Source: a virus
Reading direction: 5' to 3' (one strand)
DNA: 64,000 nt
IMG/VR virus record: IMGVR_UViG_3300046171_000182
Location: 62,001-126,000 of that record
Program-made: the position numbers and the translations under genes
The notes under the pieces: model-generated
Databases searched by the model: none
What the model was told of the DNA's origin: nothing
What the model saw: the letters and a program-made list of their open reading frames with translations, nothing else
Shown: piece after piece, positions 1 through 64,000 of the stretch
Layout of the letters: every line of letters starts with the position of its first letter
Numbering within the stretch: position 1 is the first letter of the stretch

Positions 1-339
1 GTACCGGTCGTCTCTGCAACGCAAACGACTCGTAGTGGTTATTCTAACTCAGATATTGGGCTTGAAGATACGTCCGAGTCTTTTGGATTACCCGCAACCG
101 CCGACTTAATGTTTGCACTTATCTCTTCTGAAGAGCTTGAGAAAGAAGGCAAGATTATGGTCAAGCAATTAAAGAATAGATATAACGATCCAACTTATAA
201 AAAGAAATTTGTAGTAGGCGTCGATAGATCTAAGATGAGATTGTACGACGTTGATGAAACTAGTCAGACTCTTAGTGATGATACTCCGGTCTTTGATCGG
301 GCAGAAATGAACAAGCGATTTGAGGACTTTAAACTTTGA
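1..339 (+). CDS. 41: Replicative DNA helicase gp41 (DnaB-like), C-terminal fragment
   Basis: The reading frame is open from base 1, so only about the last 112 residues are present. They carry the C-terminal RecA-like core of T4 gp41-type helicases: a QTxR-type segment (TQTTRSGY), an SESFGLPATADL stretch, the QLKNRYNDP segment and the terminal GVDRSKMRLYDV motif. The family forms the hexameric 5'-3' fork helicase that works with gp61 primase and gp59 loader. The stop overlaps the next start (TTGA), so it is translationally coupled to ThyX. The assignment rests on these family-typical motifs. Confidence 0.88.
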   Translation, partial: VPVVSATQTTRSGYSNSDIGLEDTSESFGLPATADLMFALISSEELEKEGKIMVKQLKNRYNDPTYKKKFVVGVDRSKMRLYDVDETSQTLSDDTPVFDRAEMNKRFEDFKL

Positions 340-989
340 AGGTAAGATTAATTGGTTACACTCAACCACCAGAAGATATCGTCGGTCTCGACGATCTACA
401 AGACATCGTCGCGTATTGTGCCCGTGTCTCCAACCCATCCAACCAAATCAACTCAGAGACATCGGGAAAACTCCTCGACTACCTCATCAAGCACAAACAC
501 TGGTCACCGTTCGAAATGTGCTCGGCCACGCTCGAAGTCGAAACGACAAGAGATATTGCGAGACAGTTCCTCAGGCACAGGTCGTTTTCCTTTCAAGAGT
601 TTAGCCAGCGTTATGCTGATATTCGTTCTTTTAATAATTCTTTTGTGATACGTGAGGCAAGACTTCAAGACGAAAAGAATCGGCAAAATAGCGTAGCTAA
701 TACAGATAAGAAGCTTTCTATGGAATGGGACGCTAAACAAAATAAAGTAATAAAAGAAGCTAAAGCTGCTTATAATTGGGCAATAGAAAATGGAATCGCA
801 AAAGAACAAGCAAGAGCAGTGTTGCCAGAAGGTAACACCGTTAGTAAGCTCTATGTTAATGGCACCATTCGTAGCTGGATACATTATATCGAGCTCCGTT
901 CTGCAAATGGGACACAACTTGAACATATGGAATTGGCAAGAGAAGTCGGACAAACAATAGCAAAGATTTTTCCATATTTTGCAGAGTGA
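336..989 (+). CDS. thyX: Flavin-dependent thymidylate synthase ThyX
   Basis: This 217-residue protein makes dTMP from dUMP using FAD, NADPH and methylene-tetrahydrofolate. The ThyX signature RHRxxSxxExSxRY is present as RHRSFSFQEFSQRY at residues 80-93, and a C-terminal ELRSANGTQLEH segment matches the substrate-binding arginine region. I chose the TTG at 336, which overlaps the gp41 stop; it gives the expected N-terminus KVRLIGYT and no ATG fits better. The pairing with gp41 and the downstream class II RNR indicates phage-directed deoxynucleotide supply. Confidence 0.92.
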   Translation: MKVRLIGYTQPPEDIVGLDDLQDIVAYCARVSNPSNQINSETSGKLLDYLIKHKHWSPFEMCSATLEVETTRDIARQFLRHRSFSFQEFSQRYADIRSFNNSFVIREARLQDEKNRQNSVANTDKKLSMEWDAKQNKVIKEAKAAYNWAIENGIAKEQARAVLPEGNTVSKLYVNGTIRSWIHYIELRSANGTQLEHMELAREVGQTIAKIFPYFAE

Positions 990-1020
990 CAATTATGTTA
1001 CACATAACCGCTGAGACAAA

Positions 1021-1056
1021 ATAACTGTGTACATTTGTTTTTTTATGTGGTAAGAT
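1021..1056 (+). promoter_or_regulatory. Early-type promoter (TGTACA-17-TAAGAT)
   Basis: ATAACTGTGTACA is followed by a 17-nt spacer and TAAGAT (1051-1056). It belongs to the 14-member promoter family in this window and reads into the SleB-like gene at 1085, whose leader carries an ATGAGGCAG ribosome site. Confidence 0.8.
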
Positions 1057-1084
1057 AGTATCATATAAAAAATGAGGCAGTACA

Positions 1085-1573
1085 ATGAAAAAGTTAATAT
1101 CAGCAGTATTAATCAATACCGTTATAGCAACATCAGTTGCGTACGCAGGTATTGACGTTGTTAAGAAGAAGCAACAAGCAGAGAACCTAGAATGTTTGGC
1201 TTTAAATATTTACTTTGAGACTTCAGCTCGCAGTTTAGCAGATTCTATGGCTGTAACAGATGTTGTTTTAAATAGAGTTGAGAGTACACGTTATCCGGAT
1301 AATATTTGTGACGTTGTACAGCAAGGATATAAAAAAGGTAGTCGCTATTGTCAGTTTAGCTGGTATTGTGACGGCAAATCAGACACACCTCATAATGATG
1401 AGGTATGGGAAAAGTCACGTAAGTTTGCACGTGATATGTTATTCATACGCCAGTTTCGTGGTATTACTGAAGGCGCAACACATTATCATGCGACGTATAG
1501 TAAACCATTCTGGTCAAAGAAACTTAACCGTATTGCTCGTATCGGAGCACACATTTTTTACTGGGAGAAGTAA
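1085..1573 (+). CDS. SleB-like cell wall hydrolase with signal peptide
   Basis: 162 residues. Residues 1-22 form a Sec signal peptide (MKK, hydrophobic core, AYAG cleavage region). The rest matches the Hydrolase_2/SleB fold: CLALNIYFETSARS with the catalytic-type Glu, a VLNRV segment, paired Cys residues around RYCQFSWYC, and GATHYHA near the C-terminus. It probably cleaves peptidoglycan glycan strands in the periplasm, as an exported endolysin or an envelope-remodelling enzyme. It sits directly behind an early-type promoter, which is unusual for a lysis gene. A second lytic enzyme (M15 peptidase) lies at 32081. Confidence 0.85.
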   Translation: MKKLISAVLINTVIATSVAYAGIDVVKKKQQAENLECLALNIYFETSARSLADSMAVTDVVLNRVESTRYPDNICDVVQQGYKKGSRYCQFSWYCDGKSDTPHNDEVWEKSRKFARDMLFIRQFRGITEGATHYHATYSKPFWSKKLNRIARIGAHIFYWEK

Positions 1574-1962
1574 TGAAAGATATGACTATGGCAGCTGACA
1601 CTCTAACTATGAATAGCGGAATGGACGGAATGGATACTATTGTTACAATAGATGATATTACATTTGGTGAAACAACATTAAATCACGTTGATTATAAGTT
1701 CGGTGAGAATAAATACTTACGAGAGCTAAAGGAGTATATTGATTCAACTTATCAAGGACACTATGCTACAAATAAATTTCAGTCGACTGAAGTTATTATT
1801 GCTAGAGGTCATGGTACAGGTTTCTGTATGGGCAATGTTGATAAGTATGCTAATCGCTACGGTAAAAAAGGTACTAGGGAGGATGCACGTAAGGATCTTC
1901 TAAAAGTTATCCATTACGCATTATTACAATTACATGTACACGATAGTGAAGAGGAAGAATAG
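1573..1962 (+). CDS. DUF3310-like protein
   Basis: 129 residues, coupled to the preceding gene (TAATG). The C-terminal half (HYATNKFQSTEVI, then GNVDKYANRYGKKG, then DLLKVIHYALLQL) follows the pattern of DUF3310, a small helical family common in phages and of uncertain function, sometimes described as nucleotide kinase-like. The first 20 residues are low-complexity and may not be part of the domain. The tail is acidic (DSEEEE). Confidence 0.65.
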   Translation: MKDMTMAADTLTMNSGMDGMDTIVTIDDITFGETTLNHVDYKFGENKYLRELKEYIDSTYQGHYATNKFQSTEVIIARGHGTGFCMGNVDKYANRYGKKGTREDARKDLLKVIHYALLQLHVHDSEEEE

Positions 1963-2080
1963 ATACGTAGCATATGACGATAAAGGTTATGTGATAATTA
2001 TATCACATAATCCACGTATAGTTAAGCATCAAGCCAAATTGGAGATGCAAAGAAGGGTAAATAACCCCATAGATGATTGA
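1934..2080 (+). CDS. Small conserved-looking phage protein (48 aa)
   Basis: ATG at 1934 opens a 48-residue frame overlapping the end of the previous gene. The product starts MYTIVKRKNRYVAYDDKGY, contains the strand VIIISHNP and is basic. The composition and repeated overlap style look like a real small gene, but I do not recognise a function. Its last 20 nt overlap the likely 5' end of the tmRNA gene. A perfect 10-bp inverted repeat (1987-2010) lies inside it. Confidence 0.5.
   Translation: MYTIVKRKNRYVAYDDKGYVIIISHNPRIVKHQAKLEMQRRVNNPIDD
1987..2010. repeat. Perfect 10-bp inverted repeat upstream of tmRNA
   Basis: TTATGTGATA (1987-1996) and TATCACATAA (2001-2010) are exact reverse complements separated by ATTA. 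It could be an operator or an RNA hairpin ahead of the tmRNA gene; it also falls inside a small coding frame. Function unknown. Confidence 0.4.
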
Positions 2081-2338
2081 GGATATACAGCACCCCGGGG
2101 CGGTACCGGGCGCCTCCACCACAACTACACTATGTCCGTGGCTCCTTGGCGGATTTGATCAATAACAGGAGTAGGTTGCAACCGTAGTGTAGTTTTGATG
2201 GGGGCGAAATAGGAATCGACTGGTATTTGAGTCTATAAATCACAAATGCAAACAATAATTTTGCACCTTCTAATTACGCCTTAGCGGCATAATTAAGGGG
2301 GCGGCCACTGCCTAGCAACAGAAGTGTGGCGTTTAACT
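2060..2338 (+). ncRNA. ssrA: Circularly permuted two-piece tmRNA
   Basis: The acceptor piece comes first: T-arm CCCGG (2094-2098)/CCGGG (2106-2110), acceptor strand CGCCTCC (2111-2117), and encoded CCA ending at 2121. The coding piece begins at 2200 with GGGGGCG, which pairs fully with the acceptor strand (one G-U), followed by the tmRNA-like AAATAGGAATCGAC. The tag frame 2248-2292 reads ANNNFAPSNYALAA then stop. The intervening spacer is closed by a perfect 10-bp repeat, AACTACACTA (2123-2132) and TAGTGTAGTT (2185-2194), as expected for a precursor hairpin removed in maturation. GTAT and TCTAT at 2223-2236 can pair with ATAC and ATAGA at 2069-2088, joining the two pieces. The outer ends are approximate. 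Confidence 0.88.
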
Positions 2339-2354
2339 AATCAAGGGGACAACT

Positions 2355-2588
2355 ATGGAAATCTTAAACAAAGTAAAAGCCTGGGCTGGAGGACTAGCTG
2401 AGGTTGGTCTTAGTTTAGCAGCTCTAGCGATTATACTTGAAATCTTAGGCCTACGTAATATGCCATTTATGCCAGCAAATATGAGCGTGGTTGACAATGT
2501 CACTGATATGGTATCAGCTATAGGATCTCAAGGTGTAATAGGTTTGATCGCTGTTTGGATTCTATATGAAATCTGGAATCGTAAATAA
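2355..2588 (+). CDS. Small two-helix membrane protein
   Basis: 77 residues with a good ribosome site (AGGGGACAACT-ATG). Two hydrophobic segments are visible, about residues 13-33 (AEVGLSLAALAIILEILGL) and 55-72 (GVIGLIAVWILYEIW), joined by a loop that contains MPANMSVVD. The size and topology fit a class II holin, but many small phage membrane proteins look like this. It lies between tmRNA and an outer-membrane-like gene. Confidence 0.6.
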   Translation: MEILNKVKAWAGGLAEVGLSLAALAIILEILGLRNMPFMPANMSVVDNVTDMVSAIGSQGVIGLIAVWILYEIWNRK

Positions 2589-2600
2589 AAGGAACGAATA

Positions 2601-2966
2601 ATGAAATATGCTGCTTTAACAGCTGCTGCTCTACTAACAGCAACATCCATCCAAGCTGCCGAGATTGGTGCCACTGGCATTTCAATCGGTGCTTCTGCAA
2701 CATCTGAATATAACGTTGATGCAGAAAACATGACACTAGAAGTTACTCCTTCAATGGGCTATGAGCTCTGGGGAACAGATCTAAGTGTATCTACTGATCT
2801 CATGATTTACAACGATGAGTTTGTATTCATGGACGTTAATCCAACAATTGATTTCAAAGTTGGATACGGCATTTGGGATAATGCAGAAGTCTATGTAGAG
2901 ACTGGTTATGATTTAGAAACGGAAGATATGTCAGACGTTGTAGTCGGCGGAACTTTCTCATTCTAA
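2601..2966 (+). CDS. Secreted outer-membrane-like small beta-barrel protein
   Basis: 121 residues. Residues 1-20 are a clear signal peptide (MKYAALTAAALLTATSIQAA). The mature part is made of alternating polar/hydrophobic strands without helices, and ends GGTFSF with a terminal Phe. That is the C-terminal signature used by the BAM complex for outer-membrane proteins. I infer a small porin-like or opacity-like protein inserted in, or lining, the host outer membrane. No named family is recognised. It is the last gene before a late promoter and a terminator hairpin. Confidence 0.65.
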   Translation: MKYAALTAAALLTATSIQAAEIGATGISIGASATSEYNVDAENMTLEVTPSMGYELWGTDLSVSTDLMIYNDEFVFMDVNPTIDFKVGYGIWDNAEVYVETGYDLETEDMSDVVVGGTFSF

Positions 2967-2974
2967 TATAAATA
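2967..2974 (+). promoter_or_regulatory. T4-type late promoter TATAAATA
   Basis: Exact match to the T4 late -10 element recognised by gp55-type sigma. It points into the 3-9.6 kb metabolic cluster but lies only about 25 nt before a terminator-like hairpin. Confidence 0.6.
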
Positions 2975-2998
2975 GTGTCACGACTTAAATAGTGCGCA

Positions 2999-3025
2999 GG
3001 GGGCCATGGTTAGCCCCCATTTTTT
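2999..3025 (+). terminator. Rho-independent terminator
   Basis: GGGGGC (2999-3004) and GCCCCC (3013-3018) form a 6-bp GC stem, followed by ATTTTTT. It closes the 1-3 kb early unit. Confidence 0.8.
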
Positions 3026-3041
3026 ATGGATATATAGTATT

Positions 3042-3684
3042 ATGGAATTAGTTTACGCAATAATATTAGGTATACTTTGGAGTCAAGTGATTTCTCACTG
3101 GGGCGCTAGCATACTTTTACACAGATACTATTGTCATAATCAATTTAAAGTGCCGATATGGTTTGAAACTATTGGTTTAGCCATGCTAATGATTGCGTGT
3201 ATCAGAACACCAATCGGTTGGATTGCATCACACAGAATGCATCATCAACATTCAGATACAGAAGACGATCCTCATGCCGCAGAGCATGTAGGTTATTGGA
3301 AAGTATTGTTTACTACATGGGATATTCCTAATATACCATCTAAATACGCTAGAGATCTATATAAAAATCCTAGATTAGTTTTTTGCCATAAACATTGGCT
3401 GAAAAATATTAATCGTTGTTAATGTCATTAGTTTTATTATTAGTCCTTATTTCTGGATAGCATTTTGCGCAGTACCGTTTGTATTTGCAAAGATAGGATT
3501 CGGATTGCTAAATACTGTAGGACATAAAGAAGAAGGTGGAGCAAACGTTCCTTGGTTAAATTTTTTTATAGCAGGCGAAGGTTATCATAAAAATCACCAT
3601 GATAATTGGAAAAGAGTAAGGCTGCATAAATACGATACCGCTGGATGGATTGCTGAAAAATTATTTAAAAATGAAAAAGCATGA
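3042..3684 (+). CDS. Fatty acid / acyl-CoA desaturase (one-base frame break)
   Basis: Di-iron membrane desaturase with the three histidine boxes: HRYYCH (residues 27-32), HRMHH (64-68) and, after the frame break, HKNHH in GEGYHKNHHDN. The first frame stops at 3420-3422. The homologous continuation (LIVVNVISFIISPYFW) is in the next frame, and the two join if the A-run near 3402-3406 is one base shorter. I use the ATG at 3042; an earlier ATG at 3006 lies inside the terminator hairpin. About 213 residues, shorter than typical 300-residue desaturases. It would introduce a double bond in an acyl chain at the inner membrane, and it opens the metabolic cluster. Confidence 0.82.
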
Positions 3685-4292
3685 ATTACCCACAATAGCA
3701 AACTTTAATCTAAATATTGATTTAAAAGATTTGCAACTACGAAGCGCATAAGCTTTACGAAAAATTTACCGATGTACGAACTGCTAATCCAATGTTATGT
3801 GACAATCACATGGAATTAGTTAAGAACGTATACGATAACTTTGAACAGATTAATCTAACGGAGCCAAGCGAAATACTTCCATATACGGAAAGTATTAAAG
3901 AACGGCTTAAGCGTAGGGAAGAGCATTTATATAATGTTCCAACTGAAGATTATACTAATAGTTATTTTGAAAAGATTGTCACACAACTTAAATCGCCAGC
4001 CAGTAGAGTTCGAATAACCAAATTGGCACCAGGCAAAACAATTCCGTTCCATGTTGATTATGATGTATCGTATGCGGTAAGATGCATATGTCCAATCTAT
4101 GGTGGTAAGAATGTTATAAATCTCTTTAGAAGAGACGGTAAACTTGAAGCATATAATTTAGAAGACGGAAATGCATACTTTCTGAATATAGGTTACCCTC
4201 ATGCAGTTGTGAACATGAGTGATGCACCTAGGATTGCATTGATGTTTAGTTTGGATGGAACAGATGACCTTACAGATCTCAGATTACGCTGA
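3671..4292 (+). CDS. Aspartyl/asparaginyl hydroxylase-like 2OG-Fe(II) oxygenase (frame break)
   Basis: The start MKKHELPTIANFNLN overlaps the desaturase stop. The first frame stops after 26 codons; removing one base of the A-run near 3724-3727 joins it to NYEAHKLYEKF and the long downstream frame. The core has FHVDYD (HxD iron ligands), a distal GYPHAVVN histidine and APRIAL with the 2-oxoglutarate-binding arginine. This matches the compact jelly-roll of aspartyl-beta-hydroxylase-type phage oxygenases. The substrate is unknown. Similar proteins occur at 9548 (minus) and 17184. Confidence 0.7.
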
Positions 4293-5049
4293 TGGACAAT
4301 TAAGACAACTTTGCACAGATGTTCAGTTTTATGGCTGGCAAATAATGCATGAGCAAGATCTTAACGAAAGCCAACTAGCAGATTTATTTAAACGAATAGG
4401 AGACTGTGAAACTCCTGATCTGTTTATGAATCATAAAGAAAATCCAGAAATATTTAACGTCTCAGGTGAACGTGATAGTGCCGGCAAGAAGATTGGAATG
4501 TTTGGGGATGGAGAGCTGGGTTGGCATTCTAATGGAAACAGTAGACACCTTATTGATAAAATTCTAATCGGATTATATTGTGTTAAAGGTGACGTCAACA
4601 CTACGTTAAGTGTTTGTAATACATCAAAGCCATTTTTAGATATGTCTGAAGATGAACAAGAGTATTATCGTAGCATAAAAATTAAGTTAAAATTTAAAAA
4701 TCATACCATGTATAGTTTAGACGAAGATGATCCTGAGCTTGAGTTCATGAGTAAGAACAAAGGTAGTATTAGGCCATTAGTTGGCCAGCATCCACATACT
4801 AACGCCGATTATTTTTACTTTCCATACCATTTTATTTGTGGAGCATGGGAAGGTAAGAAGAAAGTAGATCACGAACCAATCATTGAAAAACTTATGCCAA
4901 AAATATTTAAAAGTAAGTATATGATCCATCATATATTTCAAGAAGGTGATTTGTTATTAATGGATCAATTCACTTCCTTACATAGAAGAACACCAGTAAT
5001 GGGACCTAGATTATTATGGAGAGTAGCGAGTGATTACTCAAAAGTTTAG
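4264..5049 (+). CDS. TauD/TfdA-like 2OG oxygenase with HxN instead of HxD
   Basis: 261 residues from the ATG at 4264 (an in-frame ATG at 4255 is possible). The TauD layout is visible: GELGWHSNGN gives H88 and N90 at the iron-binding HxD position, the distal ligand is H240 in SLHRR, and R253 (LLWRVASDY) fits the 2-oxoglutarate-binding arginine 13 residues later. The usual Asp of the facial triad is Asn here. The partner at 5926 has the same change. It overlaps both neighbours, so it is one operon with them. Confidence 0.72.
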   Translation: MTLQISDYADGQLRQLCTDVQFYGWQIMHEQDLNESQLADLFKRIGDCETPDLFMNHKENPEIFNVSGERDSAGKKIGMFGDGELGWHSNGNSRHLIDKILIGLYCVKGDVNTTLSVCNTSKPFLDMSEDEQEYYRSIKIKLKFKNHTMYSLDEDDPELEFMSKNKGSIRPLVGQHPHTNADYFYFPYHFICGAWEGKKKVDHEPIIEKLMPKIFKSKYMIHHIFQEGDLLLMDQFTSLHRRTPVMGPRLLWRVASDYSKV

Positions 5050-5929
5050 AAACTATCCTTACGTAGATGTTCCATATCATTCTAAAGTAGCAAAACTATT
5101 TAATAGCCAAAAAGTATCAGATACCTATTTTTCTAGAGGTAAAGGTCAAGCGCTTGCACTCTTAAAAGAAACGGAAACAATTCATAGAGAATGGGTTAGC
5201 TCTATGATTGATTTATCAGACTTTCCATATTGTTATGCCACCCATGGTACTACCGATGCAATACATCATTGGGTTATGACAGAAAACCGTGGTTCACAAG
5301 TTATGTGCTATGGAGAATATGAATATTCAAGTATGATTGGATTATCTCGCACAGTTACATGCGATGTACCAGGACAGTACATGGAGAATGGCAGATCGGC
5401 TATACCTGGTATTGCATTGCCTGACGTGCCATTGTTTGTATCAATTCCCTCTGCGGCTGATGGGAATATATTTGATCCTGGCTTTGAGAATTGGAAAGTA
5501 AAACCACCGGTCATATTAGACTGCACGTACGTAGGTTCTACTAAGATTGAAAAAATAAACGTACCATCTACAACAGAACAAGTGTTTTTTAGTTTCTCTA
5601 AGGGCTTTGGCGCAATAGGTCAACGCTTAGGTTTGGTATACACTAAAAAGCCACATGCTAGTTTACATAGATTAAAAAAATATGAGAACTGGAACTATGG
5701 ATCTGTTATGACAATGAAATTGCTTATGGAGACATTTACAGTAGATGAAATGTGGAATACATATAGTGGTAGACAGCTAGAAATTTGTAAAGAATATGGG
5801 TTTAAGCCGTCGAGTGTTTACTATCTAGCTACTACAAAAGATGAATATTATAAAAAAAGACGAAGAATGAAATGGAATGATGATGCAAGAATATGTCTAA
5901 CGCCGTTGTTTGAAGAGAGAATAAGATGA
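5030..5929 (+). CDS. PLP-dependent aminotransferase-like enzyme (fold type I)
   Basis: 299 residues, GTG start at 5030 with GGAG about 9 nt upstream. Fold-type-I landmarks appear in order: ATHGTTDAIHHW (G73-T75, phosphate contact), ILDCTYVGS (D164, pyridine nitrogen) and FFSFSKGFG with K191 as the likely Schiff-base lysine. The reaction could be transamination, decarboxylation or retro-aldol; motifs alone do not decide. It lies between two sibling TauD-like oxygenases and overlaps both, suggesting the three act on one substrate series. Confidence 0.75.
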   Translation: MITQKFRNYPYVDVPYHSKVAKLFNSQKVSDTYFSRGKGQALALLKETETIHREWVSSMIDLSDFPYCYATHGTTDAIHHWVMTENRGSQVMCYGEYEYSSMIGLSRTVTCDVPGQYMENGRSAIPGIALPDVPLFVSIPSAADGNIFDPGFENWKVKPPVILDCTYVGSTKIEKINVPSTTEQVFFSFSKGFGAIGQRLGLVYTKKPHASLHRLKKYENWNYGSVMTMKLLMETFTVDEMWNTYSGRQLEICKEYGFKPSSVYYLATTKDEYYKKRRRMKWNDDARICLTPLFEERIR

Positions 5930-6804
5930 AACAAATATTAGATTACACACATGAAGATTTTGCAGAGCTTGTAACTAAAATAGTTGATAAGGGTTCAGCT
6001 GTACTTTATGATCAGAAGTTAACCCGCCAAGAACTAGCAGCGGTTTGTGCTAAAATGGGTAAAGTCGAAGAACTAGATTATTTTATGAATCCAAAAGATA
6101 GTCCTCAGATTAGCATTGTATCCGGTAAAGTAATTGATGGTAAAGCTATAGGAATGTTTGGACCTACTGAACTTGAATGGCATGCAAACGGTACTGGTCG
6201 ATATGACTTTGATGAGGTTTGCGTAGGATTGTATTGTCAAACAGAATGCATTGATACAGTACTATCTCTCGTAGATCAGCGAGCAAGCTTTGCAGAATTA
6301 TCTGAAGAAGATAAAGAATATTTTCGCAGCATTGATATTAATTTAAATAATTCTGGACCTCGTGCAAGAATCTGGCGAGATGACGGCGTATATTCAAAGG
6401 CTTATAAAAGTCAAGGCGAGGCAAGCTTTCGTATAGGGCAAGAACATTACAAAGAAACTATTGATAGACGTCCATTAGTAGCAAAACATCCTGTAGATGG
6501 AACAGAATACTTTTATCCTATGTTTATCTATTTGTATAAAGCATGGGTGAATGATGTAGAAATGACACAAGAAGAATTTGACAAGTTTTTTGACAGGCTA
6601 AATAGTATTGTTACTCGCTCAAAATATATGGTTCATCATGTATTTAGGGAAGGCGACTTATTGTTCATGGATCAGTTAATTACAAGTCATCGTAGAAGTG
6701 CTGTTAAAAATAAAGACAGACAGCTTTGGAGAACAGCTTTTGATTATAGTGTTGCAGTTAAAGATTATACACCGGTAAGATTTGATGAATCAAAACGCGA
6801 TTGA
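5926..6804 (+). CDS. TauD/TfdA-like 2OG oxygenase, second copy, also HxN
   Basis: 292 residues, ATGA overlap with the PLP gene. It is homologous to the 4264 product: ELEWHANGTG gives H86 and N88, the distal H255 is in SHRRSA, and R269 in LWRTAFDYS. The two share the flanking motifs IGMFG, VGLYC/IGLYC and SKYMVHHVFREGDLLFMDQ, so they arose by duplication and diverged. The same Asp-to-Asn change in both copies argues against a random error. The substrate is unknown. Confidence 0.72.
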   Translation: MKQILDYTHEDFAELVTKIVDKGSAVLYDQKLTRQELAAVCAKMGKVEELDYFMNPKDSPQISIVSGKVIDGKAIGMFGPTELEWHANGTGRYDFDEVCVGLYCQTECIDTVLSLVDQRASFAELSEEDKEYFRSIDINLNNSGPRARIWRDDGVYSKAYKSQGEASFRIGQEHYKETIDRRPLVAKHPVDGTEYFYPMFIYLYKAWVNDVEMTQEEFDKFFDRLNSIVTRSKYMVHHVFREGDLLFMDQLITSHRRSAVKNKDRQLWRTAFDYSVAVKDYTPVRFDESKRD

Positions 6805-7459
6805 TGTTCCCTGGCCTAAAATACATAAGTTAGATAATTTAGTAAAGGATAGTACTGAAAAGGTTAATGTTCCTTTACAAGAAAATTATTCTATGGAGGA
6901 CATGTGGTATTTAGATACGCCTGAAGCATATCCTTTATTTGAAAAACAGGCTAGAATAATCACAGAACGCAAATACAAAAACATCTTAGATGTCGGTTGT
7001 AGACATGGTCCAGTAAATAAAATACTACATGAAGACTTTGATTATATTAATTATTCTTATTTCGGTTTTGATACTTCAGAAGAACCCATTGAACTCGCAA
7101 ATGAAACATGGAAATATTATGAGCATATAAAATACGAATGTGCTAGTTGGGAAAATAATATAGATGTAGGATTTACTCCAGACGTTATTATATTCAGCGG
7201 AGTGCTATTATATATTAAGGATGATAGTGATCGCTCTAATTTCTTTGATGAGATTATGTTAAAAAACAACTGCGTCAATGCCATAATTCAAGAACCATAT
7301 CATGAACAAAGATATTGGGATGATAGACTTATTCTAAACACAATAACAAATGGCGGATTAGATTTTCTCAACGAGGAGTATAATGTAGATAAACATTACT
7401 TAGACCTTCCTGTATTTGCTGGAAAGAGAATGATATACGATGTCACTTATAAGTCTTAG
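6785..7459 (+). CDS. Class I SAM-dependent methyltransferase
   Basis: 224 residues from the ATG at 6785, overlapping the previous gene by 20 nt. The Rossmann SAM motif I is ILDVGCRHGP, followed by FGFDTSEEPIELA (acidic residue for the ribose) and the PDVIIFSGVLLYI strand. N-terminal residues before the domain look like a substrate-recognition cap. The target (small molecule, protein or nucleic acid) cannot be read from the sequence. The cluster context favours a small molecule. Confidence 0.78.
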   Translation: MNQNAIDVPWPKIHKLDNLVKDSTEKVNVPLQENYSMEDMWYLDTPEAYPLFEKQARIITERKYKNILDVGCRHGPVNKILHEDFDYINYSYFGFDTSEEPIELANETWKYYEHIKYECASWENNIDVGFTPDVIIFSGVLLYIKDDSDRSNFFDEIMLKNNCVNAIIQEPYHEQRYWDDRLILNTITNGGLDFLNEEYNVDKHYLDLPVFAGKRMIYDVTYKS

Positions 7460-8033
7460 TACCAGCTCATCGGAAAATGCTTTAAACTATAGAGGATTGT
7501 TAGTTTTAAATGAGCTAGTAGATTTAGGAACTATAGATGGACTACACAATTATAATCTCCCAGTAATTAATGTAAATGGCATAGACGAGAAAATACCTGA
7601 CGAAGTAAATAGACTTATAGATTATATGCATACCTTTGATCAGTTTATATTCACAGTACCAGAATTTACCGGTATGATGAGCGCGTCTACAAAAAATTTA
7701 TTAGATTGGTTAGTGGTTGCAACTAATATGAATTTAGATCATGGCAAAGGTTATCCGTTTAGTGATAAGCATACAATGATATTTACTTTTACTCCAAGTG
7801 GTTCAGAAGGTGGCGGTAGACACATGCCACAAACCAAAGATATATTTAAGAAGTTAGGCGCTAACGTAATTCATACAGAAGTGTTTAATTACGGATGGGA
7901 AACGGTAGTTCCTGGAAATACTGAACCGTTTAAAGATGCTGCTGATAGAATAAATAATTATTTAAACTATAAACCAGATCAATCACAGGCTTTTAAACAA
8001 AAATATAATGAATGGAATGATAAGTGGAATTAA
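7440..8033 (+). CDS. NADPH-dependent FMN reductase-like flavodoxin-fold protein
   Basis: 197 residues. Flavodoxin-like pattern: N-terminal ISLSTSSSENALNYR phosphate-binding loop, then FIFTVPEFTGMMSASTKNLLDWL, which matches the PEYNGSxPxxLKNALDWL motif of the NADPH:FMN reductase/azoreductase family. It would supply reduced flavin or quench quinones in the cytoplasm. It overlaps the methyltransferase by 20 nt and the peroxiredoxin by 10 nt. Confidence 0.75.
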   Translation: MSLISLSTSSSENALNYRGLLVLNELVDLGTIDGLHNYNLPVINVNGIDEKIPDEVNRLIDYMHTFDQFIFTVPEFTGMMSASTKNLLDWLVVATNMNLDHGKGYPFSDKHTMIFTFTPSGSEGGGRHMPQTKDIFKKLGANVIHTEVFNYGWETVVPGNTEPFKDAADRINNYLNYKPDQSQAFKQKYNEWNDKWN

Positions 8034-8425
8034 ATAACAAAGGGCTTTACATATTAAAAAATGGTGATTATGTGCCATATAATATACCACAAGATAAAGT
8101 AATACTATGCGGAGTACCAGGAGCATTTACACCAGGATGTAATAAACACCTACCAGGCTTTGCAAATAATTTAGATAAATTAGACGCTAAGGTAGTATTT
8201 GTTGCGGTAAACGATCCGAGCGTTATGCACGAATGGAATGTGTTATTTGGTCATCCTGATATTGATGCTGTAGCAGATCCGCTGGCAGTGTTTACTAAAA
8301 ATATTAATAAAGATATTGACTTCGGAGACTATATGGGCATTAGATGCAAAAGATATGCTATGCTTATACAAGATGGAGTATTTGTAAAAGAATACGAAAA
8401 CCCGTTTATTGAAGGTGTACTATGA
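8024..8425 (+). CDS. Peroxiredoxin-5-like thiol peroxidase
   Basis: 133 residues, GTG start overlapping the previous stop. The Prx motif GAFTPGCNKHLPGF holds the peroxidatic C39, and GIRCKRYAMLIQDG matches the downstream RYAMVVDDG region of Prx5/AhpE-type enzymes. It lacks part of the usual N-terminus. A role protecting the oxygenases or flavin chemistry of this operon from peroxide is inference from the neighbours. Confidence 0.8.
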   Translation: MELNNKGLYILKNGDYVPYNIPQDKVILCGVPGAFTPGCNKHLPGFANNLDKLDAKVVFVAVNDPSVMHEWNVLFGHPDIDAVADPLAVFTKNINKDIDFGDYMGIRCKRYAMLIQDGVFVKEYENPFIEGVL

Positions 8426-9087
8426 TACCAGGAATTGCAGAGTACGTAGACGTTAATCCACAACACGAATTATTACTTAGTTTGTATGATAAAGTAAGGG
8501 GCGTACGTGCAGGAGAAGATTTTAATACATTTGGCAAAACTCCGTTCGAAAGTTATTCATTAGAGTATAGTATGACTGGTAAAGATACTGGATACGAACA
8601 AGTTTACGATCCAATATTATCTCTTCATAGAAAAGTGCATCCACATTATCAGTTTAGATCAACTGGATTTAACACTGCAGATAGTACAGAGAAAGATGTA
8701 TTCCCTCATACAGACATAGATCAGAACAGAGAACACAGTCAAGGGTATAATATTATCTACCCCGTACTTGGTGCAAGCCGCTTGGATTATTATGAAACAT
8801 TAGAAGATGAAATATGTTTACCTGAAAAGAACGCTCAAGGATATTATTACTATCACGAATTTAAAGCTCAAGCAGAGATGGGACAGGGTACACCTGAGTT
8901 TGAAAAATTCTTAGCTGACCGTAAGATAGGTGAAATTATTATCGACAAACCATGTCTTATTGACACCGAGACAATGCATAGGGTTGTTATCACTGAAGCA
9001 CCTAGATGCGCATTTGTAACAAGATGGAATAATATACCTCCTATTGATTTTCATTCTTTTAAAGAAAGAGTTGAATCGATATTATGA
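8422..9087 (+). CDS. Probable 2OG-Fe(II) oxygenase
   Basis: 221 residues, ATGA overlap with the peroxiredoxin. A possible facial triad is H96-T97-D98 (FPHTDID) with distal H186 (TETMHRVV), followed by ARG-containing CAFVTRW. The spacing fits a cupin/jelly-roll oxygenase, with a normal HxD unlike the two TauD-like neighbours. No closer family is recognised. Confidence 0.6.
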   Translation: MIPGIAEYVDVNPQHELLLSLYDKVRGVRAGEDFNTFGKTPFESYSLEYSMTGKDTGYEQVYDPILSLHRKVHPHYQFRSTGFNTADSTEKDVFPHTDIDQNREHSQGYNIIYPVLGASRLDYYETLEDEICLPEKNAQGYYYYHEFKAQAEMGQGTPEFEKFLADRKIGEIIIDKPCLIDTETMHRVVITEAPRCAFVTRWNNIPPIDFHSFKERVESIL

Positions 9088-9590
9088 GAATAGTAAGCTT
9101 GCATGAAGAACCTAACTTGTGTATGGCTGCGATACAAAAAGCAGAAGAAGAAAGTAAAGGCGACAGATTAGCTAATAACTATACTAAGAATAAATTAAAT
9201 TTAGATCAGATGATTTTATTTAATTTTGTGTTTGATGGAGATAATCCTGTTTTAATGTCAGGATGCCAGAAGATTACAAAGGATGTCGTGAGAGTGTTTT
9301 CTCGATACTATCATTTTAAAGATTATAGAACTGATGGTTCTAATATGTTTGAGAAGGTAGACGATTTTATGGAATTGCAATATAGTTTAGATTTTTTATC
9401 TGGCTATGCTGGCGTAATATGGACGAGAGATAAATCACCAGGATTTTTTAAAAAGTTAAAAAATGCAAGGGCAGATATATTTAATGATTGGAAAGTTTAT
9501 CCAGATAAAGTAAAAATATTATATCCAGATAATTACCAATACGTATTTTATACTGGAGATATTTCTTCACTAACACATCCTACAATATGA
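9084..9590 (+). CDS. Conserved-looking protein of unknown function, last plus-strand gene of the cluster
   Basis: 168 residues, ATGA overlap with the previous oxygenase. It has a mixed alpha/beta pattern with VLMSGCQKITKDVVRVFSRYY in the middle and aromatic-rich C-terminal strands (YQYVFYTGD). That pattern loosely recalls acyltransferase-fold phage proteins, but I see no diagnostic motif. Its 3' end overlaps the convergent hydroxylase gene by 43 nt. Confidence 0.55.
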   Translation: MRIVSLHEEPNLCMAAIQKAEEESKGDRLANNYTKNKLNLDQMILFNFVFDGDNPVLMSGCQKITKDVVRVFSRYYHFKDYRTDGSNMFEKVDDFMELQYSLDFLSGYAGVIWTRDKSPGFFKKLKNARADIFNDWKVYPDKVKILYPDNYQYVFYTGDISSLTHPTI

Positions 9591-10001
9591 AGTCTGTCTT
9601 CAAATGATGCATTAACAAACGTGTGTATCTTTCGAGTATCAATTAAATAGTGATTGCCGTCCGCAGGAAGTCTAATCACTTCATCATCGACTACAAAGAA
9701 ACAATTCTCATTTGTAATAAGAGGAATATGCATTCTTGGCGTAGGATCTTTGTGATAGCTATAACAATACTTTGGTCGGCATATTCATCAACCTGCTTCT
9801 GTACATTTTTAAATCTGACAAAACAGAATTAGTGTACGGTAAATCATATGCAAAGACATTAAAGTCTTCTTCTTTATGATCCAGCTTTGCTAGTTGTCCT
9901 TCACCGCTAGTACCTTGATCTGTTATTTGCAAAGACAACTGCTGATTATATTTTGGTAATGATTGTATCTCAAGTAAAATTCGATCTATATCTATATGCA
10001 T
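9548..10001 (-). CDS. Aspartyl/asparaginyl hydroxylase-like 2OG oxygenase (frame break)
   Basis: The first frame (from 10001) ends in MPTKVLL at 9759. Shortening the AAA run near 9770 by one base joins it to YCYSYHKDPTPRMHIPL and the frame ending at 9548, about 150 residues in all. The iron ligands are HKD, then IHTFVN as the distal His and RLHIVG with the 2OG arginine. It is closely similar to the C-terminal half of the 17184 product (HRDPERRIHIPLY, YHNFFN). It is probably an intact gene damaged by an assembly indel. Confidence 0.7.
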
Positions 10002-10417
10002 GCCGTTATCTCTTTTATTCTTAAAGGATTATTTACTATCCAATCAATAACATCTACAGCTTGATCTATAGACATTTTGTCAACATCAGTCCTGTGTGCA
10101 GATCTTTCCGTATCTATGTAACCAAAATTTATACAGGTTACATTATAACCTTCAATATAAAGTTGATTGTTGGCTTCTCGCAGCGCTCGTTTCTCTACAG
10201 CATACTTATGCAGGTACGTAAAGTCACTTGCATGACTTCCAATACTTATTACTCTTTTTCCTAAAGACGTAGCTTTATATAGCATTTCAACTTGGTTAAA
10301 TCCATCATGTTTGCAATTTATGAGTATGTCACAATGATCTAGTGAGCCGATGTTGCCGTATTTCCAAGCAAGTACTTTACCCAGACCTCTCCTGGTTCCT
10401 GTTATATAGTAACTCAT
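9992..10417 (-). CDS. Very short SDR-family oxidoreductase
   Basis: 141 residues, against about 250 for classical short-chain dehydrogenases. The NAD(P) motif TGTRRGLG (6-13) is followed almost at once by DILINC in place of NNAG, then GSHAS with S61, and YAVEK giving Y72 and K76 of the catalytic YxxxK. The catalytic core is present but the middle Rossmann strands and the C-terminal part are missing. It could be a genuine mini-SDR. It overlaps the PP-loop gene by 41 nt in a different frame. Confidence 0.65.
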   Translation of the reverse strand: MSYYITGTRRGLGKVLAWKYGNIGSLDHCDILINCKHDGFNQVEMLYKATSLGKRVISIGSHASDFTYLHKYAVEKRALREANNQLYIEGYNVTCINFGYIDTERSAHRTDVDKMSIDQAVDVIDWIVNNPLRIKEITACI

Positions 10418-10979
10418 AAGCCCATTTCTTTTCCCTGCATTGCCAACATTTTCCGCACTCTTTCTCTATAGATGTAATACAACTCATTGTATCCGACAAA
10501 TCTATTTTCTCTTGTCTAGCTAGATCAATTATATGATACTTATATAGATGTAGAAAAGGAAGTCTTAGTTTATATTTTTCGGGATCTATATACCATGGCC
10601 TTTTTGGTCTATCTGGTGTATCAAATTCAGGAAAGTATGTTAAAGGCGGAGTATGATTTGTTCCAGCATATATCTCGTCATATTCATATTCTTTAATTAT
10701 TTGATAGATAGAGTGCTCTATTCTTGTAGTAGAATCTGTTGTCGGCTCATCGATTATATTTACTTTTTTACCGGTTAGTCGTTCTACTCTTTTATAATTA
10801 TCAAAGCCATCCTGTCTGTTAACATTAAAAATATCTACATTAGATACTAAATTTAACAAATTAAACAGTACGAAGCTATCTATACCTCCACTCATAATAA
10901 TAGCACAACGACCTTTAGGATTTATTTCTACAACCCTTTGATCCCATTTTGGGCCGCATATATAATTCATTGTTTTCAT
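10377..10979 (-). CDS. PP-loop ATPase, QueC/ExsB-like
   Basis: 200 residues. The P-loop SGGIDS lies at 30-35, as in N-type ATP pyrophosphatases, and the C-terminus carries SCITS...CGKCWQC, a four-Cys zinc site very like QueC (7-cyano-7-deazaguanine synthase). QueC makes preQ0 from carboxy-deazaguanine with ammonia and ATP. The middle (TNHTPPLTYFPEFD) differs from QueC. No queD, queE or folE is seen in this window, so the true substrate may differ. It is the first gene of the minus-strand trio. Confidence 0.65.
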   Translation of the reverse strand: MKTMNYICGPKWDQRVVEINPKGRCAIIMSGGIDSFVLFNLLNLVSNVDIFNVNRQDGFDNYKRVERLTGKKVNIIDEPTTDSTTRIEHSIYQIIKEYEYDEIYAGTNHTPPLTYFPEFDTPDRPKRPWYIDPEKYKLRLPFLHLYKYHIIDLARQEKIDLSDTMSCITSIEKECGKCWQCREKKWAYELLYNRNQERSG

Positions 10980-11013
10980 TGTAAACTATTTTTTAAAAAA
11001 CCGCATTTTTTTA

Positions 11014-11042
11014 TGTACATTACCTTTTAGATAGTGTATAGT
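11014..11042 (+). promoter_or_regulatory. Early-type promoter (TGTACA-17-TATAGT)
   Basis: TGTACA 11014-11019, 17-nt spacer, TATAGT 11037-11042. The TTTTTTTATGTACATTACC context is nearly identical to the promoter at 15171. It drives 11068-11543. Confidence 0.75.
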
Positions 11043-11067
11043 GTATATATCAAATGAGGAGATAACC

Positions 11068-11283
11068 ATGTTATTATCAAACGGCGCAATGATCAAGAAT
11101 GACGTAATCGAAGCTTTTAACAAAGCCACTACGAATCCTGAGAATATTAATTCGTCAGGTGGTATTAATTGGAACTTTGTTGACGCTGACCTAAACTTAG
11201 AACTTTCGACGTGGTACACTTCAGAATATCTGTATGAGTGCTTTGAAGTTCTAGTCGATAACTTTTTTGGAGAAACAGTGTAA
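11068..11283 (+). CDS. Small early protein, unknown function (71 aa)
   Basis: Starts at the ATG after a strong AATGAGGAGATAACC site shared word for word with the gene at 50018. The product is acidic and soluble, with an NWNFVDADLNLELSTWY segment. It is coupled to the next gene (TAATG). I do not recognise a family. Confidence 0.6.
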   Translation: MLLSNGAMIKNDVIEAFNKATTNPENINSSGGINWNFVDADLNLELSTWYTSEYLYECFEVLVDNFFGETV

Positions 11284-11543
11284 TGGAATCATACATTCAA
11301 GAAACGCGTAATGGATTTGAAATGGCTGTAGATGAAGTAGAACGCCTCTATTCCGAGAATGTTAAAGGCGTACAGGAAGAGACTGTGCGGAAAGAGATGA
11401 AAGCTTGGGCTACATCAAGTGGGATGATAACTGCTGAGTATAAAGATATCGTTAGCGCCCATGCTAAGGCTCGCGGTTGGACTCAAGAAGGTTTTACAGG
11501 AATGGAAGTTTGTGATCCCTTTTGGGATTGGCAAGAAGATTAA
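11283..11543 (+). CDS. Small early protein, unknown function (86 aa)
   Basis: Coupled to the preceding gene. It is a mostly helical acidic protein (EVERLYSENVKGVQEETVRKE) with a Trp-rich C-terminal end (CDPFWDWQED). No motif suggests a function. Two tRNA genes follow immediately. Confidence 0.55.
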   Translation: MESYIQETRNGFEMAVDEVERLYSENVKGVQEETVRKEMKAWATSSGMITAEYKDIVSAHAKARGWTQEGFTGMEVCDPFWDWQED

Positions 11544-11549
11544 TAGTTT

Positions 11550-11626
11550 GGTTCCTTAGCTCAGCTGGATAGAGCAACTGCCTTCTAAGCAGTAGGCCAT
11601 AGGTTCGAATCCTATAGGGACCGCCA
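11550..11626 (+). tRNA. tRNA-Arg (anticodon TCT)
   Basis: 77 nt with encoded CCA. Acceptor GGTTCCT/AGGGACC, D-arm with AGCTCAGCTGGATAGAGC, anticodon stem CTGCC/AGCAG-type with loop CTTCTAA, and T-arm with GGTTCGAATCC. It reads AGA, a codon this AT-rich phage uses heavily. Confidence 0.93.
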
Positions 11627-11630
11627 ATAC

Positions 11631-11707
11631 ACTCCTCTAGCTCAATTGGTTAGAGCAGAGCGCTCATAACGCTTTGGTTACAGGTTCGAGTCCTGTGGGG
11701 AGTACCA
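11631..11707 (+). tRNA. tRNA-Met (anticodon CAT)
   Basis: 77 nt with encoded ACCA end. Acceptor ACTCCTC/GGGGAGT (one G-U), anticodon loop CTCATAA, T-arm CAGGTTCGAGTCCTG. The A1-T72 pair and D-arm look like an elongator-type molecule; a lysidine-modified Ile tRNA cannot be excluded. Confidence 0.9.
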
Positions 11708-11736
11708 GAAAACGCTAGTCGTGAAGAGAAAAGTCT

Positions 11737-11883
11737 ATGATAAGCAAAGATGATATAGAAGCTATGGCCGAAACTAAAGAACAGAAAAAGTTTTGGGATA
11801 TAGATAGTGATGGCGAGGACGGCCAGCCTAGCAATTTCGCTAAAGAGCCGTCGAAAAAGCCTGACCGCGGTAATCCTACGTAG
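11737..11883 (+). CDS. Small hydrophilic protein (48 aa)
   Basis: ATG at 11737 with AGAGAAAAGT upstream. The product begins MISKDDIEAMAETKEQKK, has an acidic DIDSDGEDG middle and a basic end. It is plausible as a small phage gene, but its 3' end overlaps the structured stretch that follows. Confidence 0.45.
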   Translation: MISKDDIEAMAETKEQKKFWDIDSDGEDGQPSNFAKEPSKKPDRGNPT

Positions 11884-12080
11884 GGCGGTTTAGGTCGGTA
11901 TAAGCACTGGTACCGTAAACCCAGTCGGTTGTTGCATACGTGAAATGCAAATAAGGGGAGGGGCACTGCAGAAAGCCCCTCCTTCGAAAACTATTTTGAT
12001 CAGCGTCCATGTAGAGGGGACCGGGCCTGAAAGCATTTTACTAGTTTTAATAACTAGGGGCGCTGATCAAAATAGTTTTG
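11856..12080 (+). other. Structured, probably non-coding stretch with several perfect hairpins
   Basis: No convincing gene occupies 11884-12085. Instead there are nested stems: ACCGC/GCGGT enclosing CCTACGTAGG; ACTGG/CCAGT; TTGCAT/ATGCAA; GGAGGGGC/GCCCCTCC (8 bp, no U-tract); and a 19-bp perfect stem AAAACTATTTTGATCAGCG (11987-12005) with its exact complement (12061-12079), extendable to 22 pairs. Inside the last stem lies CTAGTT/AACTAG. It looks like a folded RNA upstream of, or within the leader of, the 12089 gene. I do not recognise a known RNA family. Confidence 0.55.
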
Positions 12081-12088
12081 AGGTTATG

Positions 12089-12373
12089 ATGGTTAATGAA
12101 GAAATAAAAAATAGGATTCGCTTGTCAGTCGCAGCTTACGCTTACGAGTACAAAGACGATCCTGTAATGTCCGATGCTGAGTTTGATGAGTTATCTCAAA
12201 AGATTAATCCGACTGAGAAGACCGGCAATCGTAAGTTAGACAACTTCTTTAAAAAACATTTCCAACCTGATACTGGCATGTGGGTACGACGTCATCCAGA
12301 AAAAAACAAGTTGGATTACATCTATAGGAATTATTATGACACGAACAGTACACTATGTGGGGTTCAGGGGTGA
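12089..12373 (+). CDS. Stand-alone LigA domain Ia-like protein
   Basis: 94 residues; ATG at 12089 with TTGAGGTT upstream (the ATG at 12086 is too close). The N-terminal half, RIRLSVAAYAYEYKDDP then VMSDAEFDEL, follows the NAD-binding Ia domain of bacterial NAD-dependent DNA ligase, where Tyr and Asp residues contact NMN. No adenylation domain follows. The rest (TGMWVRRHPEKNKL) is specific to this phage type. NAD or NMN binding is inferred from the pattern only. Confidence 0.55.
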   Translation: MVNEEIKNRIRLSVAAYAYEYKDDPVMSDAEFDELSQKINPTEKTGNRKLDNFFKKHFQPDTGMWVRRHPEKNKLDYIYRNYYDTNSTLCGVQG

Positions 12374-12533
12374 CGAATATGTAAGAGCTCGTAGGATCTT
12401 CGGTGGACCTATCTACATCCACCTTCATTACGATGAGCGAGTATTCACTGAAGTTGGTGATGATGACGTCGTCATCTTTGGTCCTAAATACCATTTCGTT
12501 GATTATGTCGACGACGTTTCTAGGCGGGTTTAA
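12336..12533 (+). CDS. Small conserved-type phage protein (65 aa)
   Basis: Overlaps the previous gene by 38 nt and has an AGGAATT ribosome site. The product MTRTVHYVGFRGDEYVRA... is a compact beta-rich protein ending in a DDVVIFG strand. The pattern resembles a small protein common in T4-like marine phages; function unknown. Confidence 0.55.
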   Translation: MTRTVHYVGFRGDEYVRARRIFGGPIYIHLHYDERVFTEVGDDDVVIFGPKYHFVDYVDDVSRRV

Positions 12534-12550
12534 TCGTAGTGCCCGCCTAG
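12520..12550. terminator. Hairpin between convergent genes (possible terminator)
   Basis: CTAGGCGGG (12520-12528) and CCCGCCTAG (12542-12550) form a 9-bp perfect stem exactly where plus and minus genes converge. There is no clear U-tract, so termination is only likely, not shown. Confidence 0.5.
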
Positions 12551-12784
12551 CACTGCTACAGTAGAGACTTCTTCATTAAGAATTTCTGCCTCTCTTGCTT
12601 TATAAGCTTGTTCAAATCCGTCTTCGTATTCGGTTAAACACTGCGATTCATTGTTCCATAATCTTTTAAAATAGCTTTCATAGTAACCTTCAACAATGTC
12701 GTCCGGTTCTGTTTTAGGAATAAGATGGCCTTTAACCATCCAAAATAAACGATTGGCTTCTTTGCGTTTCCATGGGCTGCACAT
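12530..12784 (-). CDS. Small minus-strand protein, unknown function (84 aa)
   Basis: The ATG at 12784 is preceded on the minus strand by AAAAGGTGTGACAAT, a good ribosome site. The product begins MCSPWKRKEANRLFWMVKGH and is helical with many charged residues (EDGFEQAYKAREAEILNEE). It is the only reading frame covering this stretch and meets the plus gene in a shared hairpin. No family recognised. Confidence 0.55.
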   Translation of the reverse strand: MCSPWKRKEANRLFWMVKGHLIPKTEPDDIVEGYYESYFKRLWNNESQCLTEYEDGFEQAYKAREAEILNEEVSTVAVLGGHYD

Positions 12785-12867
12785 ATTGTCACACCTTTTG
12801 TTTAAGATGTAGATATCTATAAAATGTTAGTGCTAACAAAATGAAAAAAAGTTTAAAAAAACGCAAA

Positions 12868-12903
12868 TTAACTGTGTACATATGATAAGTACTGTGCTAT
12901 AAT
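12868..12903 (+). promoter_or_regulatory. Early-type promoter (TTAACTGTGTACA-17-TATAAT)
   Basis: Perfect -10 TATAAT at 12898-12903 and the full extended -35, preceded by an A-rich run (AAAAAAACGCAAA) like an UP element. It drives 12935-14046. Confidence 0.85.
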
Positions 12904-12934
12904 GGTCTTATCAAATGAATGAGAGGAATCGTTA

Positions 12935-13096
12935 ATGTTATATCTAAAAGACATCATGAAGCTGTTAAACTGCGATATGGAAAAAGCGGAAAAAGTATTT
13001 GATAATATGGTGCTTGACTTTTCGCAGTCTACTACAAGACAGTTTAATGCTGAAGTAAAGATGGTTAACGAATTAATGGAACAAGGAGTTATATAA
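12935..13096 (+). CDS. Small early protein (53 aa)
   Basis: ATG at 12935 after GAGAGGAATC. Helical product (MLYLKDIMKLLNCDMEKAE..., later KMVNELMEQGVI), coupled by TAATG to the DUF932 gene. The strong promoter and ribosome site make it a likely real gene; function unknown. Confidence 0.55.
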   Translation: MLYLKDIMKLLNCDMEKAEKVFDNMVLDFSQSTTRQFNAEVKMVNELMEQGVI

Positions 13097-14046
13097 TGTC
13101 ACATGAAGTAGAAACAATGGCTTACGCAGGTGAGCTTCCATGGCACGGTCTTGGAACAGAAGTTAGCAATGAATTAACACCATTGCAAATGATGCAAAAA
13201 GCTGGAGTCGACTGGGAAGTCGAACAGCAAAAAATCGTTACCGAATCTGGTCTCGAAATCAATGACAAGGTTGCTCTTGTCAGAACCTCAGACAATACTT
13301 TGCTTGACGTGACTGGCAAAGATTGGAAGCCAGTACAAAACCAAGAAGCATTTACTTTCTTCTCAGAGTTTGTTGCTGCTGGTGATATGGAAATGCATAC
13401 AGCAGGATCTTTGAAAGAAGGTCGTAATGTGTGGGCTTTGGCAAAAGTCAAAGAGTCTTTTGATGTGTTCGGTGAAGATCGTGTTGACTCATATCTTCTC
13501 TTCTCAAATCCACATCAGTATGGAAAAGCAGTAGACGTACGGTTTACTCCAATTCGTGTTGTATGTAATAACACATTGACTTTCTCTTTACAGTCTGCTT
13601 CTAAAAATTCTGTCAAAGTTGGTCACCGTACAGCATTCGATGCTGATACTGTAAAAGAAACTCTTGGTCTTGCATCTGAAAAGTTTGCTAAGTACAAAGA
13701 GATGGCTCAGTTCTTAGGCTCTCGTAAAGTTACCGCAGAGGCTCTTATCCAATATTACAACGATGTGTTTCCAACTACATCTCGTAAAGAAGAGAAAACT
13801 CCGGTTGTAAGCTATGACGACATGTCAAAGGCTGCGAAGATGTGTTACGACGCTCTTGAGGTTCAGCCAGGTGCTCAGTTCGCTGCTGGTACATGGTGGC
13901 AGGCATTCAACAGTGTGACTTACTACACTGATCACCTACAAGGACGGAACTCAGAGAATCGTCTTCACAATCAGTGGTTTGGTTACAATCAAGCCAAAAA
14001 AGTAACTGCGGCAGAAAAAGCAGTGGCATACGCCACTGCTGCCTAA
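13096..14046 (+). CDS. DUF932 family protein
   Basis: 316 residues. The N-terminal AYAGELPWHGLGTEV and the later NPHQYGKAVDVRFTPIRVVCNNTL are hallmarks of the DUF932 phage/plasmid family (TIGR03299). Its members are widespread in mobile elements and lack an established function. The C-terminal ENRLHNQWFG is also family-typical. It is translated from the strong early promoter at 12868, so a host-takeover or DNA-related role is possible but unproven. Confidence 0.8.
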   Translation: MSHEVETMAYAGELPWHGLGTEVSNELTPLQMMQKAGVDWEVEQQKIVTESGLEINDKVALVRTSDNTLLDVTGKDWKPVQNQEAFTFFSEFVAAGDMEMHTAGSLKEGRNVWALAKVKESFDVFGEDRVDSYLLFSNPHQYGKAVDVRFTPIRVVCNNTLTFSLQSASKNSVKVGHRTAFDADTVKETLGLASEKFAKYKEMAQFLGSRKVTAEALIQYYNDVFPTTSRKEEKTPVVSYDDMSKAAKMCYDALEVQPGAQFAAGTWWQAFNSVTYYTDHLQGRNSENRLHNQWFGYNQAKKVTAAEKAVAYATAA

Positions 14047-14070
14047 AATTGATAGAAGGAAAAATATATT

Positions 14071-14562
14071 ATGAATACCGTCGAGAAAGATGACGAACAG
14101 CCCAAAAGGCCATGGAAAGAACGAAGAGAAGAAGCAATACAAAAAATTCGTAATTTTGCCAAAGGTTGGGATAGTAAAAATCATTTCTATGCTTATAATT
14201 TAACGCACGATTTAAAAATGCATAGCTTTATGCAAGAGCAAAAAGACATAAGAAAAGCTCTTGAATATCTAGCAGATAAGCCCGATTATATATTTGAAGA
14301 TGAAAGCAAATACCAAATCGTTAAACCGAATAAGCCCGATTATGTATTTGAAGATATATGGGGTCAAAAATGTAGGATTATAATTACAGGAAAAGACTTC
14401 AGTTACAATAGGGTTGAAGCAGTTGGAAAATCAATGTGGTCAAAAAATGAATCATTTCAATTTCTTTTTGAGCATGTTGATAAAACATATAGGCCACCTC
14501 GTGAAAAGATGCCGGCAAAAATAATTATAATAGATGGGACAACATACAAGATAGCTGCCTAA
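14071..14562 (+). CDS. Hypothetical protein with an internal duplication (163 aa)
   Basis: A basic N-terminal third (KRPWKERREEAIQKI) is followed by two copies of KPDY(I/V)FED 18 residues apart, encoded by near-identical 24-nt DNA repeats (from 14278 and 14332). A C-terminal beta-rich part follows (AKIIIIDGTTYKIAA). The short repeat spacing suggests a recent in-frame duplication. No family recognised. It ends before a terminator. Confidence 0.55.
   Translation: MNTVEKDDEQPKRPWKERREEAIQKIRNFAKGWDSKNHFYAYNLTHDLKMHSFMQEQKDIRKALEYLADKPDYIFEDESKYQIVKPNKPDYVFEDIWGQKCRIIITGKDFSYNRVEAVGKSMWSKNESFQFLFEHVDKTYRPPREKMPAKIIIIDGTTYKIAA
14278..14355 (+). repeat. Near-identical 24-nt direct repeats inside the 14071 gene
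   Basis: AAGCCCGATTAT followed by A or G and TATTTGAAGAT occurs at about 14278-14301 and 14332-14355, offset by 54 nt, so the frame is kept. Confidence 0.8.
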
Positions 14563-14595
14563 AACTTAATATAATCGTTACACAAAAAATAAAAG

Positions 14596-14627
14596 AAAAG
14601 GGTATATAGTACATGCCCTTTTTATTT
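14596..14627 (+). terminator. Rho-independent terminator
   Basis: AAAAGGG (14596-14602) and CCCTTTT (14616-14622) pair, followed by further T residues (TTATTT). Confidence 0.65.
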
Positions 14628-14638
14628 AAGGAAACGCT

Positions 14639-15119
14639 ATGTCAAAATCTAAACTTTGGAAGAAGGTAAAGAAAATGGATCTAGGAAATCCCGTAATTAC
14701 CGCTCTCGTTGGACTGGTAATTTTTTACATCGGACTTAAAACTTTCTCAGGAGGTATGAAGTCGATGGGTAACATGGATCATCTGCAATTCTTTTTAGGT
14801 AATCCTATATACATGTTTATTGGCGGAATAGTCATGACTCTCTTATGGCAATCGTCATCACTATCAACCACTGCGATCATTGCATTAGTTGCTTCACAGG
14901 AGCGTTAACCGCTGCCAGCTGCTATTAGCGTGTACGTGCTCGGAGCAAACATCGGAACAACCGGCACGATCTGGCTAGCTGGACTTCTTTGTATCTGATG
15001 GAATGCCAAAAGGCGATACGCTACGAATTGCAATGGCGCATACAGGAATGAATCTGATGATGGCAGTTATGTTACTACCGTTTGTTAGTCACATAGGAAA
15101 GTTTCTCGGTAAGTTCTAG
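14639..15119 (+). CDS. Na+/phosphate cotransporter (NaPi/PF02690-like) domain, broken by indels
   Basis: A half-length NaPi II-type transporter. TM segments include ALVGLVIFYIGLKTFSGG and IVMTLLWQSSSLSTTAI, which holds the QSSS substrate motif; further on comes VLGANIGTTGT. The frame stops at 14903-14905. The downstream PLPAAISVYVLGANIG is in the same frame, and a +1 shift near 14988 continues to the tag at 15117. Small insertions around 14897-14908 and an extra T near 14988 explain both breaks. Intact, it would be about 158 residues in the inner membrane importing phosphate. A decayed gene is the alternative. Confidence 0.65.
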
Positions 15120-15145
15120 TGATATAAATGATACACTCTAAATTA

Positions 15146-15169
15146 ATGCGGTTAACGCCGCATTTTTTT
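15146..15169 (+). terminator. Rho-independent terminator
   Basis: ATGCGG/CCGCAT stem (15146-15151, 15158-15163) with loop TTAACG and a T-run, directly in front of the next early promoter. Confidence 0.75.
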
Positions 15170-15170
15170 A

Positions 15171-15199
15171 TGTACATTACCTTTCAACTGTGGTAGTAT
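15171..15199 (+). promoter_or_regulatory. Early-type promoter (TGTACA-17-TAGTAT)
   Basis: TGTACA 15171-15176, 17-nt spacer, TAGTAT 15194-15199. Sister of the 11014 promoter. It drives 15224-15672. Confidence 0.72.
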
Positions 15200-15223
15200 G
15201 GTTACATGATAAGGAGATCAAAA

Positions 15224-15424
15224 ATGCTTATAGTAAATGACATTCAAGATACAATCACAATGAAGAACAAACTATCTAGTTTGCTTCGTCGCTCAAACAC
15301 ATTTGGTATGTCGCGACATGACATTCAAATTGAGTTAGATATGATTATCACAGACCTTATGATAAACGAAGCTCGCATTGAGCAAGAGATGCAGGCCGAA
15401 TGCAATTTGCAGGAGGCCGCGTAA
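15224..15424 (+). CDS. Small early protein (66 aa)
   Basis: ATG at 15224 after ATAAGGAGATCAAAA. The product is helical (MLIVNDIQDTITMKNKLSSL..., later MINEARIEQEMQAE) and acidic at the end. It is coupled to the next gene by stop/start overlap. Function unknown. Confidence 0.55.
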   Translation: MLIVNDIQDTITMKNKLSSLLRRSNTFGMSRHDIQIELDMIITDLMINEARIEQEMQAECNLQEAA

Positions 15425-15672
15425 TGTACACGACCCGGACATCAGATGCTTACATTGCAACTTTTATGGATCGTCAAGATCCACAAATTGCAGACCTTAG
15501 ATCTTTTGTATCTAAATGTAACCGAATGTTGAAAGAGGATGGTAAGTACCAGCGGTACTATATCAAACTTCAAGCACGTGGTCATCGGCGAGGCGTTCGC
15601 CGGTACAACCAGTCACTACCTCTTAAGTATGCTGACAGAGTCGATGCATACATTTATGAGAGACGTGACTAA
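15424..15672 (+). CDS. Small basic early protein (82 aa)
   Basis: Starts at the overlapping ATG (TAATG). It is Arg- and Tyr-rich (YQRYYIKLQARGHRRGVRRYNQSLPLKYADRV), suggesting a nucleic acid or ribosome contact. No family recognised. The gene is followed by a strong terminator. Confidence 0.5.
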   Translation: MYTTRTSDAYIATFMDRQDPQIADLRSFVSKCNRMLKEDGKYQRYYIKLQARGHRRGVRRYNQSLPLKYADRVDAYIYERRD

Positions 15673-15739
15673 ACGCCAGCTAGTGAGTGGACTCATGGTT
15701 AGTCATGGCATCTCACTGGCACTTTTTTCTCCCCAACTT

Positions 15740-15767
15740 AAGCAGCTTCGGCTGCTTTCTTTTTTTA
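15740..15767 (+). terminator. Strong Rho-independent terminator with TTCG tetraloop
   Basis: AAGCAGC-TTCG-GCTGCTT (15740-15757) followed by a run of T. It ends the early unit just before a late promoter. Confidence 0.88.
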
Positions 15768-15775
15768 TATAAATA
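15768..15775 (+). promoter_or_regulatory. T4-type late promoter TATAAATA
   Basis: Exact late element 24 nt before the ATG at 15799, immediately after a terminator. Confidence 0.78.
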
Positions 15776-15798
15776 GAGATAAGTTTCTTGGAGTAAAT

Positions 15799-17172
15799 AT
15801 GGCTACGTTTGCAAAAATGTCTAGGGCGGAATGGGGTAAACCTGTTAGCGGATCAAGAGAAAGCAGAGTCGACGTCTTTATTGATGCAATAAAGGCTGGA
15901 GATCCCGTAAGCGATATTGAAGGAAAAGACGTTCATATTGCTAATACACAAAAAAATATAGATGCAATAAAAAAATACGTATCTGATTCTACATCAGGTT
16001 CAACTACAACCTTTGATTTAAAATCTGGAGGTACAATAGTTTCGAATCAGATTGGTAAATCTCCATTGTTTGGAGGTCAAGGCGCAGGAGCAGGAGCAAC
16101 TGGAGAGACTGCAAAGTTTGAATCATTACAATGTTTGTATATTGCTGCAGTGCTAGGCGAAGGCTCGACACACGAATTTTCACACTATACGATAGAAACT
16201 TTAAAAAAATATAAAGATAAAGTATTTGTAAGTGAACCTTTTGATACGTATGTAGCTATTGATGGATCATGGCATATATCTGGATTTAAAATAGCCAAGA
16301 AATTAATTAAAGCAGGATACGTAACTACAAGACATACATTGCACCGTGGCGATAAAAAAATGGATTCGTTGTATGCATTAAAAAATAAATTACGTAAAGC
16401 TGAAGGTTTGCCTGCTATTAATCATGATAAATGGAATCCAGGTGATATATGGGCCATGAAAGATCAAGCAACACTATCTGTTAAATTAAATAAGATAAAA
16501 ACATTTGGAGAACTAAACGAATTCATTGTTAATAATTTTATGAGTAGAAACGTGATCGGAATCTCTCTTAAAAAAGTAAAAGACAGAGAAACCGTTAAGC
16601 TCACTGATTACAACGTAGAACAAAAAGCTTTGGATAAACACAAGTTTACAAAAGTTACATTAGAAACTGCTGCGGGTAAAGGCGTATTCTCATCTAAAAA
16701 TGGAATGTTTTTCTTTGATACAATAAGTAAAGCAGATATACGTGCACCAAACTCTTTTGGTGCTTTAAATATGGAACTACAAGGTAAGGGAGCTCGAGGT
16801 GGTAGAACTGGATATGCACAAATAGTATATTCGGCTGCGGCACATTTAAACAAGACAATGCCTACAAATAAACAACTTGTAAGTCAGGCAAGAATATTAG
16901 CAGCTCCAAATCCTTCAAAAAGTAATAAAGATAGTTTTTATAACCTAGTAAAAGAAGTAAACCCTGAAATTGATAGAGCAACATTTGAGGATGGGCTATC
17001 ATCTAAGAAAGGTCAAGCGCATTTTATACACCCATTATTGGGAGCTGCACATCTTGGTGCAGCACTTATGAAAGCAAACACAAGCCAGCGGAATAGCTTT
17101 ACATCCGAAATAGTAAATGTTATGGGAGCCAAAACAAACGATTCGTCGGCCTATACAAAGGCATCAGCATAG
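15799..17172 (+). CDS. Late-expressed 457-aa protein, possible virion or nuclease-fold protein
   Basis: The gene is preceded by TATAAATA and TTGGAGT, so it is a late gene. A Gly/Ala-rich segment (GGQGAGAGATGET, near residue 100) precedes a globular part with KWNPGDIWAM and, about 40 residues on, NVIGISLKKV. The D-I-W and S-L-K-K pair is reminiscent of PD-(D/E)xK-like folds in uncharacterised phage proteins, but this is a weak hint. The C-terminal part is Ala-rich (LLGAAHLGAALMK). I do not recognise a named family. Confidence 0.6.
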   Translation: MATFAKMSRAEWGKPVSGSRESRVDVFIDAIKAGDPVSDIEGKDVHIANTQKNIDAIKKYVSDSTSGSTTTFDLKSGGTIVSNQIGKSPLFGGQGAGAGATGETAKFESLQCLYIAAVLGEGSTHEFSHYTIETLKKYKDKVFVSEPFDTYVAIDGSWHISGFKIAKKLIKAGYVTTRHTLHRGDKKMDSLYALKNKLRKAEGLPAINHDKWNPGDIWAMKDQATLSVKLNKIKTFGELNEFIVNNFMSRNVIGISLKKVKDRETVKLTDYNVEQKALDKHKFTKVTLETAAGKGVFSSKNGMFFFDTISKADIRAPNSFGALNMELQGKGARGGRTGYAQIVYSAAAHLNKTMPTNKQLVSQARILAAPNPSKSNKDSFYNLVKEVNPEIDRATFEDGLSSKKGQAHFIHPLLGAAHLGAALMKANTSQRNSFTSEIVNVMGAKTNDSSAYTKASA

Positions 17173-17183
17173 AGGATAATAAT

Positions 17184-17771
17184 ATGATATGGATAAGTGA
17201 ATATGAACATATAGAAGAACATGATTTAAATATTGATGTTGATCGCCTATATATGGATTATATTAGATTTACAAAAGAACATGAACATGTAACAGATGAT
17301 GCACGCAATATTGATTTTAATGCAGTATGCGTCAATAGAATACCTGGTGATCCTAACTCGGTCACTGGTGGAAATGTCAGAGGTAAGTACTGGACTTATC
17401 CAACTGACGAAGATAAAGAAGAAGAACGTCTGCCATACGTAGATGAAGCTGCATACACTGAAATTTGTCCGGAATTTGAGGACACATATACTGAAGAAGT
17501 ATTTAGTTTATTAAGTTTAAAGTGGAATATTGGTAGACTCAGGTTCTTGATGAAACCCCCCAGATCGTGCCTGTCTTGGCATAGAGATCCAGAGCGGAGA
17601 ATCCATATTCCACTTTACACCAATAAAGGTTGTAGAATGATTATTGAAGATCGTGCGTATTATATGCGTGCAGATGGTACAGTTTACATTACAGATAATA
17701 CTGTATATCATAACTTCTTTAATGGCGGTGAGGAAAATAGAGTACATTTAGTCGCAACAAAATTAGAATAA
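17184..17771 (+). CDS. Aspartyl/asparaginyl beta-hydroxylase-like 2OG oxygenase
   Basis: 195 residues. The C-terminal half carries LSWHRDPERRIHIPLY (H133, D135), a distal YHNFFNG histidine near residue 176, and NRVHLVA with the 2-oxoglutarate arginine. This is the best-preserved member of the phage hydroxylase group also seen at 3671 and 9548. The acidic N-terminal half (DEDKEEERLPYVDEA) may bind the target. It would hydroxylate Asp/Asn or another side chain in the cytoplasm; the target is unknown. Confidence 0.75.
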   Translation: MIWISEYEHIEEHDLNIDVDRLYMDYIRFTKEHEHVTDDARNIDFNAVCVNRIPGDPNSVTGGNVRGKYWTYPTDEDKEEERLPYVDEAAYTEICPEFEDTYTEEVFSLLSLKWNIGRLRFLMKPPRSCLSWHRDPERRIHIPLYTNKGCRMIIEDRAYYMRADGTVYITDNTVYHNFFNGGEENRVHLVATKLE

Positions 17772-17803
17772 CTGTGTACATTTAAAAAGAATCGTGGTAT
17801 AAT
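17768..17803 (+). promoter_or_regulatory. Early-type promoter, leaderless arrangement
   Basis: ATAACTGTGTACA, 17-nt spacer, TATAAT 17798-17803. The ATG at 17810 follows after exactly 6 nt, so the expected transcription start falls on or next to the start codon. Confidence 0.82.
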
Positions 17804-17809
17804 AAGCAT

Positions 17810-19039
17810 ATGGAAAATTTTAAAACACATATAACTGAAAATAAAAACACGCATATGACTCATATCGAAGATAAGGTTATATATGGTGGTGTTAAGGGAA
17901 CACGAAATGCTATTATGGCCTTACGTTCTTTACGAGATATGTTGAAAGGCGAACACGATGGAAACGTATCTGTTAAATGGGATGGTGCTCCTGCTATATT
18001 TGCTGGTATTGATCCTGGTGATGGAAGATTCTTCGTGGCAAAAAAAGGAATCTTTAATAAGAATCCCAAAGTTTATAAAACTCCTGCTGATGTTGATGCT
18101 GACACTAGCGGCGATCTTGCTGATAAGCTTAAAACCGCTTTGTCAGAACTCCCTGCCTTGGGTATCAAAGGTGTCGTGCAAGGCGATTTCTTATATGGAC
18201 CAGGCGATGTAAAAACTAAAAAGATTGCTGGTGACTCTTATGTTACATTTCATCCTAATACTATAGTCTATGCAGTGCCAAGTAACTCAGCTGCAGCTGC
18301 AGAGATTAAGAAATCTAAAATAGGAATTGTATGGCATACTACATACACTGGTAAAACATTTGAAACTATGAGAGCGTCATATGGTGTAAATGTTTCGAAA
18401 CTAAAAAAATCTAAAGGCGTGTGGTCGCAAGATGCAATGCTTAGAGATTTAACCAATATAACTATGAGCAAACGTGATACGGAGGAAGTCAATGAATATC
18501 TTTCACAAGCTGGTAAAATCTTTAACAAAATCTCAGGAACAACCCTCAGGGAGCTCGAAAAACAGGAAGAGTTACAGAGGCTCATTGAAACGTACAACAA
18601 CTCCTTTGTTAGATCGGGTACAGTCATTGGAAATACAAGAGGACATGTATCTGGGCTCATTCGCTTCGTCACGCAAAGATACAAAAAAGAAATAGATAAG
18701 CGCAAAACCGAAAAAGGTAAAGGTGCACAGCAGCAAAAATTAGATACAATATTGTCATTCTTTAGTATACAAAACAAAAAAAGTTTAGAACAGATGTTTG
18801 AACTGCAAAAAGTTATAGTTTTGGCAAAATTAAAACTTATAAATATACTTAATAAGCTAGCGAAGGTGAAGACCTTCGTAAAGACTCATAATGGATACAA
18901 GGTAACTGGAGAAGAAGGTTACGTTGCAATTGATAAACTTGGTGGTGATGCTGTTAAGATTGTTGATCGAATGGAATTTTCGTACAACAACTTCAGCAAA
19001 GATATATTAAAGGGATGGGATAAACCAACGAGGAAGTAA
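17810..19039 (+). CDS. Candidate internal head protein with ligase-like nucleotidyltransferase motifs
   Basis: 409 residues, N-terminus MENFKTHITENK matching the shared capsid-targeting-like pattern of this operon. Residues 54-60 read SVKWDGA: KxDG is motif I of covalent nucleotidyltransferases (DNA/RNA ligases, capping enzymes), with K56 the candidate AMP-accepting lysine. RFFVAKKG (74-80) and GVVQGDFLYG (121-130) sit where ligase motifs III-IV are expected, then IGIVWHTTY. Family is probably DUF6267-like. The C-terminal half is helical and basic. If packaged, it could act on DNA or RNA on entry. Activity is inference. Confidence 0.65.
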   Translation: MENFKTHITENKNTHMTHIEDKVIYGGVKGTRNAIMALRSLRDMLKGEHDGNVSVKWDGAPAIFAGIDPGDGRFFVAKKGIFNKNPKVYKTPADVDADTSGDLADKLKTALSELPALGIKGVVQGDFLYGPGDVKTKKIAGDSYVTFHPNTIVYAVPSNSAAAAEIKKSKIGIVWHTTYTGKTFETMRASYGVNVSKLKKSKGVWSQDAMLRDLTNITMSKRDTEEVNEYLSQAGKIFNKISGTTLRELEKQEELQRLIETYNNSFVRSGTVIGNTRGHVSGLIRFVTQRYKKEIDKRKTEKGKGAQQQKLDTILSFFSIQNKKSLEQMFELQKVIVLAKLKLINILNKLAKVKTFVKTHNGYKVTGEEGYVAIDKLGGDAVKIVDRMEFSYNNFSKDILKGWDKPTRK

Positions 19040-19573
19040 ATGTATAGTTTTAAAGAACTAATGATATTGCCTGTTGAACCAGGCGAAGACGAGTACTTAA
19101 AGTACCGTGCGATGAAACGTCGCAAGCATATGTATGAAGCTACGATTCCTAATGGCCAAACAGCTATGACGAAGAAGCCTGATCTTACCAATAAAGATAA
19201 GAAAACTATGGGTAAGATTGCAGATCTCATGAAGCGTGCTAATGAGGACAATGAAGAATCTACAGACGAAGCGCTATCAATGGCGGCTCGTCGTAAGCGT
19301 TCTCGCGATATGCGAAAAAATAAAAACAAATTAAGAATTGCTAGAAACCGCATGAAGAACCGTGTTGCTAATCCTGAGCGGATTAAGAAACGTGCGAAAA
19401 AGCAGGCAATAGATAAAATATATAAAAAGTTGACAAAAGGTATGTCAAGAAAAGATTTAACTCCTGCTAAAAAGGCTGAGCTTGAAAAACGTATTAGTAA
19501 AATGAAACCAAGAGTAAATCGCATAGCAAAAAAGCTTTTGCCATCAGTAAGAAGAGCTGCACACGGAAAATGA
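19040..19573 (+). CDS. Basic head-associated protein with capsid-targeting-like N-terminus
   Basis: 177 residues, starting MYSFKELMILPVEPGE. After an acidic linker the protein is extremely Lys/Arg-rich: MAARRKRSRDMRKNKNK, then RMKNRVANPERIKKRAKK and a C-terminal IAKKLLPSVRRA. The pattern is common in T4-like phages near structural genes. It probably binds packaged DNA, like T4 internal proteins. It abuts its upstream neighbour without a gap. Confidence 0.65.
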   Translation: MYSFKELMILPVEPGEDEYLKYRAMKRRKHMYEATIPNGQTAMTKKPDLTNKDKKTMGKIADLMKRANEDNEESTDEALSMAARRKRSRDMRKNKNKLRIARNRMKNRVANPERIKKRAKKQAIDKIYKKLTKGMSRKDLTPAKKAELEKRISKMKPRVNRIAKKLLPSVRRAAHGK

Positions 19574-20700
19574 TAAATCGGTTTAGTGAATACTTAGTAG
19601 AAGAAGAAAAAATTGGTTATTTGGTCTTTGGCCGAATGAATCCTCCTACTATTGGACATGGTAAATTATTAGATAAGCTCGCCACAACAGCTGGCCGAGC
19701 ACCTTATCGTATCTATCTGTCGCAGTCAAACGATCAAAAAGATAATCCTCTTACGTATTCTGACAAAGTAAAGTATGCACGTAAGATGTTTCCTCGTCAC
19801 GCAAGATCAATTATTATTGATAAAAAAGTCGTAACGCCCTTCCATGCACTATCTGCAATGTATAGTGCAGGATTTAAAAAGGTTATATTAGTTGCAGGAT
19901 CTGATCGTGTAAAAGAATATGACTTGCGTCTAAATAAATATAATGGAAAAAAGGGTACTCATGGATTTTATAACTTTGATGGTGGTGTAAAAGTTGTTAG
20001 TGCAGGCCAAAGAGATCCTGATGGAAAAGGTGCAGAAGGCGCATCTGGTACAAAGCAAAGAGGTTATGCAAAGAATAACGACTTTACTGGATTTGCACAA
20101 GGATTATCTAAAGCTATATCAAACCCTGATGCGAAGAAGATGTTCAACGCTGTACGCAATGGTATGGGGTTAAAAGAAGAGAATGAATTTAAAAGACATA
20201 TTCAACTTAAAACCGTATCAGAAACTAGAGAAGCTTTTATTAAAGGTGAGCTCTTTGAACTCGGGGAACAAGTCATTGTCAAGAAAACATCTGAGGTTGG
20301 TAAAATCACACTCATCGGATCGAACTACGTCATTGTAGAAACTTCTGATAAGACTACGAGACAGTGGTTAGATGCTGTTGAGAAGATTGTAGAAGAAGCA
20401 AAGTATGATTATGGAACTGATGCATCAGTAAAGTATATGAAAAAGACTACACCTGGACAGAATGAGAGCACACCTCAAGATTCTGACATTAAGGATCGTG
20501 AAGGATCGCAGCCTAAAGCGTATCATAAAGGCCTAAAGAAAGCTACAAAGGTAGCAAGAGATCGGCACTTTAAGAAACATGGTAAAAAAGCAGATAACGA
20601 TCCTAGTGCATATAAACCAGCACCAGGTGATAAAAAGAATAAAGGTAAAACTAAACAATCGACTTGGACTACTAAGTTTAAGCAGATGTATGGGGATTAA
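19570..20700 (+). CDS. Cytidylyltransferase/NMNAT-like protein with capsid-targeting-like N-terminus
   Basis: 376 residues. MINRFSEYLVEEEK precedes the nucleotidyltransferase motif GRMNPPTIGH (21-30, the (H/T)xGH site), LVAGSDRVKEYD and other Rossmann elements up to about residue 200. A linker and a basic C-terminal module follow (ARDRHFKKHGKK, DPSAYKPAPGDK, FKQMYGD). The enzyme class adenylates or cytidylates a phosphorylated substrate, for example NMN to NAD. The position in the cargo operon suggests delivery with the DNA. The substrate is not readable. Confidence 0.7.
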   Translation: MINRFSEYLVEEEKIGYLVFGRMNPPTIGHGKLLDKLATTAGRAPYRIYLSQSNDQKDNPLTYSDKVKYARKMFPRHARSIIIDKKVVTPFHALSAMYSAGFKKVILVAGSDRVKEYDLRLNKYNGKKGTHGFYNFDGGVKVVSAGQRDPDGKGAEGASGTKQRGYAKNNDFTGFAQGLSKAISNPDAKKMFNAVRNGMGLKEENEFKRHIQLKTVSETREAFIKGELFELGEQVIVKKTSEVGKITLIGSNYVIVETSDKTTRQWLDAVEKIVEEAKYDYGTDASVKYMKKTTPGQNESTPQDSDIKDREGSQPKAYHKGLKKATKVARDRHFKKHGKKADNDPSAYKPAPGDKKNKGKTKQSTWTTKFKQMYGD

Positions 20701-20940
20701 ATGATAAACTTCAAAGAATATATCACAGAAGATAAAGCAGGTAGCTCACTTGCCGATAAATCTAAAAAGTCAGGTATCTCTACAGGTACTTTGCGTAAAG
20801 TATTTAATCGTGGCGTTGCTGCATGGAAAACCGGTCACAGACCTGGCACCACGCCAACTCAGTGGGGACATGCACGAGTCAATGCTTTTATTGTCAAAAA
20901 GAAAAAAGGTGGGCTTAACCATGATAAGGACCTAGCATAA
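20701..20940 (+). CDS. DUF5824-like small protein with capsid-targeting-like N-terminus
   Basis: 79 residues. MINFKEYITEDK is followed by GISTGTLRKVFNRGVAAWKTGHRPGTTP-type sequence, the conserved core of DUF5824-like phage proteins, and a basic tail. The core resembles a small helix-turn-helix fold with a Trp-rich loop. It abuts the upstream gene directly. Confidence 0.62.
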   Translation: MINFKEYITEDKAGSSLADKSKKSGISTGTLRKVFNRGVAAWKTGHRPGTTPTQWGHARVNAFIVKKKKGGLNHDKDLA

Positions 20941-21287
20941 TGAAATCTTTTATTCAAATAAGGCAGGAACTAAATGAATCTCCTTACGGTGATCCATATA
21001 GAACTGTTCAACGAACAAAAGATGCTATGTCTAGTCATACTGCTGCTATAAAAAAACATGATACAGCTATGCAATCTCATATAAACAAAGCTAATGCTGC
21101 AGAGAAAAAGGGTTTAAATACCAAAGCTGATAACCATAGAGAAGCTGCTAATGCACACCACCTTGGAAAAGAAGATCACGATCACGCTAAAAGCTTATTA
21201 AAAAAACATGGACCAGATCATAATGGATATGAATCAGCTGCAAAAAGTGCACATTCAAGTTCAGATCGTATTCATAAAGATAACTAG
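20940..21287 (+). CDS. His-rich coiled candidate internal protein
   Basis: 115 residues. The N-terminus MKSFIQIRQELNESPYG contains LNE, a site of the T4 gp21 protease type (L/I-x-E). The rest is a low-complexity helical Ala/His/Lys sequence (HINKANAAEKKG, HREAANAHHLGKEDHDHA), which may bind metal or DNA. Coupled to the upstream gene (TAATG). Confidence 0.58.
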   Translation: MKSFIQIRQELNESPYGDPYRTVQRTKDAMSSHTAAIKKHDTAMQSHINKANAAEKKGLNTKADNHREAANAHHLGKEDHDHAKSLLKKHGPDHNGYESAAKSAHSSSDRIHKDN

Positions 21288-21296
21288 GGGTTAAAA

Positions 21297-22628
21297 ATGA
21301 AAACATTTAAAGAAATAAGTGAAGCCTCAGGCGTTTCATCAAGCGGTGCACAGCACATGCTTAGTAATGATGCTGAGAAAAAAGCACATTCAGCTCTCAT
21401 GCAAAAGAAGCATGGCGTTAAAACAACTTATCATGGCAGCGATGAACTAAAATATCACGGTTCTCAAAAGAATGTAAAGAAAGCTCTTGGTACTCATTAT
21501 GGCGGTGATCATGATCATGCAAAAGATGATCATCCACACATTTATAAAGAAAACGTCAAAACCGCTGATAGAAAACCTGAAATCTATACAAAGCCTGATG
21601 GAAAAAAGGGTACACGTATGGTGCCTATGGATAGAGAAGTTATCAAGAAGGAAAAAACTCTTGAATGGCTAAAGGCATCTCTTGCAAGAGAAGCTGCAAA
21701 AGTTAAACCACGTCAAGATGACATGGAAGAAGCTTACGAAAACACAATGTACTGTAAAAAGTGTGGGTGTGAAAGAGGTAATCCAGATCCTGACTGTTCA
21801 TGCAAAATGGAAAACGCTTCATTGACAGATGCACAATGTTATTCAGAACAATCTAAATGTGGATCTTTACGTAAAGAAGACGTTAACGAGCTAACAATTG
21901 CTGATGTCCAAAAGGCTACTGCGATGGCAAAGAAACGTCAAGCAAAAGAACGTGAAGCCGGAAAGAAAAGTGTATCAACCACTGATCTTGGAGCACGTAT
22001 GCCTAAAAAAGAAACATTTGAGCCTCATATGATGTATGATCCAAAAACAGGCAAAGGCTATAAAGCTGAAAAAGAAGCCGATCACCTTCGAATGAAGAAG
22101 ATGGGATACACTCACGACAAACCTAAAAACGAAGGCGTTAAAACATTTGCCGAGATCTCAAAAGGTATGGCAGGCCGTTATATCAAAAAGGCACAAGTAA
22201 GTACAGCAGATGCTGCAAAGAGTACTGAGCGTGGATACGTTGACTCACGCTCGCCTGATCGTGGTATTGCTACAGCAGGAAAAGCTCAGACTAGAAAAGG
22301 CATTAAGACATTTATTAATCGCAATAAGGGTACATCTACTGCTGTTAATAAATTAACTGGTAAAGCTAAAGTACCTGCAAGAGAAAGTAAAGGCATTGAC
22401 GCAATGAAGAAGGCTGGTAATGCTAAAGCTGATGCTGAAGCAGCCGACCGTAAGAAAATGAAAAACGAAATTTCAAATAATAAGATGGGCCAATACGTAC
22501 GTAAAGCTGGCGCCGATATTGCAAAAAAGGCCGGAGCTGGAGATACCGATAAAGCTAAAGCAAGAGTAAAAGGCGTATCTAAAGCTATGGATAAGATGGA
22601 CAAGAACAGATTGTTTGGAAGGCAGTAA
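21297..22628 (+). CDS. Large basic candidate internal protein with repeated targeting-like motif
   Basis: 443 residues. N-terminus MKTFKEISEAS, and the same pattern recurs at residue 281 (VKTFAEISKG), suggesting fusion of two cargo genes. In between lies a Cys cluster (YCKKCGCERG, CSCK, later QCYSEQSKCG), a possible zinc site. The second half holds two (M)xxY(I/V)xKA units (GRYIKKAQ, GQYVRKAG) separated by basic low-complexity sequence. Probably DNA-associated in the head. Confidence 0.6.
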   Translation: MKTFKEISEASGVSSSGAQHMLSNDAEKKAHSALMQKKHGVKTTYHGSDELKYHGSQKNVKKALGTHYGGDHDHAKDDHPHIYKENVKTADRKPEIYTKPDGKKGTRMVPMDREVIKKEKTLEWLKASLAREAAKVKPRQDDMEEAYENTMYCKKCGCERGNPDPDCSCKMENASLTDAQCYSEQSKCGSLRKEDVNELTIADVQKATAMAKKRQAKEREAGKKSVSTTDLGARMPKKETFEPHMMYDPKTGKGYKAEKEADHLRMKKMGYTHDKPKNEGVKTFAEISKGMAGRYIKKAQVSTADAAKSTERGYVDSRSPDRGIATAGKAQTRKGIKTFINRNKGTSTAVNKLTGKAKVPARESKGIDAMKKAGNAKADAEAADRKKMKNEISNNKMGQYVRKAGADIAKKAGAGDTDKAKARVKGVSKAMDKMDKNRLFGRQ

Positions 22629-23041
22629 TGACAACTACACGAGAGCTGTTAGCACAAATATATCAACATAGTCAAGTTGGAACTATGGAAGAAGCTAAAG
22701 ATCCTGGCGAATATGATCAGGAAGGTGGAATGGCTAAAGGTCAATTAAAAACAATGATTGATGCTGCTCAAGAGTTGCATGATATGCTAGGTGAAAATGA
22801 TAACCTTCCAGAATGGGTACAGTCAAAAATAACAAAGGCTACCGATTATATTGATTCAGTAAGAGATTATATGAAGAGCGAAGTATCTGAAGGTCCGGCA
22901 CGAGATCGTATTCTAAAGCAAATGGATAAAGCTAGTGGTAGAACACAAGCCGATCGTGAAGCTGATGCAAAGAAAGCTGCAGCACGACGTAAGGCTGCAG
23001 ATAAAGACTTAGCCGATTTTAGAAAGAAAATGGGATCATGA
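22628..23041 (+). CDS. Conserved T4-like marine phage protein in cargo operon
   Basis: 137 residues, TAATG coupling. The central EGGMAKGQLKTMIDAAQEL and LPEWVQSKITKATDYI segments are a helical domain that I associate with T4-like marine phages; function unknown. The N-terminus MTTTRELLAQIYQ matches the shared motif only weakly. The C-terminus is a basic Ala/Lys-rich coil. Confidence 0.6.
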   Translation: MTTTRELLAQIYQHSQVGTMEEAKDPGEYDQEGGMAKGQLKTMIDAAQELHDMLGENDNLPEWVQSKITKATDYIDSVRDYMKSEVSEGPARDRILKQMDKASGRTQADREADAKKAAARRKAADKDLADFRKKMGS

Positions 23042-23271
23042 TAAAGTTTAAGCAATTCATATCTGAAAAAAAATCAGAGTCTTGGGAAGCAGGATATAAA
23101 CGTAGAGTTGTGAAAACTACTGATGCCGATCATAAAGCCGATGGCTATAAATGGAGAATCAAAGGTAAAGAACGTCCTGAGATTTCTATTAAATTATATA
23201 AATCTAAACCAAATCAAGCTGAATTTAACAAGCAGATGAGACGAGTTGCGGGGCACGAGTTCGGTGGATAG
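23038..23271 (+). CDS. Small cargo-operon protein with capsid-targeting-like N-terminus
   Basis: 77 residues, ATGA overlap. MIKFKQFISEKK carries an I-S-E site of the protease type. The rest is basic (YKRRVVKTTDADHKADGYKW) and ends FNKQMRRVAGHEFGG. No further family recognised. Confidence 0.58.
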   Translation: MIKFKQFISEKKSESWEAGYKRRVVKTTDADHKADGYKWRIKGKERPEISIKLYKSKPNQAEFNKQMRRVAGHEFGG

Positions 23272-23554
23272 ATTTAAGACTTTCGCAGAAAAAGACTCAA
23301 AGGGTCATTTTCGTGCAACCGATAAGGGTGCCGGCATGACACAAAAAGGAGTCGATGCTGAGAATAGAAGAACTGGTGGTAACCTAAAGACTGCGGTTAC
23401 TACTAAACCTAGTAAGTTGAAGAAGGGATCCAAAGCTGCTAATAGGCGTAAATCATATTGCGCTCGAAGTGCAGGACAAATGAAAAAGTTTCCAGCTGCC
23501 GCTAAAGATCCTGATAGTAGACTTCGTCAAGCGAGGCGGAGGTGGAATTGTTAG
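23264..23554 (+). CDS. DUF6321-like protein, probable GTG start
   Basis: 96 residues from the GTG at 23264, which overlaps the previous stop and restores the operon's shared N-terminus (DRFKTFAEK). The body has GAGMTQKGVDAENRR, PSKLKKGSKAANRRKSYCARSAG and DPDSRLRQARRRWNC, the conserved core of a small Arg/Lys-rich phage family (DUF6321-like) with two conserved Cys. Probably nucleic-acid binding. Confidence 0.65.
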   Translation: MDRFKTFAEKDSKGHFRATDKGAGMTQKGVDAENRRTGGNLKTAVTTKPSKLKKGSKAANRRKSYCARSAGQMKKFPAAAKDPDSRLRQARRRWNC

Positions 23555-23593
23555 GCTATGCGGCAAACTCTAGAACTAACTACGGAATTGAAA

Positions 23594-23866
23594 ATGACTA
23601 CTAATGCTAGACTAGATAGAATTGAAGAGAAGCTCGATAACCTCACCGAGGCTATGATTGCTTTAGCGCGCGCTGAAGAAAAGATCGCCGGTATTAAAGA
23701 AGCCCAAGATAGCGGTTGGGAACGTATGAATCGATTTAGTGAAAAGTTAGATAGTATAGAGAGACAGGTGCAAGACAATGCACAGACTGTTAAAGTAATA
23801 AATAAACTATTCTGGGTAGCAGTTATAGCTGTGGCCGGATCAATCGCAGCCCAAATGTGGATGTAA
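23594..23866 (+). CDS. XhlA-like coiled-coil membrane protein
   Basis: 90 residues from the ATG at 23594. A heptad-patterned coiled coil (ARLDRIEEKLDNLTEAM, later RFSEKLDSIERQV) ends in one TM helix (LFWVAVIAVAGSIAAQMWM). This is the layout of XhlA/hemolysin-type phage proteins that accompany holins. A structural role in the virion is the alternative. Confidence 0.62.
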   Translation: MTTNARLDRIEEKLDNLTEAMIALARAEEKIAGIKEAQDSGWERMNRFSEKLDSIERQVQDNAQTVKVINKLFWVAVIAVAGSIAAQMWM

Positions 23867-23877
23867 AGGAAACTAAA

Positions 23878-24552
23878 ATGAAAACGCAAGACATAAGAAA
23901 TATGGGCCTCGCTTTGCAATCGGTCCAAGAGACATTTAACGATGCTCGCCCTGGAACTAAGCAGAATCAAAAAGATTTTGATAAGGCTTCTAAAATGGCA
24001 AAGCCAAAAAGCCAAGTATCTTTGAAACCTATGCCAACATCCTTAGCTAAGAAAATGGCTAAAGACGAAGGTGCTGACAGTTCACCAATGAAAAAAGAAG
24101 CATTGAAAGGTGATCAACATAAACTAGATCACGATAAAGATGGCGACATCGATGGTAAAGATTTTGCTATGCTTCGCAAAAAGAAAAAAGGCGAAAAGTC
24201 TGAAGTAAAACCACGTCAAGAACCTAATACCGAAAATGGAAAAGGTGATGCAGCAATGGAGAAGAAAGAATCTACTCGCTGGCCTGTATACGCTCGTATC
24301 ATGGAAAAGCAATCTCATACTGCAGGTGCTACAGCTCCTGAAGAAATGGATTCTAAGGATTCACCTTCTGCAAAGAAAATGAAAAAAGATCATAAGCCTG
24401 ACGTAAATGACATTGAAGCAAAAAGTCATCAAGATGCAGCAGATGCTGGTCGTAAAGGACCAGCTGCAAAAGCCCGCCCAAATGATAACATGAAAGGCGA
24501 TAAGAATATTGTAAACCCAGTAAAAGGAGCAGTGACAAGTGGCAGCAATTAG
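23878..24552 (+). CDS. Low-complexity protein with an EF-hand-like loop
   Basis: 224 residues, start MKTQDIRNMGLALQ. The middle has LDHDKDGDIDGKDFAML, an EF-hand/dockerin-type calcium loop with Asp at positions 1, 3 and 5. The rest is a hydrophilic Lys/Asp/Pro-rich chain without structure. It belongs to the late or virion-type block. A calcium-sensing role is inference from the loop. Confidence 0.55.
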   Translation: MKTQDIRNMGLALQSVQETFNDARPGTKQNQKDFDKASKMAKPKSQVSLKPMPTSLAKKMAKDEGADSSPMKKEALKGDQHKLDHDKDGDIDGKDFAMLRKKKKGEKSEVKPRQEPNTENGKGDAAMEKKESTRWPVYARIMEKQSHTAGATAPEEMDSKDSPSAKKMKKDHKPDVNDIEAKSHQDAADAGRKGPAAKARPNDNMKGDKNIVNPVKGAVTSGSN

Positions 24553-24889
24553 TCCTCCAAGTTGGGCGAAGAACGCAATTCCAACCTTAAATGGCTGGAG
24601 AGATCCTCGTACTAATGAATTATTAAAGTCTCAAAATATATCACAAGAAGATATTGATGCCTATTCAGGTGTAGTTGAACAGCACGTTATGAAAAAATCA
24701 CCAAGGCCGGAGACTCCACCTATGCCTAAACCAATACAATTAAATGAAGCGCCAGCAAATAATACTTCAATGGAAGCTATGACTAAACTTCAGTTAGAAG
24801 CTTTAGGTAGACAACATGGCGTTGAGTTAGATCGTAGGAAAAGTAAATCTGATTTGATTGACGAATTAAACGAGATAATTTCTGAATAA
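24539..24889 (+). CDS. Phage protein with C-terminal SAP/HeH-like motif
   Basis: 116 residues, GTG start overlapping the previous stop. The N-terminal SPPSWAKNAIPTLNGW and DPRTNELLKSQNISQEDID form a module typical of marine T4-like phages. The C-terminal MTKLQLEALGRQHGVELDRR followed by KSDLIDELNEI is a SAP/HeH-like helix-extended-helix, a DNA-binding motif also used in head-tail joining proteins. Confidence 0.6.
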   Translation: MAAISPPSWAKNAIPTLNGWRDPRTNELLKSQNISQEDIDAYSGVVEQHVMKKSPRPETPPMPKPIQLNEAPANNTSMEAMTKLQLEALGRQHGVELDRRKSKSDLIDELNEIISE

Positions 24890-24892
24890 ATA
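24885..24892 (+). promoter_or_regulatory. Possible late promoter (AATAAATA)
   Basis: One mismatch to TATAAATA, 26 nt before the ATG at 24919. It overlaps the end of the preceding coding region. Confidence 0.4.
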
Positions 24893-24918
24893 GGTGTGAA
24901 ACTTATTTAGGATAGATT

Positions 24919-25284
24919 ATGGAATTTACTGAAGTTACCGAAGAAAATGTACTTCTTTATGCGGCTAAGAATTATAATAATCCTCTGGGTGCAAGTTCAG
25001 AGGATTTTTACGAAGATCTTAAGAGAATAAAATATATTAAGAGATTAGTAAATCGTTATATTGGTTATGGTGAATTGTCAGAAAGATTGATATTAAATCA
25101 TCTTATAGTATTTTTTAATATGTTTGGTATTGAAGCTGGATGCAAAATATTAGAATTAAAATTAGATCCAATGCATTGGCCTGTGGTAAAACCATTTTTA
25201 ATATTTTTAAAGTATGTAAAGAATACAGAGTATGCACAATACAGGATGGATGAAGGTATCGTAGAAGCCTTAAGGAAAATTTGA
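24919..25284 (+). CDS. Conserved T4-like phage protein, helical (121 aa)
   Basis: Helical protein with the block DFYEDLKRIKYIKRLVNRY followed by LILNHLIVFFNMFG, which I associate with T4-like phages as an uncharacterised family (DUF7207-like). Its place in the late block suggests a structural or assembly role. It is coupled to the next gene (TGATG). Confidence 0.6.
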   Translation: MEFTEVTEENVLLYAAKNYNNPLGASSEDFYEDLKRIKYIKRLVNRYIGYGELSERLILNHLIVFFNMFGIEAGCKILELKLDPMHWPVVKPFLIFLKYVKNTEYAQYRMDEGIVEALRKI

Positions 25285-25850
25285 TGGGAATAGTTAAAAG
25301 AGCAGCAGACCTAGTTTATACATTCAGATTTCTCAAACTTCTTGTTACGTCGTTTGATAAAACTGCTGCATTCAAATTAGGCATAATCGACGAAAAAGGT
25401 AAGCGTCTGAAAAAACCTAAAACTCCTGAGGAAAAAGATGCATACACACCATTTAATAGACTAGTGTTTAATGTTAAAAGACTTATACCAGCAGGTAAAG
25501 TCGGCTCTTACGCTTCTGCCCTTTATTTAATAAAAGAACACGGTCAACTATCTGATGAATCAGTAGAAAAAATTATGAAAGAATTAGGATTAAACTCTAT
25601 AGAATTTATGTTAGAAGAAAACAGATGGTTTGTTTGTGAAGATAAAATGTTATCTCCTGGAATATATCGTTTACAAAATGATAAGATGATTAATTCTACG
25701 TTTGAAGATATAGTTAAAATGAAAGATAGAATTAGAATAAAAGAAGATTCATATCCTATAGGTGATGTATACGGTATTGACATATATGAAGCTGTTCACA
25801 TGAATACAAATCAAAATATTTACATTTCATCAATGGAGCTTATCAAATGA
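25284..25850 (+). CDS. Conserved T4-like phage protein (188 aa)
   Basis: ATG at 25284 overlaps the previous stop. The conserved block AAFKLGIIDEKGKRLKKPKTP then YTPFNRLVFNVKRL is family-typical. The C-terminal part is beta-rich (PIGDVYGIDIYEAVH). Function unknown; late-block context. Confidence 0.6.
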   Translation: MGIVKRAADLVYTFRFLKLLVTSFDKTAAFKLGIIDEKGKRLKKPKTPEEKDAYTPFNRLVFNVKRLIPAGKVGSYASALYLIKEHGQLSDESVEKIMKELGLNSIEFMLEENRWFVCEDKMLSPGIYRLQNDKMINSTFEDIVKMKDRIRIKEDSYPIGDVYGIDIYEAVHMNTNQNIYISSMELIK

Positions 25851-26107
25851 AAGAAGCAGGATTATGGGCAAATATATGGGCTAAGCGCCGCGCCGGTAAA
25901 AAGATGAGAAAAAAAGGTGAGGCAGGCGCGCCAACTCCAGATGCTATTAAGAAGGCTCAAGAGATGACAGGCGGAACTACTACTGCATCTGTTGTAGGTG
26001 CAGGAGATAATCCTTCTGGTACTGTTGTTATAGATAAACGTAGACGTAAGGATAGAGATCCTAGAGTACTAAAACGTTTTAGGACATATACTGGTTCAGA
26101 TGCTTAG
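25847..26107 (+). CDS. Small basic conserved phage protein (86 aa)
   Basis: ATGA overlap. LWANIWAKRRAGKKMRKKGE at the N-terminus, a Thr/Gly-rich linker and a very basic end (DKRRRKDRDPRVLKRFRTY). The pattern is common in late operons of T4-like phages. Function unknown, possibly DNA-contacting. Confidence 0.58.
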   Translation: MKEAGLWANIWAKRRAGKKMRKKGEAGAPTPDAIKKAQEMTGGTTTASVVGAGDNPSGTVVIDKRRRKDRDPRVLKRFRTYTGSDA

Positions 26108-26525
26108 AGTTTATTTATTTTTATTTTTGATTGCTACGTTTAGTGGTATAGGTTACACTGCATATTGGTATTATGAAACATCAGAAGCCGAGAAGGCGCA
26201 ACTAAGAAAAAATAATGTTGTGCTACAAGGGGCTACTGAAACGTTAGAAAAAACTGTAGCTGAATTAAGAGACGAAGCTAATAATAATTCTTTGATGATA
26301 GTTGAACTACAAGAAGCATTACAAAAGTCAGAAGCCGGACTTGATAGGCTTAGAAAAAGATTTAGTCAAATTGATATAACAAGAGAAGCTCTCGAAGATC
26401 CGGCGGATCTCGAGCGGAGGATTAATCGTGGCGTGGACCGACTCATACAAAATATTTTATCTGATACCTCTCCTTCTATTACTGACGAGTTGCGCGAAGA
26501 CACCGGAACCGATAGTAGTAACTGA
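26100..26525 (+). CDS. Inner-membrane spanin subunit (Rz-like)
   Basis: 141 residues. One N-terminal TM segment (LRVYLFLFLIATFSGIGYTA), then a long periplasmic coiled coil (ETLEKTVAELRDEAN..., LQEALQKSEAGL). This is the i-spanin layout. The next gene starts inside this one (98-nt overlap) and encodes a lipoprotein, the classical Rz/Rz1 arrangement. The pair fuses inner and outer membranes at lysis. Confidence 0.78.
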   Translation: MLRVYLFLFLIATFSGIGYTAYWYYETSEAEKAQLRKNNVVLQGATETLEKTVAELRDEANNNSLMIVELQEALQKSEAGLDRLRKRFSQIDITREALEDPADLERRINRGVDRLIQNILSDTSPSITDELREDTGTDSSN

Positions 26526-26796
26526 GAAAGAATACATTTATCCAACCATTCCTTTACAGGCAGCACCGAAACCGGTTGATATGCCTGACGTTGAGTGGTT
26601 TGTTATCAATGAAGATAACCTAGAAGAATCTATTGCAAGGATTAAAGAAGCCGGTGGTGTTGCCGCCTTCATGGCTATTACGCCAAAAGGATATGAAAAC
26701 CTATCATTAGGCATATCAGATATACGCAGATATATACTTCAGCAAAAAGAAATTATTGCGTACTATGAGACACAAATTCAAGAAATAAAAAAATAA
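26428..26796 (+). CDS. Outer-membrane spanin lipoprotein (Rz1-like)
   Basis: 122 residues, GTG start at 26428 with GGAGG 8 nt upstream. A signal peptide (IFYLIPLLLLLTSC) ends in a lipobox LLTS-C, followed by a Pro-rich stretch (KTPEPIVV, PTIPLQAAPKPVDMP), as in Rz1-type o-spanins. The C-terminal helix (YILQQKEIIAYYETQIQEI) is a candidate for coiled coil with the Rz partner. Larger than lambda Rz1 but typical of separate or overlapping spanins. Confidence 0.78.
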   Translation: MAWTDSYKIFYLIPLLLLLTSCAKTPEPIVVTEKEYIYPTIPLQAAPKPVDMPDVEWFVINEDNLEESIARIKEAGGVAAFMAITPKGYENLSLGISDIRRYILQQKEIIAYYETQIQEIKK

Positions 26797-26800
26797 AATA

Positions 26801-26822
26801 AATACAATATGTTGTATTTTTA
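26801..26822 (+). terminator. Probable Rho-independent terminator
   Basis: AATACAA-TATG-TTGTATT followed by TTTA. AT-rich stem, so moderate strength. Confidence 0.5.
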
Positions 26823-26847
26823 TCACTAAATATGGTACATATTGCTA

Positions 26848-26876
26848 TTTACAAAGATGTGGTTTTGATATATAAT
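26848..26876 (+). promoter_or_regulatory. Promoter of the RNR gene (TTTACA-17-TATAAT)
   Basis: TTTACA 26848-26853, 17-nt spacer, TATAAT 26871-26876. The -35 resembles the classical T4 early GTTTACA element more than the TGTACA class used elsewhere here. Confidence 0.72.
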
Positions 26877-26915
26877 ACCACATAAGAGAAAATCATTTAT
26901 ATAAAGGAAATTGCA

Positions 26916-29132
26916 ATGGCAACAGCTTCTGTTGACACACGTAAACTTTTGTCCGAAACAAAGTTTTACGATAGTTACTCACGCTTTAACGACGATAACG
27001 AAAGGTACGAAACATGGGAGGAAGCTGTAGATCGTGTGATCGAAATGCACGCAAATCAATACAAAGAAAATGATAACGGATTAAAGTCTTATTTAGAAGA
27101 AGCTAGACAGGCTTATAAAGAACAAAGAGTGTTAGGTGCTCAACGTGCTCTTCAATTCGGTGGAGACCAATTGCTTAAGCATCAAATGAGAATGTATAAC
27201 TGTACGTCTTCATATGCAGATAGGCCATCATTTTTCGGTGAGATTTTCTATATTTTATTATGTGGCGCAGGTGCAGGATTTTCGGTACAAGAGCATCATA
27301 TTGCTAGACTTCCAAAGATTACAGCACGAAGCAAGCCTGCAAAAACTCACGTAGTCACAGATGACATTGAAGGATGGGCAACCGCTGTTGATATTCTTAT
27401 GTCGTCTTATTTTGCAGATGGTGGTAAATATCCAGACTATGCCGGCCGCAGAGTCTATTTTGATTTGTCAAATATCCGTCCAAAGGGATCTAAAATTTCT
27501 GGTGGATTTAAAGCTCCAGGCCCTGATGGTCTACGACGTGCTCTTGATAAGATTGAACATCTGTTGCAAGACATCGTAATCGATGCAAAGGAATCAATTG
27601 CGTTGCGTCCAATTAATGTTTATGATATTTGTATGCATACCGCTGATGCTGTACTATCAGGCGGTGTTCGTCGCTCTGCGACTATTTGTCTGTTCTCACC
27701 TGACGACGAAGAAATGATGTCAGCTAAAACAGGTAATTGGTTTATCGATAATCCACAACGTGGTCGTTCAAATAACTCCGCTGTCATAGTTCGAGACACA
27801 ACTACACCTGAACAGTTCGGCAAGATCATGACAAATGTAAAAGAGTTTGGTGAACCAGGTTTTGTGTTTGTAGAGTCAACTGAGCATACAACTAACCCAT
27901 GTGTTGAGATAGGAATGTTCCCGCAGATAGACGGACAGTCTGGATGGCAGGGATGTAATCTTACAGAAATTAACGGTGGTAAATGTGTAACTAAAGAAGA
28001 TTTCTTTCTTGCATGCCGCGCTGGTGCGATCTTAGGTACCCTCCAGGCAGGTTACACTGACTTTAAATTCTTACCGGACACAACAAAAGATATTTTTGAC
28101 CGTGAAGCTTTGCTTGGCGTATCAATTACAGGATGGATGAATAATCCGGATATTCTATTTAATGCAGAAATACTTGAGGAAGGGGCAAACATTGTCAGAC
28201 AAGTCAACAGAGAAGTTGCAGGAGTTATTGGAATCAACGCAGCGGCTAGAACGACTTGTGTTAAACCAAGCGGCAACGCTTCGGTTCTATTGCAAACTGC
28301 TAGCGGTATTCATGCTGAGCATTCTAGCATGTACATACGTAATGTTCAAATGAATAAAGAGTCTGAGGTTACTCAGGCAATACAAAAAACCAATCCACAC
28401 ATGGTCGAAGAATCAGTTTGGTCTTCAGGCGGAACTGATGTCGTTGTATCATTTCCTATTTTGCCTAAAGAAGGATCAATGCTTAAAGACGAATTAATCG
28501 GAGTAGATCATTTAGAACTAGTAAAGAAAGCTCAAGAACATTGGGTGAATGCTGGTACTAACGAAGAGCTATGTGCTGATAAAGGTATTCGACACAATGT
28601 ATCTAATACTATTATTGTAAAGGATTGGGATGAAGTAGAAGATTACGTATTTAAGAATCGTCGCAGCTTTGCTGGTATTTCTTTCTTATCTTCTATGGGC
28701 GATAAAGACTTTAATCAAGCACCAAACACCGGTGTCATCGATGCAAATACCATGGTTGATAAATACGGAACAGCTGCCATCTTTGCAAGTGGCTTAGTTG
28801 TTGATGCACTCAATGCATTTGATAATCTTTGGAATGCTTGTTCTACGGCTCAAGGTATGGGTGAAGATTTATCAGTCGAGTCTACACAAACTGTATTGAA
28901 GAAAGATTGGATTCGTAGGTTCAACAACTTTGCAAATAATTATTTAGATGGTAATTTAAAGGAAACAGAATATTGCTTGAAGGATTCGTACTTGTTACAT
29001 AAGTGGAATAAGATTAACGCTAACTTTAGGGATATTAGTTGGGAACATGATCTGACCGAGAAGAAGTATACTGACGTTGATACGTTAGGTGCGGCAGCTT
29101 GTGCAGGCGGAGCTTGTGAGATAGACTTTTAA
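26916..29132 (+). CDS. nrdJ: Monomeric adenosylcobalamin-dependent ribonucleotide reductase (class II)
   Basis: 738 residues, nearly the length of Lactobacillus leichmannii RTPR (739), the reference monomeric class II enzyme. Active-site residues align: C96 (MYNCTSS), N327-P-C329-x-E331 (TNPCVEIG) and C347 (GWQGCNLTEI), plus the C-terminal redox pair C729 and C734 (ACAGGACEIDF). It reduces ribonucleotides using a cobalamin radical and needs no oxygen. The phage therefore depends on host or environmental B12. Cytoplasmic; coupled to a zinc-ribbon gene (TAATG). With ThyX it forms the dNTP supply. Confidence 0.93.
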   Translation: MATASVDTRKLLSETKFYDSYSRFNDDNERYETWEEAVDRVIEMHANQYKENDNGLKSYLEEARQAYKEQRVLGAQRALQFGGDQLLKHQMRMYNCTSSYADRPSFFGEIFYILLCGAGAGFSVQEHHIARLPKITARSKPAKTHVVTDDIEGWATAVDILMSSYFADGGKYPDYAGRRVYFDLSNIRPKGSKISGGFKAPGPDGLRRALDKIEHLLQDIVIDAKESIALRPINVYDICMHTADAVLSGGVRRSATICLFSPDDEEMMSAKTGNWFIDNPQRGRSNNSAVIVRDTTTPEQFGKIMTNVKEFGEPGFVFVESTEHTTNPCVEIGMFPQIDGQSGWQGCNLTEINGGKCVTKEDFFLACRAGAILGTLQAGYTDFKFLPDTTKDIFDREALLGVSITGWMNNPDILFNAEILEEGANIVRQVNREVAGVIGINAAARTTCVKPSGNASVLLQTASGIHAEHSSMYIRNVQMNKESEVTQAIQKTNPHMVEESVWSSGGTDVVVSFPILPKEGSMLKDELIGVDHLELVKKAQEHWVNAGTNEELCADKGIRHNVSNTIIVKDWDEVEDYVFKNRRSFAGISFLSSMGDKDFNQAPNTGVIDANTMVDKYGTAAIFASGLVVDALNAFDNLWNACSTAQGMGEDLSVESTQTVLKKDWIRRFNNFANNYLDGNLKETEYCLKDSYLLHKWNKINANFRDISWEHDLTEKKYTDVDTLGAAACAGGACEIDF

Positions 29133-29275
29133 TGAAAGAAAGAAGTTTTATAGTCGAGTGCAATTATTGTGACATTGAAGCAGAAATATATTGCGAAACC
29201 GACATGGCTGTCGAATTCTGTCCTTTTTGTGGTGAAGAAAATAATGCGCTTGAATTAGACTCAGACGAATACTAA
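29132..29275 (+). CDS. Small zinc-ribbon protein (47 aa)
   Basis: ATG overlaps the RNR stop. Two CxxC knuckles: CNYC near residue 10 and CPFC near residue 30, with an acidic end. This four-Cys ribbon occurs beside nucleotide-metabolism genes in many T4-like phages. Its function is unknown; a metal or electron-transfer helper is conceivable. Confidence 0.65.
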   Translation: MKERSFIVECNYCDIEAEIYCETDMAVEFCPFCGEENNALELDSDEY

Positions 29276-29282
29276 GATATAT

Positions 29283-29345
29283 AAACCTATGTGGGTTTAT
29301 GAAAACAAAGACTTTAACCAAACCCCTGATGAATTTCAGGGGTTT
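29283..29345 (+). other. Two hairpins over the start of the endonuclease gene
   Basis: AAACC...GGTTT (29283-29298) places the ATG at 29289 in the loop. A perfect 10-bp stem AAACCCCTGA/TCAGGGGTTT (29320-29329, 29336-29345) follows within the first 60 coding bases. They may limit translation or attenuate read-through. Confidence 0.45.
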
Positions 29346-29693
29346 GTTTATATGGTAACCGAGAAAGATACCGGTAAAAAATATATCGGCAAAAAATTCT
29401 TCTGGAAGCCAAAAATATTGCCTGTTACTAAATCACGCAAACGTAGAGTCCGCACAAGAGTTGAATCTGATTGGCGTACATATTACGGTTCAAGTAAAGA
29501 AGTACAAAGTTTAGTAGAATCAAAAGGCAAAGACAATTATCAAAGAGAAATATTAAGACTTTGTAAGACTAAGGGTGAATGCTCTTATTACGAAGCCAAA
29601 CTCCAATTTCAATATGATGTATTATTATCTGATGAATATTATAATGAATTTATCGGTTGTAAGATACATGCAAAACATATACGAGATAAATAG
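29289..29693 (+). CDS. GIY-YIG-like endonuclease
   Basis: 134 residues. GFVYMVTEKDTGKKYIGKKFFW fits the (G)xxYxx...YIGK opening of GIY-YIG nucleases, followed by Arg-rich SRKRRVRTRVESDW, YYGSS and a C-terminal EAKLQF with the Glu expected for metal binding. Related proteins in T4-like phages are annotated as Seg-like or homing-type endonucleases. There is no good ribosome site, and the start lies in a hairpin. Confidence 0.68.
   Translation: MWVYENKDFNQTPDEFQGFVYMVTEKDTGKKYIGKKFFWKPKILPVTKSRKRRVRTRVESDWRTYYGSSKEVQSLVESKGKDNYQREILRLCKTKGECSYYEAKLQFQYDVLLSDEYYNEFIGCKIHAKHIRDK
29685..29692 (+). promoter_or_regulatory. Possible late promoter (GATAAATA)
   Basis: One mismatch to TATAAATA, 16 nt before the ATG at 29709. 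Confidence 0.4.
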
Positions 29694-29708
29694 ATTAATG
29701 AGGATGAT

Positions 29709-30131
29709 ATGGTAAGACCAGTATATGAAGTGATTCGCCGAACTAAGAATCGACGAAACAAAGAAGAAAAAATAAAAGAGTTACAAGAAGGAGAATCTTG
29801 GGCTCTAAAAGATATTTTACGCGGTGCATACGATAGCACAGTAGAATTTAACTTTCCTCAAGGCGATCCGCCTTTTACTCCCAATCAAAAGCACAATGCA
29901 CCATCAAATCTTTTAAAAGAACACAAGAGATTTATGTACTTTGTTTCTGGAGGCCCAGGTGATGAGTTACCTACCTACAAACGAGAACGTATTCTATTTG
30001 AAATTTTAGAAGGCGTACATCCAGATGATGCAAAGCTTGTTGTGTCAATGATCAACAAAAAGAAATTAGAAGGCATTTCGAGGCCGGTAATCGAGGAAGC
30101 ATTTCCTGGATTATTGCAGGATACATCATGA
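29709..30131 (+). CDS. DUF6433-like conserved T4-like phage protein
   Basis: 140 residues. The blocks WALKDILRGAYDSTVEFNFP, PPFTPN, FMYFVSGG, KRERILFEILEGVHPDDA and IEEAFPGLL match a family conserved in marine T4-like phages (DUF6433-like). The function is not established. Confidence 0.65.
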   Translation: MVRPVYEVIRRTKNRRNKEEKIKELQEGESWALKDILRGAYDSTVEFNFPQGDPPFTPNQKHNAPSNLLKEHKRFMYFVSGGPGDELPTYKRERILFEILEGVHPDDAKLVVSMINKKKLEGISRPVIEEAFPGLLQDTS

Positions 30132-30168
30132 TGGTGTGATTATTTTACTTTTAAGGAGACAATTATAC

Positions 30169-30321
30169 ATGTCAGAAAATCAGCTAGAACGTCTTAGACA
30201 AGATTCGCTTGAACTACAGGAATATGCCCAAAAACTTGAACGGAAAGGCAAGATCTCACTAATGCAAAAAATTCTGGCTAAGCGAAAATATTTAGACAAT
30301 CGTATAAAAGAAGCTTCATAG
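30169..30321 (+). CDS. Small coiled-coil protein (50 aa)
   Basis: ATG at 30169 after TTAAGGAGACAATTATAC. A single amphipathic helix or coiled coil (NQLERLRQDSLELQEYAQKL..., then basic). No family recognised. Confidence 0.5.
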   Translation: MSENQLERLRQDSLELQEYAQKLERKGKISLMQKILAKRKYLDNRIKEAS

Positions 30322-30333
30322 TAAAAAAAGGAG

Positions 30334-30362
30334 TGTACTTCCCCCTTAAGTCGTGGTATAAT
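30334..30362 (+). promoter_or_regulatory. Early-type promoter (TGTACT-17-TATAAT)
   Basis: TGTACT 30334-30339, 17-nt spacer ending GTGG, TATAAT 30357-30362. It drives 30396 onward through PhoH. Confidence 0.75.
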
Positions 30363-30395
30363 AAAGTATCATTACTTAGAGGGGGATAGTATACC

Positions 30396-30962
30396 ATGAA
30401 TATCTTTATTCTAGACAAAGATCCAATAGTTGCAGCTCAATGGCAATGCGACAAGCATGTCGTAAAAATGATAGTCGAGTCAGCACAAATGCTTTCAACA
30501 GCACATCGTATGTTAGATGGTGAAGAGACTAAACGTCCTTCTAAATCTGGTAAACGTATGGTAAAGTATTGGGTACATCCTAACGATCATATGGAAAATA
30601 CTTTGTACAAAGCCGTACACATGGGTCATCCATGTACCATATGGACAATGGAATCTAATAGTAACTATAATTGGCATTATGTTCACTTCAGAGCACTTTG
30701 TATCGAGTATCGGTTTCGCTATGGGAAAACTCACAGTACAGAAACTTTATTGACAGACGTATTACGAGATGCTCCACGTAATATTAATTACGATGAGAAT
30801 CTAACACCATTTGCTCTTGCAATGACACATGAACCACAATGCATTCACGAAGGTGATCCTGTCAGATCTTATCAAGAATATTATCATACAAAACAAGATC
30901 GTTTTAAAATGGTATGGACAAGACGTGAGACTCCGGAGTGGTTTAATGTTTGCGCAGCTTGA
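30396..30962 (+). CDS. Conserved phage protein (CDKHVVKM family)
   Basis: 188 residues; start MNIFILDKDPIVAAQWQ then CDKHVVKMIVESAQMLSTAHR. This N-terminal block defines a family widespread in T4-like and other marine phages, sometimes labelled pyrimidine-dimer glycosylase-like. I see no direct evidence for that activity. His, Cys and Trp are abundant (HPNDHMENTLYKAVHMGHPC). An early gene by promoter. Confidence 0.62.
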   Translation: MNIFILDKDPIVAAQWQCDKHVVKMIVESAQMLSTAHRMLDGEETKRPSKSGKRMVKYWVHPNDHMENTLYKAVHMGHPCTIWTMESNSNYNWHYVHFRALCIEYRFRYGKTHSTETLLTDVLRDAPRNINYDENLTPFALAMTHEPQCIHEGDPVRSYQEYYHTKQDRFKMVWTRRETPEWFNVCAA

Positions 30963-31233
30963 ATACAAAATATTAGAAGAACTTAAGTTTGGAGACCCAG
31001 ACAATCCAGGTACATGGCTAAGACTTGAGGAAAGCGAAAGAGGAACTAAAGTCATTAGGACATGGTCGAATCTTTCTAAACAATGGAACGTCATATATAG
31101 ATACAACGTAGAAGAAAATTGGGAAAAGTGGAAGAGATTATCATGCCGATTTATACAGTCAGAAGAGATAACGAAAAAGCCGAAAAGTCGTGGGAAGTCT
31201 CGTGTTCGTGGAAAGAACTCCAAGACATGTTAG
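30946..31233 (+). CDS. Hypothetical protein overlapping the FmdB-like gene
   Basis: 95 residues from the ATG at 30946. The first 60 residues look globular (EYKILEELKFGDPDNPGTWL, NLSKQWNVIYRYN). The last 30 (KKPKSRGKSRVRGKNSK) are read from bases that also encode the next gene. The 91-nt overlap is large, so the natural stop may be displaced by a base error. Confidence 0.45.
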   Translation: MFAQLEYKILEELKFGDPDNPGTWLRLEESERGTKVIRTWSNLSKQWNVIYRYNVEENWEKWKRLSCRFIQSEEITKKPKSRGKSRVRGKNSKTC

Positions 31234-31379
31234 AAGAGTACAAACTAGTTCAAGTTTTATCTGCTCCTAAAATTGTCGAATCTACCGGTGGAGTTTTATC
31301 TAAAACACCTGATAGTTGGAAAGAACATCTTGGTCGCATAAAGAAGGGAGCGGGCAGGAGAAATACTATCCGAACATGA
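31143..31379 (+). CDS. FmdB-like zinc-ribbon-derived protein lacking its cysteines
   Basis: 78 residues from MPIYTVRRDNEK. The pattern MPIYTxR..., ELQDMLEEYK, SAPKIVES, KTPDSWKEHLGRIKKG matches the FmdB/zinc-ribbon family common next to phoH in marine phages. The usual CxxC is replaced (one Cys, in EVSCSWKE), so metal binding is probably lost. It overlaps the PhoH start (ATGA). Confidence 0.6.
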   Translation: MPIYTVRRDNEKAEKSWEVSCSWKELQDMLEEYKLVQVLSAPKIVESTGGVLSKTPDSWKEHLGRIKKGAGRRNTIRT

Positions 31380-32071
31380 AAAGAAATAAGCAACCAAATA
31401 ACTCAATGACGGTTCGTATTGACGATTTACTAGAGTACGATCCATTAACTGAAACTCAACGAAAAGCCTTTGATTCGTGGGATGATGATAACAATATGGT
31501 ATTGGCCGGGTCGGCTGGCACCGGTAAAACATTTGTTGGAATGTATCTTGGTTTAGAAGCAGTCCTAGATCCTAATAGTCTACAAGACAGATTAATTATT
31601 ATAAGATCTATGGTTCCAACAAGAGACATGGGATATTTACCGGGTACTAAGGCTGAAAAAGAGGAAGCATACATTGCTCCATATAAAGCAATTGCCTGTG
31701 ATCTATTTGGTGATAAGGGATCTTGGAGTAAAGCGATATCTTCAGGTAAAATACAATTTGAGTCTACCTCTTTTATTAGAGGAGTAACCGTAGATAATGC
31801 TGTGATATTAGTAGATGAAATGCAGAATCTAAACTTTCATGAACTAGATTCCGTTATAACACGCGTAGGTAGAGATTCTCGTATTATATTTAGTGGCGAT
31901 CATCTACAAACAGATTTTAAATATGATGACGATAAACAAGGAATATATAAATTCCTTACTATTGTTGAACAACTAAAGAACTTTGATATAATCAATTTTG
32001 GATGGCAGGATATCGTGCGATCTGATTTTGTGAGAGACTATATAATGACAAAAGAAATGCTTAACCTATAG
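31376..32071 (+). CDS. phoH: PhoH-like P-loop ATPase
   Basis: 231 residues from the ATG at 31376 (overlapping stop). Walker A AGSAGTGKT, Walker B AVILVDEMQN, sensor-type IIFSGDHLQTDF and a terminal segment, as in phage PhoH. The domain starts after TETQRKAFDSW. PhoH-family proteins are RNA-associated ATPases/helicases and a common marker gene of marine phages. The exact role in infection is unknown. Confidence 0.92.
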   Translation: MKRNKQPNNSMTVRIDDLLEYDPLTETQRKAFDSWDDDNNMVLAGSAGTGKTFVGMYLGLEAVLDPNSLQDRLIIIRSMVPTRDMGYLPGTKAEKEEAYIAPYKAIACDLFGDKGSWSKAISSGKIQFESTSFIRGVTVDNAVILVDEMQNLNFHELDSVITRVGRDSRIIFSGDHLQTDFKYDDDKQGIYKFLTIVEQLKNFDIINFGWQDIVRSDFVRDYIMTKEMLNL

Positions 32072-32080
32072 GAGGATTAT

Positions 32081-32548
32081 ATGGCATTTAATCTATCAAA
32101 CCGATCAAAAGGTAAACTCGAAGGAGTTCATCCTGATATGGTAGCCGTAGTCGAACGTGCAATTGAATTAACTAAAGTCGATTTCGGTGTTACGTACGGA
32201 GTACGTACTGTAGAAGAACAAGAGAAGCTGGTTGCTGCAGGCAGATCTCAAACAATGAAATCAAAACATCTTGTACAAGATACTGGTTTTTCACATGCTG
32301 TCGATGTTGTAGCATATGATGGATCTGATGTTGTATGGGAACTAAATGTCTATGATGATATTTGTGATGCATTTAAAGAAGCAGCTATTGAAAAAGGTGT
32401 AGCAATTAAATGGGGAGCAGCATGGTCTGAGGGTGACATTCGTACGTATGAAGGAACAGCCGAAGATGCTATGAATAACTATATTGATCTACGTCGATCT
32501 CAAGGACGTCGACCGTTTATTGATGGACCTCATTTTGAATTAATGTAA
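32081..32548 (+). CDS. M15-family peptidoglycan peptidase (endolysin)
   Basis: 155 residues without a signal peptide. LSNRSKGKLEGVHPDMVAVV and VDFGVTYGVRT introduce the M15C/VanY-like fold; zinc ligands are in SKHLVQDTGFSHAVDV (H...D) and DGPHFEL (H). It would cut the L-Ala-D-Glu or D-Ala cross-link region of peptidoglycan after holin release. It follows PhoH with an AGGAGGATT site. Confidence 0.85.
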   Translation: MAFNLSNRSKGKLEGVHPDMVAVVERAIELTKVDFGVTYGVRTVEEQEKLVAAGRSQTMKSKHLVQDTGFSHAVDVVAYDGSDVVWELNVYDDICDAFKEAAIEKGVAIKWGAAWSEGDIRTYEGTAEDAMNNYIDLRRSQGRRPFIDGPHFELM

Positions 32549-32549
32549 A

Positions 32550-32585
32550 TTAACTGTGTACAAACCCAGTTATATGTGTTAGAAT
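32550..32585 (+). promoter_or_regulatory. Early-type promoter, leaderless arrangement
   Basis: TTAACTGTGTACA, 17-nt spacer, TAGAAT 32580-32585, then exactly 6 nt to the ATG at 32592. Confidence 0.82.
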
Positions 32586-32591
32586 GTTATT

Positions 32592-33272
32592 ATGAATTAT
32601 ATACATGAAAAAATTGACTTAGGCTATGAAACTCTCACACGAGAAGATGGCAAGCAGCGCAGATATGTCACTCCCAAAGGCGTGGCATATCCTAGCGTTA
32701 CAACTGTAACCTCTATTCTAAATGAAGACAAGATCGCTGCATGGCGAGCTCGTGTTGGTGAAGAAGAAGCTAACAAGATCGGTAGCAAAGCTGCTACTCG
32801 TGGTACTGCGGTACACAATCTTGTAGAGAAATATCTACAAAACGATCCTGACTATGGCGAAGGCGTAATGCCACACGTCATGCAAAGTCTAACTAACATG
32901 AAACCAATTCTTGAAAAACGTATGAATGTAATCTACGATCAAGAAGTTCCACTCTATAGCGACTATCTTAAGTTAGCCGGTACTTGTGACTGCGCTTGTA
33001 AGTTTGACGGTGTTAATAGCATCGTTGATTTTAAGACTTCTCGCTTTCCTAAAAAGAAATCTATGCTTGACCATTATTTCATTCAAGCATGCGCCTACTC
33101 AATTATGTGGGAAGAACGCACAGGCATGTCAATGCCTAATCTTGTTATTCTTATGGATGTTGATAATGGTAGAGCTCTGACATACAAAGAGCATCGCGAT
33201 AACTGGACAGAGAAGTTACACGAAACGATAGAATTGTTTTATCGAAGACAGAAACAAATGGTACTGTCTTAA
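32592..33272 (+). CDS. PD-(D/E)XK exonuclease (Cas4/MGME1-like)
   Basis: 226 residues. YPSVTTVTSIL at the N-terminus, RGTAVH (70-75), LAGTCDC with D133 and IVDFKTS with D146 and K148, then YFIQACAY: the full RecB-type nuclease signature. Related to MGME1 and Cas4 single-strand exonucleases. It probably processes recombination or replication ends in the cytoplasm. No untranslated leader is predicted, so translation likely starts on a leaderless mRNA. Confidence 0.85.
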   Translation: MNYIHEKIDLGYETLTREDGKQRRYVTPKGVAYPSVTTVTSILNEDKIAAWRARVGEEEANKIGSKAATRGTAVHNLVEKYLQNDPDYGEGVMPHVMQSLTNMKPILEKRMNVIYDQEVPLYSDYLKLAGTCDCACKFDGVNSIVDFKTSRFPKKKSMLDHYFIQACAYSIMWEERTGMSMPNLVILMDVDNGRALTYKEHRDNWTEKLHETIELFYRRQKQMVLS

Positions 33273-33294
33273 ATTATTTTTCCAAAAACCGCAA

Positions 33295-33330
33295 TTAACT
33301 GTGTACATCTCCTTAGAAGTATGGTATAAG
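33295..33330 (+). promoter_or_regulatory. Early-type promoter (TTAACTGTGTACA-17-TATAAG)
   Basis: Full extended -35 with upstream CCAAAAACCGC, 17-nt spacer, TATAAG 33325-33330. It drives 33355 onward. Confidence 0.82.
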
Positions 33331-33354
33331 TGTATTATGATAAGGAGAATACAA

Positions 33355-33591
33355 ATGTTTAGAATTTCAAATTTTTACCAAGAAGCTGACATGACCTGGG
33401 AACGGGCTAAATCCCTGATCGAAAATATGGGTAATGGAGACCTCTTGGCTGGAATGGAAACTATGGATGCTGCATGGGAAGAACACTGCAAAGACGAACA
33501 CGCATATGATGACGATTTTGCAGATAACTATGGCGCTGAAATGAATGCTTTCAATATTGTGTTCAAAACATTTAAACCACTGTTCGCATGA
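33355..33591 (+). CDS. Small early protein (78 aa)
   Basis: ATG at 33355 after ATAAGGAGAATACAA. It is an acidic helical protein (MTWERAKSLIENMGNGDLL, later HAYDDDFADNYG). No family recognised. Confidence 0.55.
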   Translation: MFRISNFYQEADMTWERAKSLIENMGNGDLLAGMETMDAAWEEHCKDEHAYDDDFADNYGAEMNAFNIVFKTFKPLFA

Positions 33592-33602
33592 AAGGAAAAT
33601 AT

Positions 33603-34205
33603 ATGAACAATCTAAATAATCTAAATAAAGTAATCTTAACTGACTGCGATGGTGTTCTCATGAATTGGGAATATGCCATGAACGTCTGGATGCAATCCAA
33701 AGGATATGAGATTGTAAATGATGGTCAGGAATATTACGATATGGGCGATCGTTATAACCTAAGTCACTATGATAAGAAAATGCTTGTTCGGCATTTTAAT
33801 GAATCTGCCGCTATGGGTTTCTTGCCACCTCTTCGAGATGCAATGTATTACGTAGATCTCTTACATCGTAAGCATGGTTATACATTTCATATGATTACAT
33901 CTCTATCTAAAAACGAGCATGCTCAAAAGCTTCGTATTCAAAATACTAAAAAGCTTTTTGGTGATACTGCTTTTACTAAATTTATCTTCGAAGATACTGG
34001 TGCTGACAAAGACGATGTGCTTGAACCATATCGTGACACTGGTCTTATTTGGATTGAAGACAAACTTGAAAATGCCGAACTTGGCAATGATCTTGGTCTT
34101 GAGTCTATTGTCGTTGAACATGCACACAATATGCATAATACTACATTCCCAACTTTTGCTAAATGGAAAGACATTTATGAATATATCACTGGCGAGTCTG
34201 CTTAA
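33603..34205 (+). CDS. HAD-superfamily phosphatase / 5'-nucleotidase-like
   Basis: 200 residues from the ATG at 33603 (AAAGGAAAATAT site; an ATG at 33588 is in frame). HAD motif I is LTDCDGVLMNW with two Asp, MITSLSK is motif II, and IWIEDKLENAELG holds the motif IV acidic residue. The size and helical cap fit the NT5C-like nucleotidases found in T4-like phages. It may recycle dNMPs or host nucleotides. Confidence 0.8.
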   Translation: MNNLNNLNKVILTDCDGVLMNWEYAMNVWMQSKGYEIVNDGQEYYDMGDRYNLSHYDKKMLVRHFNESAAMGFLPPLRDAMYYVDLLHRKHGYTFHMITSLSKNEHAQKLRIQNTKKLFGDTAFTKFIFEDTGADKDDVLEPYRDTGLIWIEDKLENAELGNDLGLESIVVEHAHNMHNTTFPTFAKWKDIYEYITGESA

Positions 34206-34437
34206 TTTACGCTCTGAGTATGAAGATATTATTAGGCGATATCGCATCCCAGATGAATATAAGGAAGGCGATATACATAGTCTTATGTGGTTCAAGCATA
34301 ATGGCAAAGGATCTAACAGACTTCGATCTCGTTTTGAACGTGCTATGAAAATAGCAGATATTATTTTAGAAGAATATGAAAATGAAAAAAAGAGTAATAT
34401 ATCAAGTATACGTAGGAAAAAGGTCACGACTCTATGA
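34177..34437 (+). CDS. Small conserved-type phage protein (86 aa)
   Basis: ATG at 34177, overlapping the HAD gene by 29 nt and the glycosyltransferase by 56 nt. LASLLNLRSEYEDIIRRYRIP and IHSLMWFKHNGK form a pattern I associate with T4-like phages. Basic C-terminus. Function unknown. Confidence 0.5.
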   Translation: MNISLASLLNLRSEYEDIIRRYRIPDEYKEGDIHSLMWFKHNGKGSNRLRSRFERAMKIADIILEEYENEKKSNISSIRRKKVTTL

Positions 34438-35182
34438 TCACTGCGTAGAATCTGTTAAAGATTATTGTAAAGCTCACAACATAGAACATGTTGTACAAAA
34501 ACAACCAATCTTAAAAATTAAACCTGATGTCTTTGCTACTAATCGTAGTAAAGAGTCTTACGAAAAGCATGGCGGATTTCTTCCAATCTTTGAGAAGGAA
34601 AACGCCTTTACTTATTTAAAGACTAATGATCAGGTTGCAATTGTTGATGCTGACATCTGGATACGTCCAGGTGCATCAAACATCTTTGACAAAGTTCCAG
34701 AAGAATATGATTTTGGCGGAGTGCTTGAACGTGATATGCCTGTCACTCCACAGTATCTTCGTAAAATAGCAAACTATTCTCGTATGCAATATGGAATGCC
34801 AAACATTAATCATTTGTTTGATTGGAAGCATAAGAGTGGAGCTGGTGCTGACTTCTATAACATGGGAATGATGGTACTTAATAAAGGATTTAAAGAATAT
34901 CTTAAAGGCCAAACTCCTATGCAGTTTCTCATGCGACCAGAATTTAAACCTTTTATTGATGGTACGGGTAATTGGAAATGGTCAACCGATCAAACACTTC
35001 TCAATGTTTTTGTAAAAGAAAGCGGAATGAAAGTAAAAAACCTAACGTTTCATTGGAATGGTTTATTTACTGGAATTGAATTTAATAGAGTTAACGAATG
35101 TAATTTTGTACACTTCTTTCTGAAAGATAAGTTGCCTAACCGTGGTGAAAACGTAGAGGAGCTTATGCAATATGTTACTTGA
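34382..35182 (+). CDS. Glycosyltransferase, GT-A fold
   Basis: 266 residues from the ATG at 34382 (34376 also in frame). IYQVYVGKRSRLYDHCVES opens the nucleotide-sugar domain; QVAIVDADIWIRPG has the DxD metal site, with GADFYNMGMMVLNKG and CNFVHFF further on. It is the first gene of a surface-glycan module with sulfotransferase and methyltransferase. The acceptor could be LPS, a virion protein or a glycan. Confidence 0.75.
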   Translation: MKKRVIYQVYVGKRSRLYDHCVESVKDYCKAHNIEHVVQKQPILKIKPDVFATNRSKESYEKHGGFLPIFEKENAFTYLKTNDQVAIVDADIWIRPGASNIFDKVPEEYDFGGVLERDMPVTPQYLRKIANYSRMQYGMPNINHLFDWKHKSGAGADFYNMGMMVLNKGFKEYLKGQTPMQFLMRPEFKPFIDGTGNWKWSTDQTLLNVFVKESGMKVKNLTFHWNGLFTGIEFNRVNECNFVHFFLKDKLPNRGENVEELMQYVT

Positions 35183-35864
35183 TAGTAGGAAAAGAATATT
35201 TGTTCACATACCAAAAAATGCTGGTATGACAATTAGACATAGTACTTTTTTAAAAGACCGAATACTGGTAAATAATGCTGGAACACACAAGAGTAAGCAA
35301 TATACTCAAGAACTTTTAGAAACTATGAATGCCATAGGAGATCATCATGGAATCGAGCACGCTCGTTGGAGAGATCTTAATGTACCGTATAGAGAACAGT
35401 ACCGGGCATTTGCTGTTATTCGCAATCCTTGGGATCGTGTTGTATCTCGTTATTTCTTTGCTAAAAAAGTAATTGAAGTAGAGAGAAAGGTAGATCCTAG
35501 CTATGCTGATGTTTCGTCGTTTGAGGCATTTCTAGAAGAACGTCATCGTTGGGGCTCTCAAAAATTTATGTGGCATCGTGCTGTCCGTGGATGGTATCCT
35601 GCTCTTGATCATGTGACTGATGACAATGGAGTTGTTAGGTGTGATATAATTAGATTTGAACATCTAAACGATGATCTAATGTCGTATTTTAATATTCCCA
35701 TGATGTCTAGAGCTCGTAATGTTACGGCTTTAAATAAAGGCACATATATGGATGTATATAACGACAAGACAAGACAAATAGTTGCTGATTGGTATGCAAG
35801 AGATATTGATTGTTTCGGATATGATTTCGATACTGGTCCAACAAAAAACTATTGGGGAATTTGA
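35172..35864 (+). CDS. Sulfotransferase family 2-like protein
   Basis: 230 residues. The PAPS 5'-phosphosulfate loop is FVHIPKNAGMTI and the 3'-phosphate loop AVIRNPWDRVVSRYFF, both at canonical places. It would transfer sulfate from PAPS to a carbohydrate or protein hydroxyl. A sulfotransferase is rare in phages and, with its glycosyltransferase neighbours, suggests sulfated glycan decoration. Confidence 0.85.
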   Translation: MLLDSRKRIFVHIPKNAGMTIRHSTFLKDRILVNNAGTHKSKQYTQELLETMNAIGDHHGIEHARWRDLNVPYREQYRAFAVIRNPWDRVVSRYFFAKKVIEVERKVDPSYADVSSFEAFLEERHRWGSQKFMWHRAVRGWYPALDHVTDDNGVVRCDIIRFEHLNDDLMSYFNIPMMSRARNVTALNKGTYMDVYNDKTRQIVADWYARDIDCFGYDFDTGPTKNYWGI

Positions 35865-35865
35865 T

Positions 35866-36495
35866 ATGAGTGAATTAGGGAAGTTGTTTAACAAGTACGA
35901 CTGTGACAAAACTCAAAAGCATCAATACGAAAAAATATATCAGCCAGTACTAGAAAAACTCAAAGACAAAGAGATTAATATTCTTGAAGTAGGAGTATTC
36001 AATGGTTACAGCACCGAAGCATTTCATGACTATTTGCCAAAAGCAAACTTATATGGAATAGATATTTTTACTAGAACAAAAGCAGAAGATTTGAGTTGCT
36101 ATACGACACGGGATCGTACGCACTTTCTAAGAGCAAGTTCTATTGAGCCGTCAGTCACTCGTCAGTTTATGGCAAAGTTTCCAAATGTAAAGTTTGACAT
36201 AATTATTGATGATGGTTTACATACGCCAGATGCTAATAAACTTACGTTTAGATACTTATCTCCATTATTAAAAGAAGGTGGTCACTTTTTTATAGAAGAT
36301 GTTTTCCCTATGGAAAAAATGACTACAAAAGAATTGCAGCATCCTTGGTTAGTTAGACATCCAGATCGATATAATCATCTAGATAACAATGTATTCCTCA
36401 AAGAGATTGAGAAATCAGGAATGAAAATTATTAGGCACGACAATCGTAAATTGACAGGAGAACCTGACAGCTACATTATAGAGTTAATAAAATGA
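35866..36495 (+). CDS. O-methyltransferase (demethylmacrocin/MycE-like)
   Basis: 209 residues from the ATG at 35866 (GGGGAATTTGAT site). LGKLFNKYDCDKTQKHQYEKIY is the characteristic N-terminus of sugar O-methyltransferases of the MycE/TylE group; INILEVGVFNGYSTEA is SAM motif I and FDIIIDDGLHTP the metal or catalytic acidic motif. It likely methylates a sugar hydroxyl made by the neighbouring glycosyltransferases. Confidence 0.8.
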   Translation: MSELGKLFNKYDCDKTQKHQYEKIYQPVLEKLKDKEINILEVGVFNGYSTEAFHDYLPKANLYGIDIFTRTKAEDLSCYTTRDRTHFLRASSIEPSVTRQFMAKFPNVKFDIIIDDGLHTPDANKLTFRYLSPLLKEGGHFFIEDVFPMEKMTTKELQHPWLVRHPDRYNHLDNNVFLKEIEKSGMKIIRHDNRKLTGEPDSYIIELIK

Positions 36496-37193
36496 AAGCC
36501 TTTGTAATAACACTGGACAGTAATATCACATCAGAAGCTGGCTCGATAGAATGTATTAGATCGTCTCACGGTGTTGGCAACGATTTTGTAGTGACACCAT
36601 ATCGTGCCATACAATCAAAAGATGCTATGGCGGCTTTGAATCAAGAAGGAATTAAGTGGACCTATCCTTGGTCTCAGCCAAAATTAGACTTTGCGTCTGG
36701 ATTAAAATTATCGCCATATAATACACAAGATAAAGGTAAACGTGTCGGATGTTTTATGAGCCATTATAATTTATGGAAAATGGCAGCAGATAGTACCGAT
36801 CCAATTCTAGTATTAGAACACGATGCACTGTTTACAAAGCGATTAGAATATGATACAATATTAGATAACAACTATGGAGTTATTGGTATTAATGATCCCC
36901 GCGGAGCTACTCGTAAGTCTACAGTTTATCATGCGATGATAGGAGAAAGCCGTTGGCCAGTACAGCCAGTTCCTCGCATAGATGATGTAATGATACCACA
37001 GGGACTAGCCGGAAACTCAGCATATATAATTAAACCATGGGCTGCTAAGCATGTGATAAAGAAAGTAAAAGAGATCGGGGCATGGCCTAATGATGCTTTG
37101 CTTTGTTATCAGATATTTGGTATTGCCTTTTTAGGTGTTACAAAGAAATATTATACAAAGGTTCAGGGGCTTCCCTCTACAACTACATTATGA
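36492..37193 (+). CDS. GT25-family glycosyltransferase
   Basis: 233 residues, ATGA overlap. FVITLDSN at the N-terminus, GCFMSHYNLWKMAAD and ILVLEHDALF (the ExDA-type motif) mark glycosyltransferase family 25 (LPS biosynthesis, LgtA/LgtB-like). A paralogue follows directly. Confidence 0.78.
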   Translation: MKAFVITLDSNITSEAGSIECIRSSHGVGNDFVVTPYRAIQSKDAMAALNQEGIKWTYPWSQPKLDFASGLKLSPYNTQDKGKRVGCFMSHYNLWKMAADSTDPILVLEHDALFTKRLEYDTILDNNYGVIGINDPRGATRKSTVYHAMIGESRWPVQPVPRIDDVMIPQGLAGNSAYIIKPWAAKHVIKKVKEIGAWPNDALLCYQIFGIAFLGVTKKYYTKVQGLPSTTTL

Positions 37194-37836
37194 AAAATTA
37201 TGTAATTACAATTATGGATAATGAGAAGTCCATCTCAGTTGCTAATAGATGTATTAAGTCAGGACTATCTACTGGTGGTTTAGAAATAGAACATTGGAAA
37301 GCTACTACTCCAGCAGATGACCTTGACGATTTTATTAAATCTGAAAATATTAATATATCTGCAATGGACGAAATTTATTCCCGCACATCAAATTGTGTAG
37401 CTGCGTTTATATCTCATTATAAGCTATGGAAGTTATGTGCCGAAGGTAAAGAAGAAGTTACAATCTTTGAACACGACGCGGTTTGCGTAAATAATATTCC
37501 AACACACATAGTTTACAATGGAGTTATATCTCTCGGTAAACCATCTTATGGGAAATATAAAACTCCTTTGGTCTTTGGAATTAATCCGCTTACTTCAAAA
37601 CAATATTTCCCTGGCGCTCATGCATATAGAATTAAACCAAATGCTGCAAAGATGTTAGTTCAGCAAGCTAAGATTTGAGGCAAGGACCTACTGATGTATT
37701 TTTAAATTTAAATAGTTTTGCATTCTTACAAGAATTTTATCCATGGCCCGTAGAAGCAAGAGACAGTTTTACTACTATTCAAAGTGAAATTGGATGTAGA
37801 GCAAAGCATAATAAGGTAGAGATCATTGAGGCTTGA
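37190..37836 (+). CDS. GT25-family glycosyltransferase, second copy (frame break)
   Basis: ATGA overlap. It has YVITIMDNEKS, FISHYKLWKLCA and VTIFEHDAVC, parallel to the previous gene. The frame stops at 37676. With one more T in the TTT of AAGATTTGAGG it continues as RQGPTDVFLNLNSFAFLQE to the TGA at 37834. The break is most simply a sequencing indel. Confidence 0.7.
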
Positions 37837-38471
37837 TTATGATGGATTTATGACTGGTACGGATTCCAAAACAGAATGGATGTTACCATGGTTCATAGAA
37901 AACTTTAAAAAATATAACAGCTCTCATTTGTTAGGTTGTTGACTTTGGCATGTCAGAAGAGATGGCGTCATATGCAAGTAAGCATGCAGATTCACTTGCC
38001 GATCTAAGAGAGCAAAAGAGTAGAGGATGGTTTGCAAAACCACTCTCCATGATGAACTCTCCATTCAGAAAAACATTCTGGTTAGATCTAGATTGTGAAA
38101 TATTAGGAGAGATCGATCATATGTTTGAGTTGATTGTTCCAGAAAAGTTAAACATGGTGGCTGATAGACCATGGTCAAAACGATTTAAGACTACAATGTA
38201 TAATAGCGGTGTAGTTGGATTTGAAAGTAAGCCAACAATCTTAGCTAAATGGACTGCTGGGTTAACTCCATCTCTACATAGAGGAGATCAAGAAGGTCTG
38301 CACGCATTACTCGATGATCTTCAAAGACTAATTTTTATTAACGAGATTCCACATAAGTATAATACACTGAGGTTAGATCACTTAGATGGAACTGCTCCAA
38401 AAGATATATTGATTAATCACTGGACAGGAACAAAGGGCAATACGCATATTCGGAGTTTAATGAATGAGTAA
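37826..38471 (+). CDS. Glycosyltransferase, GT-A type (frame break)
   Basis: A TTG start at 37826 gives RLDYDGFMTGTDSKTEWMLP. The frame stops at about 37941; removing one G of TTAGGTTG joins it to VVDFGMSEEMASYA and the rest. TFWLDLDCEILGEI carries the DxD metal motif and MYNSGVVGF is typical of the family. It is probably a hexosyltransferase of the same surface-glycan cluster. Confidence 0.7.
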
Positions 38472-39064
38472 AGTAGCACATATTATTGGAAATGGTGATA
38501 GCCATAGATTTTATAAGCCTGCAAAAGGCATTATCATGACATGTAATCTACCACCTATTACAGATCTTAAAAATGTATATGCAACAGCTATTGTTGATTT
38601 TAAAATGTGCCGTGCCATGGATGAAGGTTCTGTTGATTTACGTGCTTATGACTGGGTTATGGGAGCAAGACCTAAAAAATATACAGAAATGAAATCTGGC
38701 TTTTATATGAAATTTGCAAAGTATATTAAAGAATTTTATACTGTTTTACCAAGATACGTTGCTAACTATACAGATTTTAACTGCGGTCCATATGTGTACA
38801 CATTATGTTGCAAATAAATTAAATTGTAATGAGATTCATATGTATGGATTTGATTCTATGTTTGATTTTAATCTTATGAGTACTACTGATTTTGTACTAA
38901 ATTCAAACCGAGATCACTTTAATACTCATAGACTAGCTGAGAACTGGCGACCTATTACAGAAGGTATGTTTAAGGAATTTCCTAATACTCAGTTTGTCGT
39001 ATATCATCAACACGATAGAGCAAAAATAAATCTTCCAGAAAATGTTGAAGTTCGCGTAAGTTAA
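38464..39064 (+). CDS. Glycan-cluster protein, DUF115-like region (frame break)
   Basis: Start VAHIIGNGDSHRFYKPAKG and VYATAIVDFKMCRAM. The frame stops at 38815. Shortening GGTCCAT by one C gives the expected FNCGHMCTHYVANK and continues to HMYGFDSMFDF and the end at 39064. The pattern is of uncharacterised nucleotide-binding proteins found with phage glycosyltransferases. Last gene of the unit. Confidence 0.6.
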
Positions 39065-39096
39065 CTGTGTACATTTGAATTGTTTTGTGTTAGAAT
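39061..39096 (+). promoter_or_regulatory. Early-type promoter, leaderless arrangement
   Basis: TTAACTGTGTACA, 17-nt spacer, TAGAAT 39091-39096, exactly 6 nt before the ATG at 39103. It overlaps the preceding stop. Confidence 0.82.
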
Positions 39097-39102
39097 CGTT
39101 TT

Positions 39103-39519
39103 ATGATTATTGAATTTACTGGACATGTGAAAAAAGCAATTCGCGAGGAATCCGAATTAGCTATATGGTTTGCTAAAGAGCAGCTTATGCCCCGTTATAG
39201 AAAAATAGATATCACCGTAAATTTTGTAAGAAACCTAAGGGCTAAAGAAGGAATTCATGGTGATGTCCTAGATGAGGATGACAGAGAGTATACAATAAGA
39301 GTAGATTCCAGTCAGGCTAGAAAAGAAATTATAGCCACCATATTACATGAGATGGTTCATGTGTACCAGTATACTACTCGTAAGATGACTCAGCCATGTG
39401 GCGATCGTATAATCTATGAGAAAAAAGCATACCCATGGGATATGGCATATAAAGATAAACCATGGGAAATAGAAGCACACACTTTAGAGCGCGATTTATA
39501 TGATAAGTTTTATAAATAA
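39103..39519 (+). CDS. SprT-like zinc metallopeptidase
   Basis: 138 residues. HEMVHVYQY provides the HExxH zinc-binding and catalytic site; the downstream PWEIEAHTLERDL offers a third ligand. The N-terminal half is helical and strand-rich (IDITVNFVRNL). It resembles SprT/WSS1-like domains of phages. The target is unknown; DNA-protein cross-link removal or host-protein cleavage are possibilities. Confidence 0.72.
   Translation: MIIEFTGHVKKAIREESELAIWFAKEQLMPRYRKIDITVNFVRNLRAKEGIHGDVLDEDDREYTIRVDSSQARKEIIATILHEMVHVYQYTTRKMTQPCGDRIIYEKKAYPWDMAYKDKPWEIEAHTLERDLYDKFYK
39511..39518 (+). promoter_or_regulatory. T4-type late element TATAAATA
   Basis: Exact match, overlapping the end of the metallopeptidase gene (Y-K-stop), 31 nt before the ATG at 39549. 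Partly forced by coding, so less certain. Confidence 0.42.
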
Positions 39520-39548
39520 TACTGAGTTTAACAACAACAGGATTTTAT

Positions 39549-39734
39549 ATGGACGAAGAGGAGAGGCTAATGCCTGACGATCCTTGCGACCATATTACAG
39601 ATATTACAGGATGGATAACATATGACAAAGAAAACCGATCCGGAACCGGAGAGATACTACGAGTGGATGCTGTGGAAAATGCGCCAAGAAGATCTCAAAG
39701 AAAAAAATATGTCGGATTCGGACTAAGTGATTGA
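39549..39734 (+). CDS. Small hypothetical protein (61 aa)
   Basis: MDEEERLMPDDPCDHITDITGW. The first half looks protein-like; the second is read over another plausible small gene (39622-39726), so the true end may lie earlier. Confidence 0.4.
   Translation: MDEEERLMPDDPCDHITDITGWITYDKENRSGTGEILRVDAVENAPRRSQRKKYVGFGLSD
39622..39726 (+). CDS. Small charged protein (34 aa)
   Basis: MTKKTDPEPERYYEWMLWK, then a charged helix ending NMSDSD. It looks more natural than the overlapping frame in this stretch, but evidence is limited to composition. Confidence 0.38.
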   Translation: MTKKTDPEPERYYEWMLWKMRQEDLKEKNMSDSD

Positions 39735-39767
39735 TCTGTAACAAAACTATTTTCGCAAAAAACTAAA

Positions 39768-39803
39768 TTAACTGTGTACATTCTCTTTTAGATATGTTAT
39801 AAA
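39768..39803 (+). promoter_or_regulatory. Early-type promoter (TTAACTGTGTACA-17-TATAAA)
   Basis: Full extended -35, 17-nt spacer, TATAAA 39798-39803, with an upstream CAAAAAACTAAA tract. It drives the small-gene string from 39827. Confidence 0.82.
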
Positions 39804-39826
39804 GGATATATCAAAAGGAGATAAAC

Positions 39827-40084
39827 ATGTCTATACAGAAACTTATCGATCAAACACACTCATATATGCAGACTGCATCAGAAGATCTACGTGGTCTTTA
39901 CAAAGATGATGCAGCTGATTTTGAAGCAGTTCAGTGGTTGATTAATGCTGATGAGATGGATGCTGCAATAGCAAAGATTGATAACATGGACACTGAGCCA
40001 CGTGAGCAGATCGTATTGGCTATTGCTGATGAGTACGGTAGTGGATATGTAGAAACTGTAATTGGTTATGAGGTAGCACAATGA
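39827..40084 (+). CDS. Small early protein (85 aa)
   Basis: AAAAGGAGATAAAC ribosome site. Acidic helical product (DAADFEAVQWLINADEMDAA, then DEYGSGYVETVIGYEVAQ). No family recognised. ATGA overlap with the next gene. Confidence 0.55.
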   Translation: MSIQKLIDQTHSYMQTASEDLRGLYKDDAADFEAVQWLINADEMDAAIAKIDNMDTEPREQIVLAIADEYGSGYVETVIGYEVAQ

Positions 40085-40482
40085 CTTTTAATTATTCAGA
40101 CGATTGTTTTTCAGATCTTCATAAAGATGTTTATGGTTTCCGCCCTCGTGGCACGATCATGGAAGATTGGGATTCTATGGAGCCTGCTCAGAAGCAAGCT
40201 TATTGGGATGAGCTTTGTGCAGAGCTAGAAGCTAATAATATCGCCGAGAAGCAACAGGCAGAAAACGCTGTTGCTAAATTTAAAGCTCGAGTTCAAGATG
40301 TGATTGGTCTTGGTGCTGGTGATCGTACTACAGCTCTTCGTTGGATTACTGGTCAAGAAAAGTTTTATCACGAACAGAGTGTTGAACATTTTGTTTGGGA
40401 GCAAGGTATCTTGTTTACTGACTATGGCAAGCAATTAGTTAAAGACCTTTGTGAAATTGTAAAGTATGAGGAATATGTATAA
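40081..40482 (+). CDS. Early protein, unknown function (133 aa)
   Basis: Helical and acidic: DWDSMEPAQKQAYWDELCAE, then an Ala/Lys helix and WITGQEKFYHEQSVEHF. The style is that of early T4-like phage proteins; no diagnostic motif. Confidence 0.55.
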   Translation: MTFNYSDDCFSDLHKDVYGFRPRGTIMEDWDSMEPAQKQAYWDELCAELEANNIAEKQQAENAVAKFKARVQDVIGLGAGDRTTALRWITGQEKFYHEQSVEHFVWEQGILFTDYGKQLVKDLCEIVKYEEYV

Positions 40483-40625
40483 TGTGGTACGTTGAAGTAA
40501 TTGAAAGCTGGACTAATCAAGATGTTCAGATTTGGGAATGCCTAACAAGGCAGCAGTCTCGTGAAATCCATAGACAGTTTTCACAGAGTGGAGCTGCGAT
40601 GGTACGATCAGGTATTATGCAATGA
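40482..40625 (+). CDS. Small early protein (47 aa)
   Basis: TAATG coupling with the previous gene and ATGA coupling with the next. Product MWYVEVIESWTNQDVQIWEC, then RQQSREIHRQFSQSG. Trp-rich N-terminus; function unknown. Confidence 0.5.
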   Translation: MWYVEVIESWTNQDVQIWECLTRQQSREIHRQFSQSGAAMVRSGIMQ

Positions 40626-40975
40626 GTATGCATATGATTAGAGGGGTGCAAGTCCATGGTGTAGGTAAGCGCCGTAAGGCGAAACAAAAATCGCACAAAC
40701 TATTGAAGGCTGAAGCCGAACATAACAAGTTTTTAGATAAGCTTGGTGTGGGTAAGTCTAAAGGCGATTACCGCTATGACTTACCCAACTATAAGACAAG
40801 TAGCGATTTGCCACCTACATCTGATACAATATGTTCCAATGGAATTGTAAAAGAAACTAATAAATATACAGGCAATGAGATAGCTGGAATTGTGGTTACA
40901 CACAAATCTAATCTAATGCCAATTCGTAAAGATAATAAGCAGGCTGCTATTGATGCTGCCAACATGAGAAGATAA
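40622..40975 (+). CDS. Conserved-type phage protein (117 aa)
   Basis: Basic N-terminal half (VGKRRKAKQKSHKLLKAEAE), middle YRYDLPNYKTSSDLPPTSD, end GIVVTHKSNLMPIRKDNKQA. I associate this with T4-like marine phages; function unknown. Confidence 0.58.
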   Translation: MSMHMIRGVQVHGVGKRRKAKQKSHKLLKAEAEHNKFLDKLGVGKSKGDYRYDLPNYKTSSDLPPTSDTICSNGIVKETNKYTGNEIAGIVVTHKSNLMPIRKDNKQAAIDAANMRR

Positions 40976-41130
40976 TGGGTAAGCATTTAAAAACTAAAAT
41001 AGACTATGAGATGATCTATTCTCTTGCAAAGGAAGTAAAGAGACTTGAACCAGATAATTCTGTACTTGAAAAATATCTCTCTATGGATAACTTTGAAGGC
41101 GCTGAGCTTAGAAAGCAGTTAAAAGAATGA
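40975..41130 (+). CDS. Small early protein (51 aa)
   Basis: TAATG coupling. Helical MGKHLKTKIDYEMIYSLAKE and an acidic C-terminal half; overlaps the next ATG. Function unknown. Confidence 0.5.
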   Translation: MGKHLKTKIDYEMIYSLAKEVKRLEPDNSVLEKYLSMDNFEGAELRKQLKE

Positions 41131-41372
41131 AATTTATGATAGTAGTCATAATGCAGTTCCTTCCAGAAAGCGACGCAACTGACTTCTATATATTTACGGA
41201 ACCTAGTTTTGGAAGCTACACTGAGTGCTCACTCTTTTTACAAGAACCAGTAAATGCACAGAAGATTGGAATTAAACTTATAGAAGAGTTTGGTTTTAGA
41301 ATGATTGAAAATGTGTTTTGTGCACCAGAATCTAAGGTTAATAGATATATCTTAGAACAGGAGATGGCATAG
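41127..41372 (+). CDS. Cys-pair mini-protein 1 (81 aa)
   Basis: A hydrophobic N-terminal strand (KFMIVVIMQF), YTECSLFLQE with the first Cys, and NVFCAPE with the second. It shares this layout with the next two genes and the genes at 42508 and 43952 (minus). It is probably a small secreted or membrane-anchored protein with a disulfide. Function unknown. Confidence 0.58.
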   Translation: MKFMIVVIMQFLPESDATDFYIFTEPSFGSYTECSLFLQEPVNAQKIGIKLIEEFGFRMIENVFCAPESKVNRYILEQEMA

Positions 41373-41572
41373 TGTGGGTTTTAGTCTATATCTTTATTAA
41401 TGGTGGTGCAGTAGTATCTGCAATAAATGCATCCGGTAACGGGCATAAATACGATAGTATGTATGAGTGTTTCGAAGCAAGAGAAGAACTAGGTAAAACC
41501 TTAAGCGGAAGAGCTGGTTTTTTCAACGTAGGCACTCAAGCAATTTGTGTGCAAGTAGGAGACCCAGCATGA
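41372..41572 (+). CDS. Cys-pair mini-protein 2 (66 aa)
   Basis: GTG start overlapping the previous stop. WVLVYIFINGG, then MYECFEAREEL and TQAICVQVG. Same architecture as its neighbours. Confidence 0.58.
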   Translation: MWVLVYIFINGGAVVSAINASGNGHKYDSMYECFEAREELGKTLSGRAGFFNVGTQAICVQVGDPA

Positions 41573-41760
41573 TTTGGATATTAGTTTGGTTACAGATGAT
41601 AGTAGGTGAAGATGTACCTAGTACTATGAGATACTATCATCTCGACACATTTACTAATAAAGAAGAATGTTTAAGGGAATTAAAACAAGCGAGAGTCTTA
41701 GTATCTACGACAAGTGAAACTATGGATTGTATTATGATTGATCGAAGACAAGGAGGATAA
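41569..41760 (+). CDS. Cys-pair mini-protein 3 (63 aa)
   Basis: ATGA overlap. MIWILVWLQMIVGE, then NKEECLRELKQ and SETMDCIMID. Same architecture; three tandem copies indicate local duplication. Confidence 0.58.
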   Translation: MIWILVWLQMIVGEDVPSTMRYYHLDTFTNKEECLRELKQARVLVSTTSETMDCIMIDRRQGG

Positions 41761-41761
41761 C

Positions 41762-42265
41762 ATGAAGCTTTTATCAACAGTGGCGTTAGCTGCAATAATC
41801 GGATGTTCGCCAGCAATGGCAGAAACATTTAGGGCAACTATTACAAAGGTAGAACCAAACTGGGGATACCGAGATGTGTCTGTTCCGACTACGCATTGCC
41901 AAGATATACAAGTTCCGATATACGGAACTGTACAAGGGCAAGGAGCTACTGGTGGTGATGTACTCGGTGGAATGATTCTTGGTGCATTGTTAGGTAAAGG
42001 AATATCAGGTGACGATAACGGAGCTGCAGCTGGTGCTGTTTTAGGCGGAGTTATTTCGGCTGATAAGAAAAGATCTAAAAAGGTTGTAACAGGTTATACA
42101 ACTGAAAGACAATGTCAACAAGTCGTTTCTTATGAGACAGAACGTTATCTTAAGAATAATAAAATCTATTTCACATGGAATGGCATTAACGGATCTGCGT
42201 ATACATTTAATAACTATAACGTAGGTACACAGATTCCAATAACAATTAGTATACAGGCAAAGTAA
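41762..42265 (+). CDS. Exported glycine-zipper protein (17-kDa antigen-like)
   Basis: 167 residues from the ATG at 41762 (AAGGAGGATAAC). Signal peptide MKLLSTVALAAIIGCSPAMAE, then paired segments TTHCQDIQVP and ERQCQQVVSYE that flank a glycine zipper (GGDVLGGMILGALLGKG, GAAAGAVLGGVISADK). This is the Rickettsia 17-kDa surface antigen/SlyB layout. It is expected in the outer membrane or periplasm, where it could alter envelope stability or superinfection. Confidence 0.75.
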   Translation: MKLLSTVALAAIIGCSPAMAETFRATITKVEPNWGYRDVSVPTTHCQDIQVPIYGTVQGQGATGGDVLGGMILGALLGKGISGDDNGAAAGAVLGGVISADKKRSKKVVTGYTTERQCQQVVSYETERYLKNNKIYFTWNGINGSAYTFNNYNVGTQIPITISIQAK

Positions 42266-42504
42266 TGTCAGATATATTTGATTTTGGCTTTACCGCCGTA
42301 GATGAAGATGAATTAGAGGCCGTACAGAAAGTATCTGTTGCGGCCGAATCTACTGAAGATAGACTACATAACTTATATAATGCAATTATACCTTTGCTTA
42401 ATAATTTAAAACAAAATCCTGAAAAGGATTATATCTTGTGGCCAAACCGATTAGAAAAAGTGGAACAGTTTGAAAGTCATTTGCAATCCATTTATAAAGG
42501 ATAG
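42265..42504 (+). CDS. Small conserved-type phage protein (79 aa)
   Basis: TAATG coupling. SDIFDFGFTAVDEDEL at the N-terminus, then LHNLYNAIIPLLNNLKQNP, DYILWPNRLEKVEQF. The pattern YILWPNR...K is common in T4-like phage proteins near replication genes. Function unknown. Confidence 0.6.
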   Translation: MSDIFDFGFTAVDEDELEAVQKVSVAAESTEDRLHNLYNAIIPLLNNLKQNPEKDYILWPNRLEKVEQFESHLQSIYKG

Positions 42505-42507
42505 AAT

Positions 42508-42729
42508 ATGAATACATTATTTACTGCACTTTTACTCGTATGCAATCCAAGCTCTGCAGTACCAGACTGCAAAAGCATGGCAAATCCTGCACTTTATGAT
42601 AATGTACAGATATGCCTACAAAGCGTTGCTGAAGGAATACAGGCGTTTGAGGTAAATGGTTTTAAAGTTGTCCGCTATACATGTTATGAATGGACTACTG
42701 ATCGAGATTTAAAATCTCTGGGTCTATAA
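42508..42729 (+). CDS. Cys-rich mini-protein 4 (73 aa)
   Basis: MNTLFTALLLVCNPSS forms a short hydrophobic N-terminus; VQICLQSVAEG and VRYTCYEW carry the Cys residues. It is related in layout to 41127-41760. Its 3' end overlaps the convergent nuclease gene by 35 nt. Confidence 0.5.
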   Translation: MNTLFTALLLVCNPSSAVPDCKSMANPALYDNVQICLQSVAEGIQAFEVNGFKVVRYTCYEWTTDRDLKSLGL

Positions 42730-43165
42730 CTTTAGCATCAATTAATCTTTGACGGTTCGCAAGGTGCGCTTCTTTGAGCTCCTCTTTTGATTGTCCGTGG
42801 TATGGTACTCCATAACCCTCTTCAATGAGAATCTGAGTACAGCCAACCTCCGCATCTTTAATATCATAGTATACGTGGAAGTCCCCAAGGATTCTTCCAA
42901 ATTTGCCCTTCGCATCTTCTCCACTTTTATCAATTTCTGTTTTAAGGCGCGCTGTCGATCCTATAGGTAAGAGATCTTTAAGTCTTTCTTTTGCTGCGAG
43001 TCCGAACGCTTTCTCCGTTAAATCACGAGTGCGAGATTCAGGTGTATCAATACCCATCATTCGTACACGTTCTCGGTTTAAGGAGATGCCAAATCCTAAA
43101 TCTATATCCACGTCAACAGTATCGCCGTCAACAACTCTTAATATCTTTGCTTTATATTCATACAT
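42695..43165 (-). CDS. Thermonuclease-like (SNase) endonuclease
   Basis: 156 residues. KAKILRVVDGDTVDVDIDLG, VRMMGIDTPESR and GKFGRILGDFHV match staphylococcal nuclease: Asp/Arg/Glu catalytic positions are kept. It has no signal peptide. It may degrade host nucleic acid. It is the most distal gene of the minus block. Confidence 0.82.
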   Translation of the reverse strand: MYEYKAKILRVVDGDTVDVDIDLGFGISLNRERVRMMGIDTPESRTRDLTEKAFGLAAKERLKDLLPIGSTARLKTEIDKSGEDAKGKFGRILGDFHVYYDIKDAEVGCTQILIEEGYGVPYHGQSKEELKEAHLANRQRLIDAKVIDPEILNLDQ

Positions 43166-43361
43166 TGTTTCTACCTGTTACGTAACCTGCTACGATGCCA
43201 ACGACACCTACTAATGCGTTATTCAATAAAGCAAGTATGCCTTGATCAAATTCTCCGCCATGTTCTGACGCCATCATAAATTCATCTATTACAATAATCC
43301 CCAATAAAGTCATAAGTCCTACTGCTAATATTAACACGGTAATATCTTTAATATATTTCAT
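43158..43361 (-). CDS. Small two-TM membrane protein, holin candidate
   Basis: 67 residues with two hydrophobic helices (ITVLILAVGLMTLLGIIVI, and LLNNALVGVVGIVAGYVTG) and a charged end. Size and topology fit a holin, supported by several other membrane genes in the same operon, but there is no direct evidence. Confidence 0.58.
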   Translation of the reverse strand: MKYIKDITVLILAVGLMTLLGIIVIDEFMMASEHGGEFDQGILALLNNALVGVVGIVAGYVTGRNNV

Positions 43362-43717
43362 TAAAATTCCTCTACTACAAATTCACCCCACGCTTGGCCG
43401 AATATCCATATAAAAATTAGTATGAGTGCAGTTGCAATTAATAACGATGGTATGACAATAAACTGCACCCAGCGTGGCTTGCCTTTTACCCAATGAATTA
43501 TTTTCTTTACTTTTGTTTTTAGTCCATCTAATATGTATGTGCCTACTGTCCAGCGAATCATTCTCATTATTATTAAAATAGGTGAAGTGATTACGTCAAA
43601 GAGTACTAGAAATAAATCTACTGCTGCATCGACAATATTGTCAAGGCTAAATACTTTTTTTAGTTTTTCTTTATTAAACGCCAAAGCTCTCTCCGCATCC
43701 ACAACTTGCTGTTGCAT
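43361..43717 (-). CDS. Membrane protein (118 aa)
   Basis: An amphipathic N-terminal helix, hydrophobic DLFLVLFDVITSPILIIMRMI, a basic loop (KTKVKKIIHWVKGKPRWVQ), then IVIPSLLIATALILIFIWIFG. Two or three TM segments. Role unknown; it overlaps the A-type carrier gene by 44 nt. Confidence 0.55.
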   Translation of the reverse strand: MQQQVVDAERALAFNKEKLKKVFSLDNIVDAAVDLFLVLFDVITSPILIIMRMIRWTVGTYILDGLKTKVKKIIHWVKGKPRWVQFIVIPSLLIATALILIFIWIFGQAWGEFVVEEF

Positions 43718-43955
43718 TAGGATTAACCACCTTTAAGAACGATCCTCCCAATTCTTCAACATAATCAATTGTGCATCCGAAGATAAACATTTCAGCCATA
43801 GGATCTAACCATAGGTTTTCTATTGTGGGCTCAGCATCTGTTACGCCCCACTCATATTGGAAACCGGCGCATCCACCACCTTTTACTGCGAGAGACACAT
43901 TTGGTTTACCAACCTTTTTTAAATAGTCTTTTGCACTATCAGTAACCTGAATCAT
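43674..43955 (-). CDS. A-type iron-sulfur carrier (IscA/ErpA/HesB-like)
   Basis: 93 residues. The three conserved cysteines are present: C29 in GGGCAGFQY, and C85 and C87 in ASCGCGESF. It would pass Fe-S clusters to apo-enzymes in the cytoplasm. HesB-like genes occur in other marine phages. Possible clients in this genome include the radical SAM protein at 46728. Confidence 0.88.
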   Translation of the reverse strand: MIQVTDSAKDYLKKVGKPNVSLAVKGGGCAGFQYEWGVTDAEPTIENLWLDPMAEMFIFGCTIDYVEELGGSFLKVVNPNATASCGCGESFGV

Positions 43956-44167
43956 TCTTCTACTAATCCTATTGATACCATCTTACCATTAATATCTTGA
44001 ACTTTCAATGTACCTTGCGCGCAAGAATATCTTCCCGATTCACCCAGGTTTCTTGCAATTTCTCGTTTAGCTTTCAAGCAATCAGATAGTGAGTCCTTTG
44101 GAGTGTATTCCTGCGCATCTCCATCTATAAACAAAAATAGCACAAAGCCTTTAAATATCTCTATCAT
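43952..44167 (-). CDS. Cys-pair mini-protein 5 (71 aa)
   Basis: KGFVLFLFIDGD, then LSDCLKAKREIARNLG and GRYSCAQGT. The layout matches the plus-strand mini-proteins at 41127-41760, so the family has copies on both strands. Confidence 0.55.
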   Translation of the reverse strand: MIEIFKGFVLFLFIDGDAQEYTPKDSLSDCLKAKREIARNLGESGRYSCAQGTLKVQDINGKMVSIGLVEE

Positions 44168-44168
44168 G

Positions 44169-44570
44169 CTAATTACTCCCTCTCGCTTTAATAGCGTCGA
44201 TTCTTTCTTCTAGTTTACTTATTCGTTTTTCGTAAAAATCTAATGTAAGTTTTTGCTGCTGATCGTACGGTGCATTACCACTTTCAATATCAGTTATCAT
44301 TTTATCGAGCTGACCTGATAAGTGTTCTATTAACATAAACTGCTCATTGTCAGCTGGTAACGATCCCATCTCACCACGTGGCCACTTAATTCTAAATTCT
44401 GTGTTTTTTTCTAAATCAGTGTTCATCAATGTGATGTTAGTTTCAACCTGATTTAATCTTTCTATTAAGCCGAAATAAGCCCACGTACCCACTGCTACTG
44501 CAGCAATGATACTAATGATATTTCGTAATGGTGTTGCAATTACTGTGTCTTCACTTATCTTTGCTGCCAT
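44169..44570 (-). CDS. Membrane-anchored coiled-coil protein (133 aa)
   Basis: One TM segment (NIISIIAAVAVGTWAYFGLI), then coiled coil (ERLNQVETNITLMNTDLEK) and RIKWPRGEMGSLPADNEQF, a block I associate with T4-like marine phages. Function unknown; perhaps lysis timing. Confidence 0.6.
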   Translation of the reverse strand: MAAKISEDTVIATPLRNIISIIAAVAVGTWAYFGLIERLNQVETNITLMNTDLEKNTEFRIKWPRGEMGSLPADNEQFMLIEHLSGQLDKMITDIESGNAPYDQQQKLTLDFYEKRISKLEERIDAIKARGSN

Positions 44571-44760
44571 TTCGACTCTCTAACACTCTCTTACATTGAT
44601 CACTAGCATATGTAGTAAACCAACGAGGAGCAAAAGCATGAATAAAGACGGCGTATGCTGCCTTCTCTAATTGCCATGAAACCCACATCGCATGTTTGAA
44701 ATGTTGCCAACGAGTTTCGCCTACATCATCTAGATGCAATTTACATTTTTTACTAAACAT
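44551..44760 (-). CDS. DUF6356-like protein (69 aa)
   Basis: HLDDVGETRWQHFKHAMWVS and FIHAFAPRWFTTYASDQCK follow DUF6356, a small family with conserved His residues and an amphipathic or membrane-associated helix, found in alphaproteobacteria and their phages. Function unknown. Confidence 0.65.
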   Translation of the reverse strand: MFSKKCKLHLDDVGETRWQHFKHAMWVSWQLEKAAYAVFIHAFAPRWFTTYASDQCKRVLESRNGSKDK

Positions 44761-45158
44761 TATCTATTATCCACCACTGTTTTCTTTTGTACTGCTGTTA
44801 CACTGTTTTTCTTTTGTGCAGTAATAGCTTCCTTGCCATAGAAGGCTGCAACTATCGCTGCGACTGACACAAAGTAAACCGCTGCCATATCACCAAGGAT
44901 TTCACCGGCCTGTGTAAGTTTTAACCATATTGCCAATACGACTGAGAAAGGATATAGTAGCATTCCGAATAATGCAAACCATGCCATGTTTCTCTGTGCG
45001 TCTTGCTTCTTGTCTTCATTTTCCATATCAGAACGCATGTCCTGAAGTTCAATCATTCTTTCTTCCATTGCAATCTCTTCATCAGTTATAATTCCATCAC
45101 CGTCACGGTCTAAATGAGCCCATTGGCTCTCTGGTTCTAATTTCTTTGCCGCTGCCAT
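44760..45158 (-). CDS. EF-hand membrane protein, holin-like
   Basis: 132 residues. DRDGDGIITDEEI is a perfect EF-hand loop near residue 17-29. A linker helix and two TM segments follow (MAWFALFGMLLYPFSVVLAIWL, AVYFVSVAAIVAAFYG). Calcium-controlled membrane function is suggested by the sequence; a holin or anti-holin role is inference from topology and neighbours. Confidence 0.62.
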   Translation of the reverse strand: MAAAKKLEPESQWAHLDRDGDGIITDEEIAMEERMIELQDMRSDMENEDKKQDAQRNMAWFALFGMLLYPFSVVLAIWLKLTQAGEILGDMAAVYFVSVAAIVAAFYGKEAITAQKKNSVTAVQKKTVVDNR

Positions 45159-45167
45159 TTAACTCTC

Positions 45168-45650
45168 CTACCACGCTCCGTTTGATTTGCCTAAAAGGTA
45201 AACTATAAATCCTATTACACCAGACATTGCAAGTGCTAAAGCGATACCCACAAGCCATTCAATAATTAATTGTTTACGCTCTTCAGCTTTATATATCGCT
45301 TCTTTTCGTTCTTTTCTCATTTGCGCTTCTATGTGCACAATCTCTTTCCAAGCCGATGGTCCATAAAATAAACTGATATGAGATCGTAATTCTTCTCTCA
45401 TCTCTTTTGCTTTTTGTTTATGTCCCCAAGTCTCCAAAGCCTTTTGTTCAACTTGACTTGCGCCAAATAGTTTTTTAAACATAGGCGGGTTTTCAGCCTG
45501 CTTATGAGAAAAGTCTAAGTCTGACATAGCACCTGCCCACTGATTCAGGGTAGATCCCATATCATGCAAGTCCTTGCCAACAGCAATAGCCTTTTTCAGA
45601 CCTTTGTATGCAGCTGTAGCCCCAGCTATAGCCGTTACTGGATCGATCAT
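45168..45650 (-). CDS. Membrane-anchored protein, first gene of the minus block
   Basis: 160 residues: Ala/Gly-rich N-terminus (VTAIAGATAAYKGLKKAIAVG), a long charged helix (QMRKERKEAIYKAEERKQL), then one C-terminal TM (LALAMSGVIGFIVYLLG). It lies directly downstream of the minus-strand late promoter. Function unknown. Confidence 0.58.
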   Translation of the reverse strand: MIDPVTAIAGATAAYKGLKKAIAVGKDLHDMGSTLNQWAGAMSDLDFSHKQAENPPMFKKLFGASQVEQKALETWGHKQKAKEMREELRSHISLFYGPSAWKEIVHIEAQMRKERKEAIYKAEERKQLIIEWLVGIALALAMSGVIGFIVYLLGKSNGAW

Positions 45651-45680
45651 CTCGAGCCCTCGTTACTTTGTTCCTGAAGG

Positions 45681-45692
45681 TATTTATAAATA
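45681..45692. promoter_or_regulatory. Self-complementary bidirectional late promoter TATTTATAAATA
   Basis: The 12-mer is its own reverse complement, so it presents TATAAATA on the plus strand (45685-45692, 22 nt before 45714) and on the minus strand (45681-45688, upstream of 45650). It sits in the only divergent gap of the region. Confidence 0.8.
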
Positions 45693-45713
45693 AAACGTAA
45701 TTTAGGACCTATT

Positions 45714-46652
45714 ATGTTCAAGAAGAAAAACATTATCTTAGCTATCGGGTGTTCTTTTACAGATCCGAACTTTAAGAGTGTGTTAAAGCATTTACCAGAT
45801 AATAAAAGAGGCGGTTGGCCTATGTGGCCAGAGTTAATGCAAAGGAAAATAGAAAAAGAAACTGGCGAATCATATGAACTAATAAATTTAGCTAAATCAG
45901 GCGTTAGTAATGATTGGATATTTAATACATTTATAGATGCGTTAGCTAAATATGATACAAGAATAAAAATAGTATTAATTGGTGGAACTCAATGGATGAG
46001 AACACATGTTGTAGCTTCAGGATCTAATTTTAATCCTCAAGTAAGTGGCGTCAATATCTTTAAGGATAAAGAATGGCGAAATAGCCAAATTTGGAACAAA
46101 TTTTCGGAAAATTATGAAAAAGCTATGATACAAATGTGGTATCTTCATTCTAATGAGTTTGGTTTTAAAAATGTAATACATCACAATCTTAGAATTATGT
46201 GGACATTAATGAATATATGCAAGGATAAAAAAATAAAATTTATTTGGAATCAGATTTTAGAGCCATTCCCTAGTCCACATTTTTGGCGAACAAGATTGTT
46301 GAAAGTGGGTCGTGATGAAGGCTGGGATATCAACGTAAACCTTCAAGCTTGGGAGGAATTAAAAAGCACTTTGAGGTGGAGTCTTAGTGATCAGTTTTTT
46401 TCAGAAACTGTTTTAAAAAGCCCCTATGCTAAATTTCTCGTAAAACATAAAAAATACTTTTATGGCTTTTCGTGGTCTAACTCAAGCCCTTGGGATGCAT
46501 GTGGCTTAGATAGTCATAAAGAAAAAGTAGTTTATCCTGAGACTAAGCCCAATAGAAAAGAAGAAGTAGATTTTCATCCGAATAAATTAGGACAAGAAGA
46601 AATCGCAGAAGAAATGTGGAAAGAATATGGAAATTATTTGGTTAAGAATTAA
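45714..46652 (+). CDS. SGNH-hydrolase-like esterase
   Basis: 312 residues. The block I serine motif is AIGCSFTDPN, NLAKSGVSND is block II-like, and DFHPNKLGQEEIAEE gives the DxxH-type block V. The fold removes or transfers acetyl groups from sugars or lipids. With the GT-B-like pair and KdsB downstream it probably modifies a surface polysaccharide, perhaps at the tail. Late promoter upstream. Confidence 0.72.
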   Translation: MFKKKNIILAIGCSFTDPNFKSVLKHLPDNKRGGWPMWPELMQRKIEKETGESYELINLAKSGVSNDWIFNTFIDALAKYDTRIKIVLIGGTQWMRTHVVASGSNFNPQVSGVNIFKDKEWRNSQIWNKFSENYEKAMIQMWYLHSNEFGFKNVIHHNLRIMWTLMNICKDKKIKFIWNQILEPFPSPHFWRTRLLKVGRDEGWDINVNLQAWEELKSTLRWSLSDQFFSETVLKSPYAKFLVKHKKYFYGFSWSNSSPWDACGLDSHKEKVVYPETKPNRKEEVDFHPNKLGQEEIAEEMWKEYGNYLVKN

Positions 46653-46731
46653 AATATGGATTAAAAGTTTCTTTCATAAAGAAAGAAAAACCGATCATAC
46701 ATATGTGTATGAAGAAAAAGAAGACGAATGA
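46627..46731 (+). CDS. Small basic protein (34 aa)
   Basis: MEIIWLRIKIWIKSFFHKER, then an acidic end. It overlaps the end of the SGNH gene and the start of the radical SAM gene. A short amphipathic membrane-associated helix is likely. Confidence 0.45.
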   Translation: MEIIWLRIKIWIKSFFHKERKTDHTYVYEEKEDE

Positions 46732-47540
46732 AATTTGCGGATCTTGTAAAATCAAATTCTAAAAAATGTAAAGTTTGGTTAGACTTATCAACTTATTGCA
46801 ATGCCTCGTGTCCTCAATGCCATCGTACTAATAAAAATGGATTAGGTAAAGTCGAATGGTTACCACTTGTCAAATGGTCGCTAGAAGACTTTGTAAGGCA
46901 GTTTCCTCCAGGATCGATAGATGAAGTGTCTATGTTTGAGATATGTGGCACGTGGGGAGATCCTATAATGAGTAAAGACATCGGTAAGATTGCAAAGTAC
47001 GTAATGGATAACTCAGAATCAGAAGTGCATATCAACACAAATGGCGGAATGAGAACTCCAGCTTGGTGGGAAGATCTGGGTAACTATTGTGGTGAAAGAT
47101 TGACTGTATATTTTGATATAGATGGGATAAACAACGAGATGCATCAAAAGTATAGAAGAGGTGTAGACTTACAAACAGTATTAGATAACATGGAAGCATT
47201 ATCATCTGCAGGTAGTATAGCAAAAGCCTTTACTATACTTTTTAAACATAATCAAAAGCATGTCAAAGATATTAGAGATATGTGTATGATGTATGGTGCA
47301 GAACATGTTCACGTAATTAAGTCAGATAGATTTTTGACTAGTAATAAATTTGAATTTATAAATGAAGATGGAGAAGAAGATTTACTAGAAGCTATTACAA
47401 ATTCATCTTTAGATAAGATTATTCAAAATCCTTGGATTAACACTGCGTCACAAAATGCGCACAATAGACATAATTTAGATACAATAACTGATAATAAACT
47501 CACGGGCCAACAAGATGACAAAACTGCGTATGAAAGATAA
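46728..47540 (+). CDS. Radical SAM protein
   Basis: 270 residues. The [4Fe-4S] motif CxxxCxxC is C24, C28, C31 (STYCNASCPQC), with CGTWGDP as the GGEP-like glycine motif and ETHINTNGG-like VHINTNGGM for SAM binding. The C-terminal extension ends shortly before a separate gene that looks like a SPASM domain. Oxygen-sensitive chemistry on a peptide or sugar is possible. Confidence 0.8.
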   Translation: MKFADLVKSNSKKCKVWLDLSTYCNASCPQCHRTNKNGLGKVEWLPLVKWSLEDFVRQFPPGSIDEVSMFEICGTWGDPIMSKDIGKIAKYVMDNSESEVHINTNGGMRTPAWWEDLGNYCGERLTVYFDIDGINNEMHQKYRRGVDLQTVLDNMEALSSAGSIAKAFTILFKHNQKHVKDIRDMCMMYGAEHVHVIKSDRFLTSNKFEFINEDGEEDLLEAITNSSLDKIIQNPWINTASQNAHNRHNLDTITDNKLTGQQDDKTAYER

Positions 47541-48069
47541 AAAACCAAATATAATATGTCGCTGGCTTAACGATGAGAAAATATTAGTAAATCCAGATGG
47601 CCAAGTTTTACCTTGTTGTTATCTAGGCAATCCTGCATATCTATATGAGGCTACAAAACATACAGACAATCCAGGCGGTCGAGCCTTTGCTGAAAATCCC
47701 GTGTTAAAAAAATATGCAGACAACAAAGAACGATATAACTTAAACCATAAAACTTTAAAAGAAATTCTTACATCTGATTGGTTTAATAAAGATCTTCCAG
47801 AATCTTGGGAGTCTTATAAAACAATACCTCATATGTGTCAATTGTTTTGCGATAATGAAATATCTGATACTGTAGAACCTGGAGTTAATGCTGCATTTAC
47901 GCCAGAAGATGTAGAAAGTAAAAGATTATCGGATAAACTGCATGAAAGAGATAAAGAGATTTTTGAGAAGGGTGTACGTCATGGATTTTGGAATGTAAAG
48001 ACAAAAGAAGAAATAAAAGAAAAATATGAAAAGTACAAACATTTAGAGGATTGGAATGAAAAACTATAA
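47515..48069 (+). CDS. SPASM-like partner of the radical SAM protein
   Basis: 184 residues, overlapping the radical SAM gene by 26 nt. IICRWLNDEKILVNPDG then VLPCCYLGN is the opening of SPASM-type auxiliary Fe-S domains, with more Cys later (MCQLFCDNE). In most relatives this is fused to the radical SAM core. It is either a true split or one protein broken by an indel. Confidence 0.65.
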   Translation: MTKLRMKDKKPNIICRWLNDEKILVNPDGQVLPCCYLGNPAYLYEATKHTDNPGGRAFAENPVLKKYADNKERYNLNHKTLKEILTSDWFNKDLPESWESYKTIPHMCQLFCDNEISDTVEPGVNAAFTPEDVESKRLSDKLHERDKEIFEKGVRHGFWNVKTKEEIKEKYEKYKHLEDWNEKL

Positions 48070-48694
48070 TGCAAGTGGCGCACTACATAGTACATGGACA
48101 AATTTTCTTTTAATCGATGCTTTAGAAGACGATGAAGCAGTGATATGCTGTGAAGACGTAAAGGTAGCAGAATTATATAAAGAAGTTTATTTGAATCATT
48201 TTGATGCCAAACAATGGTTTAAGAATGCAAAGCTAAAAGATGGAAAGCATCAACATGGTTGGAACACGGAAACCATGAATAAATACGTCTGGAATACAAG
48301 TCTCTATATTGATAATCTAAAAACCGAAAAAAATACAAATGATACGTTAACGTATTCTATAGCTAAAAAAGATACTAAAGGTGCAAGTTTAGGTGCTTCT
48401 TATAAAGGTGTAGACAATGAAATGCATGATACGATGCAAGAGCTTTTATATAGTCAGCTTAACTTAGGCGATTCACGTAATTTTAAATCAGCCGAAGAAC
48501 TAAATGATAAATTTATAAAACTTTTAAATTGTAAAACTTTTATTGGTACGGAAACCTCATGGTCATTATTAGCAATGCGTTTAGAAATTCCATGTATGCA
48601 TCTATGTCAGTTTTGGCCTCATCGCAGTTCAAAGCGTATTACAATAGATAACGCTCGAGTATACGTTGATCCTTATGTAGAAATAGTAAAATGA
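48056..48694 (+). CDS. GT-B-like glycosyltransferase fragment-type protein 1
   Basis: 212 residues. The block LGDSRNFKSAEEL and CKTFIGTETSWSLLAMRLEIP is shared with the next gene, and the IGxxSxxS...A pattern resembles the C-terminal donor domain of heptosyltransferase/GT9-type enzymes. Enzymatic activity is uncertain because the N-terminal acceptor domain is short. Confidence 0.52.
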   Translation: MKNYNASGALHSTWTNFLLIDALEDDEAVICCEDVKVAELYKEVYLNHFDAKQWFKNAKLKDGKHQHGWNTETMNKYVWNTSLYIDNLKTEKNTNDTLTYSIAKKDTKGASLGASYKGVDNEMHDTMQELLYSQLNLGDSRNFKSAEELNDKFIKLLNCKTFIGTETSWSLLAMRLEIPCMHLCQFWPHRSSKRITIDNARVYVDPYVEIVK

Positions 48695-49248
48695 TGGAGT
48701 TTGCGACAAACCATGCTTTAGGTAAAACATGGAGACAATATCACTACATGAATCACGCATGGCGTACGGGCCATGAGGATGATATGATAATATATTGTTC
48801 GCATATTGATCAAGCTAAAATTATGTGGGAAGCGTATAAATATTTCTTTGAGGTAAAAGGTGAACCGATTTTCCGAGAAGAAAATTTTGAACACGTTTTA
48901 GATTTACAAGATTACTATAGAAATCCTACACGAGATGATCTTTTTGATTTATTTAAAACATATCTTAAACCACGGCCATATATAGGAAGTGCATTACCCA
49001 TAGCTTATTCTATTATTGATATGAAAAACAGTGATAAGGGAATCGATAGTAAATCAAAAAATAATATTTTTAAATTTTTAACAGGCACAGATTTAGGCGA
49101 TACACGTAATTTTAAATCTGCAGATGAATTAATCTATAAAGTTACGCAGCTGGCATCAGCAGAAACATTTATAGGACCTAATTGCTCATGGTCTTTTTTG
49201 TGCCCTTATTTTGATACAACATGGATTGAACTGAAAAGAGGATTCTAA
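48691..49248 (+). CDS. GT-B-like protein 2, paralogue of the previous gene
   Basis: 185 residues, ATGA overlap. LGDTRNFKSADEL and ETFIGPNCSWSFLCPYF align with the upstream gene. Tandem duplicates with diverged N-termini, suggesting a heterodimer or different acceptors. Confidence 0.52.
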   Translation: MMEFATNHALGKTWRQYHYMNHAWRTGHEDDMIIYCSHIDQAKIMWEAYKYFFEVKGEPIFREENFEHVLDLQDYYRNPTRDDLFDLFKTYLKPRPYIGSALPIAYSIIDMKNSDKGIDSKSKNNIFKFLTGTDLGDTRNFKSADELIYKVTQLASAETFIGPNCSWSFLCPYFDTTWIELKRGF

Positions 49249-49919
49249 TGAGTACGGCAATAGTAATACCAGCTAGAATGAAATCTACACGATTTCCTGG
49301 CAAAGCATTAATCGATATGGATAGCCGACCTCTGATCCGTAGAGTATTTGATATATGTCAAACATTTGGTTATGACACATATGTTCTTACAGATAGTCAA
49401 GAGATAGCAGATGTCATTACAAAATTTAATGTGATATGGACAAGTCCTGATTGTACAGATGGAACTGACCGCTGTTTATCTGCAATAGGTGATGAACTGC
49501 ATTATGACAAATATATTAATGTGCAAGGAGATACTGCAGATCCTAATATAGAAGTAGTTAAGGCAATAGAAAAAGCACTAGACGATCATTACGTAATTCA
49601 GGCACACAAGCCAATGACTGCAAGTGGTCAAGCAGATCCTACAGTTTGTAAAATGGTTCAAACGAATAACATTGTACATTGGTTTGTTCGCAGTGGATTA
49701 ACATATGGTGACTTTGCTTTAGGTTATCATGGTTATACACCAGAAGCAAAAAAGCGTTGGAATACATTTACCCATTATGAAGAAGAAAAGATAGAATCAA
49801 TTGAAGCTATGAGATGGATTCAGAACAACGATATGCTTAAAACTGTTAGAGTAGAAGATGATGGAATAGAAATCAATGAACCTAAAGATTATGAGCTCTG
49901 GAAAAAAAATTATAAGTGA
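49248..49919 (+). CDS. kdsB: CMP-KDO synthetase-like cytidylyltransferase (KdsB)
   Basis: 223 residues. AIVIPARMKSTRFPGKAL (CTP loop), CTDGTDRCLSA, YINVQGDTADP and KIESIEAMRW are KdsB landmarks in order. KdsB activates KDO with CTP for LPS inner core or capsule. In a phage it probably feeds the local sugar-transfer genes or alters host LPS. Confidence 0.85.
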   Translation: MSTAIVIPARMKSTRFPGKALIDMDSRPLIRRVFDICQTFGYDTYVLTDSQEIADVITKFNVIWTSPDCTDGTDRCLSAIGDELHYDKYINVQGDTADPNIEVVKAIEKALDDHYVIQAHKPMTASGQADPTVCKMVQTNNIVHWFVRSGLTYGDFALGYHGYTPEAKKRWNTFTHYEEEKIESIEAMRWIQNNDMLKTVRVEDDGIEINEPKDYELWKKNYK

Positions 49920-49956
49920 TTGATTTTCAACAAAACTATTTTTGCAAAAAGCGAAA

Positions 49957-49992
49957 TTAACTGTGTACAAACGATTCTGAATAGTGTAGGAT
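49957..49992 (+). promoter_or_regulatory. Early-type promoter (TTAACTGTGTACA-17-TAGGAT)
   Basis: Full extended -35 with upstream GCAAAAAGCGAAA, 17-nt spacer, TAGGAT 49987-49992. It drives 50018-50800. Confidence 0.8.
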
Positions 49993-50017
49993 GGTTACAT
50001 CAAATGAGGAGATAACC

Positions 50018-50347
50018 ATGCAAGTTACAGTTTATCATAAAGATTTCGATACAAGCAGCTTCACAAAAGTTGCCATTGTTAATGTTCCAAAAGAACATGC
50101 TAGCATAAAGAAAGCTGCTCTTGAGTATGCTTATCGTTGGACTCAGAATATTGCTGATAGCTGGAGCCATCCTCAAGGCGTTACCGATAAGAACGAGAAC
50201 GTTGAGATTGTTGCCGATCTTCCTGTACATAATGGACGTACTATGGGTCTTCGTTCTTCTATGATGTTTGACCGTATGGATTTTGGCGGTGATGATGTAT
50301 ATGAAGTTGCAATGTGTGGCTTCGATAGAGTAAAGGAGGCAGCGTAA
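50018..50347 (+). CDS. Early protein, unknown function (109 aa)
   Basis: ATG at 50018; the leader AAATGAGGAGATAACC is the same as that of 11068. Mixed alpha/beta (MQVTVYHKDFDTSSFTKVAI, then KKAALEYAYRWTQN) ending GGDDVYEVAMCGFD. No family recognised. Confidence 0.58.
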   Translation: MQVTVYHKDFDTSSFTKVAIVNVPKEHASIKKAALEYAYRWTQNIADSWSHPQGVTDKNENVEIVADLPVHNGRTMGLRSSMMFDRMDFGGDDVYEVAMCGFDRVKEAA

Positions 50348-50424
50348 TGGGTACGTTTATTGGATGTGCAGTGTTCTTCGTAGCACTAGTTCTGGTAACT
50401 GCTATCGTGGAACTCTTCGAATGA
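50347..50424 (+). CDS. 25-aa membrane micro-protein
   Basis: MGTFIGCAVFFVALVLVTAI then VELFE. Start and stop overlap both neighbours (TAATG, ATGA), which supports translation. It is a single TM segment. Confidence 0.5.
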   Translation: MGTFIGCAVFFVALVLVTAIVELFE

Positions 50425-50687
50425 AACAAGAAATTTTTACTTACAAAGGAATTGACTATGACGTCACATTTGACAAATCTGAAACAGTCCGCCATGGAGG
50501 TCCGTTCGATCGTGGATCGGCTGACAGTTATTACGGTCGTGGCCTTCGGCCTCATTATTATGTTAACGGCACTGGTACTTCTGAGCGTGTAGAGCAAGAC
50601 AAAATGCTTGAAACTGAGATAGCAGAATACTATGCTGGTTTTGAATATAATGAAACTGTTAACCTAGATTGGAAAGATTGGGGATGA
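50421..50687 (+). CDS. Conserved-type early phage protein (88 aa)
   Basis: IFTYKGIDYDVTFD, then GGPFDRGSADSYYGRGLRPHY, a Tyr/Gly/Arg-rich block I associate with T4-like marine phages, and an acidic end. Function unknown. Confidence 0.58.
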   Translation: MKQEIFTYKGIDYDVTFDKSETVRHGGPFDRGSADSYYGRGLRPHYYVNGTGTSERVEQDKMLETEIAEYYAGFEYNETVNLDWKDWG

Positions 50688-50800
50688 TAGAGGTTAACGG
50701 TAGAGTATTTAAATGTGTTTTTGATGCTATTGAATATAGAGATATTCTTGACGCTCATTACATAGAAGTAGTCTGGAAATATCTCTCCTGCGACTTATAG
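50684..50800 (+). CDS. Small early protein (38 aa)
   Basis: MIEVNGRVFKCVFDAIEYRD, then YIEVVWKYLSCDL. ATGA overlap upstream. Two Cys. Function unknown. Confidence 0.45.
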   Translation: MIEVNGRVFKCVFDAIEYRDILDAHYIEVVWKYLSCDL

Positions 50801-50830
50801 ATATAACTATGTTTATAAAGAGTAGTAGAA

Positions 50831-51064
50831 ATGTTTACAAATGAAATTGAATGGGAAGAAACTATAACTACGGTTATGGATGATACTGCAAAGCATGAAG
50901 ACGTACAATTATTTATTGACGATAACGGAGTTTTTATTCGTCAATATAACGAGCGTATGAAATCATATGATTTAATAGAACTAACACATAAAATGCTTCA
51001 TGAGTTAGTCGAAGCTATGAAGCATAAAGAAGGTGCTTACATTACTCGGTGGAAACGTGTGTAA
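50831..51064 (+). CDS. Small acidic early protein (77 aa)
   Basis: EIEWEETITTVMDDTAKHED, a strand pair VQLFIDDNGVFIRQY, then helices LIELTHKMLHELVEAM. The pattern is common in T4-like phages; function unknown. Confidence 0.55.
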   Translation: MFTNEIEWEETITTVMDDTAKHEDVQLFIDDNGVFIRQYNERMKSYDLIELTHKMLHELVEAMKHKEGAYITRWKRV

Positions 51065-51095
51065 TATTTTTATCACACCTAAAAACTAAATATAT

Positions 51096-51131
51096 TTAAC
51101 TGTGTACATTCGTGTATTTTCAGTGTAGTAT
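51096..51131 (+). promoter_or_regulatory. Early-type promoter (TTAACTGTGTACA-17-TAGTAT)
   Basis: Extended -35, 17-nt spacer, TAGTAT 51126-51131; drives 51157-52224. Confidence 0.8.
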
Positions 51132-51156
51132 AGGATTATAACATGAGGAGAAATGT

Positions 51157-51426
51157 ATGACTAATCAAGAAAAAGCTGACCGTTTAGCAATTATTACTAA
51201 AATCGCTGAAAGACAAAAGCGTGAAAAAGCAACTGCGTTGCGGATGGCTAAACTCAAAGCTCGTTCTAAAACTTTTGCAAAAAGCGCGCCAAAGAAAAAG
51301 CGCGACTTCATGGAAATACCAAAAGAGTCTAACATGTATCAGTGGACTGATGCTAGTAAGTATGCTAAAGAATACTATGGAGAAACCATGTATGAAACAA
51401 CCAGATACGACAATGACTGGGATTAA
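51157..51426 (+). CDS. Small basic early protein (89 aa)
   Basis: ATGAGGAGAAATGT site. Lys/Arg-rich coiled helix (KIAERQKREKATALRMAKLK, KSAPKKKRDF), then a Tyr/Asp-rich end. It could bind nucleic acid. No family recognised. Confidence 0.52.
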   Translation: MTNQEKADRLAIITKIAERQKREKATALRMAKLKARSKTFAKSAPKKKRDFMEIPKESNMYQWTDASKYAKEYYGETMYETTRYDNDWD

Positions 51427-51751
51427 TGGAATAGAAGTTGAGTTAATGCTGAATCCGTTAAAGGCTCAGCTTGACAAACTCGAGCAAACCACGACAAACA
51501 TCAGTATCAAGTTAGATTCCTTGATACATGTTACTCTTGCGTGGAATGAAAGTATAGACAATATTAATGAGCATTTACAAGAAAGCATGGGTGTAATTAA
51601 AGACCATGTTGGTCTCATAGAAGACGATAATGTGCAAATTAATATTGAAGAGTTTATTTTAAAAAGTTCTTATGAAAAAGACGAAGTGGATGAAAAGGTG
51701 ATACACCTGAGTCCTGATTTATTTAATGGAGGCGAAAGCAGTGATAAGTGA
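51392..51751 (+). CDS. Coiled-coil early protein (119 aa)
   Basis: ATG at 51392 with GGAGA about 9 nt upstream; 51413 is an alternative. VELMLNPLKAQLDKLEQTTT and SIDNINEHLQESM give coiled-coil heptads, then an acidic C-terminus. It overlaps both neighbours. Function unknown. Confidence 0.5.
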   Translation: MKQPDTTMTGINGIEVELMLNPLKAQLDKLEQTTTNISIKLDSLIHVTLAWNESIDNINEHLQESMGVIKDHVGLIEDDNVQINIEEFILKSSYEKDEVDEKVIHLSPDLFNGGESSDK

Positions 51752-52007
51752 AATTGAAATGGAGATTACGGTGGACCGTAGTGAGATGATGCAAGAGTTA
51801 CGTGATCGTAACTGTAAAGTTATCTTTCGTAAAGTTGATGGTACTGAACGTACTATGATTTGTACTCTCAATGAGAGTGCGATTGATAATGGAGATACAG
51901 CAAAACGTGAAGTCAAATCGCGTAACGATAATGTTCTTGCTGTATGGGATGTAGAAAATAAAGGATGGCGATCTTTCCGGATCGACTCTGTTATATCATT
52001 TACATAG
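51741..52007 (+). CDS. DUF2693-like protein
   Basis: GTG at 51741 with GGAGGCG 8 nt upstream (an ATG at 51726 is in frame but precedes that site). CKVIFRKVDGTERTMICTLN and VLAVWDVENKGWRSFRIDSV are the conserved strands of DUF2693, a small SH3-like phage family. Probably an RNA- or protein-binding barrel. Confidence 0.7.
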   Translation: MISEIEMEITVDRSEMMQELRDRNCKVIFRKVDGTERTMICTLNESAIDNGDTAKREVKSRNDNVLAVWDVENKGWRSFRIDSVISFT

Positions 52008-52015
52008 TATAAATA
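52008..52015 (+). promoter_or_regulatory. TATAAATA element, doubtful as promoter
   Basis: Exact match, but only 5 nt before the ATG at 52021, so a transcript would begin within or at the start of that gene. Confidence 0.3.
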
Positions 52016-52020
52016 GATAC

Positions 52021-52224
52021 ATGTATATCCCGCTAGAATACGTCTTTGCTGTCGTAACAGTTATTACGGCATATGCAACATACCGTCTCGGCATACGAGA
52101 TGGCGATGACTTTAGAGATGATATAGTCAACTCAACTATTGATTATCTTATTCAAGAAAATATGGTAAAATGGAAACGTCACAGTGACGGCGAGATAGAA
52201 TTATTTCCTCTCGACGAAAAATAA
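52021..52224 (+). CDS. Small single-TM protein (67 aa)
   Basis: N-terminal TM (LEYVFAVVTVITAYATYRLG) and an acidic cytoplasmic or periplasmic tail ending ELFPLDEK. Function unknown. Confidence 0.55.
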   Translation: MYIPLEYVFAVVTVITAYATYRLGIRDGDDFRDDIVNSTIDYLIQENMVKWKRHSDGEIELFPLDEK

Positions 52225-52256
52225 CTGTGTACATTTCTGTTTTTTCGTGTTAGAAT
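52221..52256 (+). promoter_or_regulatory. Early-type promoter (TAACTGTGTACA-17-TAGAAT)
   Basis: Extended -35, 17-nt spacer, TAGAAT 52251-52256; leader with TATGAGGAGTATATT before 52282. It drives gp33 and its partner genes. Confidence 0.82.
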
Positions 52257-52281
52257 AGTATTATATTATGAGGAGTATATT

Positions 52282-52764
52282 ATGGAACAAGTGAAAAAGA
52301 TTCGTAAGAAACGTAAGCCAATGTCAGAAGAGCAGCGAGCAGCTGCAGCTGAACGACTTAAGGTAGCACGAGAAAAACGTATGAAAGCAAATCCGCCTAC
52401 GTACAAGAATATACATCCTGCCGTATTAGCTGTACCAGAAGATCAGCCTATGTCTTTAAAGAGTGTACGACAGTGGATTAAAACACAAAAAGATTTGATG
52501 TCAGCCGAGCGTAAAGCTATGCGAGCTGACACAAATAATAAAACTGGTGCCTATAGTAGATTTAATAATCATCAATCATACATTAGAAATCTAGAACGCT
52601 ATTTGCGTGATGGCGTATATGCTGATGATTTCTATGGTGAGTATGGAACATCAAAAATCAAATGGCATTGTATAGTTCCTGCCTATGATAAAGATGGTGA
52701 AATCAAACGTACGCATGGCGTATTCTATGACGATATAGGTACAGTATGGAGCGACTATGATTGA
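52282..52764 (+). CDS. Conserved T4-like phage protein upstream of gp33 (160 aa)
   Basis: Very basic N-terminus (KKIRKKRKPMSEEQRAAAAE), a helical middle (SVRQWIKTQKDLMSAERKA) and an aromatic C-terminal block (YADDFYGEYG, IVPAYDKDG). Its position before gp33 is typical of marine T4-like phages. Function unknown. Confidence 0.6.
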   Translation: MEQVKKIRKKRKPMSEEQRAAAAERLKVAREKRMKANPPTYKNIHPAVLAVPEDQPMSLKSVRQWIKTQKDLMSAERKAMRADTNNKTGAYSRFNNHQSYIRNLERYLRDGVYADDFYGEYGTSKIKWHCIVPAYDKDGEIKRTHGVFYDDIGTVWSDYD

Positions 52765-52987
52765 ATCAAAATTCCTAACTAAATCTAAGTTCAGCGTTCT
52801 TATTGAGAATGCTGTGCTTAAAAAGAAAATGTCATACATGGATGCTGTTCTCGATGTCTGTGATACAAATGACATTGACCCTGAGGATGTAAAGAAATTT
52901 ATATCCACACCAATTCGAGACAAAATAGAAGCCGAAGCAATGAGGCTTAACTTTCTTCCGAAAGGAAACACACTACTTTTTGAATAG
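52757..52987 (+). CDS. 33: Late transcription coactivator gp33
   Basis: 76 residues. FSVLIENAVLKKKMSYMDAV, DIDPEDVKKFISTPIRDKIE and AEAMRLNFLPKG follow the gp33 family. gp33 bridges host RNA polymerase and the sliding clamp for transcription from TATAAATA promoters with the gp55 sigma. Its presence supports the late promoters called here. No gp55 gene is seen in this window. Confidence 0.78.
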   Translation: MIESKFLTKSKFSVLIENAVLKKKMSYMDAVLDVCDTNDIDPEDVKKFISTPIRDKIEAEAMRLNFLPKGNTLLFE

Positions 52988-52996
52988 GAGAATAAA

Positions 52997-53146
52997 ATGA
53001 CTACGACTCGTGACGAACGTATGGCAAAATCTGCAGCAGCCCGAATCAAACGTAGAGGACTGAAGCAAACCTTACTATCAAAGACCGACAGGTTTTTTAC
53101 GAGAATGAGAAAACTCCGAAGAAAGAAACAAAAGAGTGTACACTAA
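52997..53146 (+). CDS. Small Arg/Lys-rich protein (49 aa)
   Basis: GGAGAATAAA site. MTTTRDERMAKSAAARIKRR then a basic helix ending RRKKQKSVH. Its 3' end contains the -35 of the gp32 promoter. A nucleic-acid-binding role is plausible. Confidence 0.52.
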   Translation: MTTTRDERMAKSAAARIKRRGLKQTLLSKTDRFFTRMRKLRRKKQKSVH

Positions 53147-53165
53147 CGCATGTATAGTGTATAAT
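53137..53165 (+). promoter_or_regulatory. gp32 early-type promoter (TGTACA-17-TATAAT)
   Basis: TGTACA 53137-53142 inside the previous coding end, 17-nt spacer, TATAAT 53160-53165; leader of about 30 nt to 53203. Confidence 0.78.
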
Positions 53166-53202
53166 AATACAGTAATATTTCAGCAAATACAAGGAAAAAT
53201 AT

Positions 53203-54109
53203 ATGTCTTTTGCAAATCTAAAACGTAACAAAGATAACATCTCTAAACTCATTAAAGCAGCCGAAGCAACTGGCGGCGGCGGTGAAAAGAAATCTTATGC
53301 AGATGATCGAATCTGGAAACCAACAGTCGATCAAGCTGGTAACGGTTACGCTATTCTACGATTCCTTCCTGCCCGTGAAGGAGCCGAACTACCTTGGGCA
53401 AGATACTGGGACCACGGTTTTAAAGGACCAACAGGTCAATGGTATATCGAAAAATCCCTCACATCAATCGGTCAGAACGATCCAGTCGGTGAACTTGAAT
53501 TCTAGACTATGGAATACTGGTATCGAAGAAGACAAAGAGGCTGCACGTCGGCAGAAGCGTCGGTTGCATTATGTAACTAACGTCTATGTTGTATCTGATC
53601 CTGCTAATCCTGAACGTGAAGGCAAAGTCTTCTTGTATCAGTTTGGCAAGAAAATCCATGACAAGATTATGGATATGATGCAACCAGAATTCGCAGACGA
53701 AGATGCAATTAATCCATTTGATATGTGGGAAGGTGCGGACTTTAAATTAAAGATCCGTAACGTTGAAGGCTATCGTAACTATGATAAGTCTGAGTTTGCA
53801 AAACAAAAACCTCTTTTAGATGGCGATGATGCGCAACTCGAAACGGTTTATGATCAGATGTATGATCTATCTGAATGGACAGATCCTGCAAATTATAAAA
53901 CGTATGATGAATTGAAGACTAAGCTATCTTCTATTCTAGGTGAAGTCGCTGGTATGGGTGCTGCTACTATGGCACAAACTATCCAGATGAATGAACCTGT
54001 TGAAGCTGCTGCTCCTCAACGAATCGAACCAGTCACAGCAGAGAATATCAAAGTCGAAGACGATGATGACACTCTAAGCTATTTTGCTAAATTAGCTGAG
54101 GCTGACTAA
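53203..54109 (+). CDS. 32: Single-stranded DNA-binding protein gp32 (frame break)
   Basis: The first frame reads DRIWKPTVDQAGNGYAILRF, FKGPTGQWYIEKSL, DPVGEL and stops at 53503. With one T fewer in GAACTTGAATTC it continues NSRLWNTGIEEDKE, VYVVSDPANPEREGKVFLYQ and FDMWEGADFKLKI, the OB-fold core of gp32. The acidic C-terminal tail (KVEDDDDTLSYFAKLAEAD) recruits replication partners. The protein is essential, so the break is almost certainly an indel in the assembly. Confidence 0.85.
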
Positions 54110-54113
54110 AAAT

Positions 54114-54143
54114 AAAGGCGGGTGTTTATTACCCGCCTTTTTT
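54114..54143. terminator. Bidirectional Rho-independent terminator
   Basis: AAAGGCGGGT (54114-54123) and ACCCGCCTTT (54131-54140) form a perfect 10-bp stem with A- and T-runs on both sides, between gp32 (+) and the tape measure gene (-). Confidence 0.88.
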
Positions 54144-54164
54144 AAAATCTTTTGACGCCAACAA

Positions 54165-55832
54165 CTACGGTGGCATATTAACAACTGCACTACCAAAGTC
54201 CTGAGTATTCCCGACGCTTACTATACTCATATTTCCGCCAAATTTTTGTTCAAGTTTAGATAAGTCATTAAACTGAGTTATGCCACCAGGAAAAGCATTG
54301 TATGAGTTAGAATTTACAAGACCTACATTAGGAGGTTGAGGCCCAATTACTGGAGGGTTTGAAAGATAATTACCATATGCCCTACTAATAAATCGATTTG
54401 CAGCGCCTTGAGTATCGCTCTTAGACATCATACTTAATCGATAGTCTTCCGGAACGCCTGCAGTGTCCAGTAAAAAATTTATTCCCTGGTTAGTTAAATT
54501 ATTTAAATCTGCATAACCGTTTTGGACAAAATCTAATATACCAAGTGTAAACCCTGTTGCCACGTTTGTTCCTGCTGCTACAGGAGCGGGCATGTTAGCT
54601 AGCTCAGGATCTTGAGTTCCTTGATAGGCTTCAAACGCGACCGCAAGTGGTCCTGCTGCTTTTAATAAAATCGTAGCTGACTTTTTCAGAGCGGCACTAC
54701 TTTTAATTGCTTCGGCAGCAATCCGTACCTGAGCTTGTTTCCTCGCCTTTATTATTGCCTCAGCCTTTCCGCCCCCACCGACCGGATCATTTAAAGACCG
54801 AAATCTTCCCTGTGCATCTCTACGAACCGTTGGCTGGCCAAACATAGTTACTTTTCGCCCGGTAGTTGGCGGACTATTTATTGCCTGCATTCGAGCCGCC
54901 GCAGCTGCCGCTGCGTTTACTTTAGGAACGGGGCTTTTTCGTGTAACAACAGGCGGAGGCGGCTTTTTATTTTTAGCATTAGCATCTTTCATTTCATCTA
55001 CAGGTGGCGGTGCACCGCCTCTAATAGACTTTATTCCTAATGCTAGGCCTATAGCTGTCGATAAAGCTTTAACTCCCCTACCAATTGGCAATAAGGCTAG
55101 TGCTAATGCTAAACGTTTTCCGGCAAATCTTAATAAAGCAGGTGCAACTAAGGACAATGCAACTCCTAGCCCGCTTATGAATGTTTCGGATTGTGTATCA
55201 ATATTAAGCTCAGTACCTGGAATATTATATACGCCGTCTTTCTTTCCAAACTTTTCATTAATAGCAGCAATTGCGGTATCACCATATGCACCTACAATAC
55301 CAGCAATAGCAAGTCCTAGAGGGCTTTTAACTCCTAATAATCTTGCGCCTATTGCTGTTTGTACACCATCAACTAAGTTTTTCTTTGTTTTCGGCTCTAA
55401 CTGCTTATCATCAAAGTATTCTTTTTCAACATAATCTACTAGAGCGCCTATGGCTTGTTCACCGAATTTAGACATGACTGCAATTGCCGGTGCGAATGAT
55501 ATTAATTTACCAGCACCTAATCCGATAGCACCTGCAGCTAAACCCATTCCGGCCAATAGTTTTTGAGCAATTGCGCCGAAGCCAAGGCCTCCACCAAATC
55601 CTAAACCTTGTGATAGTCCTGCCCTAAAGTTTTGAGGACGTTGAGCTATTACCTTTTTACGTCTTTCTTTTTGTCTTGCTTCAATTTCATCTTCTCTGCT
55701 ATCTCCACTACGTTGCTGTCTGGACAGAAACTCGCCAAAGCGATCTCTAAGACCTGCTGTGGTCTTAGTTCCATCTTCTATTGAAGAAGTTTGATCTCTT
55801 AAAGTGTCATTAATCTGAGCTAATGTTGCCAT
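54165..55832 (-). CDS. Tail tape measure protein (gp29-like)
   Basis: 555 residues. N-terminus ATLAQINDTLRDQTSSIEDG, then EFLSRQQRSGDSREDEIEAR, a basic segment, and long hydrophobic Gly/Ala stretches (GLGFGGGLGFGAIAQKLLAG, and others) typical of tape measure proteins of T4-like marine phages. It follows the tail-chaperone-type gene gp26 and its -1-frame extension, the order seen in most tailed phages. It sets tail length and is ejected into the envelope. Confidence 0.72.
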   Translation of the reverse strand: MATLAQINDTLRDQTSSIEDGTKTTAGLRDRFGEFLSRQQRSGDSREDEIEARQKERRKKVIAQRPQNFRAGLSQGLGFGGGLGFGAIAQKLLAGMGLAAGAIGLGAGKLISFAPAIAVMSKFGEQAIGALVDYVEKEYFDDKQLEPKTKKNLVDGVQTAIGARLLGVKSPLGLAIAGIVGAYGDTAIAAINEKFGKKDGVYNIPGTELNIDTQSETFISGLGVALSLVAPALLRFAGKRLALALALLPIGRGVKALSTAIGLALGIKSIRGGAPPPVDEMKDANAKNKKPPPPVVTRKSPVPKVNAAAAAAARMQAINSPPTTGRKVTMFGQPTVRRDAQGRFRSLNDPVGGGGKAEAIIKARKQAQVRIAAEAIKSSAALKKSATILLKAAGPLAVAFEAYQGTQDPELANMPAPVAAGTNVATGFTLGILDFVQNGYADLNNLTNQGINFLLDTAGVPEDYRLSMMSKSDTQGAANRFISRAYGNYLSNPPVIGPQPPNVGLVNSNSYNAFPGGITQFNDLSKLEQKFGGNMSIVSVGNTQDFGSAVVNMPP

Positions 55833-56035
55833 TATAAGTTCCTTACGTTTCTTCTTTTTTGTTCTTCGGCCTGTTCTTTTAGATCTTCAGAAAGCATCGT
55901 GATATAGATCTCCCTCTCCCATGGTAACATTCCTTCAATCTCTGTCAAGGAATATTTGTGATTTTGTATTAACTGATAATTTGTTTCAAAATAGTTAATA
56001 AGGTTTTCATGAGAAAGGTTTATGAGAAAAAATCT
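55832..56035 (-). CDS. -1-frame extension of gp26 (gp51-like tail/baseplate chaperone segment)
   Basis: Downstream of the gp26 stop the -1 frame is open for about 66 codons: LINLSHENLINYFETNYQLI, then KYSLTEIEGMLPWEREIYIT, ending with TAA that overlaps the tape-measure ATG. It lacks a usable start codon before its conserved part. It would be made as a gp26 fusion by slippage on T_TTT_TTC at about 56032-56026, or by a one-base indel in that T-run in the real genome. Confidence 0.6.
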   Translation of the reverse strand, partial: RFFLINLSHENLINYFETNYQLIQNHKYSLTEIEGMLPWEREIYITMLSEDLKEQAEEQKRRNVRNL

Positions 56036-56733
56036 TGGATACCTCGCAGCGTATGTGTATTATCGTGATTACATGCTGTACATTTAAATTTAATATCGTG
56101 CGTTAATTGTGGTACAGCATTTACAAATTCCATAATCTTATCAAACTGATCATTTGTAAGAGAGTCTAAAAAGGTTTCTACGTCTTCTTTAGGCTCATCT
56201 GCAAAATTAAAGTTTTCTTCTTCAGACTGTAAACTATCTAAACAACCCAAAGTCAAATAATATAGAGTCTCTGAATATCCTGCATCTTCTGGTAAGTCAC
56301 CTTTAACCATATGAGAATACATCGGATATTTTAATTTCAATGTATAGTTTTCGTTTAATACTATTTTATTTGCATCAGTCTTTTCTACGTCTAATTCTAT
56401 TTTATCTAACTCAACTGTATAGTCATTTGGTATTTCACATTCTGAACAATTTATTGTTATTTTTGATGTCTCACCGGCAGATTTTGCACGAATCCTAGTA
56501 AAAATATATTCTACATCAAATGTTGCTAAAGAAAGTGGATCGATCGGATCTACTACACATGACTTAATCGTATCTACAATAGATGATAAAATTTGTTTAT
56601 CGTCTTGTGACTCTAACGCAATAAGTAATACTTTTTGTTCTTTTACTAAAAATGGTCTATATCTAACTTCCTGTTTTGTTGATGGTATAGTAAGAGAGTA
56701 CTTAGGTACCTCGTTCACTGTTGGTAAAGGCAT
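56020..56733 (-). CDS. 26: Baseplate hub assembly protein gp26-like
   Basis: 237 residues from the ATG at 56733 (TAATG). MPLPTVNEVPKYSLTIPSTK then VRYRPFLVKEQKVLLIALES is the T4_baseplate/gp26 family block; CSECEIPNDYTVEL and CTACNHDNTHTL are strand pairs with CxxC, a likely zinc site. It acts as an assembly chaperone for the baseplate hub or tail. It ends QDFFS in a T-rich slippery site. Confidence 0.78.
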   Translation of the reverse strand: MPLPTVNEVPKYSLTIPSTKQEVRYRPFLVKEQKVLLIALESQDDKQILSSIVDTIKSCVVDPIDPLSLATFDVEYIFTRIRAKSAGETSKITINCSECEIPNDYTVELDKIELDVEKTDANKIVLNENYTLKLKYPMYSHMVKGDLPEDAGYSETLYYLTLGCLDSLQSEEENFNFADEPKEDVETFLDSLTNDQFDKIMEFVNAVPQLTHDIKFKCTACNHDNTHTLRGIQDFFS

Positions 56734-57338
56734 TATACAGATCTCCAATCCTTAAATGATAATTGCACGTTCAATTCAACCATTCCACCTGGTTCATTGC
56801 TAAATTCTATAGCGCTCATACTTGTGGGAAACGCTTTTTCTAAAATACAAGTGTATTCAACTTGTGCGTCTTCTAGTCGCTTTTGCAGACTATCAAACTC
56901 TGCACTGTTACTTAATACACCTGATGATAATATTCTTTCAGCTTGGCCAATTACATTTTTTGGCATACTAAGCTGTTGTACTCGTACTTCAAACCCGTAT
57001 TCATCTGGGTAATTTAATTCTTTTGTTTCAAAGTTTATTATTTTACTTTGCCAAAACTCAAAGTATTGTTTGATGTCGTAATCATTTGGTACATGAAAAG
57101 TTAATGGCACGTCATCTGTTGCGTATCCATATGCTAACTTATGTTCTTTCATACCAACCATACGTGGACTTGTAAGAATCTGCCTAAAAGGAAGCTGTGC
57201 CGATTTGCATAAAACATTTAATCGCCGAGTAGTAATACCAAATGCGCCTCCGACTGACGGCAAGAATACACGCCATAAAGATGTTCTTGCAAGTCCAGAA
57301 CCAAACTCTCCTTTGAGATCGTCAATGCTATATACCAT
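56733..57338 (-). CDS. Tail-tube-fold protein (gp19/gp54 type)
   Basis: 201 residues. LARTSLWRVFLPSVGG, LNVLCKSAQLPFRQILTSPR, LAYGYATDDVPLTFHVPNDY and FWQSKIINFE match the T4 gp19 tube family. Its position by gp26 and baseplate genes suits either the tube initiator gp54 or a tube paralogue. It forms the inner tube or its first ring. Confidence 0.72.
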   Translation of the reverse strand: MVYSIDDLKGEFGSGLARTSLWRVFLPSVGGAFGITTRRLNVLCKSAQLPFRQILTSPRMVGMKEHKLAYGYATDDVPLTFHVPNDYDIKQYFEFWQSKIINFETKELNYPDEYGFEVRVQQLSMPKNVIGQAERILSSGVLSNSAEFDSLQKRLEDAQVEYTCILEKAFPTSMSAIEFSNEPGGMVELNVQLSFKDWRSV

Positions 57339-57922
57339 TAGATCATTTTCCTTGAATCTCTATATACAGTAGACTTACCTGATTTCTGAAAGTCTGCAGT
57401 TGGTAAGAATGTAGCTATCTCCCACTCAGGAGCTGGTACATATGCAAATCTACTTTTAACGTTTGAATTTAAATAATGTTTGAAGCATGGCTTAAAAAAT
57501 TTCAAACTAGATGCACGTTTTAGTGTATTATATGTTGCTTCGAACTTCGTAGTATCATCAAAATTTTTGTTGTTAGTTATATCCATCAACGCGTCAAGCA
57601 TCTTTGCTCTTAATGTTGGTGGAAGATAATGTAAATTCAGACCATAAAAACCACCGGGTGCAGGACCTACAACAACTACTAACGGAAAGCTATCATAATA
57701 CGGTAGAGTATCTTTTGTTTTTGGATCATAGAAAAACATATACATGTTTCCTGCAATGCCTTTATTTTTTAACTCTACTGGATCTTCTTTCATGAGTGCA
57801 CTACGACTTACACGTCCCATTGCTGAGGCTTTACGTCTGAACCAATCTATTGATTGTTTTGTTCTTGGTGTAACGCCTGCTCTGAAAGCTTCGAGCTCTA
57901 GTTTTTGAAATATATTTGCCAT
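57338..57922 (-). CDS. 2: DNA end protector gp2-like protein
   Basis: 194 residues. FRAGVTPRTKQSIDWFRRKA, MYMFFYDPKTKDTLPYYDSFP and GFYGLNLHYLPPTLRAKMLD are hallmarks of the T4 gp2 family, which caps packaged DNA ends against RecBCD. Neighbour gp4 and the gp53/gp5 genes across the divergent gap reproduce the T4 2-4-53-5 order, which supports the call. Confidence 0.7.
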   Translation of the reverse strand: MANIFQKLELEAFRAGVTPRTKQSIDWFRRKASAMGRVSRSALMKEDPVELKNKGIAGNMYMFFYDPKTKDTLPYYDSFPLVVVVGPAPGGFYGLNLHYLPPTLRAKMLDALMDITNNKNFDDTTKFEATYNTLKRASSLKFFKPCFKHYLNSNVKSRFAYVPAPEWEIATFLPTADFQKSGKSTVYRDSRKMI

Positions 57923-57927
57923 AGCAG

Positions 57928-57935
57928 TATTTATA
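57928..57935 (-). promoter_or_regulatory. T4-type late promoter TATAAATA (minus strand)
   Basis: TATTTATA on the plus strand, just upstream of the gp2-like gene on the minus strand (ATG at 57922), overlapping the gap with gp4. Confidence 0.6.
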
Positions 57936-57937
57936 TG

Positions 57938-58420
57938 CTATTTTTTCTTTTTCTTTGGCGGAGGTAGCGGCTTTAGTTTCTTTATTGGTTTAGGCATAAT
58001 ACCCATAGTTTGTAGAGTTTTCTCTGTCCAAATCTGAAATTCCCACTTTCTATCCTTGGCATATGACTCTGCAGCTTCCCATTTATTCATATTCTTGACA
58101 TACGTAAATGCCTCATTGATATATCGCTTTGTGCGTTTAGATCCGGTTGGCGGTCTTGTTTCTTTATCTGGTTTAATCTCAACCAATAGTATTCTATCTT
58201 CAAGTACTATTTTAAGGTCAGGGAAGTAGCGGTGATAACGCTTATCACCGTCATAATAATATGGTACAATGACTTCTTCACTGGTCCAAGATTTTACCTT
58301 TGGATTCTCATCACACCATTTAAAGCAGTGTCTTTCCCACATTGATCTAAAAATGATGCTATTATGATCACCACCGTACTTCTTTGGGTTTTTTGGTTTG
58401 TATTTACCTGAGTATGCCAT
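57938..58420 (-). CDS. 4: Head completion nuclease gp4-like
   Basis: 160 residues. FRSMWERHCFKWCDENPKV, VPYYYDGDKRYHRYFPDLKI, RILLVEIKPDKET: the TnsA-like PD-(D/E)XK fold of T4 gp4, with D (FPDL), E and K (VEIKP) catalytic residues. It ends in a Pro/Lys-rich tail. It works at head completion with gp2. Confidence 0.82.
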   Translation of the reverse strand: MAYSGKYKPKNPKKYGGDHNSIIFRSMWERHCFKWCDENPKVKSWTSEEVIVPYYYDGDKRYHRYFPDLKIVLEDRILLVEIKPDKETRPPTGSKRTKRYINEAFTYVKNMNKWEAAESYAKDRKWEFQIWTEKTLQTMGIMPKPIKKLKPLPPPKKKKK

Positions 58421-58429
58421 TCAATTCCA

Positions 58430-58437
58430 TATAAATA
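58430..58437 (+). promoter_or_regulatory. T4-type late promoter TATAAATA
   Basis: Exact late element 34 nt before the gp48 ATG at 58472, in the divergent gap with gp4. Confidence 0.72.
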
Positions 58438-58471
58438 GTCTTAAGTTTTTTTAGTATTTATTGGAAAAAAT

Positions 58472-59490
58472 ATGCCTAAATATAGATTCCCTCTCGAAGC
58501 GCAAGATGATTACAAAGGACGTGTATATTTTACGCAGATCATTGAAATACCTCCAAAGATTAATACCTCTGCGTTTAAGAAAAAACAGATTGCGATTCCA
58601 GCAGGTCCGCCAGGTACTACAATTGATGGTAACGATGTTGATTTACAAGAAAGTTCAGTAGTAGATAACGCATTGGGGCTTTTTTCTGGTAAATTTACTC
58701 CTGGACAACATTTCGTGGAGAGACCGTAGAATTATATCTTCCTCCAGCTCAAACAATACAAGACGGAGTAGAGTTTGATAATTCTTTTTCTTTTGGTATA
58801 GCTGGAGAAGCAGCAAGACAATCATTATCAAGAGGAGAAAGTTCTATATTAGGTGCTTCAGCTTCTGCGCTTATGGGTACAGGCGGGATCGGCCAAATAC
58901 TGTCAAACCTACAGGATCCAAACATTGCAAGAGTTGCTGCAGCAAAAGTTGGTGCAATGATGCCAGGCGGAAGAGCAGGTGCAGTAACGTCTACAATTGC
59001 ACAAACGGCATTGAATCCAAATATACGAGCAGTATTTAAGTCAGTAAGACCAAGAGAACATTCTTTTAGTTTTAAGTTTTTACCTAGATCAAAAGCAGAA
59101 GCAAAACAAGTAGAAAATATTATTAAATGGTTTCGTACTGAGTTATATCCTGAATCAATTGATATAGCTGCTGGCGGTCAAAGATTACCGATCGGTTATA
59201 AGTTTCCTAATAAGTTTGGTATTGCTTTAAGATACGGAAGAAAAAACGTTGGTGCGCAATTACTTCCTTGTTATCTACGTGGTATGACTACAAACTATAA
59301 TGCTACTGCTATGTCGTTCTATCGCGATGGACAATACAGTGAAATCGATCTTACGCTTGATATGATAGAATTTAGAACACTAGACAAAGATGATGTTAGA
59401 TATGGATGGAATCTATATGGTAAAAATTATAAAGATTTTTGGGAAGAGTTTATAGCCGAAGTCCGGAACTATGAAGAGGAGAGGCAGTAA
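58472..59490 (+). CDS. 48: Baseplate tail tube cap gp48 (frame break)
   Basis: The first frame (YRFPLEAQDDYKGRVYFTQI ...) stops at 58729. With one more T in CATTTCG it reads FRGETVELYLPPAQTIQDGV and continues to FSFKFLPRSKAEAKQVENII and RNYEEERQ at 59490, giving about 339 residues. The tube-fold C-terminal half is typical of gp48. It caps the baseplate-tube junction. The break is taken as an indel. Confidence 0.75.
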
Positions 59491-60236
59491 TGTCGACATA
59501 TTTCGAAAATTTTCCAACTGTCGCATATAAGTTTGGTGTAAATTTACCTGCAGTTGCATATCAAAATTTAACTGCATATGTTGATATTATTGATCAGATA
59601 AAAGATAATATAGCATTTTACAGAAACTATTACATTCAAGAAGGTGATAGGCCAGATCAATTATCTTTTAGCTTATATGGTACTACAGATTATTATTGGA
59701 TGTTCTATTTACTTAACGATCATATCAAAGAACAAGGCTGGCCTTTAACCTATGACGCATTAAGTACGCTTATAGATAAAGATTTAACACATACTGTTGT
59801 TGCAACAAAAGATGTGATTTCTAATAAATTTAAAGTTGGGCAATTAGTAACAGGATCTTCCTCTGGTATTTCTGGAATAATCGCACATAGAAACTTAGAT
59901 CTAGGTCAACTATATATTAAAGACTTACAAGTTGGATCAGGCAATACTACTTTTGGATCTACAGAAGTTTTAACATCACAAGTCGGTGAAAATGTAGAAT
60001 CTATTACACTTATATCTTCTGCAGCTGAGAAAAACTCGGTAAGATATTATGTAGACGGAGACAATAAGCACTGTGACATAGATCCACACGCTGATAGACC
60101 AAACACTAAAACGCCAGTAACACACTTAGATTATTATCTTGCAGAAAATGAAAAACTAAAATCGATAAGAGTTATAAAACCTGATGCGGTTCGTGACATA
60201 TTTAGAGAATTTCAGGATAAATTTTTAGATGGCTAA
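59490..60236 (+). CDS. 53: Baseplate wedge protein gp53
   Basis: 248 residues, TAATG coupling. YFENFPTVAYKFG, DNIAFYRNYYIQEGDRPDQL and SLYGTTDYYWMFYLLND follow the phage gp53 family (LysM-like wedge). It joins the wedge to the hub. The order gp48, gp53, hub and gp5 is typical of T4-like baseplate operons. Confidence 0.85.
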   Translation: MSTYFENFPTVAYKFGVNLPAVAYQNLTAYVDIIDQIKDNIAFYRNYYIQEGDRPDQLSFSLYGTTDYYWMFYLLNDHIKEQGWPLTYDALSTLIDKDLTHTVVATKDVISNKFKVGQLVTGSSSGISGIIAHRNLDLGQLYIKDLQVGSGNTTFGSTEVLTSQVGENVESITLISSAAEKNSVRYYVDGDNKHCDIDPHADRPNTKTPVTHLDYYLAENEKLKSIRVIKPDAVRDIFREFQDKFLDG

Positions 60237-61659
60237 ATCATATACGCCCTTTGATCCTCATGAGTTTGAGATGCGCCGTGCTGTACTATCTACACAGCGC
60301 AATGATCATACTGTTGATATTACTACAACATTAGTAGAGTTAAATATATTTGAACATATAGAGCGCACGTATCTTACTGGTTTTATTACATATGTTGATA
60401 CTGGTAGATCCATAGAAATTATGGACTTTCAGGGTACTGAGTTTTTAGATATAGAATTTGGATTATATACAACTCCTCATAAAGTTTCAAAACGATTTGT
60501 CGTAAGGGAAGTTGTAAGTGTTGTACCTACAACAGATACTACTGATACGGTTACACTTCAAATTATAGATTATGATGGATATTTAAATACACTTATTAAT
60601 GTAAATAAAATGTATGAAGGTAAGCCAAGTCAGATTATCGATAATATTTTAAAAGACTATTTTGAAAATAAAAGAATAATAAGAGCTGGAGATGCTAATC
60701 AATTCGATTCTTTAGTAGATGAATATACTACTGCGTCAAACCCCAACGCAGACGAGTTAAATTCATATCGTCAATTATCTCAAGAATTACAAGCATCATT
60801 CAGATATATTGTTCCAAACTTAAACCCATTAGAAGCAATTGAAATGATAAAACGGCGGACAACTGGATTAACTGGTACCCCATTTTTATGTTTTGCATCG
60901 ATGGCTGACAATGATTTAAGATTTTATGATTTATATAGCTTATTACAAGAAGCTCCTATTAATGCAGGTGATCCATTTGTTTTTTCTACACAATTATCAC
61001 AAAGAGCTCCAACTACTGGTGCAGGACTTGCAAGACAAATAAGTAAAATAAAAAATCCGAAGAATGCTAATACACTAGAGCTAATTCGAAGTGGCGATGT
61101 AGGTTCTTCCTATGAATACGTAGACACTACGCATGGATTAGAATATGCATTTAATTATGATTTAGAAAAAGTTTTATCTAATTTACTTACTTCAAAATCA
61201 TATCCTGCAGCAGATACCAGATCTCTATTTAGGAATACGCCTGTTAGTGAAAATCTTGCTGAACGAATTACAAGAGTATCTACAGGAAATATATATGATG
61301 ACGCTGTGCACAATTATCACGAAGATATGAGTACACAAAGACATTCTGCAAAAGCGATATCACGATCGGTAAGAAATCTCCTTGGTAAATCTGTATTAGA
61401 AATAGAAGTACCAGGACTTCATGTAATACCACAAGGCGGTAATAAAACATTAGGAAGAATTGTTTCGGTCGTATCTGTCGCAGATGGTGAACAATTTGAT
61501 GAAGTGTTTGATAGAAAAAGAACTGGTGATTATATGGTATACACTACGCGGCATACACTAACTCCAAACAATTACTCTGCAGCTTTAAGTCTTGTAAAGA
61601 TTGCTAACTACAGAGGTAATACTCAAATTGGTAATGCTCGTATGGATGGTCCAAGATAA
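60229..61659 (+). CDS. Baseplate central hub protein (gp27-like)
   Basis: 476 residues. Beta-rich N-terminal half (HTVDITTTLVELNIFEHI, MDFQGTEFLDIEFGLYTTPH, VTLQIIDYDGYLNTL) and C-terminal LEIEVPGLHVIPQGG: strand patterns of the hub torus domains. It sits between gp53 and the gp5-like protein and is the expected binding partner of gp5. Confidence 0.7.
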   Translation: MAKSYTPFDPHEFEMRRAVLSTQRNDHTVDITTTLVELNIFEHIERTYLTGFITYVDTGRSIEIMDFQGTEFLDIEFGLYTTPHKVSKRFVVREVVSVVPTTDTTDTVTLQIIDYDGYLNTLINVNKMYEGKPSQIIDNILKDYFENKRIIRAGDANQFDSLVDEYTTASNPNADELNSYRQLSQELQASFRYIVPNLNPLEAIEMIKRRTTGLTGTPFLCFASMADNDLRFYDLYSLLQEAPINAGDPFVFSTQLSQRAPTTGAGLARQISKIKNPKNANTLELIRSGDVGSSYEYVDTTHGLEYAFNYDLEKVLSNLLTSKSYPAADTRSLFRNTPVSENLAERITRVSTGNIYDDAVHNYHEDMSTQRHSAKAISRSVRNLLGKSVLEIEVPGLHVIPQGGNKTLGRIVSVVSVADGEQFDEVFDRKRTGDYMVYTTRHTLTPNNYSAALSLVKIANYRGNTQIGNARMDGPR

Positions 61660-62543
61660 TGGCGGCATATTATGGAGATAACGCTCGGTGGTTTATTGGT
61701 GTGGCAACTAATAACTTAGATCCATTACTACTTGGCCGAGTGCAGGTCAGGATACTTGGAATCCATTCGCGAAGAACTTTAGATATTCCAGATTATTCGT
61801 TACCATGGGCAACTGTATTACAGCCAAATACAGCAGGTGGTACATCAGGAATTGGTATGATGCCACAGATTTTACCAGGTGCTCAGGTGTTTGGAATGTT
61901 TTTAGATGGTGAAATTTCGCAATTGCCATGTATACTAGGCGTTATGCCTAAAATAGAATTACCATCAGAGCAGCAATTGTCAAAACAACAAGACAAAGCA
62001 ATACAATATGATATTGGATATGATGCTGGTGAAATTGATCCACGTGTGGCAAGACATGAAGGACTAACTAATACTGATAATTTTACGACTGTATTAGTAG
62101 GAACCGAAAGAGTAGAACAAGCTTTTAATTTCTTTAAGTCCAGAGGTTTTACAGAAAAGCAATCAGCCGGTATAGTTGGAAATCTTATTGCTGAAACTGG
62201 AAAAAACCTTCCAGAACATGGGCCAAGAGGAGATGGTGGATCCGCTGCAGGTATTGCGCAGTGGCATCAAGGACGCAGAAAAATTTTTGAACGAGTATAT
62301 GGTAAACCGTGGTGGGATAGCACGTTCACAGATCAGCTAAATTTTATTGTTTGGGAACTAAATAACAGTGACTCGTATTCAGGAAACTTAAATAAAAAGG
62401 CAGGAGCGTTACTAAAACAAACTAATACAGTTGCTATGGCTGCAACAATATTTGATACAAAGTACGAACGTAGCGCCGGTCTTCATACACAAAGAAGAAT
62501 AAATTATGCGCATAATGTATATAACGAATTTGGGAGAGGATAG
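61659..62543 (+). CDS. 5: Gp5-like baseplate hub with tail lysozyme domain
   Basis: 294 residues. The OB-fold (about 10-110: WFIGVATNN, LLGRVQVRILGIHS, LPWATVLQP, VFGMFLDGE) is the gp5 N-terminal hub. After a linker, residues 150-290 form a phage tail lysozyme domain (AFNFFKSRGFTEKQSAGIVG, NLIAETG with a catalytic-type Glu, GIAQWHQGRR). It digests peptidoglycan at the tail tip during entry. No C-terminal beta-helix is visible. Confidence 0.85.
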   Translation: MAAYYGDNARWFIGVATNNLDPLLLGRVQVRILGIHSRRTLDIPDYSLPWATVLQPNTAGGTSGIGMMPQILPGAQVFGMFLDGEISQLPCILGVMPKIELPSEQQLSKQQDKAIQYDIGYDAGEIDPRVARHEGLTNTDNFTTVLVGTERVEQAFNFFKSRGFTEKQSAGIVGNLIAETGKNLPEHGPRGDGGSAAGIAQWHQGRRKIFERVYGKPWWDSTFTDQLNFIVWELNNSDSYSGNLNKKAGALLKQTNTVAMAATIFDTKYERSAGLHTQRRINYAHNVYNEFGRG

Positions 62544-64000
62544 TGACTAGCTTTACTCGATATCAATCTACGCTCTCAACATATAATCAACGATTAGGTA
62601 CTGCAGATTTTCGTAATGCAGCACCTACAGTAGAGGGCGAATATAATTCTAAATATACATCCGGTTTAGGAACAAACGTAGGACAAACGTTAAATGGTTT
62701 TCAATCTGTTACAAAAACAGAAAACTATTCTGGCCAATTTAAAAATGTATTACTGGGATTAGCGCTTGTTAAACTCACTCAAGAAGTTGCGGGTGAAAGC
62801 TTATTAGAAATATTCGATGATGCCTTTGAAGGAATAGGATCTGGTAATGCTAGTGTTAATAATGTATTAACCGCTGCAGGAGCTCTTGCCATTGTGACTG
62901 GATCTAGTCCTGCCGCAGGATTTTTAAAATCATATTATGGCGGTAGTTCGGGTCTTGCTGTTGGTAATCTTTTATCAAAAGCAACCGGTAAAGATGTAAC
63001 TTCATTAGTATCAGCTATACAAGGTGTCCATTCAGCAGGAAATGCAAAGCAATTTGTGGCTGCTGGATTGTCTCGATCTCTCGGTGCAGTACTTGCTCCA
63101 GTTATTTCTGATTTTAATTCTAAAGTAGATACAGCAATAGGAACTGCAATTGCTCCGGTTCTACAAGCAGTAATGGATATTAGTGCAGGACCGATAGGAA
63201 TACTTATTGATGAATTAACAGGTAATAAACTAAAAACACTTCAAAATCAAAATATCGTAAGCTTATTATCTCAAGGAAAATACGCAGAAGCAATACTATT
63301 AACTTCAAATAATTCTAGTAGTCCTTACAATCTTATTGAAGAAACTTTACTTGGTATTGATACTAAAGTTTCAACTAGGATTACATATACTGGTTCTAAT
63401 CAGATTTCGCCATTTGGTATTGGTCAAAATGATAATAACTGGAAAGGAGAGAAGACTACAACCTGGAAAGATCCGGATGCTCAGACTTCGACAGCTTCGA
63501 CAACAGCTCCCGCTAGTGATAGTGCATATAAGTTTACGCGTGTAAATGGTCTAGAAGAATTAGAAGCTGAATTTAGATCTGCGACACGTGATATTACAGA
63601 GGTTGTAGTTCATTGGTCCGCACACTTTTTAAATCAGGATATTGGAGCAGAAGAGATTCATGGCCAACAGAAAAACGACGGCTTCAAAGGCATCGGATAT
63701 CATTATGTAATAAGAAAAGATGGTACTATTGAAAGAGGCCGGCCAATCAATAAGGAAGGGGCGCATGCAAAAGCAAACGGTCACGATAAGTACAGTATTG
63801 GTATAGCATTCGTTGGCGGATACACAGTTAATTCAAATTCTGGATTAGCTAATCCTCCATATGGTAAAGAGTCTCTTAATGATGAACAAATGAAAGCGCT
63901 TAAAATGTTTTTCAATGCCTTTTATAAAGTATGGCCTGGTGGTCAAGCATGGGGTCATAATGATACTGATCCACAAAATGAACCAGATCCTGGATTTCCA
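62543..64000 (+). CDS. Baseplate-linked protein with N-acetylmuramoyl-L-alanine amidase domain, partial
   Basis: GTG start at 62543 (GAGAGGATA site, overlapping the gp5 stop), open to the window end (486 codons). The first 300 residues are an Ala/Gly-rich structural part (VLTAAGALAIVTGSSPAAG, VLAPVISDF). The C-terminal part is an Amidase_2/PGRP domain: EVVVHWSAHF, GIGYHYVIRKDGTIERGRP, GAHAKANGHDKYSIGIAF and WGHNDTDP with the zinc ligands. It gives the virion a second cell-wall enzyme. Confidence 0.8.
   Translation, partial: MTSFTRYQSTLSTYNQRLGTADFRNAAPTVEGEYNSKYTSGLGTNVGQTLNGFQSVTKTENYSGQFKNVLLGLALVKLTQEVAGESLLEIFDDAFEGIGSGNASVNNVLTAAGALAIVTGSSPAAGFLKSYYGGSSGLAVGNLLSKATGKDVTSLVSAIQGVHSAGNAKQFVAAGLSRSLGAVLAPVISDFNSKVDTAIGTAIAPVLQAVMDISAGPIGILIDELTGNKLKTLQNQNIVSLLSQGKYAEAILLTSNNSSSPYNLIEETLLGIDTKVSTRITYTGSNQISPFGIGQNDNNWKGEKTTTWKDPDAQTSTASTTAPASDSAYKFTRVNGLEELEAEFRSATRDITEVVVHWSAHFLNQDIGAEEIHGQQKNDGFKGIGYHYVIRKDGTIERGRPINKEGAHAKANGHDKYSIGIAFVGGYTVNSNSGLANPPYGKESLNDEQMKALKMFFNAFYKVWPGGQAWGHNDTDPQNEPDPGFP

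Follow-up and report, generated by a model that had tools for sequence, protein, structure and literature searches.

Within a viral contig, a row of genes encodes proteins whose first residues resemble one another and whose bodies are otherwise unrelated, raising the question of whether these N-termini constitute a shared tag that addresses a set of cargo proteins to the phage head. The stretch analysed (the window, 64,000 nucleotides) is part of a 135-kb contig of a marine T4-like phage with a bacterial host. All eight starts named in the original prediction are present, in a row of closely spaced genes that run in the same direction (Table 1). In T4 the internal proteins IPI, IPII and IPIII and the Alt protein carry a capsid-targeting sequence (CTS; Mullaney & Black 1996, reviewed in PMC9026906). 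We conclude, with a probability of about 0.84, that the operon encodes a cargo set using a T4-type CTS as a portable address tag.

Table 1. Features of the cargo gene row, with positions in the window.
Feature	Position	Strand	Remarks
TATAAATA box, late-promoter-like	15768..15775	+	31 nt 5' of gene 15799; possible cargo-transcript start
457-aa protein, phrog_1462	15799..17172	+	no clear tag in this copy
CTS (residues 1-10, MENFKTHITE) + DUF6267, putative ligase-type covalent-nucleotidyltransferase motifs	17810..19039	+	PF19782 E=9e-102
177-aa protein, very basic	19040..19573	+	N-terminus partly CTS-like: F4, L7, without E10
CTS (MINRFSEYLVE) + cytidylyltransferase/NMNAT-like, DUF5824 N-half at C-terminus	19570..20700	+	phrog_3041 E=4e-65
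CTS (MINFKEYITE) + DUF5824 C-half	20701..20940	+	PF19141 E=5e-18
CTS-like N-terminus (MKSFIQIRQE) + 115-aa protein	20940..21287	+	profile score 9.8
CTS-like N-terminus, E9 variant (MKTFKEISE) + basic 443-aa protein	21297..22628	+	
137-aa protein, no clear tag	22628..23041	+	
CTS (MIKFKQFISE) + 77-aa basic protein	23038..23271	+	
CTS-like N-terminus, E9 variant, GTG start (MDRFKTFAE) + DUF6321 basic domain	23264..23554	+	PF19846 E=2e-10

All eight starts had been proposed to follow M-x-x-F-x-x-(I/L/F/Y)-x-x-E, which holds exactly for 20701, 20940 and 23038 and fails for the other five. Near variants are found at 17810 (His at position 7), at 19570 (shifted by one residue) and at 21297 and 23264 (E at position 9), and the N-terminus at 19040, MYSFKELMILPVE, possesses F4 and L7 and lacks E10. 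An aromatic residue at position 4 is combined with a hydrophobic one at position 7 in 20701, 23038, 20940, 21297, 23264 and, displaced by one residue, 19570. About six or seven of the supposed eight proteins are thus clearly tagged, and one (19040) is weak. Most do contain the predicted I/L-x-E site (ITE in 17810 and 20701, LVE in 19570, ISE in 21297 and 23038); it is weak in 20940 and 23264 and absent from 19040. Relatives of the less typical members can be tagged: a complete tag occurs in 6 of 67 relatives of 19040 and a clear one in 11 of 22 phrog_1462 relatives of 15799, and in one related locus (L022:8260) a 22628-type body directly follows MKTFKQLRE.

As a yardstick not derived from the operon we used the T4 CTS MKTYQEFIAE, against which the N-termini of all 199 ORFs on the 135-kb contig were scored. 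This scoring placed the best N-termini in the operon, which holds all of the top five (23038, 20701, 22628, 21297 and 19570). Five ORFs scored 14 or higher, against 0.55 expected from shuffled N-termini and a maximum of 3 in 300 shuffles. The score of 22628 (MTTTRELLAQ) is probably due to chance, because the aromatic residue and the E are missing. A profile derived from relatives also gives high scores in the window, but it was built from orthologues of these very genes, and this circular result was not used as evidence. The bodies lack significant similarity to one another, as BLAST found no match among them below E=0.1. Synonymous variation is seen in the tag codons; recent duplication of one leader at the DNA level was therefore rejected.

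Across 80 related loci, 18 protein families start with the tag, including DUF6267 (77/80), cytidylyltransferase (61/63) and DUF5824 (29/40), and tagged ORFs make up 241 of 1185 on the plus strand versus 0 of 183 on the minus strand. The tag profile comprises F4 (95%), F/Y7 (82%) and I/L8 (77%) followed by E10, where the search itself imposed F/Y4 (hence 100%) and E10, constrained position 7 loosely and left position 8 free. Positions 4, 7, 8 and 10 hold most of the information in these marine tags. T4 genetics assigns targeting to residues 4 and 7 and processing to residues 8 and 10 (PMC9026906). In S-SZBM1-type phages the tag is missing from 80 of 80 DUF6267 proteins, which start with M(A/S)KNTH, the residues found right after E10, whereas 70 of 70 neighbouring cytidylyltransferases have kept it. 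DUF5824 has its own tag when encoded as a separate ORF; in fusions with the tagged cytidylyltransferase, the junction carries no tag. Judged from these sequences the tag appears to be modular, sitting on unrelated bodies and being gained or lost cleanly at the E boundary.

The tag profile was made from operon relatives with T4 left out, and its application to T4 and to cyanophage S-CREM2 is independent. Among 251 T4 ORFs it ranked ipIII first and ipII second. It missed ipI and Alt, and it is therefore precise rather than sensitive. Together with the occurrence of tagged homologues in published virion mass spectrometry (MS), this ranking bears out the capsid-targeting reading originally proposed.

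The same contig encodes gp21, gp22 and gp23. A gp21-family prohead protease (phrog_207, E=2e-75) and a scaffold (phrog_237) were identified, gp21 being 42% identical to its T4 counterpart across the aligned core. Late in infection, the tagged proteins would be made with a leader of ~10 residues, M-x-x-F-x-x-(F/Y)-(I/L)-x-E, that would dock them to the prohead scaffold core, where they would be enclosed while the shell forms. The gp21 protease would then cut after the glutamate of I/L-x-E, and the released body would remain beside the DNA inside the head and most likely enter the host at infection. The identity of the tag, its association with virion proteins of related phages and the conservation of protease and substrate site are well supported, as is packaging of the tagged proteins, which is based on the published proteomes of homologues. 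Cutting of the tag in this phage is predicted from sequence, and entry of the cargo into the host would follow by analogy with T4. Transcription may start at the TATAAATA box upstream of the row. The same box also lies 26-73 nt upstream of the gp67/21/22/23 row, the sheath gene and gp13 on this contig; the number of boxes in the window equals the chance expectation, and it is placement alone that is suggestive of a promoter role.

What the bodies may do was approached through their families. The cytidylyltransferase-like identity put forward for 19570 was confirmed by its phrog_3041 match and by a (T/S)xGH motif, present as NPPTIGH; against Pfam PF01467 it reaches 16.7 bits, under the cut-off of 21, which its S-CREM2 homologue clears. 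In DUF6267, K56-W-D-G59, Q124-G-D126, E369-G-x-V372 and K383-x-V-D-R are invariant among 46 sequences down to 37% identity. We take these to be motifs I (KxDG), III, IV and V of the covalent-nucleotidyltransferase (DNA/RNA ligase) superfamily. The ‘ligase-like’ description of 17810 refers to these invariant motifs rather than to an established fold: a fold search with two AlphaFold models yielded no significant structural match (for a model with pLDDT 76, weak matches include two DNA ligases with probabilities of 0.47 and 0.33, none at E <0.05), and a PDB sequence search gave no useful match. Because a significant structural match is missing, the label stays motif-based, and DUF6267 is a putative ligase-type nucleotidyltransferase. 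PADLOC detected no defence match in the ten cargo-row proteins scanned, and NCBIfam returned sub-cut-off, uninformative matches only. Our best guess is a role in early host manipulation, exerted by nucleotidyl-transfer enzymes and DNA-binding basic proteins.

The strongest competitor accepts that the tag directs proteins to the prohead and holds that they are core or DNA-condensing structural parts that remain there and are not injected. It would suit the several small, very basic bodies (19040 and 23264) and the fact that T4 internal proteins are abundant core components. Enzyme-like cargo is hard to explain as structure, be it the cytidylyltransferase and ligase-motif DUF6267 or the SAM hydrolase and kinase of S-CREM2, and CTS fusion proteins are delivered into cells by T4 (PMC9026906). 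We consider a purely structural role unlikely, although it deserves to be taken seriously.

Published virion proteomes bear on whether the tagged proteins are packaged at all. A tagged homologue of 19570 is a virion protein in S-CREM2, S-SCSM1, S-SZBM1 and S-SM1 (PMC10665884, PMC9602691, PMC9146016 and PMC3037559, respectively), and the DUF6321 domain recurs in the S-CREM2 virion protein gp137. The authors of the S-CREM2 (PMC10665884) and S-SCSM1 (PMC9602691) studies raised the possibility of carry-over through CsCl purification, in which case the homologues would be abundant late contaminants and the tag would serve an unrelated intracellular role. This is improbable, as four independent preparations all yielded the cytidylyltransferase. 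Moreover, all four S-CREM2 ORFs above the profile threshold (cytidylyltransferase, kinase, SAM hydrolase and gp136) were detected by MS, compared with 0 of 146 undetected ORFs above it (p=0.004, a test resting on four proteins), and proteins without the tag behave differently: S-CREM2 gp87 was undetected, and the S-SZBM1 list does not include the untagged DUF6267 encoded in the same gene neighbourhood. When S-CREM2 N-termini were compared with the T4 CTS by plain BLOSUM scoring, MS-detected proteins were not significantly enriched (p=0.13), since N-termini lacking the E scored well too. In S-SM1 the profile's best match is the MS-detected cytidylyltransferase; in S-SZBM1 the best match, at 105 aa, is missing from the MS list, where small proteins are easily missed. 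ORF89, 90, 92 and 93 of S-SCSM1 are called virion proteins and have no canonical tag, and packaging is therefore possible without it. ORF90 is a homologue of the 15799 protein (E=2.5e-45).

Slightly less probable still is that the N-terminus is an uncut scaffold-binding peptide, or a docking signal for another phage structure, with the E not being a protease site. The residue after the tag E is not always small, varying between N, D, E and K, whereas T4 and many cyanophages have Ala there. This account leaves unexplained the strong enrichment of I/L before x-E, which was not imposed, and the match of the tag to the cleavage site of gp23, where LTE/A (slash, cut) in this phage aligns with LTE/A in T4. 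It also conflicts with the tag-less DUF6267 homologues, whose start coincides with the predicted cut. Resemblance without function, arising by chance or from translation starts in a genome rich in AT, would be favoured by the shortness of the motif and its exact fit in only 3 of 8 starts; it can be dismissed, since T4-based scores exceed those of shuffled N-termini and cluster in one operon, 39 DUF6267 relatives keep E10 invariantly and F4 in >90% while adjacent positions vary, and the tag recurs in 18 families and predicts published virion proteins.

The address-tag reading combines the known T4 CTS mechanism with a set of cargo that is new and rich in enzymes. As in T4 IPs and Alt, a leader of ~10 residues with an aromatic residue at 4, a hydrophobic one at 7 and I/L-x-E ending at 10 precedes unrelated bodies, and a gp21-type prohead protease is encoded in the same genome. 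In contrast to T4, the genes here form a co-directional operon that includes an enzyme-like cytidylyltransferase and DUF6267, the residue after E is variable, and family scans do not name DUF5824, DUF6321, cytidylyltransferase or DUF6267 as T4 internal proteins. The operon shares the cytidylyltransferase/NMNAT-like protein and its neighbours with the four cyanophages, in whose purified virions the homologues occur. No paper that we found names such a tag for their virion enzymes; here the tag is identified, and on more families. The giant phages phiKZ and SPN3US also eject head proteins that a gp21-like protease has cleaved after x-E, but their propeptides are much longer (up to >100 residues) and the SPN3US motif is A-x-E.

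Cyanophage papers have repeatedly described puzzling virion enzymes for which cargo and contamination were indistinguishable; a predictive tag would separate the two. It would let injected cargo be predicted from sequence in the many uncultured marine T4-like phages and yields a concrete candidate list of proteins that would reach the host before transcription. Cargo may be exchanged by moving a ten-residue address. We lean, by a small degree, towards the view that ocean T4-like phages share a standing and still evolving stock of ready-made enzymes, each brought into the head by this tag, such that the first ten residues would predict the injected effectors of a large marine phage group, including proteins that act before phage gene expression on host nucleotide/NAD metabolism, DNA-end repair or anti-defence, for example SAM hydrolase.

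All eight starts assigned in the original prediction to the operon at 17810-24552 are present in the window. The motif proposed for them, M-x-x-F-x-x-(I/L/F/Y)-x-x-E, is exact at three; four are close variants and 19040 is weak. Measured against an external reference, the T4 capsid-targeting sequence (CTS), the five highest-scoring ORFs among 199 all lay in this operon, and five ORFs scored at least 14 versus 0.55 expected from shuffling. One of these five, 22628, probably reached its score by chance. The bodies behind the tags are indeed unrelated, and the tag codons vary. Residues 1-17 of DUF6267 have a confidence below 50 in both AlphaFold models, which would fit the expectation for a removable leader.

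Across 80 related loci around DUF6267 we found 18 tagged families, counting a family when 30% or more of its members, or three or more members, carry the tag. The 167 distinct tags are informative at positions 4, 7, 8 and 10. Position 4 was restricted to F/Y and position 10 to E by our search, with a broad set admitted at 7; I/L occupies position 8 in 77%, though this position was left free. T4 genetics assigns residues 4 and 7 to targeting and 8 and 10 to processing (PMC9026906). Among 39 DUF6267 sequences E10 is invariant and F4 exceeds 90%. Several small basic proteins of the L009-L083 operons share another form of the tag, MKTFxxLRE, with its E at residue 9. In locus L022 the 22628 body directly follows MKTFKQLRE.

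Cargo genes, neighbouring genes and matches in cyanophages (↓, putative cut)
Genome	Gene or position	Product	N-terminal tag
Window	15799-17172	phrog_1462	none
Window	17184-17771	Aspartyl/asparaginyl beta-hydroxylase-like	none
Window	17810	DUF6267	
Window	19570	cytidylyltransferase-like + first half of DUF5824	
Window	20701	second half of DUF5824	
Window	23264	DUF6321	
S-CREM2	gp154	cytidylyltransferase	MKNFSSFLTE
S-CREM2	gp14	kinase	MKRFDAFLTE
S-CREM2	gp136		MQTFSMFFSE
S-CREM2	gp6	SAM hydrolase	MKDFDSFLEE
S-CREM2 (OR473000)	gp12, 7704-10313, minus	Cas9-annotated	RFASFMAE↓A, residues 18-25
S-SZBM1 (NC_070839)	122311-122640, minus	105-aa ORF	MKSFKSFLSE↓S

In S-SZBM1-type cyanophages DUF6267 lacks the tag in 80/80 cases and starts with M(A/S)KNTH, which corresponds precisely to what follows E10 in window DUF6267; the tag is kept in 70/70 neighbouring cytidylyltransferases. 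The virion list of S-SZBM1 does not include its untagged DUF6267 (397 aa), and S-CREM2 gp87, also untagged, was not detected in virions. DUF5824 carries its own tag in 29 of 40 cases as a separate ORF; three loci fuse it to a tagged cytidylyltransferase, and there the junction has none. At positions 19570-20940 of the window it is split between the cytidylyltransferase ORF end and the next tagged ORF; its parts are united in one ORF at L026, L028 and L037.

The cytidylyltransferase-like enzyme expected among the cargo was found. The ligase-like assignment of 17810 holds for its motifs: KWDG, QGD, EGxV and KxVDR are invariant across 46 DUF6267 sequences, a pattern typical of covalent nucleotidyltransferases. 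Neither of two predicted models gave a significant fold match. Family scans found no informative family for the remaining cargo genes. The hydroxylase-like gene is flanked by two cargo genes; of 22 relatives of 15799, 11 are tagged (for example MKSFKSFITE↓ATMFGSMSRGEW).

The window spans positions 62,001-126,000 of an IMG/VR virus contig of 135,206 bases. The contig is T4-like, with strong PHROG matches for portal, gp21-type protease, scaffold and major capsid protein; by DUF6267 its nearest named relative is phage C48C1 (Kyanoviridae, 67% identity). Its gp21 is 42% identical to T4 gp21 over the aligned core. The predicted gp23 cut site, LTE↓A, aligns with that of T4 (LTE↓A), and cargo ITE, LVE and ISE agree with it. 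A late-promoter-like box lies 31 nt upstream of 15799 and similarly ahead of head genes, with no excess over chance by count alone.

A tag profile built from relatives, leaving T4 out, ranked T4 ipIII first and ipII second, and missed ipI and Alt. All four S-CREM2 ORFs over threshold (gp154, gp14, gp136, gp6) are on the published virion list, and among the 146 undetected ORFs not one reached the threshold (Fisher p=0.004, a statistic based on four proteins). Also detected in S-CREM2 virions were gp13, which begins MKDLHSFLTE, and gp12. The gp12 tag is preceded by CTG as a codon, so that the annotated start may be wrong or else the tag is slightly internal. The top match in S-SM1 is the virion cytidylyltransferase (MKKFSAFLNE), and those of S-SZBM1 (MRFRQFIIE) and S-SCSM1 (MKSFLQFLKE) are virion proteins too. 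Around the latter, five consecutive genes (ORF89-93) are annotated virion proteins, ORF90 being a homologue of 15799. The tagged 105-aa S-SZBM1 ORF adjoins a DUF6321 homologue and is absent from the published MS list; it is a candidate missed small cargo. It is possible but unlikely that detection of homologues reflects contamination of CsCl preparations; the link between tag and virion detection speaks against this. The tag is a precise marker of low sensitivity: S-SCSM1 packages untagged neighbours and two T4 proteins were missed.

Searches of openly accessible full texts returned CTS literature for T4, P1 and giant phages; none of it connected the CTS with virion enzymes of cyanophages or marine phages. 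By its sequence-defined features, the window operon probably encodes T4-type CTS cargo. These proteins would be synthesized late in infection, and the leader would dock them on the core so that they become enclosed; homology together with published proteomics gives good support to this first part. By analogy with T4, cutting would follow I/L-x-E, and the cargo would travel with the DNA and most likely be injected into the host.
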